A DNA stretch of 44,150 nucleotides, from assembly GCA_947505105.1 (NCBI GenBank), contig CANNKG010000021.1:1-44150 (forward strand), given 5' to 3'. The number at the start of each line of letters is the position of its first letter. Position 1 is the first letter of the stretch. The position numbers and the translations under genes were made by a program. Positions 1 through 44,150 of the stretch are shown one piece after another. Below the pieces are notes generated by a model, which saw only the letters and a program-made list of their open reading frames with translations, did no database searches and had not been told where the DNA came from. The DNA comes from Methylococcaceae bacterium. GTDB taxonomy: Bacteria > Pseudomonadota > Gammaproteobacteria > Methylococcales > Methylomonadaceae.

Positions 1-48
1 TTCTTTCAGTTTTTCTAAAATCAGTTTGGAGAAGGTGAGCGCTATCAT
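1..48 (-). CDS. 5' end of an unidentified gene, cut by the window edge
   Basis: Reading leftward, an ATG at 48 opens 16 codons to the window edge without a stop (begins MIALTFSKLILEKLKE). An AAGGA ribosome-binding site lies 8 bases upstream of the ATG. It follows secA on the same strand. Too little is visible to name a family. It could be a chance frame, but the ribosome-binding site and the position after secA support a real gene start. Confidence 0.4.
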   Translation of the reverse strand, partial: MIALTFSKLILEKLKE

Positions 49-171
49 TCAAGCATTCCTTTGGCGGTATTTTCTTATGGCGTCAAGCATACCGACAAAA
101 GAGGGAATTTTCGTATTTTCGGAAATTTAATTTATGAAAGTCTATAGGATAATATTTATATAATCAAAAAA

Positions 172-2901
172 CTAGTTTAACTTGCCGTGGCACTGCTTGA
201 ACTTCATTCCAGAACCGCAAGGGCAAGGATCGTTACGTCCGACTTTTCGACCTTCGCGAATGTAGGGCTGCTCATGGTCTGGTATTACATTGATTTCATT
301 AAGATCAAGTTCCTGTTCCGGCGCTTCATCTAAACCAGGGGCTGGAGCATGTTCAAAATGCATTTCGCGTGGAGCCTGACGTTGAGCATCAATCGCCTCA
401 ATATCTTCCTCTTGGCTCACTTGAACTTTGGCTAGAATCGTGACGACTTCAAATTTAATGTGATCCAATAGATTGGTAAACATTAAGTACGATTCACGTT
501 TGTATTCCTGTTTGGGATCCTTTTGTGCGTAACCTCTAAAATGAATACCCTTACGCAAATAATCCATTGCCGCCAGATGCTCTTTCCAGCTATTATCCAA
601 GACCTGTAAAATCACGGATTTTTCGAAATGTTGCAACACTTCTGTTGAAATCATTTCTTCTTTAGCTTTATGCCCTTGTTCCAATTGCTCAATAATGTAT
701 TGACGAATTTTAGTTTCAACGAGTAATTTTTTCTCGGAGAAAACCTCACGCAATGGAATATTGGTATTAAAATCAAGACGCAGCTGTTCTTCCAAATTTG
801 CAATTTGCCACTGTTCAGACATGGTTTTGGGAGGAATAAATCGCGTAATGATATCGTTCACGACATCTTTGCGAATATTCAAAATAATGTCTGACACATT
901 TTCGGCGGCCATCAATTCGTCACGTTGACTATAGATCACTTTACGCTGATCATTTGCCACGTCATCATACGCCAGAATTTCTTTACGGATATCGAAGTTG
1001 CGACTTTCAACCTTACGCTGGGCGCTCTCAATTGAACGGGTTACCCAAGGATGTTCGATTGCCTCGCCATCACCCATACCCAATTTTTGCATTAATTTTG
1101 CTACGCGATCAGAGGCAAAAATACGCATTAAATCATCTTGCAACGACAGATAAAATCGTGTCGATCCAGGGTCGCCTTGACGTCCTGAACGACCACGTAA
1201 CTGGTTGTCGATACGGCGGGATTCATGACGCTCCGAACCGATCACATGCAAACCACCACTCGCTAATACCAAGTTATGTCGTTCCAGCCATTGGGCACGA
1301 ACTTTTTCACGCTCTGTCTCGCTGGCTTCAGATGGTAATGCTCTGAGTTCAGCATCCAGGTTCCCACCCAACACAATATCGGTTCCGCGACCCGCCATGT
1401 TGGTTGCAATCGTCACTGCACCTGGCATACCGGCAAGACTGACAATATTCGCTTCACGCTCATGTTGCTTTGCATTTAACACTTCGTGTGGAATCTTTAA
1501 CTGGTGAAGCAATGAAGACAACAATTCGGAATTTTCGATCGAAGTTGTTCCAACTAATACCGGTTGCTGTCTTGCCACACAATCCTTAATATCTTCGGCA
1601 ATCGCTTGATATTTTTCCTTAGCCGTCAAAAAGACGACATCGCCTAAATCTTTTCGAATTAACGGGCGATGCGTCGGAATCACCACAACTTCCAAGCCAT
1701 AGATTTTATTTAACTCGAAAGCCTCGGTATCCGCCGTTCCGGTCATCCCAGACAATTTCTCATACAGTCTGAAATAATTTTGGAAGGTGATAGAGGCCAG
1801 CGTTTGATTTTCGTTTTGAATCGGCACGCCCTCTTTTGCTTCGACTGCCTGATGTAAGCCCTCAGACCAGCGTCTACCCGGCATAACACGCCCGGTGAAC
1901 TCGTCGACAATCATGACCTCCTGCTTATCGGTCACAATATATTCGACATCGCGTCTAAATAAAACGTGTGCTCTTAACGAAGCATCCAGATAATGCATTA
2001 AACGAATATTGGCTAAGTCGTATAAACTGGCGCCCGACTGCATCAAACCATGTTCGACCATCAGTTGCTCAACATGCTCGTGACCGTTTTCGGTCAGATG
2101 GATCTGGCGAGTTTTTTCATCAACCGTATAATCACCCGGACCATCTTCCTGCTCCTGCTTGACCAGAAACGGCACAATATGATTAGTCTTCAAATAGATT
2201 TCGGTACCTTCTTCGGTGGGTCCCGAAATAATTAACGGAGTACGTGCCTCATCAATCAAGATCGAATCAACTTCGTCGACAATGGCAAAATGCAAGCCGC
2301 GCTGCACTTTCTGATCCATGCTGAACGCCATGTTATCCCGCAAATAATCGAAGCCGAATTCGTTGTTGGTACCGTAGGTGATATCAGCAGCATAGGCCTG
2401 ACGTCTGGTTTGGCTATCCAGGTTATTGATAATCACGCCAGTGCTTAAGCCCAAGAACGAATAGAGACGCCCCATCCATTCTGCGTCACGCGCGGCAAGG
2501 TAATCATTCACGGTCACAACGTGAACACCTTTACCTGGAAGAGCATTCAAATAGGCCGCCAAGGTTGCCATTAAGGTCTTACCTTCACCGGTTTTCATTT
2601 CGGCAATTTTGCCGTCATTTAGTATCATCCCGCCAATCATCTGCACGTCAAAATGACGCATGCTGAACACTCGGGATGATGCTTCACGTACCGTTGCAAA
2701 GGCTTCAGGAATGAGATCGTTTAATTTTTCGCCTTGCGCTAAACGCTCACGAAATATTTGAGTTTTTGCTTGTAACTCTGCGTCACTAAGCTTTTCATAC
2801 TGAGCTGACAGCGCGTTGATTTTTTTAACCAGCTGCCTTTTTTTCTTAACCAGCCGGTCATTACGGCTACCAATTACAAATTTAACCAGCTTACCTAGCA
2901 T
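172..2901 (-). CDS. secA: SecA, preprotein translocase ATPase
   Basis: Cytosolic and membrane-peripheral ATPase that drives unfolded preproteins through SecYEG. At 909 aa it is the usual proteobacterial length. The Walker A-type [10 protein letters not shown] lies near residue 100, the DEAD-type [16 protein letters not shown] near 208, and helicase motifs ([27 protein letters not shown]) lie in the second nucleotide-binding domain. The C terminus carries the zinc-binding SEC-C motif ([13 protein letters not shown]), which contacts SecB and lipids; secB is also in this window. No secM-like leader gene is seen upstream. It diverges from pilV across a 468-bp gap. Identification is secure. Confidence 0.98.
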
Positions 2902-3369
2902 ATTTTTTCCAAGTGCGACAAATAAAAAAGAAATACAAAATAAGAGAATTATATACTGCTGGATATCAATCTTACTAGGTAATTATTGAAATTGGATAGT
3001 GATTAAACAGATTTGAGGCGCGAACCAATTTTGATGGCCAATCTTTACAAGCCGAACTACCCTTTCAAACAAGTCATGAACCTGCTAATGGTCAAATTTT
3101 TAACCATTGATCCGAAGACTATATTCAATAGTACCTGTATCTAAATTGGCAAAACTTGCCCAAGAAAAATTGAAAACATACTGTTTTTTCATAGTTTTTT
3201 GTTAAGTTGCGCACAATTTTCTTAGATTTTCGGCTCACCTCAGGATACCGCTATTGCAAGTTAATGAATCTAAGCTAGGATTATGTTTAGTTAATTGACA
3301 AAAATACTTGGTTTAACAAAATCTATAATGAAATAGATTTCATAACTATAGGTATCAGGAGCATTCAGA
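2902..3369. other. Divergent intergenic region between secA and pilV
   Basis: This 468-bp AT-rich gap must hold the promoters of both secA (leftward) and the pilin cluster (rightward). I see no gene in it. A perfect TATAAT lies at 3324-3329, but no -35 stands at a normal distance: TTGACA at 3295-3300 is 23 bases away. A 7-2-7 palindrome sits directly after the TATAAT. An AGGAG ribosome-binding site precedes pilV. Confidence 0.6.
3328..3343. promoter_or_regulatory. Palindrome ATGAAAT-AG-ATTTCAT upstream of pilV, possible operator
   Basis: Perfect inverted repeat with 7-bp arms and a 2-bp centre, overlapping the end of a TATAAT hexamer (3324-3329) and lying about 27 bp before the pilV start. 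The position suits an operator or transcription-start element. No known regulator consensus is matched, and AT-rich DNA yields such palindromes by chance. Confidence 0.3.
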
Positions 3370-3873
3370 ATGTCCGGATTTCATAAACAACATATAGCAG
3401 GCTTCACGTTGGTTGAAGTATTGGTGTCAGTGGTCATTTTAGCCATTGGCCTGCTGGGATTAGCAGGAATGCAGACACTATCGCTTAAAAATAATCAGGA
3501 TGCATTTTTATACACTCAAGCAACCGCCTTGGCTTATGAAATGGGGGATAGGATAAAAGTAAATCCGGTGCCTTGGCAAAGTAGCTCGCTTCCCACGCCT
3601 GCTTCAACATGTCCTAACACTAGCTGCAATAGTAAAACGAATCTTTGCACACCCGCTCAAATGGCGTCCTTTGATTATTGCGGGTGGAAAGCTAAGGCAT
3701 TTTCCCTACTCGGTTCATCCAATACCACGGCAATAATTGAATGGCAACGCAATACCGGCTCATGTCCCGGCAATACCGGCACGGTGTGCATCCAAATGTC
3801 CTGGGTTACAGGAAATCAGACCTCAAGTAGCAGTAATAATAAAGGATCATTTCAACTGGAAGTACGGCCATGA
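3370..3873 (+). CDS. pilV: PilV-like type IV minor pilin
   Basis: 167-aa prepilin-like protein. After a short basic leader comes the prepilin peptidase site, Gly followed by FTLVEVLVS, with the canonical Glu at mature position 5, then a hydrophobic helix (VVILAIGLLGLAGMQTLSL). The LGLAGMQ and ALAYEMGDRI segments are typical of PilV. The globular domain has several cysteines. Minor pilins prime assembly of the type IV pilus at the inner membrane. The stop overlaps the next start (ATGA), which indicates translational coupling to pilW. An AGGAG ribosome-binding site supports the start. Confidence 0.9.
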   Translation: MSGFHKQHIAGFTLVEVLVSVVILAIGLLGLAGMQTLSLKNNQDAFLYTQATALAYEMGDRIKVNPVPWQSSSLPTPASTCPNTSCNSKTNLCTPAQMASFDYCGWKAKAFSLLGSSNTTAIIEWQRNTGSCPGNTGTVCIQMSWVTGNQTSSSSNNKGSFQLEVRP

Positions 3874-4730
3874 ACAGAAAACACTTAGGCATGACCATGG
3901 TCGAAATGTTGATCAGCTTATTATTAAGCACGATACTGATCGGCGGCATCGGCAGCCTGTTCGTGCAAGTTCAAAAAAGCAATAGAATCCAAAATGCCAA
4001 CAGTTACATGATGGATGATGCCCGATATGTGATCGAGCTTTTACAAAAAGAACTGCGCCGAACTGGCGCGCTACGAAGCCGTGAAGACACCGATGGTAAG
4101 ACGGACGACGTATTTTTGGCTGATAACGATGTATTTACGTCAGGTCTTAACTTAGCTTCGGAAGAAGCAATCAAAGGTGATGCAACACCCGGGCTGACCA
4201 ATGATTCAATGTTGATCCGCTATCAGCTTAATGACATAAACGACTTAAATAGCAATAACCCGTCAAATAGCAACTCGCCGTGTACCCAGAATATTACCTT
4301 GAATGCAGGCGATGATCCTGCGACTCAAGTCCATGTTGTGACAATTTACTTTTATATTAACGATAATAGTTTGGTGTGTAGAGCCAAACGGCAAAGAATT
4401 GACCCGGTTGGTCATGTAGTAATCACAACCATAGAAGACCCTACGGTTATTTCATTGATCGGCAATGTTCATCAATTTGTTGCCACTTATGGCGTTGATT
4501 CCAATGGCGATAAAGCGGCCGACTATTATACCCAAGCGGTTAATGTTGACGTGCTCCAATGGAACAAAGTGATTAGCCTTCAGTTATCACTCGTACTCAA
4601 AAGTGAAGACGATAATTTAACGCCGACTAGTATGCCGTATACGGTAAATAGCAACTCGATCAGCACGAGTGACAAACGCTTGTATCGAGTTTTCGGGACG
4701 AGTATCGGCATGCGTAATTTACTGTTTTAA
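3870..4730 (+). CDS. pilW: PilW-like type IV minor pilin
   Basis: 286 aa. The leader MNRKHLG precedes the mature N terminus MTMVEMLIS, a prepilin cleavage site with Glu5, then a hydrophobic helix (LLLSTILIGGIGSLFVQV). The residues that follow (ARYVIELLQKELRRTGALR) match the usual PilW beginning, where a long helix runs into a larger C-terminal beta domain. Length and position between pilV and pilX fit PilW. It overlaps pilV by 4 bp and ends 5 bp before the pilX frame, so the three genes are almost certainly one transcript. Confidence 0.88.
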   Translation: MNRKHLGMTMVEMLISLLLSTILIGGIGSLFVQVQKSNRIQNANSYMMDDARYVIELLQKELRRTGALRSREDTDGKTDDVFLADNDVFTSGLNLASEEAIKGDATPGLTNDSMLIRYQLNDINDLNSNNPSNSNSPCTQNITLNAGDDPATQVHVVTIYFYINDNSLVCRAKRQRIDPVGHVVITTIEDPTVISLIGNVHQFVATYGVDSNGDKAADYYTQAVNVDVLQWNKVISLQLSLVLKSEDDNLTPTSMPYTVNSNSISTSDKRLYRVFGTSIGMRNLLF

Positions 4731-4735
4731 GAGAT

Positions 4736-5329
4736 ATGCTTATGAAAAACAGCTACATCAAACAACAGGGTGCAGTTTTAGCCTTCAGTTTAGTTATGTT
4801 GGTACTGCTAACCCTAGTGACGGCCAGTATGATTCAGCGCAACAAATTACAAGTTGCGGTTGCCAATAATGCCAAAATGCAAACCCAGACGTTTTCTGCA
4901 GTTGAAAATGCCTTAGCCTTGGCTCAAAACGCATTGGAGGCGCAACGCTATGCCGACAAAACCAAGAATCGTTGCAACTCCGGCACGGGAGCTAATAGAG
5001 TTGATGAACAAGAAGTTCTCAATACCGGTATGGGGTCTATTACAGCAACAGTGGTCGCTGCCTACTGTATTGATGGATACGGCACTCTACCCAAGGAGAT
5101 CCGCTGTACTTATACGAGTGGTAATCGTGACGCGGTGCATGCGTGCGATTTATTGAATAATGCTGGAACTTATCAATCAGCAACCGGCCCGATATCGGAT
5201 ACTGCCTGCATAGTTGAAGAATATACAATGAATTTAGAAATGATCGACTCCATTAGTGGCGCCAAACGTACCATTCAATCTAAATTTATGGTCAATTGTT
5301 CTGGAGTAGTTCCAGTTCCTCCTCCTTAA
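4736..5329 (+). CDS. pilX: PilX-like type IV minor pilin
   Basis: 197 aa (195 if the second ATG at 4742 is used, which sits better behind the GAG-rich ribosome-binding site). The leader ends in QQG, followed by AVLAFSLVMLVLLTLVTAS, the N-terminal helix characteristic of PilX, which lacks the Glu5 of other pilins. The segment FSAVENALALAQNALEAQ matches the PilX helix that follows. The C-terminal domain is rich in cysteines. Membership of the pilV-pilW-pilX operon supports the call. A 126-bp gap separates it from the next gene. Confidence 0.85.
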   Translation: MLMKNSYIKQQGAVLAFSLVMLVLLTLVTASMIQRNKLQVAVANNAKMQTQTFSAVENALALAQNALEAQRYADKTKNRCNSGTGANRVDEQEVLNTGMGSITATVVAAYCIDGYGTLPKEIRCTYTSGNRDAVHACDLLNNAGTYQSATGPISDTACIVEEYTMNLEMIDSISGAKRTIQSKFMVNCSGVVPVPPP

Positions 5330-5455
5330 TTTATCGCATTAATTTATACGCAGTGTATGAGTATACCCATTACAGGAGGCCGCTACTAAATATCAGATGT
5401 AAATTATGTTATACGTATAAATTTTTTCAACCCACCGCCTTCATGAGAATCCGTT

Positions 5456-6787
5456 ATGAATCATTCTAAACTATTAGCAATTACAATGAGCAGCCTATTA
5501 AGCATTGGGGCCGCCAGTTACTCAAATACCTCTTATGCTGAAAAAGCCGACAGCGGTAAAAAGACCGACAGTGGTAAAAAAGCCGACAGCGGTAAAAAAG
5601 CCGACAGCGGTAAAAGTAAATGTGACAAAGCAGATAGCGGTAAACATTCTGATAGCGACAAACGCCGGGGCAATGCCTGCGATGAGTCGCCTCAAAAAAT
5701 CACGATTTGTCATGTGCCGCCTGGAAATCCGGAGAATAAACATACCATCCATATCGCCGCAAGCGCATGGCCTGCACATGCCAAGCACGTTGCCCATAAC
5801 GATCCAAAAGTGAAAGATACCCTTGGCTCGTGTAATAATCAAGACCCGCCCACCACTTCAACACCCACAACGACTACCACAACGACTGAAACCAAAACTT
5901 ACGTCGTTTCCGATTGTTCTGATAAGGTCTACACTGATTTAGTGACGAAAATTCAATCCTTTTACGAGCCGGTTGTGATAGAGGATAACGCATTCTATGA
6001 TGAAAAGTTAATCCCGGTAATTTCAGCCTGCCTTGACAAAGGCGACAGCAGTGACAGCACTAAAAATAATGTGGATAGCAGTAAAGCCAAAGATGCCAGT
6101 GGCAAACCAACTGGTGGTAAGGGACGCGGTCACGATAGCGTTTCCGATAGTGGCAAGCATCATCATATTAGAGGCTGCTTAAATAAAGATTCTGGCCATA
6201 AGGCCGACTCAAACAACAAAAGCAGACGCTTTGTGACCGATTCTGATAAGGATGATAACAACAAGAATTATCATAAAAAACTGAAAGCCTATGCCTACGA
6301 GTATGATAACGTTAGTGAATTCTCCAAGCCAATCCTCGTGACTGATAGTAGCTTAAACGATAAAGCAGTGTATGCCGAATACAAGAAATGCGCTTCCGAC
6401 TCAAGTGATTCCAATAAATTGAGTGCTAAACGCGTCGGCAAAACGAAAGGTGATTCAGGCCATAAGCAACGCCACGTAAAAGAGTGTAAAAACCAAGATA
6501 CGCTTACTAAAGTTATTGAAGATTACCATCAAAAGAAGCAAACAACTAAACAGGACCTGATTATTACTGAACAAGTCTTCCATGATACCGCTATTCAAAC
6601 CTTGGTAAAAGAGTGTAAGACTTCAGAAAAAACACCACCGCCTGGTACAAAGGGACCTAACTTTTGGCGTGAAATTACCCAAAACGCTGGCGAAGATGAT
6701 CCTATCAAGAAAGCTCTTACTACGCAGCGGAGCAATGCTAATGCAAACAGTAATGCTGGGGGTAACGGAAACGGTAATTCTAAATAA
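5456..6787 (+). CDS. Secreted repetitive protein with DSGK repeats and an ICHVPPG motif, unknown function
   Basis: 443 aa, not recognised as a whole. A signal peptide is visible (MNHSKLLAITMSSLLSIGAA, cleavage near SYA at about residue 29). Then come tandem KADSGK hexapeptides, the motif ICHVPPGNP (residues 84-92) followed by HTIHIAASAWPAHAKH, a threonine-rich linker, and three loosely similar modules of about 40 residues (about 147-191, 270-311 and 343-387), each with Ile/Leu-Asp/Glu strands and ending in Cys. Asp/Ser/Lys-rich linkers separate the modules; the C terminus is Asn/Gly-rich. The ICH-PPGNP-HTI motif recurs in many secreted bacterial proteins and is cysteine/histidine-bearing; its role is not known to me. 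It occupies the slot where pilY1 usually lies in minor-pilin clusters but has no PilY1 propeller. A surface or pilus-associated role is inference. Confidence 0.75.
   Translation: MNHSKLLAITMSSLLSIGAASYSNTSYAEKADSGKKTDSGKKADSGKKADSGKSKCDKADSGKHSDSDKRRGNACDESPQKITICHVPPGNPENKHTIHIAASAWPAHAKHVAHNDPKVKDTLGSCNNQDPPTTSTPTTTTTTTETKTYVVSDCSDKVYTDLVTKIQSFYEPVVIEDNAFYDEKLIPVISACLDKGDSSDSTKNNVDSSKAKDASGKPTGGKGRGHDSVSDSGKHHHIRGCLNKDSGHKADSNNKSRRFVTDSDKDDNNKNYHKKLKAYAYEYDNVSEFSKPILVTDSSLNDKAVYAEYKKCASDSSDSNKLSAKRVGKTKGDSGHKQRHVKECKNQDTLTKVIEDYHQKKQTTKQDLIITEQVFHDTAIQTLVKECKTSEKTPPPGTKGPNFWREITQNAGEDDPIKKALTTQRSNANANSNAGGNGNGNSK
5543..5614 (+). repeat. Four tandem 18-bp repeats encoding KADSGK
   Basis: Units at 5543, 5561, 5579 and 5597 encode K-A/T-D-S-G-K and are nearly identical at the DNA level (AAA GCC GAC AGC GGT AAA). 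A fifth, diverged copy follows after an SKCD interruption. Near-identity suggests recent expansion by slippage or recombination, so copy number may vary between strains. Confidence 0.85.
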
Positions 6788-6831
6788 TCCCGATTAATTT
6801 ATCTGCAGCCACGAATTGCTAAATGTTAAAA

Positions 6832-6859
6832 AATCCTGGACTCGAATGCGTTCAGGATT
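6832..6859 (+). terminator. Weak hairpin after the repetitive-protein gene
   Basis: Inverted repeat AATCCTG (6832-6838) and CAGGATT (6853-6859), 7-bp arms with a 14-base loop, 45 bases after the stop of the preceding gene. There is no T-run after it, so it may be an RNA-stability or processing hairpin rather than an intrinsic terminator. Confidence 0.3.
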
Positions 6860-6972
6860 GTCAACTTCACTGCCTTTTGCCTGCGATGGATAAATAATGA
6901 TTAAGTAACAAATTAGCTATTGATATTTCCAGTGCATCGTCTTTAAAATTTTGATCAAACACCCGTAGATTT

Positions 6973-7425
6973 ATGAACAAACCCAAAATACAAGGTTTCA
7001 CCTTATTGGAATTGATTATCGCTGTTGCCATCATGGGCATCACCTTATCATTAGCTTTACCGTCAATCACCGGGATTTTGGCAGAGAACCGATTAACATC
7101 TGCGGCGAATGATATGGTGAGTGCCTTGCAAGTGGCGCGTAGTGAATCGATCAAGCAAGTTCGACAAGGTGTAGTTTGTATTACGGGCACAACGTGGGTG
7201 AGTTCGATAGGTGCTTGTGCAAACGTTCTCCAAAACTATCAAGCACCTCGGGGCGTTTCGCTCACTATAACCGGGGGAGATATTAATGCTCAAACCCCTA
7301 CTTATAATTCTGATGGTCGATTAGTTGCAACGCAGAATATAACGATCGAATTCACAAACCCTGACACACCTAAAAAAAGAGTGCTGACCGCCACTCCTAC
7401 GGGGAGAATAACAGTCACTCAGTAA
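6973..7425 (+). CDS. fimT: FimT/GspH-family pseudopilin
   Basis: 150 aa. The leader MNKPKIQG precedes FTLLELIIAVAIMGITLSLA, a prepilin cleavage site with Glu5, and ENRLTSAANDMVSALQVARSEAI-like sequence (here ARSESIKQ), which is the GspH/FimT signature region. The C-terminal domain is beta-rich with two cysteines (VCITG and GACANV), as in FimT. A member of the minor-pilin set; FimT-type pilins have been linked to DNA uptake in some bacteria. It is 185 bp downstream of the preceding gene and may have its own promoter. Confidence 0.88.
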   Translation: MNKPKIQGFTLLELIIAVAIMGITLSLALPSITGILAENRLTSAANDMVSALQVARSESIKQVRQGVVCITGTTWVSSIGACANVLQNYQAPRGVSLTITGGDINAQTPTYNSDGRLVATQNITIEFTNPDTPKKRVLTATPTGRITVTQ

Positions 7426-7513
7426 TTAAATTTGACACTACATATTCAATCGCTGAAATCATGAACTTAGTTTTCTCATCGCTCCCATTGATTTAATTTT
7501 AGAGTTTAGTCTT

Positions 7514-8839
7514 ATGCCAAATCGCTCAACCCTATTATATCAATCGTCCGAAGATCATTCTTCTGGAAAAAATACGGTATCAGTATTTATTGTAGGACTG
7601 ACGTTGTTTGTTCTGATTTTTTATGTTATTGCGGTATTTTATTTTCCAACCCTTTACGTCATCGGTACCTATGAAGACTTGTATGGCGAATGGGGACAGA
7701 CTTACGGATTCGGTATCACCTGTTTTTTTTCGACCTTACTCGCCTGTCAAAAAAACCATGCTCAACGTTGGTTTTTTATGCTACTGGCTGCTGCAAGTTT
7801 TTATGTGGTGATGGAAGAAATTTCCTGGGGACAGCGTTTGATTGGTTTTGAAACCCCGCAGTTTTTCCATGACAATAGCTATCAAGACGAAGCAAATATT
7901 CATAATTTATTGACCGGTCCGGTTGACGCCTGGACCAAAACCATACTCACCTATGGTGTCGCTTTTGCGTTACTCTGTTATGCAGTGTTTTTGCCATTGG
8001 CATTACGCGTAAATTTTAAGCCGGCACGATGGCTCAATGACTGGCGCTTAGCTGCGGAACCTCCAATGGCGTTGATGCCTGCCTTTATCTTTGCAGCCAT
8101 CCTCGAAATTGAGCCCTTTAGTTTTAACGAAGCCGAAATTGCCGAATTACTTGTCGCATGGTCTTTAGCATTTACAGCCTTAACTTATTGGTTACAAAGT
8201 CAAAGCACTGATAAACCAGCGCTATTTCCTTATTTTCTGGTACTACTTGTAGGTGTTAGCGCCTCTTGGGGAACAACCACCTTACTGATAAATTCACCCA
8301 GCCAAAGAACCGAGATCAATGATCGCTTAACCAATGGGTTTGAGAAATTCATTGATCGCTATGAAGGCTATGAGTATCCGTTTGGTGTTGTTGAGATGTT
8401 AAAACAATTTGATCGAATGCAGCCCAATAACACAGTGATTCTGAGAAAAATTGCTGATAATTATGAACTGCTCGGCGATTTTGCATCTGCCAAACTTTAT
8501 CTTCAAAAAGCGGTAGATGAGGCACTCCAAAGGCTCGCCAAAGATCCTGAGAGCATACAAGCCAATGTTTCTATTGCAAAAAGTTATCGTAAGCTGGGCG
8601 ATTTTACCTCGATGGCTGTTTATGCCGATCGTGCGTATAATATTGCTTTAAAAAGGCAACAAGCCGAACCGGATCATGCCTATTGGGCATATTGGCTAGC
8701 GAAAGCATGTGAGCAAACCAACCGCCAAGAAGATGCGTTGAAATTTTTTCGTCTAGCACACCAGCTCGAACCGGAGTCTTCGCGTTATGAAGACGCCTAT
8801 CAACAAAAAAAACAAATAATGATTGAATATGAAGAATAA
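7514..8839 (+). CDS. Polytopic membrane protein with C-terminal TPR repeats, unknown function
   Basis: 441 aa, not assigned to a named family. Hydrophobic segments lie at about residues 24-50, 65-80, 90-107, 135-160, 185-200, 215-230 and 240-255. Between the third and fourth helices is a polar stretch with EEISWGQR and, about 25 residues later, NIHNL, which looks like a conserved functional motif rather than a linker. From about residue 295 to the C terminus are TPR-like helices (NYELLGDFASAKLYLQKA, SYRKLGDFTSMAVYADRA, ALKFFRLAHQLEPES). Its end overlaps the pilE start by 11 bp, so it is translated with the pilin cluster. A role in pilin handling or glycan transfer would be speculation. Confidence 0.8.
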   Translation: MPNRSTLLYQSSEDHSSGKNTVSVFIVGLTLFVLIFYVIAVFYFPTLYVIGTYEDLYGEWGQTYGFGITCFFSTLLACQKNHAQRWFFMLLAAASFYVVMEEISWGQRLIGFETPQFFHDNSYQDEANIHNLLTGPVDAWTKTILTYGVAFALLCYAVFLPLALRVNFKPARWLNDWRLAAEPPMALMPAFIFAAILEIEPFSFNEAEIAELLVAWSLAFTALTYWLQSQSTDKPALFPYFLVLLVGVSASWGTTTLLINSPSQRTEINDRLTNGFEKFIDRYEGYEYPFGVVEMLKQFDRMQPNNTVILRKIADNYELLGDFASAKLYLQKAVDEALQRLAKDPESIQANVSIAKSYRKLGDFTSMAVYADRAYNIALKRQQAEPDHAYWAYWLAKACEQTNRQEDALKFFRLAHQLEPESSRYEDAYQQKKQIMIEYEE

Positions 8840-9266
8840 ATTAGCAGGTTTTACCCTTGTCGAATTGATGATCTCTATAGCTATCATCGCGCTTTTATTG
8901 AGTATTGCTATCCCAAGCTATCTCCAGCATGTCAGAAAAAGCAAGCGTGCTGAGGCGCAGGGCGCTTTAGTATCTTTTGCCAATGCAATGGAGGTTTGGA
9001 GATTGCAGAATAATGGCAGTTATTTGGGTGCAGCCGCGGGTTCGGCAGCTACCGGGGCGCCGTCAGTATTTTCGACCGTTGTACCAATTAGTGGTGGCAG
9101 GACGACGTACAATCTCACTATTAATGCTGCGACTGCCAGCACTTATACGTTGAGAGCTACGCCAGTTACCGGACCACAAGCCGTAGATGGCTGGTTAGCC
9201 ATCGACAATTTTGGTACCAAGACTTGCGAAGTAGCAGCATCCTGTTTAAATGGCACCTCATGGTAA
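8829..9266 (+). CDS. pilE: PilE/PilA-like type IV pilin
   Basis: The frame opens at a TTG (8823), but the ATG at 8829 gives the expected short leader (MKNKLAG) before FTLVELMISIAIIALLLSIA, a perfect prepilin cleavage site with Glu5. The following IPSYLQHVRKSKRAEAQGALVSFANAMEVW matches the PilE family helix. It ends with a Cys pair (CEVAASC) and TSW, resembling the usual disulfide-bounded C-terminal loop. 145 aa is typical. It overlaps the preceding membrane-TPR gene by 11 bp and meets gpsA tail-to-tail with only 4 bp between stops. Confidence 0.9.
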   Translation: MKNKLAGFTLVELMISIAIIALLLSIAIPSYLQHVRKSKRAEAQGALVSFANAMEVWRLQNNGSYLGAAAGSAATGAPSVFSTVVPISGGRTTYNLTINAATASTYTLRATPVTGPQAVDGWLAIDNFGTKTCEVAASCLNGTSW

Positions 9267-9270
9267 AATT

Positions 9271-10287
9271 TTAACCGGTTAGACACGATTCGGATTTCAT
9301 GTCGCGCTTGAGTAAATTCTGTACCGCCGTTAACGGCGGTAGATTTTCATAAAGTACTTTAAAGGTTTGCTCAGTAATCGGCATGTCGATCTGATGCTTT
9401 TGAGCTAAAACGTGGGTTTCTCTTGCGGCCAGAATACCTTCCACTTCCTGCCCAATGATCTTGATTGCTTCGGCACTGTCCTGACCTTGCCCTAGCGCTA
9501 ACCCATAACGGCGATTTCTGGATTGATTGTCTGTGCATGTCAAAATCAGATCGCCAAGACCTGCCAAGCCCATGAAGGTTTCTTGTCTGCCTCCCAATTT
9601 AAGCCCCAGACGCATAATTTCGGTCAGTCCTCGGGTAATTAACGCTGCACGCGTGTTAGCACCGAAGCCCAAGCCATCGGCGATTCCCGCTGCAATCGCC
9701 AGTACGTTTTTGACCGCCCCACCGACTTGAACACCGATAATGTCATTATTGGTATAAGCTCTAAAGCGTGAGTTATGCAGTAGACCCGCCAAATATTCAG
9801 CCAATTCGTTTTGATTGGAAGCAATGGTAATTGCGGTCGGCAGGTTCGAAGCCACTTCCATCGCGAAAGAGGGTCCTGATAATACCGCCATTGGTAAATT
9901 CGGCGATAAAATTTCCGCGACCACTTGATTCAATAAGGCGCCATCCTCTGGATTAAACCCTTTGGTCGCCCAGGCAATCTGGGTTGAATTTCCCAAATAA
10001 GGTTTGATTTTGAGGAGTGTTTCTCGAAAAGCGCGGCTCGGAACAGAAATAAGTATCAAAGAACTAAACAGAACCGCTTGTTCCAAGCTATTAGTTACCT
10101 GTAAATTAGACGGGAAGGAGATTCCTGGTAAATAACGGTAATTTTGATTTTCAGTATGAAGCGCCTGAATATGCCGACTATCATGGCCCCAAAGAATGGT
10201 CTGGCAGCCGTTGCGTGCTGCCAGAATAGCTAATGCCGTACCCCAGGAACCGGCGCCAAGGACGCTGATGCGTGGTTTTGCAATCAC
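9271..10287 (-). CDS. gpsA: NAD(P)-dependent glycerol-3-phosphate dehydrogenase
   Basis: 338 aa. Reduces dihydroxyacetone phosphate to sn-glycerol 3-phosphate for phospholipid synthesis. The N-terminal Rossmann motif is ISVLGAGSWGTALAI. AWATKGF, LSGPSFAMEVA and the catalytic-lysine region GGAVKNVLAIAAGIADGLGFG follow; GLGDLILTCT and SRNRRYGLALGQG are family signatures. It lies directly downstream of secB with no gap, the conserved gammaproteobacterial secB-gpsA pair. Confidence 0.97.
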   Translation of the reverse strand: MIAKPRISVLGAGSWGTALAILAARNGCQTILWGHDSRHIQALHTENQNYRYLPGISFPSNLQVTNSLEQAVLFSSLILISVPSRAFRETLLKIKPYLGNSTQIAWATKGFNPEDGALLNQVVAEILSPNLPMAVLSGPSFAMEVASNLPTAITIASNQNELAEYLAGLLHNSRFRAYTNNDIIGVQVGGAVKNVLAIAAGIADGLGFGANTRAALITRGLTEIMRLGLKLGGRQETFMGLAGLGDLILTCTDNQSRNRRYGLALGQGQDSAEAIKIIGQEVEGILAARETHVLAQKHQIDMPITEQTFKVLYENLPPLTAVQNLLKRDMKSESCLTG

Positions 10288-10758
10288 TTAATTTATGCTT
10301 TCGGAAGTAGGCGCCTGTTGTTGCAATTGTTGTATATGTTGAGCATATAATGCGTCAAAATTTACCGGTGCAAGCAACAACTGAGGAAATCCACCTTTAG
10401 TCACTAAGTCGGTAACCGCTTCCCGTGCATAAGGAAATAATATATTCGGACAGAAGCTTCCAAGCATCGGCCCCATTTCTTGCTCACCAAAGCCTTCCAA
10501 AACAAAAATTCCAGATTGACAAACTTCAGCCAAGTAAGCGACAGTTTCGCCACATTTAACGGTAGTGGTTACCGTTAAGGCAACTTCGTACAGATTTTTA
10601 TCTAAGGTTTCAACTTGAGTTCCTAGATTAATATCCACCGCCGGTTCCCATTTTTGGGTAAAAATTTGGGGTGAATTCGGGGTTTCGAAGGACACATCTT
10701 TAGTATAAATTTTTTGAATTGCAAATTGTCTTTCAACAGCAGTATTTTCTTCAGCCAT
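10288..10758 (-). CDS. secB: SecB, export chaperone
   Basis: 156 aa. Tetrameric cytosolic chaperone that keeps preproteins unfolded and hands them to SecA. Family features are visible: FAIQKIYTKDVSFETPNSP near the N terminus, the EVALTVTTTVK strand, and the C-terminal CPNILFPYAREAVTDLVTKGGFPQLLLAPVNFDALYAQ signature. Its stop abuts the gpsA start, so the two are co-translated. The GlrX gene (grxC) that often lies beside secB is absent. Confidence 0.97.
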   Translation of the reverse strand: MAEENTAVERQFAIQKIYTKDVSFETPNSPQIFTQKWEPAVDINLGTQVETLDKNLYEVALTVTTTVKCGETVAYLAEVCQSGIFVLEGFGEQEMGPMLGSFCPNILFPYAREAVTDLVTKGGFPQLLLAPVNFDALYAQHIQQLQQQAPTSESIN

Positions 10759-10874
10759 GGCGAATCTTGAGTTAATGTTTAAGGTTCCGAATGGTAAGCA
10801 CCGATTCGGGGAAAATCGTGAATCTATAATCCACGCGATGTTATTTAAAGCGCAAGCTTAAGTTAGCTTCCACT

Positions 10875-11315
10875 TTAACTTTTATCCTTTGCAGTTATTT
10901 TTATCGGCAACTTATTCTCTTCCCAAGACTGCATGCCGCCAATTAAACTATAAAGCTGTTTAAATCCGTTTTCAGTCAAAATTTTACACGCGGCAGTTGA
11001 GCGTGTTCCAGTCTGACAAACCACAATAATTGGCTTTTCTTGGGCATGATTCAGTTTTTTCAGATGATCATTGAGTTTGCTGAGTGGAATATTAATGGCA
11101 TCTTCAATATGACCTTTGATAAATTCTGGCTCTTCGCGAACATCAAGCACCACGGTGTCTACAGTGTTCATTTTTGTGACTGCTGTGACAGGTGAAATAG
11201 GCACAAATTTTCTGAGGGCAGTTTCTATGAAATCCTGAATCAGTAGAAAGGCGATTACTGCAAATGCTAAAGTTAAGAGGTAATGATTAAGAACAAATTC
11301 TAGATAACGGTCCAT
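10875..11315 (-). CDS. Membrane-anchored rhodanese-like sulfurtransferase
   Basis: 146 aa, YibN-like. An N-terminal hydrophobic segment (about residues 12-28) anchors it. A single rhodanese domain follows with VVLDVREEPEFIKGHIEDAINIP and the active-site loop VCQTGTRS, where Cys100 would carry the persulfide. Rhodaneses move sulfane sulfur between thiols; the substrate cannot be read from sequence. It matches the rhodanese (yibN) of the secB neighbourhood. It lies 24 bp after an ArsR-type regulator on the same strand, which suggests a two-gene operon responding to sulfur species. Confidence 0.88.
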   Translation of the reverse strand: MDRYLEFVLNHYLLTLAFAVIAFLLIQDFIETALRKFVPISPVTAVTKMNTVDTVVLDVREEPEFIKGHIEDAINIPLSKLNDHLKKLNHAQEKPIIVVCQTGTRSTAACKILTENGFKQLYSLIGGMQSWEENKLPIKITAKDKS

Positions 11316-11339
11316 TTCAAGGGTGTGGGGTAGATGTAA

Positions 11340-11654
11340 TTAACGATTATTGCAAAAAATTTCTTGCATCATTTTTATAAGCTGGAGCATTCTTGGGTCA
11401 TCAATGTAGTAAAAAACTCGATTAGCTTCCTTCTTATAGTTCAGAATATCCTTTTCCCTTAAGATAGCTAAATGTTGTGAAATATTGCTTTGACTAGTCC
11501 CTACCTGCTCAACAATATCCTGAACGCTTAATGCTTTACTGCCCAATACACATAAAATTTTTAAACGCAATGGGTTTGATATCGCTTTTAAGCATCGAGC
11601 TGCACGAATTATATCTGTATCGCTGGGTAATACAAGGTTGTTTTTGTTATCCAT
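11340..11654 (-). CDS. ArsR-family regulator with a BigR/SqrR-like cysteine pair
   Basis: 104 aa winged-helix repressor. The recognition helix region is SQSNISQHLAILREKDIL (residues 54-71), followed by the wing (KEANRVFYYI). Cys35 sits in LRLKILCVLG and Cys101 in EIFCNNR, the same places as the two cysteines of persulfide-sensing ArsR proteins (BigR, SqrR, YgaV); a third Cys is at 21. No ArsR-type metal box (ELCVCDL) is present in the recognition helix. From this I infer sensing of reactive sulfur or redox rather than arsenic. It is upstream of the rhodanese gene on the same strand. Confidence 0.85.
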   Translation of the reverse strand: MDNKNNLVLPSDTDIIRAARCLKAISNPLRLKILCVLGSKALSVQDIVEQVGTSQSNISQHLAILREKDILNYKKEANRVFYYIDDPRMLQLIKMMQEIFCNNR

Positions 11655-11942
11655 CCTGGGAAATACTCATCCAATTTTAGGGGTTATGGTCATTTAAAAC
11701 GATCACATTAGGTGGATTTTAGACGAATTTAGCAGTAAATTGACCAATTTTCATGATGTTTAAGTAGGCTCTTTATGAAAATCACAACCCATCAGGTAAT
11801 ACTTTCGATCAACTTAACAAAAGTAGATTCTATTATATCAGGCTTAACAGTAGTCAATCTTTAAAAAACGCCGCCATTACCCCCCAACAATTTGCAATCA
11901 CGAAAAATTAAAAACAGGCCGGGGTCAATATTTAAACATAAT
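11655..11942. other. Intergenic region upstream of the ArsR gene
   Basis: About 290 bp of AT-rich sequence without a gene that I can support. In many gammaproteobacteria gpmI (phosphoglycerate mutase) lies between the yibN-type rhodanese and envC; no remnant of it is recognisable here. Confidence 0.5.
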
Positions 11943-12170
11943 CTATGCAACAACAGATTTTTTATGCCTTAGCTCCAAAGCAAACTTATCAAAAATGATA
12001 CCATATAAGCTATTATTGTGAAGTTTTTCATCTGTTTTCGTGGGGAGTGAAATGATTACGGTAGTTCGACCGAATCCGTTGGCGTTGATTAACCTTGGCT
12101 GCCTTGTCATATCAGGTAAACTCAACGAAAACAGCCACTTATCAAACTTAACCTCCACAAGTCTAGACAT
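11943..12170 (-). CDS. Possible small protein, unknown
   Basis: 75-codon frame starting at ATG 12170, with an AGAAGG-like ribosome-binding site about 11 bases upstream. The product begins MSRLVEVKFDKWLFSLSLP and has no signal peptide, membrane helix or motif that I recognise. It stands alone between the ArsR gene and envC. It may be a real orphan gene or a chance frame; the length allows either. Confidence 0.3.
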   Translation of the reverse strand: MSRLVEVKFDKWLFSLSLPDMTRQPRLINANGFGRTTVIISLPTKTDEKLHNNSLYGIIFDKFALELRHKKSVVA

Positions 12171-12223
12171 TTTAGCTTACCCTTCTGACCAATGCCTTAT
12201 CTCTCAATAAATAGTATATCTTG

Positions 12224-13597
12224 ATGCGTTACTGTCTCAAATTCATAGGGATATTGGCCTATTTTGTATCCTTGCCTATCCTTGCTGAACATCAAACGAC
12301 TAACCAAATTGCCAATAAACGTGACGAATTAAATTCAGTCAGATCAAAAATAGCTGAAACTCATAAAAATCTTGGCCAAACAAAGCATCATCAAGAAAAC
12401 ATTCAGGCGGAACTGACCAGTATCGATAATCAATCTTCTACTTTGACAGCATCATTAATTTTAATTCAACAAAAAATTGATTCAAAAAAACAACGCTTGA
12501 AAGAAAATACTTTTGCCTTAATCAAGCTAAAAAAGAGTATCGCGCATCAAAAAAAGAAATTGGGTGATCAATTGGCATCCGCTTATCGAATAGGGTCGCA
12601 AGATCGCTTAAAGTTATTCTTAAATCAGGATGATACGACTTTATCGAATCGAATGTTGGCCTACCATAATTATTTGACTCAAGAACGCTTTCAAAAAGTG
12701 GCTCAATTTAATCAAGATATTGAACAACTCGCGCGACTCGATACAGAATTACATCGGGATAATTTGCAATTATCGGAAGCGTTAAATCAGAAGCAAACAG
12801 ACCAAGCAAAACTCCAACAATTGAAAAATGATCGCACTGCGTTATTAAAGCAATTAGACGCCCAGTATAGTGTCGATCAAAGCGCATTACATCATTTGCA
12901 AAATGATGAGCAACAACTTAATACTTTACTAGAAAATCTCCAACGTGCTGAACAACAAATCAAAGCAGAAGCTCAAGCAAAAGAAAAAGCTGCCAGAGCT
13001 GAAAAAGCGCGCATGACAAAAGAACTTGCCGAGCGACAAACAAAACTGAATTCAGAAGCGGCTCTCAAACCCAACAATCCGCAAAATGAAACTAAAATAT
13101 CATCTAATCAACTTGAGAATTCAGCTGCTAACCGCAAAATAAATGCAAATGAAACAGAAGCGCCAAAGCAACCACCAGATACCTCTGGGAGTTTTTCAGC
13201 CGAACAGGATCTCTCTCAACTCAAAGGTAGGCTAACCTGGCCAGTTAGCGGAAAAAAATTAAAAACATTTGGAAGCCCTAGGTTTGAAAGCCATTGGGAA
13301 GGCGTTTTAATCGGTGCAACAACCGGGCAGAAAGTACGCGCATTAGCAAATGGTCGCGTTGTCTATGCAGGCTGGATGCGCAGCTATGGCATGCTGATCA
13401 TTATCAATCACGGAAAAGGATATATGTCAGTATACGCTTTTAATGAAAGCTTATCCAAAAGCGTCGGCGCCACGGTGCATGCGGGAGAAATCATTGCCAG
13501 TGTCGGTCAAAGCGGTGGACAACCTTCATCTGCGCTTTATTTTGAAATTCGTTTGGAAGGTAAACCGCTTGATCCAAGCGAATGGTGTAAATATTAG
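12224..13597 (+). CDS. envC: EnvC-like murein hydrolase activator (degenerate LytM/M23 domain)
   Basis: The frame opens with TTG-ATG; the ATG at 12224 gives a good signal peptide (MRYCLKFIGILAYFVSLPILA), 457 aa. The periplasmic part is two long coiled-coil stretches (about residues 25-270), a low-complexity linker, then a C-terminal M23/LytM domain (about 330-455). The zinc ligands of active M23 enzymes are not kept: HGKGYMSVYAFN lacks the usual His after the Tyr, and LYFEIR replaces LHFE-R. This degeneracy is typical of EnvC, which activates amidases AmiA/AmiB at the septum rather than cutting peptidoglycan. Upstream of ctpA, as in many proteobacteria. Confidence 0.92.
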   Translation: MRYCLKFIGILAYFVSLPILAEHQTTNQIANKRDELNSVRSKIAETHKNLGQTKHHQENIQAELTSIDNQSSTLTASLILIQQKIDSKKQRLKENTFALIKLKKSIAHQKKKLGDQLASAYRIGSQDRLKLFLNQDDTTLSNRMLAYHNYLTQERFQKVAQFNQDIEQLARLDTELHRDNLQLSEALNQKQTDQAKLQQLKNDRTALLKQLDAQYSVDQSALHHLQNDEQQLNTLLENLQRAEQQIKAEAQAKEKAARAEKARMTKELAERQTKLNSEAALKPNNPQNETKISSNQLENSAANRKINANETEAPKQPPDTSGSFSAEQDLSQLKGRLTWPVSGKKLKTFGSPRFESHWEGVLIGATTGQKVRALANGRVVYAGWMRSYGMLIIINHGKGYMSVYAFNESLSKSVGATVHAGEIIASVGQSGGQPSSALYFEIRLEGKPLDPSEWCKY

Positions 13598-13722
13598 TAT
13601 TTAATTCATAAAATCACTTGCTTTAGATGTAAAATATTGGCTATCGTAAATTTCGTACCTTTGCATATCCACAATAGTAATTGCAATAGTTAGCAAAGAT
13701 AAGTTTTGGAGACTTAAAACAG

Positions 13723-15087
13723 ATGCTCAAAAAGAAGAATATTTTCATTTTATTCCTAGGTATTGTTCTAGGTGCTTTTATCGGCATCTGTGGCAGTGTG
13801 TTTGCTGAGTTGGGAAATGGCAACCCGGATCGTGCGGTTGAAAATGAAACCCTACCTTACGATGAATTACGTAATTTTACTGAAATTTTTGGCCGAATTA
13901 AACGCGATTATGTAGAGCCTGTTTCGGATAAGAAATTACTTGAAGATGCCGTCAGGGGCATGTTAACCGGATTAGACCCACATTCTGCCTACTTAGGCGA
14001 TGAAGAATATAAGGAATTGAAAGAGGGAACCACTGGCCAGTTTGGTGGTTTAGGCATTGAAGTCAGCATGGAAGATGGCTATGTTAAAGTCGTTTCTCCT
14101 ATTGATGATACACCAGCAAGTAAGGCAGGTATCCAAGCGGGTGATTTAATCATTAAATTGGATGATAAGCCGGTTAAAGGCATGAGTCTTGTTGAAGCGG
14201 TTAAATATATGCGTGGAGAACCCGGCAGCGAAATTATACTCACGGTTGTTCGAGAAGGTGCCGATGTTCCGCTTAAAATAAAGATTTTACGTGCCGTGAT
14301 TAATGTCAAAAGTGTTAAGAGCCGAATTTTAGAGCCTGGTTACGGTTACATTCGCATTAGCAGTTTCCAATCAAGAACCGATCAAAATCTTGTCGATGCT
14401 ATTAAAGAACTTACACAAAATAATAAGAACAAGCTAAAAGGCTTAGTGCTTGACTTGCGTAATAATCCAGGTGGTGTTCTTGATGCTGCTGTCGGCGTTA
14501 GTGATGCTTTTTTAACAGACGGATTAATCGTCTATACCGAAGGACGCATTAAAAATTCCGAAATGCGTTTTAATGCCTCACCTGATGATTTAATCGCTGG
14601 TGCACCGATTGTGGTTTTAATTAATTCAGGTTCAGCTTCAGCATCTGAAATTGTTGCCGGTGCCCTCCAAGATCATCACCGAGCCATCATTATGGGGGAA
14701 AAATCATTTGGTAAAGGTTCGGTTCAAACGGTTTTGCCTACCAGCAACGGTGGAGCAATTAAGTTAACTACCGCTCGGTATTACACGCCATCCGGAAGAT
14801 CAATACAAGCAGAAGGAATTGAGCCAGATGTTTCACTTGCGCGAGTTAAATTACAGTCAATGGATACAGATGGCTTTAAACCCGTTAAGGAAGCTGATCT
14901 TTCACATCACTTGCAAAATGGTAATGGCAAATCTAATAAGCTAGAATCTAAAATAAAACAAATTGAAAGCGAGGAAGCCACCGACCCAAAAACTGAGAAG
15001 AAGACTCAAGAGCAAAATGATTTGATGGATTATCCATTAAATGAAGCATTGACTTTACTCAAAGGGGTTGGTATTTTCCGAAAGTAA
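13723..15087 (+). CDS. ctpA: Carboxy-terminal processing protease (S41 family)
   Basis: 454 aa. N-terminal signal/anchor (IFILFLGIVLGAFIGICGSVFA), then the S41 N-terminal helices (LTGLDPHSAYL), a PDZ domain (about 105-190, with GGLGIEVSMEDG and SKAGIQAGDLIIKLDD), and the protease core. The catalytic Ser306 in NSGSASASE and Lys331 in EKSFGKGSV form the Ser-Lys dyad with the family spacing of 25 residues. A charged C-terminal extension (about 400-440) precedes the end. Periplasmic, probably trimming envelope proteins or peptidoglycan hydrolases. 125 bp after envC. Confidence 0.95.
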   Translation: MLKKKNIFILFLGIVLGAFIGICGSVFAELGNGNPDRAVENETLPYDELRNFTEIFGRIKRDYVEPVSDKKLLEDAVRGMLTGLDPHSAYLGDEEYKELKEGTTGQFGGLGIEVSMEDGYVKVVSPIDDTPASKAGIQAGDLIIKLDDKPVKGMSLVEAVKYMRGEPGSEIILTVVREGADVPLKIKILRAVINVKSVKSRILEPGYGYIRISSFQSRTDQNLVDAIKELTQNNKNKLKGLVLDLRNNPGGVLDAAVGVSDAFLTDGLIVYTEGRIKNSEMRFNASPDDLIAGAPIVVLINSGSASASEIVAGALQDHHRAIIMGEKSFGKGSVQTVLPTSNGGAIKLTTARYYTPSGRSIQAEGIEPDVSLARVKLQSMDTDGFKPVKEADLSHHLQNGNGKSNKLESKIKQIESEEATDPKTEKKTQEQNDLMDYPLNEALTLLKGVGIFRK

Positions 15088-15182
15088 TATATCGTTTACA
15101 CAGTGGTGTTTGCGATAACGAAACCATTTATCTGTAAATTCCATAACATTTGCAGTATGTTTAGGATTACAGGAGAAGTGTG

Positions 15183-15297
15183 TATAATCGAACAGCAATG
15201 GAAGAAATTATTAGTAGGTAAAATTTAGAATCGACATGCTCTAAATTCAGCATGTATCTTGATATCATGATTTGTTTATGTGTAATGTCGATTTTTT
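15183..15297 (+). ncRNA. Possible small RNA or leader with competing hairpins
   Basis: A perfect TATAAT (15183-15188; no clear -35) precedes a structured stretch. AATCGACAT (15229-15237) can pair with ATGTCGATT (15285-15293), which runs directly into TTTT. Alternatively ACATGCT (15234-15240) pairs with AGCATGT (15249-15255). The two pairings share bases and exclude each other, as in attenuators. It lies between ctpA and the small acidic protein gene. It may be a ctpA terminator, a small RNA, or a leader of the next gene; the long loop of the outer stem weakens the terminator reading. Confidence 0.3.
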
Positions 15298-15356
15298 GTT
15301 GTAAACAATATCCAACACAAGCATTAAATAAGTATGTACTTTAATGTGAGATTAAA

Positions 15357-15587
15357 ATGGCTAGAACATCCTCAAAAACTGTTGAAAAACCGGTTGATAA
15401 TACAACTAATGAGAAAGAAATTGATACAGACGATGAATTTGACTCATCAGAATATGTTTCTCTTTCAGACGACGCTGAAAAAGATTTAAAGAAAATGGTG
15501 GCGCGAAGAAAAATCGAAATCTATTGGGAAAAAAAGCGATTGAAAGATCAATTTGATGATTTTGAGGATTCTGAGTTTGATTTTTAA
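15357..15587 (+). CDS. Small acidic protein resembling the PA3496 putative envelope integrity family
   Basis: 76 aa, highly acidic with an alternating acidic/basic C terminus. The region ARRKIEIYWEKKRLKDQFDDFED resembles the conserved end of the PA3496-type small proteins (ARRKIE-YLE-KRL---LDD), which are annotated as putative envelope integrity proteins in gammaproteobacteria. There is no signal peptide or membrane helix. The N-terminal 45 residues look disordered. The function is essentially unknown. The family call rests on remembered motif similarity only. Confidence 0.65.
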   Translation: MARTSSKTVEKPVDNTTNEKEIDTDDEFDSSEYVSLSDDAEKDLKKMVARRKIEIYWEKKRLKDQFDDFEDSEFDF

Positions 15588-15671
15588 AAACCAGAGTGTC
15601 CATTCCGTAGTTTCTGTCAAAAATGATCCACGTAAGACTTAAATAATCATTAGTTAGCAAGTATATTTTGT

Positions 15672-15697
15672 GAATTAGCGCTTAACAGCGCTAATTC
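15672..15697. terminator. Hairpin between convergent genes
   Basis: Perfect 10-bp stem GAATTAGCGC (15672-15681) / GCGCTAATTC (15688-15697) with a 6-base loop, between the small acidic protein gene (plus, ends 15587) and the minus-strand gene ending at 15705. The position suits a bidirectional terminator, but neither side has a clean T-run. Confidence 0.55.
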
Positions 15698-15704
15698 GAG
15701 CTAT

Positions 15705-16142
15705 TTATAGTTCATCAATTCCTGAAACACCGATGATTGACCAATTCTCCTTATTCATCGAGTCATTACCTCCATTACTTTTGTCATATTGGATCCGACA
15801 AGCATAACGCTCGGTTTTAGCTGGATTATTATTATCACTGATGCCGATATCTGCGTTGACTAGATATTCATAATTGCCTAGTCCCCATGCGTTGATTGGC
15901 GCATTTGTAAACGATAAGGTCAACTTCTCGCCCAATTCATCTTTTATATATTCATTACATTGCTTAAATGCAATTTCTGTCATCTGATTTGAGATTGCTT
16001 CACGGGAACCTTGATCATCGGTATCTTCAAGAAATAGATCTGACTGAGCAGCCTTGTAGGCAAAGGGCATAATTACTTTTTGTTGAATCAAAAGTAAGAT
16101 TACTATTCCAGCTATAAGTGCAAAGATGGAGTTTTTTTTCAC
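15705..16142 (-). CDS. Hypothetical membrane-anchored protein
   Basis: 145 aa, not recognised. One N-terminal hydrophobic segment (IFALIAGIVILLLIQQ, about residues 6-21) follows a Lys-Lys start, so it is a signal anchor or uncleaved signal with the remaining 120 residues probably outside the cytoplasm. The soluble part has two cysteines (KQCNEY and YACRIQY) that could form a disulfide. It is a lone gene with long flanking gaps on both sides, which suggests lineage-specific content. Confidence 0.7.
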   Translation of the reverse strand: MKKNSIFALIAGIVILLLIQQKVIMPFAYKAAQSDLFLEDTDDQGSREAISNQMTEIAFKQCNEYIKDELGEKLTLSFTNAPINAWGLGNYEYLVNADIGISDNNNPAKTERYACRIQYDKSNGGNDSMNKENWSIIGVSGIDEL

Positions 16143-16452
16143 GTTATTAAGTCCTGTTTAAAAATAAGATGCCTGATAATTTTTTAAAAATTTAACTATA
16201 TGAGTTTACCAGAAATTGATTAGCTTATGAAATATCATTAAAAATCCCGCTGCCTGTCGCAGGCGTTAATGATTAATTTAATTCATAATCCCGAATAACT
16301 TTAATTAATGTTGCTTTAGTAGACTCTCATTTCATGTAGTATGATATTCAAGTTTGTATCTTTGACGCCCCTGTACATTTATTTTAAAGAGCTACATAAA
16401 ACTTATTACGTGTGCATTTTTACCACCCCTCATTTTACTATGGAGCATGTGA
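16143..16452. other. Intergenic region between two divergent genes
   Basis: 310 bp, AT-rich, holding the upstream regions of the 145-aa protein (leftward) and the FMN-binding protein (rightward). The only structure I see is a short GC-rich hairpin GCCTG-TCG-CAGGC at 16252-16264, with a run of A on its left that would read as T on the minus strand. No gene is evident. Confidence 0.5.
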
Positions 16453-17001
16453 ATGAAATCAGGTAGATTCCGAAAGTTGGTTTTCATTTGTTTACTGTTA
16501 ACATCAAATCCGTTCTGTTTTGCGAAAGTTTTTTACAGCAAAAATGAAGCCATGGAATTAGCATTCGGTAAGGCTGAAGTTGAATTACTTTCACTATTCC
16601 CTGACCAGGACCAAATAAACCAGATCCAGAAAGAGGCACATACAAACCTTGATTCTGCTTTTATTAGTCTTTATGTCGGCAAAGAAAAAGGAAAAATCAT
16701 CGGTTATGCAGCTATAGAAACCAACACGGTCAGAACAAAACCTGAAACTTTATTAATTGTATTGTCTCCGGATGGGCACTTAAGCAATATTGTAACGCTT
16801 GCATTTCATGAACCTCCTGAATATATGCCCCCTGAACACTGGTACGCACAACTTTTTCAACGCCCATTAGCCGAAATGGAGTTCAATAAAGGTGTTGATG
16901 GAATAAGTGGTGCAACATTGAGCACTCGTGCCACTCTCAATAGTGTGAGAAAGGTGATGTCAATTTACGAGATATTAATAAAAAATCAAGGGCCACATTA
17001 A
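16453..17001 (+). CDS. Exported FMN-binding-domain protein
   Basis: 182 aa. N-terminal signal peptide (RKLVFICLLLTSNPFCFA), then an FMN-binding domain of the RnfG/NqrC/NosR type. DGISGATLS (residues 149-157) matches the flavinylation motif used by the ApbE flavin transferase; Thr155 would carry FMN through a phosphoester bond. GYAAIETN and the acidic LAFHEPPEY segment fit the domain. A GGAG ribosome-binding site precedes the ATG. It overlaps the next gene by one base (TAATG), so the pair is translationally coupled. It probably carries electrons outside the membrane; donor and acceptor are unknown. Confidence 0.85.
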   Translation: MKSGRFRKLVFICLLLTSNPFCFAKVFYSKNEAMELAFGKAEVELLSLFPDQDQINQIQKEAHTNLDSAFISLYVGKEKGKIIGYAAIETNTVRTKPETLLIVLSPDGHLSNIVTLAFHEPPEYMPPEHWYAQLFQRPLAEMEFNKGVDGISGATLSTRATLNSVRKVMSIYEILIKNQGPH

Positions 17002-17501
17002 TGCGTTTCTTTGTGACGGGTGAACAGCAGCGAAAAGCGCTCTTAAACACCTTGGTATTGATGTTTTTAGGCTATATCGTATTATTATGGCTGAGTAATG
17101 GTTTGATGTATTTTCATCACATGGATTTGACGCCATCGTCCGTCATTGCCTATTATCTTGGTTCGGAAGAGCAATTTACACAAGCGCGTAGTTATCAAGG
17201 CATGTTAGAAGTGTCACATTTCCATCTGTTTTCAATGGGAATGTTGGTAGTGACATTGACGCATCTAATGTTAATGACACAGTTCTCAATTCGTCTGAAA
17301 GTCTGGCTAAGTATTTCAACTTATCTTTCTGCTATTGCCGACGAGGCAGGGGGATGGTTGGTTAGATTTGTGCATCCTACGTTTGCGTATTTCAAAATCG
17401 GTGCTTTTTTATTATTAGAAATATCTTTGATGATGTTGTTGGTGGTAGTGATTATGTCGTTAATTCGCGCTCAAATCAGAATCAGATATAGTGAAGAATA
17501 A
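17001..17501 (+). CDS. Four-helix membrane protein with conserved-looking histidines, partner of the FMN protein
   Basis: 166 aa with four hydrophobic segments (about residues 14-36, 73-94, 101-118 and 132-155). Histidines sit in or next to helices: HH39-40, SHFHLFSMG (73 and 75), THL (88) and VHP (125). That spacing would permit b-type haem ligation, but no cytochrome family is assigned. Its start lies inside the stop of the FMN-binding gene, which argues that the two proteins act together, for example passing electrons from the membrane to the flavin. It ends 30 bp from the convergent cysC. Confidence 0.75.
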   Translation: MRFFVTGEQQRKALLNTLVLMFLGYIVLLWLSNGLMYFHHMDLTPSSVIAYYLGSEEQFTQARSYQGMLEVSHFHLFSMGMLVVTLTHLMLMTQFSIRLKVWLSISTYLSAIADEAGGWLVRFVHPTFAYFKIGAFLLLEISLMMLLVVVIMSLIRAQIRIRYSEE

Positions 17502-17531
17502 AGTCACGCATTGGATACGATAGATCGAATT

Positions 17532-18152
17532 TTAGATATTAGTAACAACGTTTCGGAAACTCAGGAAATCAATTACTTTAGTGACACTCTCTTCAAGCGT
17601 CAAAACATTAGTATCAACAATTAATTCCGGATTAACGGGGATCTCATATTCAGAAGAAATACCTGTAAAGTGTTTTATTTCACCTTGCCGAGCTTTTTTA
17701 TACAATCCCTTAACATCACGTTGTTCACAAACCTCTAACGGACAATAACAATAAATTTCGAAAAACTCGCCATGGGGCATCAAATTTCTCACCCGATTGC
17801 GATCTTCTTTATAAGGTGAAATAAAGGCAGTTAGTGTAATTAAACCCGCTTCAAGCATCAGTTTAGCAACTTCACCCACACGCCGAATATTTTCTTTTCG
17901 GTCTTCATCTTTAAAACCTAAATCACCACATAAACCGTGACGAACATTGTCTCCATCCAGAACAAAAGTATTAACATTATTGTTAAAAAGCTTTTCTTCT
18001 ACCGCATGCGCTAACGTTGATTTACCCGAACCGGATAAACCGGTAAACCATAACACTACCGATTTGTGGCGATTTTTTTCTTCACGCATCAATCGATTAA
18101 TAGTTGCCTGATGCCATAAGGTGTTTGTGCTTTTAATTGTCGGTTCGTTCAT
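17532..18152 (-). CDS. cysC: Adenylylsulfate (APS) kinase
   Basis: Phosphorylates APS to PAPS in sulfate activation. P-loop GLSGSGKS, then [40 protein letters not shown] with the family Ser, and [25 protein letters not shown], all APS-kinase hallmarks. A TTG at 18206 extends the frame by 18 residues, but the ATG at 18152 gives 206 aa with the P-loop at the position usual for CysC, so I prefer it. No cysD/cysN sulfurylase is next to it in this window; PAPS may serve sulfation or assimilation. Confidence 0.93.
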
Positions 18153-18215
18153 TGAGTTATTTTGACTAAAGACCAAATGACCTAATTCGTATGCCTGATA
18201 TCGCAACGATTATAT

Positions 18216-19283
18216 TTAATTTTGTGAAACAACTTCCCAGCCATTCGCGGTATTTTTCCAGTATTGCTCAACACGCATAACCCTATCGTTATACTGCTGC
18301 AAAAAAGTCGCTATCAACATTTCTTTTTCCGGACCATGAATTAAGCTTAAGTTATGAAATTGCGTATTTACATCCTGAACACTTGCATTGGCTACTGAGA
18401 AAAAATTAAACGGTTTCTCCGGAGGTCGTATCACGGGCTGAAGCATTTCCTTACTCAACACATTAAATACTTTAACCAATTCAATTTCATTGAAAATTGC
18501 TTTCTTTTTGGACCAATTGACTGGATTTCCAATAATGACCGGGGTATTCTCGGAAATATATTGATCCAGAATTTTCAAATCATCATTCGAGAGTGCTATG
18601 CAACCTTCTGTTGCTTTTGGAGCGCGGTTATATAACTCTTTGGTAGTACCATGCAACCAAATACCATAACCAGTTTTACCATTCATTTTATCCCAAGCAT
18701 TTGGATAGTTAAGAGCATAAGCAGCATCACCATATTTGTCAGGAAGGAGCTCTCCATCGATGCGCTTATCGATAAAATAGGTTCCAATAGGCGTTTTACC
18801 GTCATTTAACTTTTCCTTACCAGCGCCTCCACGGCCAATCGACATATAAAAACTATTGACAAGCGTTAAATTATTGTTGAACACATACAAGCGCGATTTT
18901 GAAATATCCGCAACTAAAACATGGGTGTATTTCTGTCCAAGATATACAATTTCTGACGGATAGAGGGCTTCTTTAACAAAAGGATCCTCTTTTAAACGCG
19001 CCTCTAATTCTTTATAGGTATCTTCAGAAATAATTTTATTATTTTTTTTAAAATGCTGCCCACTCCGATAACTTAACAAATCAGCCTTCACATAATGTGC
19101 AAGTTTGAAATTAGGAAATTTATCTGCTAATTGACTAATCTGTTGAATACCATCATCAGTTTTTAAAGAAACTATCGCGGAAATTCCTTGTTTTAAGGGC
19201 TCTTCAACTTGAGGATTGGCCATTAAACCAGGAAAATAAAATAACAAACAGACAATAACTAAATATATGTTTTTTATGACCAT
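18216..19283 (-). CDS. L,D-transpeptidase (YkuD domain), periplasmic
   Basis: 355 aa. N-terminal signal segment (IYLVIVCLLFYFPGLMA). A helical region of about 90 residues leads to the YkuD domain (about 118-258), with DISKSRLYVFNNN at its start and the active site YGIWLHGTTK ... ATEGCIALSNDDL; His211 and Cys228 are the catalytic pair. The C-terminal 100 residues look like an NTF2-like fold (YNDRVMRVEQYWKNTANGWEVV). Such enzymes make 3-3 cross-links or attach proteins to peptidoglycan. It is downstream of a TPR/NTF2-like gene on the same strand, probably in one operon. Confidence 0.9.
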   Translation of the reverse strand: MVIKNIYLVIVCLLFYFPGLMANPQVEEPLKQGISAIVSLKTDDGIQQISQLADKFPNFKLAHYVKADLLSYRSGQHFKKNNKIISEDTYKELEARLKEDPFVKEALYPSEIVYLGQKYTHVLVADISKSRLYVFNNNLTLVNSFYMSIGRGGAGKEKLNDGKTPIGTYFIDKRIDGELLPDKYGDAAYALNYPNAWDKMNGKTGYGIWLHGTTKELYNRAPKATEGCIALSNDDLKILDQYISENTPVIIGNPVNWSKKKAIFNEIELVKVFNVLSKEMLQPVIRPPEKPFNFFSVANASVQDVNTQFHNLSLIHGPEKEMLIATFLQQYNDRVMRVEQYWKNTANGWEVVSQN

Positions 19284-19363
19284 TACTCGATGCGAATTTT
19301 AAGTTGATGCTCTTACGACTAAAAGCCTTAAATTGTTTGATTGTTGCTAAAATCGATTTGAAC

Positions 19364-20314
19364 TTATTGAGTAATTTCTTTTTCAATAAGCCATTGGTCG
19401 CCGATTTTTTTCCACACTATTTTTTTAGCCGTATTATCTTTATATTGATTAGCCTGATAACTTTGTTTAAAGCTAGCAATTACGGTCTCGTTGTCTTGTG
19501 TGATGACAACGTCGCTTAATTTTACTTGGATATTTTTTGAAGGATTGATCCGTGCCTTTCTATTTTCTAACCATTGTTTATGCGTGGTAGTATTATCAGG
19601 GGTAAAATTGGTAGTATAAAACGCCAAATAGGCATCAACATCTCCCTTTGACCACACATTAGTCCATTCATTTAAACGTTGATCGATGATCTGCTGATAA
19701 TTTTCCTGCGTTTTAACTACAGTTGGTGTTGATGTTTTGGGAGGTATTGAATCAGGTTGTTTATTTATTGATGTTTCTACAGGTTGTTTTATAACGGTTG
19801 GTAACGAAATTTCAGGCGTTACCGGTTTTTGTTCAGTAGAATTTTGAGCCACAACAATTGCCGGGGCTTTTGATTCAGCGATAACATCTGGCGTCTGCCC
19901 CGTCTCTTGATGAGATAATACCTCAATCAATTGCAATTTTTGTGGTAGAACTTCTTTTTCACTTCCTAACGCATTCGAATAGGCTTTTGCCGCCGCATAA
20001 TCATAAATTTTATTCAAATTTTTAAACGCGACATTAACGTCTTTATTATTTTCAATAACGCTAGAAAGCACCTCTTCTGCTTGTTCAAGTTTTCCATCAG
20101 CAAACAGAACGACCGCATAATTATTTTTAATCTGCTGATTTTGAGGATAATCTTTATTTAACTCTGTAAATAAACGTAATGCTTCTGCATTTTGATTCAT
20201 TCGAAATGCTTTGACCGCCATGGCAAATTTAGTTTCATCCTTGCTAGACAAACCAACCGCGTATGCCGTTACCACAATAAGTAACATGCTAATTGTAACT
20301 ATCGCTTTTTTCAT
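19364..20314 (-). CDS. TPR protein with C-terminal NTF2-like domain, exported
   Basis: 316 aa. Signal peptide (KKAIVTISMLLIVVTAYAVG), then TPR-like helices (about 30-110: AFRMNQNAEALRLFTELNKDYPQNQ, NYAVVLFADGKLEQAEEVL), a Pro/Thr/Gln-rich linker (about 145-205) and an NTF2/SnoaL-like domain (about 208-316: LNEWTNVWSKGDVDAYLAFYTTNFTP ... KIGDQWLIEKE). The same domain type seems to end the L,D-transpeptidase 80 bp downstream, which suggests shared binding targets in the periplasm. Not recognised as a named protein. Confidence 0.8.
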   Translation of the reverse strand: MKKAIVTISMLLIVVTAYAVGLSSKDETKFAMAVKAFRMNQNAEALRLFTELNKDYPQNQQIKNNYAVVLFADGKLEQAEEVLSSVIENNKDVNVAFKNLNKIYDYAAAKAYSNALGSEKEVLPQKLQLIEVLSHQETGQTPDVIAESKAPAIVVAQNSTEQKPVTPEISLPTVIKQPVETSINKQPDSIPPKTSTPTVVKTQENYQQIIDQRLNEWTNVWSKGDVDAYLAFYTTNFTPDNTTTHKQWLENRKARINPSKNIQVKLSDVVITQDNETVIASFKQSYQANQYKDNTAKKIVWKKIGDQWLIEKEITQ

Positions 20315-20730
20315 TACCTTATTCCGCTATTTTTAGTTTTTTCTTGATTACCAACTACGCGCTGAAATTTTTTTGAATTTAGAACTAAACACTTTAGCCA
20401 ATCCATACAACCACCTCAGGCATCACCACGTTTTGCTTCACGTAGCTTTGACTTCCACAAAAGTCAATTCTATCTTGATTACTGGATTATTAAAACGCAG
20501 AAGATCAAATTTTCAAACATTTTTCAGTAGGTTGGTAGTGTAAATGTAAATAAACCGAATATTTCCTACACTAACTAACATCCTTATCCGAATAAAGTAT
20601 ATACCGCACGATGATTCAAAATAAAAGCGCAGTCAAAACCTCCACCAATCATTTATTCAGTACTATTCTCTCAAGTAGCATTTTGATTTTCCACTCATAG
20701 TAGTAGCGGCAACAGTATCGGGTGAAACAA
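20315..20730. other. Intergenic region downstream of parB
   Basis: 416 bp without a gene. It holds the upstream region of the TPR protein gene and the 3' flank of parB. One inverted repeat is visible, TAGTGTA (20536-20542) / TACACTA (20567-20573), with a 24-base loop. No parS, no cluster of DnaA boxes and no terminator with a T-run are evident. Confidence 0.5.
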
Positions 20731-21582
20731 TTACTTAAAACGGGCAACAATACCATCAAATTCATCTAAACTGGCATAAGAAATAGTAATGTTACCCTTG
20801 CCATTATCATTATGATTTATTTTGACTTTTGCGCCAAATGTCAATGTTAAGTGCTCTTGCAGACGTAAAGTATCTAAATCTGCAGCTTTTGGAACATTTA
20901 ATGGTTTGCCTTCTTGTATTGCTTTAATTAATTTTTCAGTCGCTCTTACCGTCAATCCGTTTGCAACGATTTTATTAGCAACTGATACTTGCTGCGAACC
21001 TTTTAAAGCCAATAATGCTCGAGCATGGCCCATTTCCAGAGAATGATTTAATAAAAATTCTTTTACTTCGGGTTGTAAATCAAGTAAACGTAACATATTA
21101 CTAATCGTTGCCCTGGACTTCCCAACAACATCAGCTATTTGTTGATGCGTCATTTCGAACTCATCTAATAATCGTCGAAAAGCATCAGCTTCTTCTAAAG
21201 GATTAAGATCTTCTCGTTGGATATTTTCAATTAAAGCAATGGCCATCGCCGATCGATCATCAATGTCTTTAATGACAACCGGCACTTCAGCTAAAGGCAC
21301 CAATTGGGCAGCTCGCCACCGACGTTCTCCCGCTATAATTTCATAACGGTCATCTGCTATCTTGCGCACGACAATTGGCTGAATAACTCCTTGAGCTTTT
21401 ATTGAATTAGCCAATTCTTGTAATCGTTCAGGATCAATATCCTTGCGCGGTTGATATTGCCCTCGTTGCAAAAATTCAATAGGGAGTTGCTGCAATTGAT
21501 TTTTAGTGGTCGGAACTGGAGTTGTCACTTCACCTAACAGTGCATCCAATCCTCGACTTAAACCCCGTTTTTTCAAAACCAT
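20731..21582 (-). CDS. parB: ParB chromosome-partitioning CTPase
   Basis: 283 aa. N-terminal KKRGLSRGLDALLGE, then the ParB/Spo0J core: PRKDIDPERLQELANSIKAQGVIQP, the arginine-rich GERRWRAAQL that binds CTP, and ENIQREDLNPLEEADAFRRL. The helix-turn-helix TQQIADVVGKSRATISNMLRLL-like segment that reads parS follows at about 145-170. The C-terminal dimerisation domain ends in EFDGIVARFK. It is 12 bp after parA in the usual mnmG-rsmG-parA-parB order. Its probable binding sites are the palindromes at 35242 and 35280. Confidence 0.96.
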   Translation of the reverse strand: MVLKKRGLSRGLDALLGEVTTPVPTTKNQLQQLPIEFLQRGQYQPRKDIDPERLQELANSIKAQGVIQPIVVRKIADDRYEIIAGERRWRAAQLVPLAEVPVVIKDIDDRSAMAIALIENIQREDLNPLEEADAFRRLLDEFEMTHQQIADVVGKSRATISNMLRLLDLQPEVKEFLLNHSLEMGHARALLALKGSQQVSVANKIVANGLTVRATEKLIKAIQEGKPLNVPKAADLDTLRLQEHLTLTFGAKVKINHNDNGKGNITISYASLDEFDGIVARFK

Positions 21583-21594
21583 TGCCTTCTTAAT

Positions 21595-22359
21595 TTAAGT
21601 TTCTTTCCGAATCATTTCACCCGCTAATGCAATATAGGCAATAGCGCCACGAGAGGCTTTATCAAATGCAATGATAGGCATGCCATGACTGGGTGCTTCC
21701 GCTAAACGTATATTTCTGGGTACACAAGTTTTAAAGACTTTATCACCGAAATATTTAAGCAACTGATCAGAAACATCTTTAGTTAGGCGACTGCGATTAT
21801 CATACATCGTTCTCAAAATACCTTCTAAATGCAGATTCTTATTCACAGACTCTTGAATATTTTTTACCGTATCCATCAACGCTGATAAACCTTCCAAAGC
21901 GTAATACTCGCATTGCATTGGTATCAACACGCTGTCGGCCGCGACCAAAGCGTTTAAAGTCAGCATATTCAAGGAAGGAGGGCAATCCACCAGAATGTAA
22001 TCATAATCTTGTTTTATCGGACTTAGCGCGTCCACCAACCGCTGTCCTCGACGAACGGCGGTCATTAATTCAACCTCTGCCTTGGTTAAATCCGAATTAC
22101 CGGCGATTAATGAAAATCCGAAAAAATCTAAATTTATAATGACTTCCGAAATCGGTATAGCATGCAACAATAAATCATAAGTGCTATATTTTACTTCATT
22201 TTTATCGACCCCACAGCCCATAGCCGAATTGCCTTGCGGGTCTATATCAACCAACAATATTCGCCGTTTTGCCGCCGCAAGACTGGCCGCTAAATTAACA
22301 GTAGTAGTTGTTTTTCCAACGCCACCTTTTTGATTGGTGACCGCAATTATTTTTCCCAT
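21595..22359 (-). CDS. parA: ParA chromosome-partitioning ATPase (Soj type)
   Basis: 254 aa. Deviant Walker A KGGVGKTTT near the N terminus (residues 11-19), VDIDPQGNSAMGCG, and Walker B YILVDCPPSLNMLTLNALVAAD. There is no N-terminal DNA-binding extension, so this is the chromosomal Soj type, not a plasmid ParA. Works with ParB to move replication origins. Its start overlaps the end of rsmG by 13 bp. Confidence 0.96.
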   Translation of the reverse strand: MGKIIAVTNQKGGVGKTTTTVNLAASLAAAKRRILLVDIDPQGNSAMGCGVDKNEVKYSTYDLLLHAIPISEVIINLDFFGFSLIAGNSDLTKAEVELMTAVRRGQRLVDALSPIKQDYDYILVDCPPSLNMLTLNALVAADSVLIPMQCEYYALEGLSALMDTVKNIQESVNKNLHLEGILRTMYDNRSRLTKDVSDQLLKYFGDKVFKTCVPRNIRLAEAPSHGMPIIAFDKASRGAIAYIALAGEMIRKET

Positions 22360-22994
22360 GTTTTCGCCTTATTATTCTGCGCTTGCATACGGATTAGACA
22401 TCGCCTGGCTTCAATACCAGGAACTTGCAACGGAATAACGACGTATTGGCCAATTATTTCACTTAACTCTTGATGACTCGGATCGCCTTTCATCGCTAGA
22501 ATTTCACCATGATCATCTAACAAATGCCCCGTCGAATTTTGTATCTCGGACACACTTGCAAAAGCACGTGAAATCACGGTACTAAAATGCTGTTCAGGTT
22601 GATACTGATCGATTCTTGTATGCAATACAGAGACATTTTTGAGCTTTAATTCAAGTAATGCCTGCTGAACAAAGCGCGTCTTCTTTGCATTACTATCAAT
22701 CAAGACATATTCATTTTCGGGTGCATAAATCGCAAGAGGAATTCCTGGCAATCCTGCTCCTGTTCCAATATCGGCAATTTTACCATGTTTAAGATGAGGT
22801 AAAACGGCTAGACTATCCAAGATATGTAAAGTCATTATATCAAGCGGATTCTCAATCGCCGTCAAATTATAAGTTTTATTCCACTTTTGAATTAACGCGA
22901 CAAACTTGAGCAATAAATCCAGTTTGTCATGGCTTTCTGACAAACCTAAAACCGAAAGCCCCGATATTAATATTTCTTGTTCTTTTGATGACAT
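22347..22994 (-). CDS. rsmG: 16S rRNA (guanine527-N7)-methyltransferase
   Basis: 215 aa. SAM-binding motif IADIGTGAGLPGIPLAI, preceded by KWNKTYNLTAIENPLDIMTLHILDSLAVLPHL, which is the GidB/RsmG signature; VISRAFASVSEI and GEILAMKG follow in the C-terminal half. Overlaps mnmG by one base and parA by 13 bp, so mnmG-rsmG-parA-parB is one translationally coupled run. Confidence 0.96.
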   Translation of the reverse strand: MSSKEQEILISGLSVLGLSESHDKLDLLLKFVALIQKWNKTYNLTAIENPLDIMTLHILDSLAVLPHLKHGKIADIGTGAGLPGIPLAIYAPENEYVLIDSNAKKTRFVQQALLELKLKNVSVLHTRIDQYQPEQHFSTVISRAFASVSEIQNSTGHLLDDHGEILAMKGDPSHQELSEIIGQYVVIPLQVPGIEARRCLIRMQAQNNKAKTWEK

Positions 22995-24871
22995 TATGCC
23001 GATTTCTTTTTTAAATGCACCAAGAGCAAAGAAACTGCGGCTGGTGTGACACCAGGGATACGCGATGCTTGGCCCAAGGTTTCCGGTCGTTGCTTTTGGA
23101 GTTTCTCACTGACTTCATTAGACAAGCCAGTCACGTCAGGATAGTTGAAATCCCCAGGTAAGCGTAAATGATCATAGCGTTTGGTTCGATTGATTTCAGT
23201 CTGCTGACGTTCAATATAACCTGCATATTTTGTCTGAATCGCAACTTGTTCCGCAGCCTGCACACAAATGTCTTCATTTGTATCAAGAAATCGTAATAAT
23301 TGCCTGATATCAATTTCGGGCCGTCTTAATAGCTCCAGAAGATTGGTTTCTCGTGACAACGAACAGCCCCAATATTCTTGTACCTGTTGAGCCTCGACCG
23401 TATCAACATGCAGCCACTTCTTACTTAAATCAATTTGTAATTTTTCAATCGCCTCACGTTTTTGAGCAAAGGTCTGCCAACGTTGATCATCAACAAGTTT
23501 CAGCATTCGTCCTTGTTCGGTTAAACGTATATCGGCATTATCCTCCCTAAGTAATAAACGGTATTCTGCGCGACTCGTGAACATTCGATAAGGCTCTCGA
23601 GTTCCCTGAGTCACCAGATCGTCAATCATGACGCCGATATAGGCTTCATCGCGAGCAGGACACCAACTTTCCAATCCATTAACTAAGCGAGCCGCATTTA
23701 ATCCGGCGATCAAGCCCTGAGCAGCCGCTTCCTCATAGCCTGTGGTACCATTGATTTGTCCAGCAAAAAACAAGCCAGGGACATATTTACTTTCTAGCGA
23801 AAACTTTAAATCTCTGGGATCGAAAAAGTCATATTCAATCGCATAACCCGGCCGAACTATTTCGGCATTTTCAAAGCCCTGCATTGAGCGAACTAATTCA
23901 TATTGCACATCAAAAGGTAAACTCGTTGATATACCATTCGGATAAATTTCGTGGGTATTCAAACCTTCCGGCTCGACAAAAATTTGATGAGAGTCCCGAT
24001 CAGCAAAGCGCACGACTTTATCTTCAATCGAAGGACAATAGCGTGGGCCGATTCCTTCAATAACTCCCGAATACAACGGTGATCGATCTAACCCAGACCG
24101 TATAATATCGTGAGTTCGAACATTGGTACGCGTAATGTAGCAAGGAATTTGCCGGGGATGTTGTTCCGGTCGTCCCATAAATGAAAATACCGGAACTGGT
24201 TCATCACCATGCTGAACATCGAGCTTGCTATAATCTATGGTTAAACCATTTATACGCGGAGGAGTTCCGGTTTTCAACCGTTCGACTCGCAAGGGTAGTT
24301 CTCGCAATCGTTCGGCAAGTGCTACAGATGCCGGATCTCCTGCACGCCCTCCTTGATAGTTTTCCAAACCAATGTGAATTTTCCCGGCTAAAAAAGTACC
24401 GGTAGTTAAGACAACGGCCCGAGCCATAAAATTTAGGCCCATTTGGGTTTTTACACCAACGACACTGTCGTGCTCAACAATTAAATCTGAGACAGTTTGT
24501 TGAAACAGGGATAAATTAGGCTGATTTTCTAAAGCGGTTCTAATGGCTTGCTTATATAATGATCGATCTGCTTGAGCTCGAGTTGCTCGAACCGCGGGTC
24601 CTTTACTCGCATTTAAAATACGAAAATGAATACCTGCTTGATCAATGGCATGCGCCATTATTCCACCTAAGGCATCAATCTCTTTAACTAGATGACCTTT
24701 TCCTATTCCGCCAATTGCCGGATTACAACTCATTTGGCCCAAAGTCTCTATATTTTGGGTCAGCAATAAAGTGCGCGCACCACTCCGCGCAGATGCTAAT
24801 GCTGCCTCTGTGCCTGCATGACCACCGCCAATCACAATTACATCAAAATCTTTTTTAAATTTCACAAGCAA
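22994..24871 (-). CDS. mnmG: MnmG (GidA), tRNA U34 carboxymethylaminomethyl synthesis
   Basis: 625 aa FAD protein that, with MnmE, modifies U34 of certain tRNAs. N-terminal FAD motif [21 protein letters not shown], then [24 protein letters not shown], the GidA signature [11 protein letters not shown], and [26 protein letters not shown]. The C-terminal helical domain ends in [22 protein letters not shown]. Its partner mnmE is also in the window at 41502. Divergent from the arfA-like gene with 89 bp between the starts. Confidence 0.97.
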
Positions 24872-24960
24872 ACTATATTAGAATAAACAGGTATTTTAAT
24901 TGGTTATAAGGTTTAAATACAACATTATCATTTTTTATCTAACCCTCACAAGGCGTAAAT

Positions 24961-25227
24961 ATGAGCAGACACACGAAAGAAAAGCAAACCCATTCAATAG
25001 ACTATGCAGATAATAATCCAGTAGCAAAATATGCATTTAAATTTAATAAAACTCAGTTATTTAAAGATCGTAAAAACACTTATTCGCGTCAAACAAAACA
25101 CAAACAAAAGGAGTCTTTTGAAATAGCATTGTGGATCAATAATATTATTTCAAAAGACTCCATTATTTTTGCGACCTGTTTGCTAACGCCAACGTTCAAG
25201 TTTGTTCCGATGATGTTGCGCATTTAA
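24961..25227 (+). CDS. arfA: ArfA-like alternative ribosome-rescue factor with an internal hairpin
   Basis: 88-codon frame behind an AAGGCG ribosome-binding site. NPVAKYAFKFNKTQLFKDRK then NTYSRQTKHKQKES (residues 19-52) follow the ArfA pattern: a DP/NP-F start, a basic stretch, and SY-RKGKH like the E. coli protein. A hydrophobic tail (IIFATCLLTP) resembles the degradation-prone tail of full-length ArfA. From codon 50 the gene contains a perfect 16-bp hairpin and a T-tract, so transcripts should end or be cut inside the frame and give a shorter, active product only when tmRNA fails to tag it, as known for E. coli arfA. ArfA recruits RF2 to stalled ribosomes. The 3' end overlaps the convergent DksA/TraR gene by 32 bp. 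Confidence 0.8.
   Translation: MSRHTKEKQTHSIDYADNNPVAKYAFKFNKTQLFKDRKNTYSRQTKHKQKESFEIALWINNIISKDSIIFATCLLTPTFKFVPMMLRI
25110..25170. terminator. Perfect hairpin with T-tracts on both sides, inside arfA
   Basis: Stem GGAGTCTTTTGAAATA (25110-25125) and TATTTCAAAAGACTCC (25146-25161), 16 bp without mismatch, 20-base loop. On the plus strand a T-rich run follows (25163-25170). On the minus strand the stem is followed by TTTTGTTTGT, so the same hairpin can terminate the minus-strand zinc-finger gene that ends at 25196. The stem is also long enough to be an RNase III substrate. Confidence 0.85.
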
Positions 25228-25537
25228 TACACATACTGGCAAACGGTACGGCGGCTAATCGTTCCACTCCAATTGTTTCTCCACACACCTTACAGATTCC
25301 ATACTCCCCCCGGTCCATCCGAACAATCGCTTGCTTGATTGTTTCAATTTTGTCTCGAGTACGATTGCCGATAGCATCCATAACCTCATTATTTTCACTT
25401 TCTATTGCTTGTTCTTCAAAATCTTGAGAAATGGGGCCATCAGAATGTTTCAAATCGCTGGTGATTTTTTCCAGTCGGTCATCCAGATCTTCCAGCATAT
25501 GTAGTAACTGATTTCTCACCTGTTCATATTCTTGCAT
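25196..25537 (-). CDS. DksA/TraR-family C4 zinc-finger protein
   Basis: 113 aa. An N-terminal coiled coil (about 1-70) with the acidic DFEEQAIESENNEVMDAIG segment characteristic of this family is followed by a C4 zinc finger (CKVCGETIGVERLAAVPFASMCIKC). It is shorter than DksA itself (about 150 aa) and closer to the TraR/YbiI-like group. Such proteins may enter the RNA polymerase secondary channel; whether this one does is unknown. The hairpin at 25110-25161 is its likely terminator. Upstream are nfeD and an SPFH gene on the same strand. Confidence 0.88.
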   Translation of the reverse strand: MQEYEQVRNQLLHMLEDLDDRLEKITSDLKHSDGPISQDFEEQAIESENNEVMDAIGNRTRDKIETIKQAIVRMDRGEYGICKVCGETIGVERLAAVPFASMCIKCATSSEQT

Positions 25538-25576
25538 ACACTATTCTCCAAATTTATCGGCCTTAAAAATTATCAT

Positions 25577-26020
25577 TCATTCGACTCGCTCTACATCGAA
25601 GACCGTCCCACGAATTGCGGTTACTTTAACTCTGGTATTCACCGGACTATCTTCACCATAGACTTTCCATAATGAATCATCGACTTTTATTTTTCCCTGA
25701 CCATTTTGAATGGGTTCGATCAACGAATACACTCTACCGATGTACTGAGCACCACGCTTGTTCAATAATGGTTGATCGGTCTGTAATGGATAGTGTTTCA
25801 CATAAACTTTCCAAAAGCTGATCGCCGCCACCGAGACAATTGAAAATATCAATAACTGCACCGTAAAACTTAAGCTCGGCACTAGCCATGCCAGACACCC
25901 GGTCAAAAAACCTGCGATTGAGATCCATAAAAAAAAGAATCCTGGAACGATCAACTCTATACCCAATAATATCAAGCCAAAAACCCACCAATACCAAAAT
26001 TCAATGCTTACGTTTTCCAC
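25577..26020 (-). CDS. NfeD-like membrane protein
   Basis: 147 aa. Hydrophobic segments at about residues 10-27, 28-47 and 52-70, then a small OB-fold domain (about 90-147: RGAQYIGRVYSLIEPIQNGQGKIKVDDSLWKVYGED). This is the short NfeD type (like YbbK of E. coli), which works with SPFH proteins in membrane microdomains. It starts 3 bp after the SPFH gene and is clearly co-transcribed with it. Confidence 0.9.
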   Translation of the reverse strand: MENVSIEFWYWWVFGLILLGIELIVPGFFFLWISIAGFLTGCLAWLVPSLSFTVQLLIFSIVSVAAISFWKVYVKHYPLQTDQPLLNKRGAQYIGRVYSLIEPIQNGQGKIKVDDSLWKVYGEDSPVNTRVKVTAIRGTVFDVERVE

Positions 26021-26023
26021 GCT

Positions 26024-26944
26024 TTAACCCTCTTTTGAGACCACTTGTTTTACTAGATCAGTAATTCCACCTAACGCTCCAATAACACTGGCCGCTTCTA
26101 AAGGCATGAAAATGAGTTTACTATTATCTGCGGTAGCTATTCCTTTCAAGGACTCAATATATTTTTGAGCGACAAAATAATTGATGGCTTGAATATCACC
26201 TTTCGAAATGGCTTCGGAGACCATTAACGTCGCTTTAGCTTCTGCTTGAGCCAATCTTTCTCGCGCTTCGGCATCTCGAAAAGCGGATTCTTTACGTCCC
26301 TCCGCCTGTAAAATAGCCGCCTGTTTTTCACCTTCGGCGCGTAATATTTCTGATTGTCTTGCACCCTCAGCCTCTAAAATTGCGGCGCGTTTTAACCGAT
26401 CAGCCTTCATTTGCCGACTCATCGCCTCAACTAAATCTTTAGGTGGAGCGATATCTTTGATTTCAATCCGCGTGACTTTAATTCCCCACGGTGTTGTTGC
26501 GTCATCGACAACCATCAGGAGTTTCGCATTAATTTCATCGCGCTTTGACAATAACTCATCCAAATCCATCGACCCCATGACGGTGCGAATGTTAGTCATT
26601 ACCAAATTTAGAATGGCTCGACTCAATTCGCTGACTTCATAAGCCGCCTTTGGCGCATCCATGATCTGATAAAAAACCACACCATCAACAGTCACCATCG
26701 CATTATCTTTTGTGATTATTTCTTGTGAAGGGACGTCCATCACTTGCTCGCGCATATTCATTTTAGAACCGATTCGATCAATAATCGGAACGATAATGTT
26801 CAATCCAGGTGTCAGTGTGTTGGTATATTTACCAAAACGTTCGACGGTGTACTCATTGCCCTGAGGAACCGATTTTATACTCATGAAAACCAATAGAATC
26901 GCAAAAATGAATAATACGATTACAAAAAAACCAAAACCACTCAT
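26024..26944 (-). CDS. qmcA: SPFH/stomatin-like protein (QmcA type)
   Basis: 306 aa. One N-terminal membrane helix ([18 protein letters not shown]), then the SPFH/band 7 domain (about 28-190: [57 protein letters not shown]) and a long Ala/Glu-rich coiled coil (about 190-255). QmcA-like proteins oligomerise in the inner membrane and influence protein quality control. Paired with nfeD directly downstream, the usual arrangement. Confidence 0.92.
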
Positions 26945-27068
26945 ATAAAACTCCCACCTTTACGCTTTAATTATTAAATCACCGGCTATCATCAGCTTAA
27001 CTTATGCAAGTCTTTGAAGTTATAATATCGAAACTTTAGTTAATTATAAGATATCGAGTAAAAAAATT

Positions 27069-27359
27069 ATGATAAATACATCTTTCCATCTAGCCGTTTA
27101 TACCTTCCTGTTTTTTTTAATTGGTATGTATAACCCCAAATGGGCCTTATTTTTTCTAAAAAAACCTGATCGATTTACTGTCTCGATTTTTACCACCATA
27201 TTCATCATGGCAACCATGACGGTTTATGGAGAAGGTTTGCGTCAAAAAAAACAGGAAGAACAGGCTACCGAACGACTGATTAAAAATTCAGTCACACCGA
27301 CGGCCCCGGTTCCTGTTCCAGTGCCGACGCCTGCACCAGCAGCGACTAACTCAAAATAA
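27069..27359 (+). CDS. Small two-helix membrane protein, unknown
   Basis: 96 aa, not assigned to a named family. Two hydrophobic segments (about residues 6-22 and 38-54) flank a short MYNPKWALFFLKKPDRF loop that looks conserved in type. After a charged stretch (RQKKQEEQATERL) the C terminus is a Pro/Ala/Val tail. It stands alone, divergent from the SPFH gene across 124 bp and 38 bp from the convergent tesA. Confidence 0.7.
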   Translation: MINTSFHLAVYTFLFFLIGMYNPKWALFFLKKPDRFTVSIFTTIFIMATMTVYGEGLRQKKQEEQATERLIKNSVTPTAPVPVPVPTPAPAATNSK

Positions 27360-27397
27360 TGCTGTCAATATTTGCCGAACGTCACACTGCTCAATTG

Positions 27398-28006
27398 TTA
27401 AAATAGCGTTATCAATTTCGGCCAAATAGTTTCCAATATGATCGGTTGAGCTTGCGCATTCGGGTGCAAGCCATCCGTTTGCATCAGATTACTCTTAAGC
27501 GCGACATCCTCAAGAATAAAAGGCACCCAAGCGATATTTAAAGTTTTCGCGAGTGTTGCATAAACGCCATAAAACATCTCGGTATAGCGTTTCCCGTAGT
27601 TCGGTGGTATACGTATACCTAATAGTAGAACTTTTGCACCGGTTTGCTGAATTTTTTTGATGATTTCAGTCAGATTAGTTTGCATGGTGACTGGCGAGAA
27701 TCCTCTCAATCCATCATTAGCACCCAATTCCAGAATCACAATATGTGGTTTATACTGTTCCAACGACTTCGCTATCCGAGCCAAACCACCTGCTGAAGTA
27801 TCGCCCGAAATGCTATTATTAATCACCTGAAATGATTTGTTTTCAGCCTGCAACTTTTGCTGTAAGAGTGAAACCCAACCCTGCTCGGCGGTCATGCCAT
27901 AGCTGGCACTGATACTATCACCTAATACCAGAATATTTTTAGCCGATACAATTCCTGCAACCATCAATAAAACCATTGTTAATAAAACTTTTACAATATT
28001 CAACAT
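27398..28006 (-). CDS. tesA: TesA-like periplasmic esterase/lysophospholipase (GDSL/SGNH)
   Basis: 202 aa. Signal peptide (VKVLLTMVLLMVAGIVSA) followed at once by block I, ILVLGDSISASYGM, with the catalytic Ser in GDSIS. Block II Gly and block III LGANDGLRG are present; block V DGLHPNAQ supplies the Asp and His. Matches E. coli TesA (thioesterase I/protease I/lysophospholipase L1). Divergent from ybbA, as in E. coli; the two start codons overlap within CATG. Confidence 0.93.
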   Translation of the reverse strand: MLNIVKVLLTMVLLMVAGIVSAKNILVLGDSISASYGMTAEQGWVSLLQQKLQAENKSFQVINNSISGDTSAGGLARIAKSLEQYKPHIVILELGANDGLRGFSPVTMQTNLTEIIKKIQQTGAKVLLLGIRIPPNYGKRYTEMFYGVYATLAKTLNIAWVPFILEDVALKSNLMQTDGLHPNAQAQPIILETIWPKLITLF

Positions 28007-28688
28007 GCAACTTGATTCCTCAAATATTAAATTGATCGAAACTCATCAGTTAGGCAAAACCGTGCCTACCTCCAACGGTCCTCTCCATATCCTGACAGGT
28101 ATTCACCTAAGTATCAATGCCGGTGAAAGTCTTGCAATTATCGGCGCCTCCGGTTCCGGTAAATCGACTCTTTTAGGGTTATTAGCTGGGTTAGACACAC
28201 CCAGCCATGGAGAGATTCTTATTCAACAACACCCCTTTAGCACACTTGATGAAGATGGTCGCGCTAAATTGCGTAATCAATTAATGGGCTTTGTGTTCCA
28301 ATCTTTTCAATTACTGCCTAGTCTAACCGCTCTAGAAAATGTCATGTTACCGTTAGAACTATCCGGAAATCCTGATGCCAAAAGATTAGCGAGTAATTTA
28401 TTGGACCGCGTTAAACTTGGAAATCGCCTATCACACACGCCTAAACAACTTTCTGGAGGTGAGCAACAGCGGGTTGCATTAGCGCGTGCTTTTGTCACAC
28501 AACCCAAAATCTTGTTTGCCGATGAACCTACCGGAAATCTTGACAGCAAAACCGGCGCTCATATTATCGAATTGCTTTTTGAGTTGAATCAGGAACATCT
28601 AACGACGCTTATTTTAGTGACTCACGATTCGATCTTAGCCAATCGTTGTCAACGTCGCATTACCTTAGATAGCGGGATTTTAGTATGA
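28005..28688 (+). CDS. ybbA: ABC transporter ATPase, YbbA type
   Basis: 227 aa. Walker [11 protein letters not shown]-loop in [13 protein letters not shown] signature [15 protein letters not shown], Walker [13 protein letters not shown], and the H-loop VTHD: a complete LolD/MacB-type ATPase. It pairs with the permease downstream (4-bp overlap, ATGA). The ATG overlaps the tesA start; an alternative TTG lies at 28032, which would still leave the ABC domain intact. Confidence 0.92.
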
Positions 28689-31168
28689 CCAAACTTCTGT
28701 TAGCGCTTCGAATGTTAAAGCGCGATTACCGCTCCGGTGAACTGACTATTTTATTGCTTGCCTTAATTATTGCAGTCACGAGTTCATCAACCATCAGTCT
28801 CTTTGCTGATCGTTTGCAACGCACCATGACCGATCAAGCGAGCGAATTTTTAGCCGCTGACTTAGTCATTACAAGCCCGGCGCTTATTCCGGCCGAATGG
28901 CTGCAACAGGCTGAGCAATTAGGATTACTTCATTCTCAAAGCGTGGAGTTTTCAAGTGTATTAATCGAAAACGATCAATTATTACTTGCCGGAATTAAAG
29001 CAGTAAGCAATCAATATCCTTTACGTGGGCATCTGAAGACCATTCAAACCGATTACACCACCGAACAAACTTACCATCACGGCCCGGCGGCTAATACCGT
29101 CTGGGTAGAAAAGCGGATTCTTTCGGCACTTGGTTTTAAACTTGGCGATACCTTACATGTCGGTGAAAAAGCGCTTTTGATTAGCGAATTACTGACCTAT
29201 GAACCCGATAAACGTGGTGATCTCTATAGTTTATCACCCAGAGTGATGATGAATGATCAGGATCTTGCCGCGACCCAAATTATTCAACCAGGAAGTCACA
29301 TCCATTATTTCTTCCATTTCGCGGGAGAAACGAAAGCGTTAACGCAATTTAAGGCATCGATTAAAGCACACTTAAATCCATCGCAACGTATTATGGATAT
29401 TCACGAAGACCGGCCCGAAGTTGGCAGCGCCATTACTCGTGCCGAACGCTATCTAGGCTTGTCGAGTATCTTAGTGATCTTGATTGCTGGCGTTGCCATC
29501 GCAATGAGTACTCGTCGCTATACCGAACGACATTTTGATACGACCGCCATTCTCAGATGCTTAGGCTGCACGGAACGAGAAATTATCGTGTTATTCAGTT
29601 ACCAAATTTTATTGATCGGATTATTTGCCTGCGTTATTGGCTGTTTAATCGGCTGGTTTGCGCAAACATTGCTGTTAAGTTTATTACAAAATTTACTACC
29701 GGCTAAAATTGCTGCACCGAGCCTGTTGGCATTGTTGCTTGGTTTTTTGACCGGCATGATTATCTTGATCAGTTTTACCTTACCGCCGTTATTAAGCCTA
29801 AAAAAAGTTCCTGCGTTGCGCGTCCTGCGTCGCGAATTACAACCTCCGCCCGCTAGCGCTTGGTTTGTGTATGGCTTATCAGCAAGTATGATTTGTTTGT
29901 TGATATGGCGATATACCAACGATATTAGTTTGACGGGTACCATTATTGGTAGCGGCTTTGTGTGTTTATTAATACTTAATCAATTAGTAAAAATGTTGTT
30001 TACGCTGCTTAAAACGCAACTACCGCACTACTCATTATACTGGCGCTTAAGCTTGCAAAATTTAATTCAGGAACGACATACAAGCATTGCGCAAATTCTC
30101 GCTTTTAGCATCACGCTGACGGCAATGATTCTTACCTTTACCGTCAAAACTGATATGGTTGATGCCTGGAAGCAACAACTTCCAGAGAACGCACCTAACA
30201 ATTTTGCGTTAAATATTTCTGAAGATCAATTATCAGCCACACAACTGGACTTAGCAGCATTAACAGGCACTTCCAGTGCTTTCTACCCAGTCGTTAGCGG
30301 TCGATTAGTTCGAATCAATGATCAACCTGTTCATCAGCGAGTTTCCAAAGAATCACGCGGTAATGAAGCTATTGAGCGGGATCTTAGCCTGACATGGGCA
30401 GAAAATTTACCGGCAAACAACCTTTTGATGGCAGGCGCGTGGTGGAATTCAGATACCCAAAATGCCGTGTCTGTCGAACAAAAACTTGCCGAAAATTTAG
30501 GGATCAAACTGGGCGATATTTTAACGTTCACAGTTGGCAGTGAGCAATTTACCGCCCAAGTAAGCAGCTTTCGAAAAGTGGATTGGGAAACGATGCAGCC
30601 CAATTTTTATATGATTTTGACTCCCTCAACTTTAGCTAGTTTTCCTCATACCTATATGACGAGTTTTTATCTTGCTGCTGATAAGAAAAATCATTTCAAT
30701 CAATTCTTAAAGAAATATTCAAATGTGATGATTCTGGAAGTGGATTTAATCTTGGCCCAGTTTAAGATGATTCTTGCCCAGATTACCGAGGCCATGAATT
30801 ATCTATTTTACTTGGCCTTTGCTGCGGGTTTTACGGTACTATTCGCCGCGATTTATTCAACCTTAGATCAGCGGATATATAAAGGCGCGCTAATGCGTAC
30901 CTTAGGTGCAAATAGAAGGCTATTGAATACAATTCATTTATTCGAATATGCTTTGCTTGGATTACTGTCAGGACTCTTAGCCATTGTATTATCCGAGGTG
31001 GTGCTTTTTTGTTTATATCGTTATGCGCTACATTTAGAATATCGAGTTAACTTCTTAATTTGGCTGATTGTCCCGTTATGCGCAACCGGTATGATTAGTC
31101 TTACCGGATTCTTCGCTTTGCGCCGAGTGACCGAGCAAGCCCCTTTACAGGTATTGCAACAGCTATAA
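28685..31168 (+). CDS. ybbP: FtsX-like ABC permease, YbbP type
   Basis: 827 aa. One N-terminal helix (ILLLALIIAVTSSSTISLFA), a large periplasmic domain, two FtsX-type permease domains: helices around residues 260-385 (YLGLSSILVILIAGVAIAMS, ILRCLGCTEREI) and 700-815 (AGFTVLFAAIYSTLDQR, LMRTLGANRRLL), with two more helices near 400-440. This duplicated layout is the YbbP family. Substrate unknown; the tesA neighbourhood has suggested lipid or hydrophobic export. It ends 7 bp from the convergent thyA. Confidence 0.9.
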   Translation: MTKLLLALRMLKRDYRSGELTILLLALIIAVTSSSTISLFADRLQRTMTDQASEFLAADLVITSPALIPAEWLQQAEQLGLLHSQSVEFSSVLIENDQLLLAGIKAVSNQYPLRGHLKTIQTDYTTEQTYHHGPAANTVWVEKRILSALGFKLGDTLHVGEKALLISELLTYEPDKRGDLYSLSPRVMMNDQDLAATQIIQPGSHIHYFFHFAGETKALTQFKASIKAHLNPSQRIMDIHEDRPEVGSAITRAERYLGLSSILVILIAGVAIAMSTRRYTERHFDTTAILRCLGCTEREIIVLFSYQILLIGLFACVIGCLIGWFAQTLLLSLLQNLLPAKIAAPSLLALLLGFLTGMIILISFTLPPLLSLKKVPALRVLRRELQPPPASAWFVYGLSASMICLLIWRYTNDISLTGTIIGSGFVCLLILNQLVKMLFTLLKTQLPHYSLYWRLSLQNLIQERHTSIAQILAFSITLTAMILTFTVKTDMVDAWKQQLPENAPNNFALNISEDQLSATQLDLAALTGTSSAFYPVVSGRLVRINDQPVHQRVSKESRGNEAIERDLSLTWAENLPANNLLMAGAWWNSDTQNAVSVEQKLAENLGIKLGDILTFTVGSEQFTAQVSSFRKVDWETMQPNFYMILTPSTLASFPHTYMTSFYLAADKKNHFNQFLKKYSNVMILEVDLILAQFKMILAQITEAMNYLFYLAFAAGFTVLFAAIYSTLDQRIYKGALMRTLGANRRLLNTIHLFEYALLGLLSGLLAIVLSEVVLFCLYRYALHLEYRVNFLIWLIVPLCATGMISLTGFFALRRVTEQAPLQVLQQL

Positions 31169-31175
31169 CAACTCA

Positions 31176-32009
31176 TTAAATCGATATCGGCGCTTTAATA
31201 TGATCGTGCGCCTGATAATCGATCAAAGTAATATCATCAAACTGGTAATCAAAAATAGATTCCGGACGCCGATTAAACACTAACTTCGGTAAAGCGAGAG
31301 GTTTACGGCGTATTTGGAGTTTTGCCTGTTGCAGGTGATTTAAATATAAATGCACGTCGCCACCAGTCCAAATCAATTCTCCCACCTCTAAATCACATTG
31401 TTGAGCCAGCATATGAGTCAGCAAGGCATAACTTGCTATATTAAATGGCAACCCTAGAAAAGTATCGCAGCTTCTTTGATAAAGTTGGCAAGATAATTTG
31501 TTATTAGCCACATAGAACTGAAACAGAACATGACAAGGAGCCAAGGCCATCTTACCTTGGCTAACATTATCCTGAGGCTTGATACTTTCATCGGGAAGAT
31601 CAGCAACGTTCCAAGCTGAAACAATGAGGCGTCGACTATTGGGCTTTTGCCGAATTTGATCGATTAACAGACTTATTTGATCAATCTGTCGACCATCGGC
31701 GGTCGGCCATGACCGCCACTGTTTGCCGTAAACCGGGCCCAAATTACCTTCACTGTCAGCCCATTCGTTCCAGATCGTGACATTATTTTCCAATAAATAA
31801 TTAATGTTGGTTTCACCCTTTAGAAACCAAAGTAACTCATAGATAATCGATTTTAAATGTATTTTTTTAGTCGTAATTAACGGAAAACCATCCGCTAAGT
31901 TAAAACGCAATTGAGTGCCGAAAATCGATAGCGTGCCACTACCAGTTCGATCACCTTTTGTATGACCTTCGATAAGAATTTTTTGCAATAAATCCAGATA
32001 TTGTTTCAT
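31176..32009 (-). CDS. thyA: Thymidylate synthase
   Basis: 277 aa. Converts dUMP to dTMP with methylene-tetrahydrofolate. [11 protein letters not shown] (phosphate-binding Arg21), the [21 protein letters not shown] region, and the active site [11 protein letters not shown] with Cys159 are present, as are [26 protein letters not shown] and GDVHLYLNH. Slightly longer than the 264-aa E. coli enzyme because of a short insert around residues 143-153. Overlaps lgt by 4 bp, the common lgt-thyA pair. Confidence 0.97.
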
Positions 32010-32791
32010 GAGTGCTTATTGGAATAGGCGAAATAGATTAATCCGGCCCCTATTATAATCATCGGAGTCGATAAAATCTGCCCCATTGTCAACCAATCTA
32101 ATGCGATAAATCCCAAATGTGCATCAGGCATTCTAAAAAATTCAACCGTAAACCGAAAAACGCCATACATCCCGATAGCCATTCCTGTTGCCGCCATCAT
32201 CGGCCTTAGTTTTCGAGTATACCACCACAAAATAAGATATAGCATAGCGCCTTCCAAGAAGGCTTCGTATAATTGCGATGGATGTCGAGGCAAGGGACCA
32301 CCATTTGGAAAAACCATCCCCCACGGTACATCGGTAGTTCGTCCCCACAATTCAGAGTTGATAAAATTACCGATTCGCCCGGCTAATAAGCCGATAGGCG
32401 ATAGCGGTGCGATGAAATCAGTTAATTCGAATAGTTGACATTGGACATTTTTCGAAAACCACCACATTGCGATAAATACACCCAGCATGCCCCCATGAAA
32501 AGACATACCACCCTGCCATATTTTAAACAACATGAGCGGATCAGCTAAAAATTGACTGAAATTGTAAAACAACACATAACCAATGCGTCCACCCAAAACA
32601 ACACCTAATGCCCCATAATAAACCAGATCTTCTACCTGTAATGGGGTTACAGGAGATGACGCCATGAGCGCCCGTTTTTTACCAACAAGCCATACAAAGG
32701 CAAAACCAATTAAGTACATTAAGCCATACCAATGGACTTTTATCGGTCCTAAGGTTACAGCAATCGGGTCAATTTCCGGATAGGTCAGCAT
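32006..32791 (-). CDS. lgt: Prolipoprotein diacylglyceryl transferase
   Basis: 261 aa inner-membrane enzyme with about seven helices. It transfers diacylglycerol to the lipobox Cys of prolipoproteins. The signature [14 protein letters not shown] is intact, as are the essential His region [11 protein letters not shown] and the [13 protein letters not shown] segment. It starts 3 bp after gyrB ends, and its end overlaps thyA, so gyrB-lgt-thyA may be co-transcribed. Confidence 0.97.
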
Positions 32792-32794
32792 AGT

Positions 32795-35209
<2,415 letters not shown>

Positions 35210-35241
35210 CTATATCTCACTATTGCATATACATAATTTAG

Positions 35242-35257
35242 TGTTTCACGTGAAACA
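35242..35257. promoter_or_regulatory. parS centromere-like site in the gyrB-recF gap
   Basis: TGTTTCACGTGAAACA, a perfect 16-bp palindrome identical to the widely conserved bacterial parS consensus. It ends one base before the recF stop codon. The window also encodes ParA and ParB, and the replication genes dnaA, dnaN, recF and gyrB surround the site, as expected for an origin-proximal centromere. Confidence 0.95.
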
Positions 35258-36331
35258 TTATGCTTGTTGAATTTTTCCATGTTCCACGTGGAACACTTGT
35301 AAACTTTGATGTGACTGAAAATCACCGAATTCATTTAATTCTGTTGCAGAAATAAAGACTTGAATTTTTAAATTAATTAAATGGTCCAAAAAAATATTTC
35401 TATTAAATATATCTAATTCAGCAGTTAAATCATCAATTAAAATACACGCCATTTTACTAGATCGCAGACGTAACAATTGAATTTGTGCAATTTTAAGCGA
35501 CAAAACCAACAACTTTAATTGCCCTCTCGACACAAAATCTTTTGCTAATTTGTTATTTACCATTAGAGAAAAATCACTACGGTGAGGCCCGTGCTGGGTA
35601 AATCCATAGCGCAAATCTTTTTCCAGGTCTTGATGGAGAAGCGCCAGAAAATCTGATTCAGAATCCCAGCCGGGTAAAAATTTGATTGAAATATTTTTTA
35701 AATTTAAAAAATAACGACAATTTTCATAAAAAAATGGACTTAATTCCTCAAGATACTGGGCTCGCAGTATTGTCAATTGCTTAGCGTAAGTTACAAGTTC
35801 ATTATCCCAAACAGCTATTTGTTTAATTAATCTTGATTTTAATATGGCATTTCGTTGTAACAACGTTTTCTTATAATTACGCCAAATAGATAAAAATGTG
35901 TCATTTTGGTTAAAAAGCCCCCAATCGATGAATTCACGTCGAATCCCTGAACCACCATCCAAGAGCTGATAACTTTTAGGGTGAATTAACTGAATAGGCA
36001 AAGCGTAAGCCAGATCTGATCGTTTACATTTAGAATTCTGATTTATATGAATCTCACATTCCTTGCCAGTAAACTGTATACCCAGATGAGTCAGGATGCC
36101 ATTTTCTTGTTCAACCTGTCCAGAAACAACCAAATCAGCAAAATTTTCATTAATAATATTTCTGACATTATTAGTTCGAAATGAACTAGCACGTCCCAAA
36201 ATGAATATAGCTTCCAATAACGAAGATTTACCACTGCCATTTTGTCCATAAATCAAATTGAACGTTGCAGGTCTAATAGATGCATTAACGATATTCCTTA
36301 CCCGATAGATATCCAATTTTTGCAAACACAT
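35258..36331 (-). CDS. recF: RecF recombination mediator
   Basis: 357 aa SMC-like ATPase that loads RecA at gaps. Walker A YGQNGSGKSSLLEAI near residue 30, the signature SRGQLKLLVLSLKIAQ, and Walker B CILIDDLTAELD near 295. It sits in the standard dnaA-dnaN-recF-gyrB order, 11 bp after dnaN. The second parS-like palindrome lies inside its 3' coding region, so the encoded HVEHGK tail is partly constrained by it. Confidence 0.96.
   Translation of the reverse strand: MCLQKLDIYRVRNIVNASIRPATFNLIYGQNGSGKSSLLEAIFILGRASSFRTNNVRNIINENFADLVVSGQVEQENGILTHLGIQFTGKECEIHINQNSKCKRSDLAYALPIQLIHPKSYQLLDGGSGIRREFIDWGLFNQNDTFLSIWRNYKKTLLQRNAILKSRLIKQIAVWDNELVTYAKQLTILRAQYLEELSPFFYENCRYFLNLKNISIKFLPGWDSESDFLALLHQDLEKDLRYGFTQHGPHRSDFSLMVNNKLAKDFVSRGQLKLLVLSLKIAQIQLLRLRSSKMACILIDDLTAELDIFNRNIFLDHLINLKIQVFISATELNEFGDFQSHQSLQVFHVEHGKIQQA
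35280..35295. promoter_or_regulatory. Second parS-like palindrome inside the recF 3' end
   Basis: TGTTCCACGTGGAACA, a perfect palindrome that differs from the parS consensus by one symmetric pair of changes (T to C and A to G). It lies 38 bp centre-to-centre from the consensus site at 35242. Variants of this kind are known as functional parS in several bacteria; binding here is inference. Confidence 0.8.
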
Positions 36332-36342
36332 GAAACAATTAT

Positions 36343-37443
36343 TTATAAACGCATTGACATCACAATATATTTATAGGTATCTGACTGAGGATCTTCGATA
36401 AAGCAGGTGCTTGAGTTCGAGGCAAAACGCAAAACAGCTAACTCCGAATTTAGATTATTTAGGGCATCGAGTAAATACTGAACATTAAACGCAATCGATT
36501 GGGGCTCATCATTAAATTCAATTGATAACTCTTCCTCGGCTTCTTCATGCTCTGGATTATGCGAACTCATTTTTAAACTATCCTTGGAAATATCGAACAT
36601 TACCCCTTTTACTTTTTCATTTGACAAAATTGCAACACGCGTCAAAGCTTCTTTAAAGATTTGCTTTGAAATAACAATACTATTTAAAAACGATTGATTA
36701 AATACTTTGCCGAAATCAGGATATTTAGCGTCTACCAATTTGGCAGAAAAGATGACATTTTTGATAAAAACTCTAATATTATTCGCTGAAAATTCAATTT
36801 GCAGATCAACTTCTGGCTCATCAAGCAAACGGCTTAGCTCAATAACAGCCTTTCTTGGCAAAACAACTTTTGCTTCATATCCGGTCGGGTAATCTAATTG
36901 ATCATCAAAAATTGCCAATCGATGCCCATCAGAAGAAACTAATTTAAATTTTTGGTTAGATATACTTAAGAGTAATGCATTTAAATAAAAACGGACATCC
37001 TGATTAGCCATACAAAAAATGGTCTTATCCAGCGCTGTTTTTAGCTTTCCGGCATTAATGGTAAATTGATGGGTAAATTCAGTTTCAATAAAATTTGGGT
37101 AATGTTCAGCTGGCAATGAACTTAAAACAAATCGACTTCGCCCTGAAGATATTCTTATCTTATCATTAACATGGTCAACTTTAAGTTGAGCCTGAAGGGG
37201 CAATAAGCGACAGATATCGAGTAACTTTCTAGCTGGAACGGTTAATTTACCTAATTGAGTTGTGTCAATAACAATCCTGACGACAATTTGTATTTCCAAA
37301 TCAGTACCCGTCAAAATTAAAAATTCATCACCTAAAGATATTAATACATTGGACAAAATAGGCATGGTTTGCCGCTTTTCAATAACATTTACAATTTGCT
37401 GCAAAGGCGTTAACAATTGATCTCTATTTATCGTAAATTTCAT
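36343..37443 (-). CDS. dnaN: DNA polymerase III beta clamp
   Basis: 366 aa sliding clamp, the usual length, made of three similar domains of about 120 residues. It opens MKFTINRDQLLTPLQQIVNVIEKRQTMPILSNVLI and ends with CFIEDPQSDTYKYIVMSMRL, the conserved PMR/SMRL-type C terminus. SSDGHRLAI and LPRKAVIELSRLL in the middle are family signatures. It follows dnaA by 89 bp and precedes recF by 11 bp. Confidence 0.98.
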   Translation of the reverse strand: MKFTINRDQLLTPLQQIVNVIEKRQTMPILSNVLISLGDEFLILTGTDLEIQIVVRIVIDTTQLGKLTVPARKLLDICRLLPLQAQLKVDHVNDKIRISSGRSRFVLSSLPAEHYPNFIETEFTHQFTINAGKLKTALDKTIFCMANQDVRFYLNALLLSISNQKFKLVSSDGHRLAIFDDQLDYPTGYEAKVVLPRKAVIELSRLLDEPEVDLQIEFSANNIRVFIKNVIFSAKLVDAKYPDFGKVFNQSFLNSIVISKQIFKEALTRVAILSNEKVKGVMFDISKDSLKMSSHNPEHEEAEEELSIEFNDEPQSIAFNVQYLLDALNNLNSELAVLRFASNSSTCFIEDPQSDTYKYIVMSMRL

Positions 37444-37532
37444 ATTAAGCTATTAATATTGTTATTAGAAATTATCAAATTCGTGAAACATAAATTAAAT
37501 CACGAGAAAACAAAGTCGATCAACATTTGAAG

Positions 37533-38852
37533 CTAATGCGACAATGTGCGCAACAAATTGGCATAATCCGTTGCAACCTTACTATCACTTTCTTTCAGCT
37601 CGATAACCCGTTTACATGCATTAATAACAGTAGTGTGATCACGTCCGCCAAAGGCATTGCCAATTTCAGGATAACTATACGAAGTGAGTTCACGCGCTAG
37701 GGCCATTGCAATCTGCCTAGGGCGAGTAATTGATTGGCGTCTGTTTTTAGAGGATAAATCAGCTATCCTGATTTTAAAATATTCAGCAACGGTCTTCTGA
37801 ATATTATCAATATTAACCAATTTATCTTGTAGTGAAATTAAATCATGCAATGCTTCTTTGGTAAACTCAGTGGTAATCGGCTTACCGGTAAATTGAGAAT
37901 TAGCAATAACACGTCTTAAAGCCCCCTCCAGATCCCGAACATTTGAAGGAATTCGTTTAGCAATAAAAAATGCAACTTCCTGAGATAAGTCAACATTCAC
38001 TAAATTTGCCTTTTTCATCAAAATTGCCGCCCGAGTTTCCATATCTGGCGGCTCGATAGCAACTGGCAACCCAGAACTAAATCTTGATTTTAAACGATCC
38101 TCAAGACCGACAATTTCCTTTGGATATTTATCGCAAGTTAACACCACCTGATGTTTTTTTTCCAAGAGTGTATTAAACGTATGAAAAAACTCCTCTTGGG
38201 AACGTTCCTTGCCCGCAAAAAATTGAATATCATCGATAAGTAAGGTATCTACTCCTCGATAATACTCTTTAAACGTATTAATAGAATTTTGTTGTAAGGC
38301 CTTTACCATATCCTGGACAAATTTTTCGGAGTGTAAGTAAACCACATTAGCCGATGGATTTTTTTCTAAAATAGCATTTCCAATTGCATGCATCATATGC
38401 GTTTTTCCTAGCCCCGAACTTCCGTAAATCAGCAAAGGATTATATGCTTTCCCTATATTTTCAGACACTTGCATAGAAGCTGCGCGCGCAAGTTGATTAG
38501 ACTTACCCTCCACAAAACTTTCAAAAGTAAAAGCCCGATTCAAATAATTCGGTCGTGACTTTTTAATATTTTGAGTTGGCGTTGGATTATTGGTAGTTTT
38601 AGGAATGACTGATTGCTTGGACCCGATCTCCAAAATTAATTCTAATTTTTCTTTTGAAAAATCATGTATAACCTCCTCAATTTTTCTTAAATGATGTTCT
38701 TTTACCCAATCTAAAACAAAGCGGTTAGGTGCTAACAAACGTATTTTATCTTCGGTTTGTATCGCTTGAAGAGGTCTTATCCAGGTGCTGAAATCGCCCG
38801 AAGATAATTCATTTTCAAGTTTTGCAAGGCAAGTATTCCAAATTGAACTCAT
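37533..38852 (-). CDS. dnaA: Chromosomal replication initiator DnaA
   Basis: 439 aa. The N-terminal DnaB/DiaA-binding domain ([24 protein letters not shown]) is followed by a short linker, the AAA+ core ([21 protein letters not shown], Walker [18 protein letters not shown], Walker [13 protein letters not shown]), and the DNA-binding domain with [36 protein letters not shown]. The shorter-than-E. coli length comes from a reduced linker. It diverges from rpmH across 165 bp. Confidence 0.98.
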
Positions 38853-39017
38853 TTAGCTTATATAATATGAAAAGTTAACGGTTATTTAGGCTTAGAGCCC
38901 TAGTTTATAAATAAAAGAGCTAGTCACAGATTGACTAGTTAGAATATTTATTTTATCATCCTGAGTCTTTTTTATCTGTTTTTTGTTAACGCTCCATTAT
39001 TCGAGGATTCACATCTC
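38853..39017. other. dnaA-rpmH divergent region, possible origin neighbourhood
   Basis: 165-bp AT-rich gap where coding direction switches from leftward to rightward. In pseudomonads oriC lies here. I find no cluster of TTATCCACA-type DnaA boxes in it. It contains an imperfect hairpin AGCTAGTC (38928-38935) / GACTAGTT (38943-38950) and the rpmH promoter. Confidence 0.5.
38941..38969 (+). promoter_or_regulatory. Probable sigma-70 promoter of the rpmH operon
   Basis: TTGACT (38941-38946) and TATCAT (38964-38969) with a 17-base spacer; each hexamer has one mismatch to consensus. Transcription would start near 38977, about 40 bases before the rpmH ATG, and run into rnpA, yidD, yidC and mnmE. Confidence 0.65.
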
Positions 39018-39152
39018 ATGAAAAGAACATACCAACCAAGTAAAATTAAACGTGCAAGAACTCATGGCTTTCGTGCTCGCATGGCAACAGTCGGCGGACG
39101 CAAAGTACTTAACGCTCGTAGAGCAAAAGGTCGCTTTGAATTAACCGTGTAA
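39018..39152 (+). CDS. rpmH: 50S ribosomal protein L34
   Basis: 44 aa, a complete L34: [20 protein letters not shown] ... [27 protein letters not shown] ribosome-binding site lies about 10 bases upstream. It is followed with one base between by the rnpA start. Confidence 0.98.
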
Positions 39153-39153
39153 C

Positions 39154-39522
39154 TTGGCCGAAGAAACTAATAGCTTTCCCTCTCGTCTAAGAATACTGAA
39201 ACCGTCAGATTATAAAAAAGTTTTTTCGATTCCCATAAAATCAACCGATAAATATTTTACGGTATTGGTAATTAGAAATGAACTTCAACACGCCAGATTA
39301 GGCTTAGCAATTGCAAAAAAAACTATTCGTCGCGCTGTTGATCGGAATCTTTTAAAAAGAGTGATCAGGGAAAGCTTCAGAATCCAGCAACGAGAGCTTG
39401 GAACTATGGATATTGTTGTGTTAGCTCGTAAAGAAGCCTTAGAGGTTCCTTTAATACAATTAAGAAGCTCTTTACAAAAGCATTGGAATAAACTTGTGGA
39501 TCGATGCAATTCATACTCATAA
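39154..39522 (+). CDS. rnpA: Ribonuclease P protein component
   Basis: 122 aa. Binds the RNase P RNA and helps mature tRNA 5' ends. The RNR motif region is [29 protein letters not shown], and [17 protein letters not shown] matches the family start. Initiation is at a TTG directly after the rpmH stop with no ribosome-binding site of its own, so translation probably depends on ribosomes leaving rpmH. Its end overlaps yidD by 19 bp. Confidence 0.95.
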
Positions 39523-39740
39523 ATCTCATTAAATTTTATAAGTACTTCATCAGTCCCCTGCTTGGAGACAATTGTCGATTTTATCCAAGTTGCTCCAGTT
39601 ATGCTATTGAAGCACTCCAAATTCATGGCGTATTTTTGGGTTCATACCTAGCGCTCAAAAGACTATTACGTTGCCATCCATTTAACCCCGGTGGTATTGA
39701 TCTCGTCCCAGAAAAATTTGGTAATAATAAGAATGGATAA
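39504..39740 (+). CDS. yidD: YidD membrane-protein insertion efficiency factor
   Basis: 78 aa. The family core is intact: [32 protein letters not shown] and [19 protein letters not shown], with the three cysteines CRFYPSC and RCHPFNPGG. An amphipathic N-terminal helix binds the inner membrane, where it aids YidC-dependent insertion. Nested between rnpA and yidC with overlaps on both sides. Confidence 0.95.
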
Positions 39741-41442
39741 TATTAGATTTGTACTGATCGTTGCACTTGCAATGATTTCGATTATGCTCTGGCAGGCCTG
39801 GCAACTGGATTACGGTCCGAAACCTCCCATTGTGGCAACCTCAGAATCAAACTTGACTAATTCGAACGCTGAACTACCCGCCCAGGATCAGGCATCTACA
39901 GAGCAAAACAATCAGGCTGTTCCTGTTATAGAGAAGGCAAAAAGTAAAACGATTAACGTAAAAACCGATGTGTACAATTTAGAAATTGATACTCAGGGCG
40001 GCTCTTTAGTCAATCTTGATCTCACCGTCTATCCGGTCGATAAAAAAAATACCTCGGTAGATAGCGTTAGAAATACCTTCGGTTTTGGTGCCAGCGAAAA
40101 AGATCTAGCCCCAATTCGCTTATTTGACAGCAACATTGAAAAATTATTTTTAGCGCAGAGTGGTTTAATCCCAAGTACCGACGCTGATGCAATTGCGAAT
40201 CATCATTCAATTTTTTCGGTCGGCCAAAATGAATTTGACTTACCGGCAGGACAAAACACCCTTAGCGTCCCGTTAAGCTGGACCAACAACCAGGGGTTAA
40301 CCGTCGAAAAAATCTATACCTTTACTCGCGGCAGTTACGTCATAAAATTAGAACAAAAAATTATTAATAATTCGGATAAAAACTGGAGCGGGCGCCAATA
40401 TACCCAATTATTACGTATTCCTTATGCTGATCCTAGCGGCAATTCGTTCATCAGAACTTATGCCGGTGGCGTTGTTTATACTGAAGAAGATAAGTATAAA
40501 AAAATTCAGTATTCGGACATGGCGGATAATTTGAATGTCTCGACCCATGGTGGCTGGAGTGCGATGATTCAACATTATTTTGCTTCAGCCTGGATTCCTC
40601 CCGTCGATCAAGAAAATAGTTTCTATAGTAAAGCGCTCGAAGATAATAAATTTGTTTTAGGCTCTTATTCGCCAGTAGTCAATGTTGCGCCCAAAACAGA
40701 ACTGGCGTTACAAGCTACGCTTTATGCTGGACCCAAAATTCAACCAGTGCTTGAGTCTGTAGCAAAAGGGCTTGAATTAACCGTAGACTATGGCTGGTTA
40801 ACGATCATCGCCAAACCTATTTACTCATTACTGAATTTTATCCATAGCTTTATCGGCAATTGGGGATTTTCAATTCTAGGCGTTACCTTCGTTATTAAAT
40901 TGTTATTTTTCCCATTATCGGCCTCTAGTTATAAATCAATGGCCAAAATGCGTAAAATTCAGCCACGTTTGAAAGAAATGCAGGAGCGCTATGCCGACAA
41001 CCGGCAATTATTCAATCAAAAAATGATGGCCATGTATAAGGAAGAAAAAGTGAATCCACTGGGCGGTTGCTTACCGATCCTGGTTCAGATTCCGGTTTTC
41101 ATTTCATTATATTGGGTATTAATCGAAACCGTAGAACTCAGACAAGCACCTTTTGCGCTCTGGATTCAAGATTTATCGAGTCAAGATCCCTATTACCTGT
41201 TGCCGATTTTGTATGGTATTACCATGAAAATTCAACAAGGCTTAAATCCGCCACCGATTGATCCGATTCAGGCAAAAGTCATGAAAATGTTTCCGATCGT
41301 ATTTACCTTTTTCTTCCTGTTCTTCCCCGCCGGCTTGGTTTTATATTGGATCATGAATAACACTCTATCCATTATGCAACAATGGTACATCACCAAGCAC
41401 ATTGTCGGTGAAGACCATCACCATTCACACCACTCAGCATAA
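39733..41442 (+). CDS. yidC: Membrane protein insertase YidC
   Basis: The frame extends upstream to 39691, but the ATG at 39733 gives the correct N-terminal helix ([23 protein letters not shown]) and 569 aa. After a Gln/Asn-rich linker comes the large periplasmic beta domain of Gram-negative YidC (about 75-335), then the insertase core: [77 protein letters not shown], and [25 protein letters not shown]. It overlaps yidD by 8 bp. A His-rich C terminus (EDHHHSHHS) is unusual but harmless. Confidence 0.97.
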
Positions 41443-41455
41443 GAACCTTAATCAT

Positions 41456-41487
41456 TGAAGGTTTACCGATAACAAGGTAAGCCTTCA
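41456..41487 (+). promoter_or_regulatory. 12-bp hairpin in the yidC-mnmE gap
   Basis: TGAAGGTTTACC (41456-41467) pairs with GGTAAGCCTTCA (41476-41487): 12 bp with one G-U wobble and an 8-base loop, 14 bases before the mnmE GTG. AACCTT (41444-41449) can instead pair with AAGGTT (41458-41463), excluding the larger hairpin. There is no T-run, so it is more likely a processing or translation-control element than a terminator. Confidence 0.5.
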
Positions 41488-41501
41488 CTGTTAACAATAC
41501 T

Positions 41502-42845
41502 GTGAATAACCTAGACACCATTGCTGCAATAGCAACCCCTCCTGGTAATGGCGGCGTCGGCATTATCCGAATCTCTGGCCCCAAAGCCTCCAAAATTGCT
41601 CAGAAATTAACGGGCAACACTTCTCTCATAGCACGCCTCGCCAAATTTTCAGTATTTCGAGATAATAACCAAAATGTCATTGATTCCGGCATTTGTATCT
41701 ATTTTCCCGCGCCAAACTCCTTTACCGGCGAAGATATCATAGAACTCCAAGGACATGGGGGCGCCGTGGTCATGGATATGCTTTTGAAAGCCGTATTGAA
41801 TCTAGGAGCAAGACAAGCAAATCCTGGTGAATTTTCTGAGCGAGCCTTTCTCAATAATAAGATTGATTTAGCTCAAGCAGAAGCCATTGCAGACTTAATT
41901 ACCAGTAGCACCGAACAATCGGTTAGATCGGCACAGCAATCAATGCAGGGTGTATTTTCAAACCAGATCAATGAATTGGTTGAAACCTTAACCCACCTTA
42001 GAATCTACGTCGAAGCGGCAATAGACTTCACCGACGAAGAAATTGATTTCTTAAGTGAAGGAGGAATTAACCAAAAACTAACCACCCTACTCAGTAAAAT
42101 TCAACAGATCCAAAATACCGCGAAACAAGGAAGACTCTTGCATGACGGAATGACAGTTGTTTTGGCAGGGAAACCGAACGCCGGTAAATCAAGTTTATTA
42201 AATAAACTGGCTGGCCATGAAGCCGCGATTGTTCACGAAATGGCAGGTACCACCCGTGACATCTTGAGAGAGCGAATTCAAATAGACGGTATGCCTCTCC
42301 ATATTATCGATACCGCTGGAATCCGCGAAAGTGACAACGCAGTAGAACAAGAAGGCATTCGCCGTGCACAAATCGAATTGCAGAAAGCCGATAAAATACT
42401 GTTACTTATCGACAGTCGTGAGTCAGATTCTTCCGAATTACTGAGTTTTTTACCTGAAAAGATCCATGTTACTAAGCTATATAATAAAATCGATCTACTG
42501 GGTATTGAGCCAAAAATTGAAACGATTCATGAAGAGACTCATATTTACTTGTCCATAAAAACTGGTGCCGGACTCGATCTTCTAACCGAACACTTAAAGC
42601 AAAGCGTTGGTTTTAATGAATCCACAGAAAATGTTTTCATCGCTCGACGACGACATATTGATGCATTAACACGCGCCCACTTTTCCATTGAAAACGCCTT
42701 GATTCAACTAAGCACTGGACAAAATCCTGAGTTAATTGCAGAAGATCTGAAATTAGCTCAAAACGATTTAGCTGAAATTACAGGGAAATTTACTTCAGAT
42801 GAACTACTAGGCAGAATTTTTTCTAGTTTTTGCATCGGAAAGTAA
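41502..42845 (+). CDS. mnmE: MnmE (TrmE), tRNA U34-modifying GTPase
   Basis: 447 aa, starting at GTG. N-terminal folate-binding domain (DTIAAIATPPGNGGVGIIRISG, FTGEDIIELQGHGG, NPGEFSERAFLNNKIDLAQAEAIADLI), a helical domain, and an inserted G domain: P-loop GKPNAGKSSLLN, GTTRDI, DTAGIRE, NKID. The C-terminal Cys motif FCIGK is intact. Works with MnmG. No ribosome-binding site is obvious before the GTG; a stable hairpin ends 14 bases upstream. A mobile element lies directly after its 3' end. Confidence 0.97.
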   Translation: MNNLDTIAAIATPPGNGGVGIIRISGPKASKIAQKLTGNTSLIARLAKFSVFRDNNQNVIDSGICIYFPAPNSFTGEDIIELQGHGGAVVMDMLLKAVLNLGARQANPGEFSERAFLNNKIDLAQAEAIADLITSSTEQSVRSAQQSMQGVFSNQINELVETLTHLRIYVEAAIDFTDEEIDFLSEGGINQKLTTLLSKIQQIQNTAKQGRLLHDGMTVVLAGKPNAGKSSLLNKLAGHEAAIVHEMAGTTRDILRERIQIDGMPLHIIDTAGIRESDNAVEQEGIRRAQIELQKADKILLLIDSRESDSSELLSFLPEKIHVTKLYNKIDLLGIEPKIETIHEETHIYLSIKTGAGLDLLTEHLKQSVGFNESTENVFIARRRHIDALTRAHFSIENALIQLSTGQNPELIAEDLKLAQNDLAEITGKFTSDELLGRIFSSFCIGK

Positions 42846-42950
42846 TCAGGTAAACCAACAGAAACCATAATCTAACAAAGTGCAATAAAACAATATATTA
42901 AACAAATTTATTTGGATTATTTTTTGTTTTATTTCCCTTTACTATGCTAA

Positions 42951-43003
42951 TTTTTACACCTATATTACACCTTTGGCTTTTGGGGTGTAAAAAGGTGTAA
43001 AAA
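42951..43003. repeat. Nested TTACACC/GGTGTAA repeats before the integrase
   Basis: TTTTTACACC (42951-42960) is the exact inverse of GGTGTAAAAA (42994-43003). Inside them TTACACC (42965-42971) is inverse to GGTGTAA (42984-42990). Four copies of one heptamer in symmetric order end at the integrase ATG. They could be integrase arm or excisionase sites, an autoregulatory operator, or a hairpin covering the start. Confidence 0.7.
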
Positions 43004-44010
43004 TGAAAATCACGATTGAAAAGCGCACCAACAAAGAAGGTGACAAGCAAAATTTACGGCTGGTCTATTGGTATGGCAGCTATACCGATGAATACGGAAA
43101 AATAAAACACAACCGCAAACTTGAGCAGCTTGACCAATTCTTGTATACCGATCCTAAAACCAAACCCGAAAAACAGCACAATAAAGAAACGCTGCAACTC
43201 GTTGAAGCGATCAAAGCCAAGCGCATTACTGAAGCGGCCAGTGGTCAGCATGGATTCACCGATATCAGCAAGGCAAATGCCAGTTTTTATGCCTTTTTTC
43301 GGCAGATCATGGAAACCAAAAAGACCAATGGCAGTTCTAAAAACTATGATCTTTGGCAAGCTAGCCTGATTCATCTAAAACGGCATTATCCCGATGAAAG
43401 CCTCACCTTCGAGCAAATTACCCAGGAATGGTTAACCAATGTCCGACGCTATTTTGACAGCCAAGCCAAAACCAAAAGTGGCAATCTGATCAGCAAAGGC
43501 ACCGCTTCAAGTTATTTCAACAAAATCAGAGCCGTCATCAATGCGGCCTACGCCAAAGGGATTATCAGCAAAAACCCCTTAGCGCAAGTCACTGGAATTC
43601 CCCCCGGCAAGCAGGAACGCACCTATTTAACGATGGACGAGGTCCGCGCCTTAGTTCATGCCGATTGCCGCTATGATGTATTAAAACGTGCTTTTTTATT
43701 TTCCTGTTTAACCGGGCTAAGGTGGAGTGACGTTCATAAACTCGATTGGTCTGAAGTGAGCATATTCAACGAAAACCCGCGGATTACCTTTAATCAAAAG
43801 AAAACCGGCAATTTGCAGTACTTGGATATTCCCCAACAAGCTTATCGACTCATGGGAGAACCGATGCCGCAAGGGCGTGTTTTTCAAGGTCTACGCTATT
43901 CAGCCTGGATGAACGTGGAATTATTGCGCTGGGCTATGGCGGCGGGGATCAGTAAACACGTCACTTTTCATACAGCTCGACATACTTTTGCAGTAAGCCT
44001 CTTAAGGTAA
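43003..44010 (+). pseudogene. Tyrosine recombinase (Bacteroidota-type integrase), C-terminally truncated
   Basis: 335 aa. The N-terminal arm-binding region (LRLVYWYG, NRKLEQLDQFLYTDPK, NKETLQLVEAIKAKR) and SAM-like core domain (FYAFFRQIMETKK, about 90-195) follow the pattern of integrases common in Bacteroidota. In the catalytic domain the first Arg (TGLRWSDVHKLDW), the Lys (QKKTGN) and HTARHTF are present. The frame then stops at SLLR: the LGH box and the nucleophilic Tyr, normally 40-60 residues further on, are missing. Sequence after the stop does not resume the domain. Without the Tyr it should be inactive. Confidence 0.8.
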
Positions 44011-44150
44011 CTCGCAAAAAATATCCCCCTCTAATTTTCATCAGAGCGTCACTATAACTGATGTATCCTACGGGGATAATTTTACCTATCAAAACCGAAA
44101 TGATCAGCTTATCAAAAAAACACATCACTACGATTAAAGATGCTGCGAAA
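44011..44150 (+). mobile_element. Possible start of an insertion sequence that disrupts the integrase
   Basis: Right after the truncation point the sequence changes character. TATCCCC (44022-44028) and GGGGATA (44072-44078) form an inverted repeat, and an ATG at 44100 opens 17 codons to the window edge (MISLSKKHITTIKDAAK). The start is reminiscent of some transposases, but no family can be claimed from 17 residues. The boundary is approximate. Confidence 0.35.

Follow-up and report, generated by a model that had tools for sequence, protein, structure and literature searches.

The 88-codon reading frame considered here, which lies in a window of 44,150 nucleotides of DNA from a Methylococcaceae bacterium (contig CANNKG010000021.1; Table 1), quite probably encodes an uncharacterised alternative ribosome-rescue factor of the ArfA/BrfA kind, one that would be translated from non-stop mRNA and repressed by trans-translation. 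Judged by its sequence, the gene carries the elements of that circuit, and its layout is like those described for arfA of E. coli (PMC3989581) and for brfA (PMC6881298). For E. coli arfA it is described that RNase III cuts the stem, that transcription may end early, that the product is tagged by tmRNA and that its hydrophobic tail makes it unstable (PMC3989581), and BrfA (YqkK) of Bacillus is presented as a small RF2-dependent rescue factor which obtains its non-stop mRNA by way of an internal terminator (PMC6881298).

Table 1. Features of the DUF7230 gene and its neighbours (positions in the window).
Feature	Position	Strand	Basis
mnmG (gidA), divergent, upstream of the reading frame	22994..24871	-	PF01134 4e-173; synteny
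AAGG, putative Shine-Dalgarno-like sequence, ATG 7 nt further on	24950..24953	+	read from sequence
DUF7230 reading frame, candidate alternative ribosome-rescue factor, 88 codons	24961..25227	+	ORF translation
DUF7230 core, PF23876 match	25012..25125	+	profile match
Hairpin 5' arm GGAGTCTTTTGAAATA, starting at the last base of codon 50	25110..25125	+	sequence, fold
Hairpin 3' arm, exact reverse complement of the 5' arm, ahead of the stop codon	25146..25161	+	sequence, fold
Hydrophobic tail, residues 68-88	25162..25224	+	GRAVY +1.52
T-rich tract TTATTTTT past the stem, 7/8 T	25163..25170	+	sequence
DksA/TraR-type zinc-finger gene, convergent, 3' end sharing 32 nt with the end of the reading frame	25196..25537	-	PF01258 6.3e-13, PF21173 1.7e-10

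A preliminary description of this DNA had pointed to a short protein with the segment NTYSRQTKHK, which is indeed found at residues 39-48 of the 88-residue product, and had assigned this protein to the ArfA family, an assignment that has to be given up. The PF03889 (ArfA) profile, which picked up E. coli in the control search, matched neither the product nor anything in its genome or across 61 Methylococcales genomes, so that the protein is rejected as a PF03889 member; a similar mode of action is not thereby refuted. It falls instead in PF23876 (DUF7230; E 5.1e-13, 49.3 bits against a curated cut-off of 27), a profile that is matched by all 30 members of our DUF7230 alignment at E <= 0.1. Profiles of PHROGs 1359, 6310 and 5724 are matched as well, and no function is assigned either to these or to PF23876. 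NCBIfam gave no meaningful match to the protein, searches of PDB sequences nothing relevant, Pfam no match to an RF1-like catalytic domain, the feature of ArfB, and a plasmid search no match, and the literature searched mentioned neither DUF7230 nor PF23876 and held no paper on ArfA in Methylococcales or on alternative ribosome rescue in methanotrophs. A rescue role would provide a testable function for DUF7230 and for several PHROG families to which none is assigned.

What the preliminary description had said of the nucleotide sequence is borne out, namely that a perfect 16-bp hairpin begins at codon 50, that a T-tract follows it ahead of the stop and that a hydrophobic tail is encoded past the hairpin; the tail stands at GRAVY +1.52 as against -1.75 for residues 1-50. 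The two arms form the sole perfect 16-bp inverted repeat in the window (loop 3-43 nt), and in the predicted fold the stem extends to 22 pairs by way of one G-U pair and one mismatch. None of 200 shuffles folds as well as the hairpin (z -4.15) and none of 100 as well as the 90-nt stretch (z -7.44), and among 100 synonymous recodings none equals the real fold of -28.4 kcal/mol, the best reaching -24.8 and the mean being -12.5. A consensus terminator scan with a loop limit of 8 called no terminator. The stem together with the T-tract could nonetheless serve as a terminator, and the stem alone as a substrate of RNase III.

DUF7230 is found, with the window's own genome counted each time, in 3 of 398 genomes of a phylum-wide draw, in 10 of 274 genomes of the class, in 26 of 61 genomes of the order Methylococcales, including 15/15 of the family, and in 37 of the 61 genomes of a closer draw (32/37 of the family). 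Two matches of the phylum search (L198, L199) were sought by motif and not located, and one genome of the same family (G485) has two DUF7230 matches (C31:65762-65914 and C88:83008-83160). The named relatives belong to Methylomonas, Methylovulum, Methylomicrobium, Crenothrix and Methylobacter, and since these include cultured methanotrophs the proposal is open to testing. Judged by tblastn, the gene adjoins mnmG in 24 of 39 loci and in 17 of 19 further ones, some of the loci not extending far enough to include it.

The hairpin recurs in these relatives. All 25 distinct DUF7230 genes from the 26 Methylococcales genomes form a stem, 17-30 pairs long, where the core ends, and the stop codon either follows this stem or falls within it. 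In the 90 nt from the core end, 37 of 39 distinct genes reach a stem length of 12 pairs or more (the exceptions being L005 and L065), and 36 of the 39 fold better than all of 100 dinucleotide shuffles. When stem length, shuffles and position were combined in one uniform test, and five genes were added to the 39, 37 of 44 bacterial genes passed, the stop lying past the hairpin in 26 and within it in 11. Six loci with proteins identical to others had been dropped, loci from already sampled genomes were counted once, and L009 (match not located in frame) and L075 (protein only) stand outside the 44. The seven failures count against our reading; two of them (L033 and L037), whose stems reach 20 and 22 pairs, miss on the shuffles alone, and the other five (L005, L006, L010, L065, L071) have no comparable stem within the gene. 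Folds judged by eye showed the hairpin in all of 19 further loci as well; 17 of these have new proteins and two repeat the proteins of L066 and L059, and two of the 19 come from the window's own genus (L189, L197). These gene counts are not phylogenetically independent, and the window and anchor of the hairpin test were set after the first loci had been seen.

Not only the presence of a stem but its pairing appears to be kept. In 22 of 27 genes with the stop past the hairpin the real sequence folds better than each of 100 synonymous recodings, while in the remaining five at least one recoding does as well, which again counts against our reading. Among 51 genes, three or four types of Watson-Crick pair occur in 18 of 20 stem columns and two types in columns 1 and 2, with 1-15 of the 51 genes unpaired in a given column; the pair types were taken from the predicted fold of each gene itself, which biases them toward pairing. 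When the window is compared with its genus mates, several stem columns differ on both sides. From these comparisons we can conclude that the gene maintains its hairpin in Methylococcales and that the stem positions change in a compensatory manner. The preliminary description had also proposed the non-stop/tmRNA circuit itself, and this part of it gains from the comparison, since the hairpin persists, its stem changing in a compensatory way, in nearly all of the Methylococcales orthologues that were compared, even as the ArfA family assignment falls away. Of 16 arfA genes of PF03889 put through the same test, 12 have a stem that counts 12 or more pairs and folds better than every shuffle, with the stop past or within it, and four are (L012, L013, L044, L045) without such a stem. 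One of these four, L013 (G051:C72:963-1046), has a predicted stem of 10 pairs and then eight T before the stop, and possibly is a version with an intrinsic terminator.

The mechanism we propose would begin with an mRNA cut short at the internal hairpin, by RNase III acting on the long stem, by termination at the stem and T-tract, or by both, and a message so truncated would be left without a stop codon. In most DUF7230 genes the 12 nt past the predicted stem are not a T-run, and in some the T-run is drawn into the stem, so that cleavage by RNase III is at least as likely as termination; the window has a T-rich tract in addition to a long stem. As long as trans-translation is active, tmRNA would tag the nascent protein and so lead to its destruction. 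Were trans-translation overloaded, a basic protein truncated at its C-terminus would be released with the DUF7230 core intact, its predicted length of roughly 52-70 residues following from the position of the hairpin. This product would free ribosomes stalled at the 3' ends of mRNAs in a release-factor-dependent way, probably by recruiting RF2. Residues 68-88 would be translated only when a transcript escapes truncation, and the full-length protein made by such read-through would, bearing the hydrophobic tail, presumably be unstable.

The hairpin can also be looked upon as a bidirectional terminator that is shared with the convergent DksA-like gene and merely crossed by the reading frame, DUF7230 having an ordinary function. 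The two genes do converge and overlap, and there is a T-rich stretch past the stem on the minus strand as well, but a DksA-like gene lies downstream by tblastn in only 8 of 39 loci (the window included) and in 4 of the further 19, and the hairpin keeps to the same codons where the longest downstream frame, which is here a frame and not an annotated gene, is a different one, whichever strand it lies on. Both sets of loci thus include orthologues that keep the hairpin without a convergent neighbour, which speaks against a shared terminator. We consider this explanation most improbable because the convergent neighbour is not conserved. It is likewise unlikely, though less so, that the protein is made from non-stop mRNA without being a rescue factor, for example as a small stress protein that binds ribosomes or RNA and takes a shortage of tmRNA as its signal. 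In favour of this, the core is common in phages, where some copies are joined to long viral proteins or to a 3'-5' exoribonuclease-like domain. However, the two small proteins encoded by non-stop messages in the literature consulted, ArfA and BrfA, are rescue factors (PMC3989581, PMC6881298), so that the circuit itself points to rescue, and the basic segment Y-x-R-K-x-K-H is furthermore like that of ArfA.

This likeness raises the question whether DUF7230 is after all a divergent true ArfA, the two families sharing an ancestor and the KGKGS segment having been lost in one of them, which we hold to be possible but would not favour; such a relationship overlaps with the rescue factor we propose and would alter its filing and not its mechanism. 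Like the ArfA proteins of beta- and gammaproteobacteria, the DUF7230 candidate is small and basic with the Y-x-R-K-x-K-H segment at the end of the core, and the layout has a long hairpin just past this segment, before or across the stop, and a hydrophobic tail after it, the role of a backup to tmRNA being presumably shared too. Unlike ArfA, it has no PF03889 match, an N-terminal half with a conserved pattern of its own (N-P-V-A-K-x-A-x-x-F-N-K) and no KGKGS, which is absent from the window protein and from the DUF7230 consensus, KGKG being invariant in 16 of 16 aligned ArfA sequences. A comparison of the two profiles with hhalign gave a score of 18.94, above those of all 300 column-shuffled ArfA profiles, the best of which scored 18.92, but its alignment is confined to 14-15 columns around Y-x-R-K-x-K-H and has a probability of 27%. 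Furthermore, PF03889 at E 0.1 matches none of the 30 DUF7230 members, none of 274 genomes matches both families (only 10 and 3 matched either), and convergence, which is favoured for BrfA by the authors of the BrfA work, is equally possible (PMC6881298). In E. coli ArfA the hydrophobic residue F25 touches RF2 (PMC6299226). F34 of the window protein stands before K-D as a phenylalanine stands before R-Q in several ArfA rows, but whether it corresponds to F25 is doubtful, the two being differently spaced and this part lying outside the profile alignment. On sequence grounds, then, homology of DUF7230 and ArfA is not established, the short Y-x-R-K-x-K-H motif being all they have in common; that DUF7230 works like ArfA is better supported than that it is related to ArfA.

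Other small rescue factors can be compared by their published descriptions. BrfA resembles the candidate in having an internal element before the stop, and differs from it in being found mainly in the genus Bacillus and in having N-terminal helices that are said to be without counterpart in ArfA (PMC6881298). ArfT of Francisella, with 40 residues, is likewise a small basic alternative rescue factor, but its gene reportedly lacks both a terminator and an RNase III site ahead of the stop, and it works with RF1 or RF2 (PMC6299226). The protein gp30 of pelagiphage HTVC027P is the product of a published rescue-factor gene annotated in a phage, and belongs, as given there, to PF03889 and not to DUF7230 (PMC12753301).

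The window's genome contains a full-length tmRNA (214 bits). The model NF006718, which we take to be that of ArfB, has no match above cut-off there, and its two weak matches, in frames of 351 and 363 residues, are such as would be expected of RF1 and RF2. In the order it is matched above cut-off in 29 of 61 genomes, and these 61 divide into 18 with DUF7230 only, 21 with NF006718 only, 8 with both and 14 with neither (Fisher p 0.038, not corrected for phylogeny and not relied on); the 14 genomes with neither and the 8 with both count against our reading. A rescue factor of the DUF7230 type would fill a gap in the ribosome rescue of methanotrophs, the window's genome having tmRNA, no ArfA match and no ArfB match above cut-off. 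This would fit the suggestion, made in the BrfA work, that rescue systems still to be discovered may exist in many bacteria (PMC6881298).

DUF7230 also extends to viruses. By tblastn, 175 of 50,697 phage records gave a match (E up to 1; best 2e-3), the Pfam profile confirmed all seven phage proteins tested with it, and the Methylococcales alignment found matches in 65 viral contigs. The viral proteins have N-P-V-A-K-x-A-x-x-F-N-K in common and often Y-x-R-K-x-K-H, many of them ending a few residues past the latter. After removal of 21 of 74 viral loci as duplicates, 53 distinct genes were left, of which only four (L107, L108, L111, L112) passed the uniform hairpin test as against 37 of the 44 bacterial genes, the two groups being compared without correction for phylogeny; the gene of PA5oct (L110) has a hairpin and a T-run ahead of its stop and yet failed. 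This difference indicates that the hairpin is not a by-product of encoding the core, and it makes the non-stop circuit directly comparable with copies of the same core that are not gated. Conversely, the viral relatives, fusions to long proteins among them, show that the core also serves where the circuit is absent, possibly to a different end, which counts against our reading. We would tentatively suggest, without quite regarding it as probable, that DUF7230 is a separate class of alternative rescue factor spread over chromosomes and unrelated tailed phages, the methanotroph genes being gated by the hairpin until tmRNA fails and the phages mostly using a normal stop, so that their rescue would be independent of the tmRNA state of the host.

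The cores from phages (L105-L113) and viral contigs (L114-L178) occur in several groups of tailed phages, including Pakpunavirus, PA5oct, Demerecviridae of Vibrio and Aeromonas, and Xanthomonas phage XacN1, and the PHROGs that best match the phage cores (1359, 6310, 2701, 4586, 5724, 15229) have no function assigned. In Vibrio phage AG74 (L109:792-1673) the core is N-terminal to a 3'-5' exoribonuclease-like domain (PF16473), a fusion that could link rescue with the decay of broken mRNA. In five viral contigs (L126, L129, L135, L137, L161) the core is found inside long basic proteins, of which about 370-420 residues could be read up to the end of the locus, most of them with ECWD...NCVP segments.
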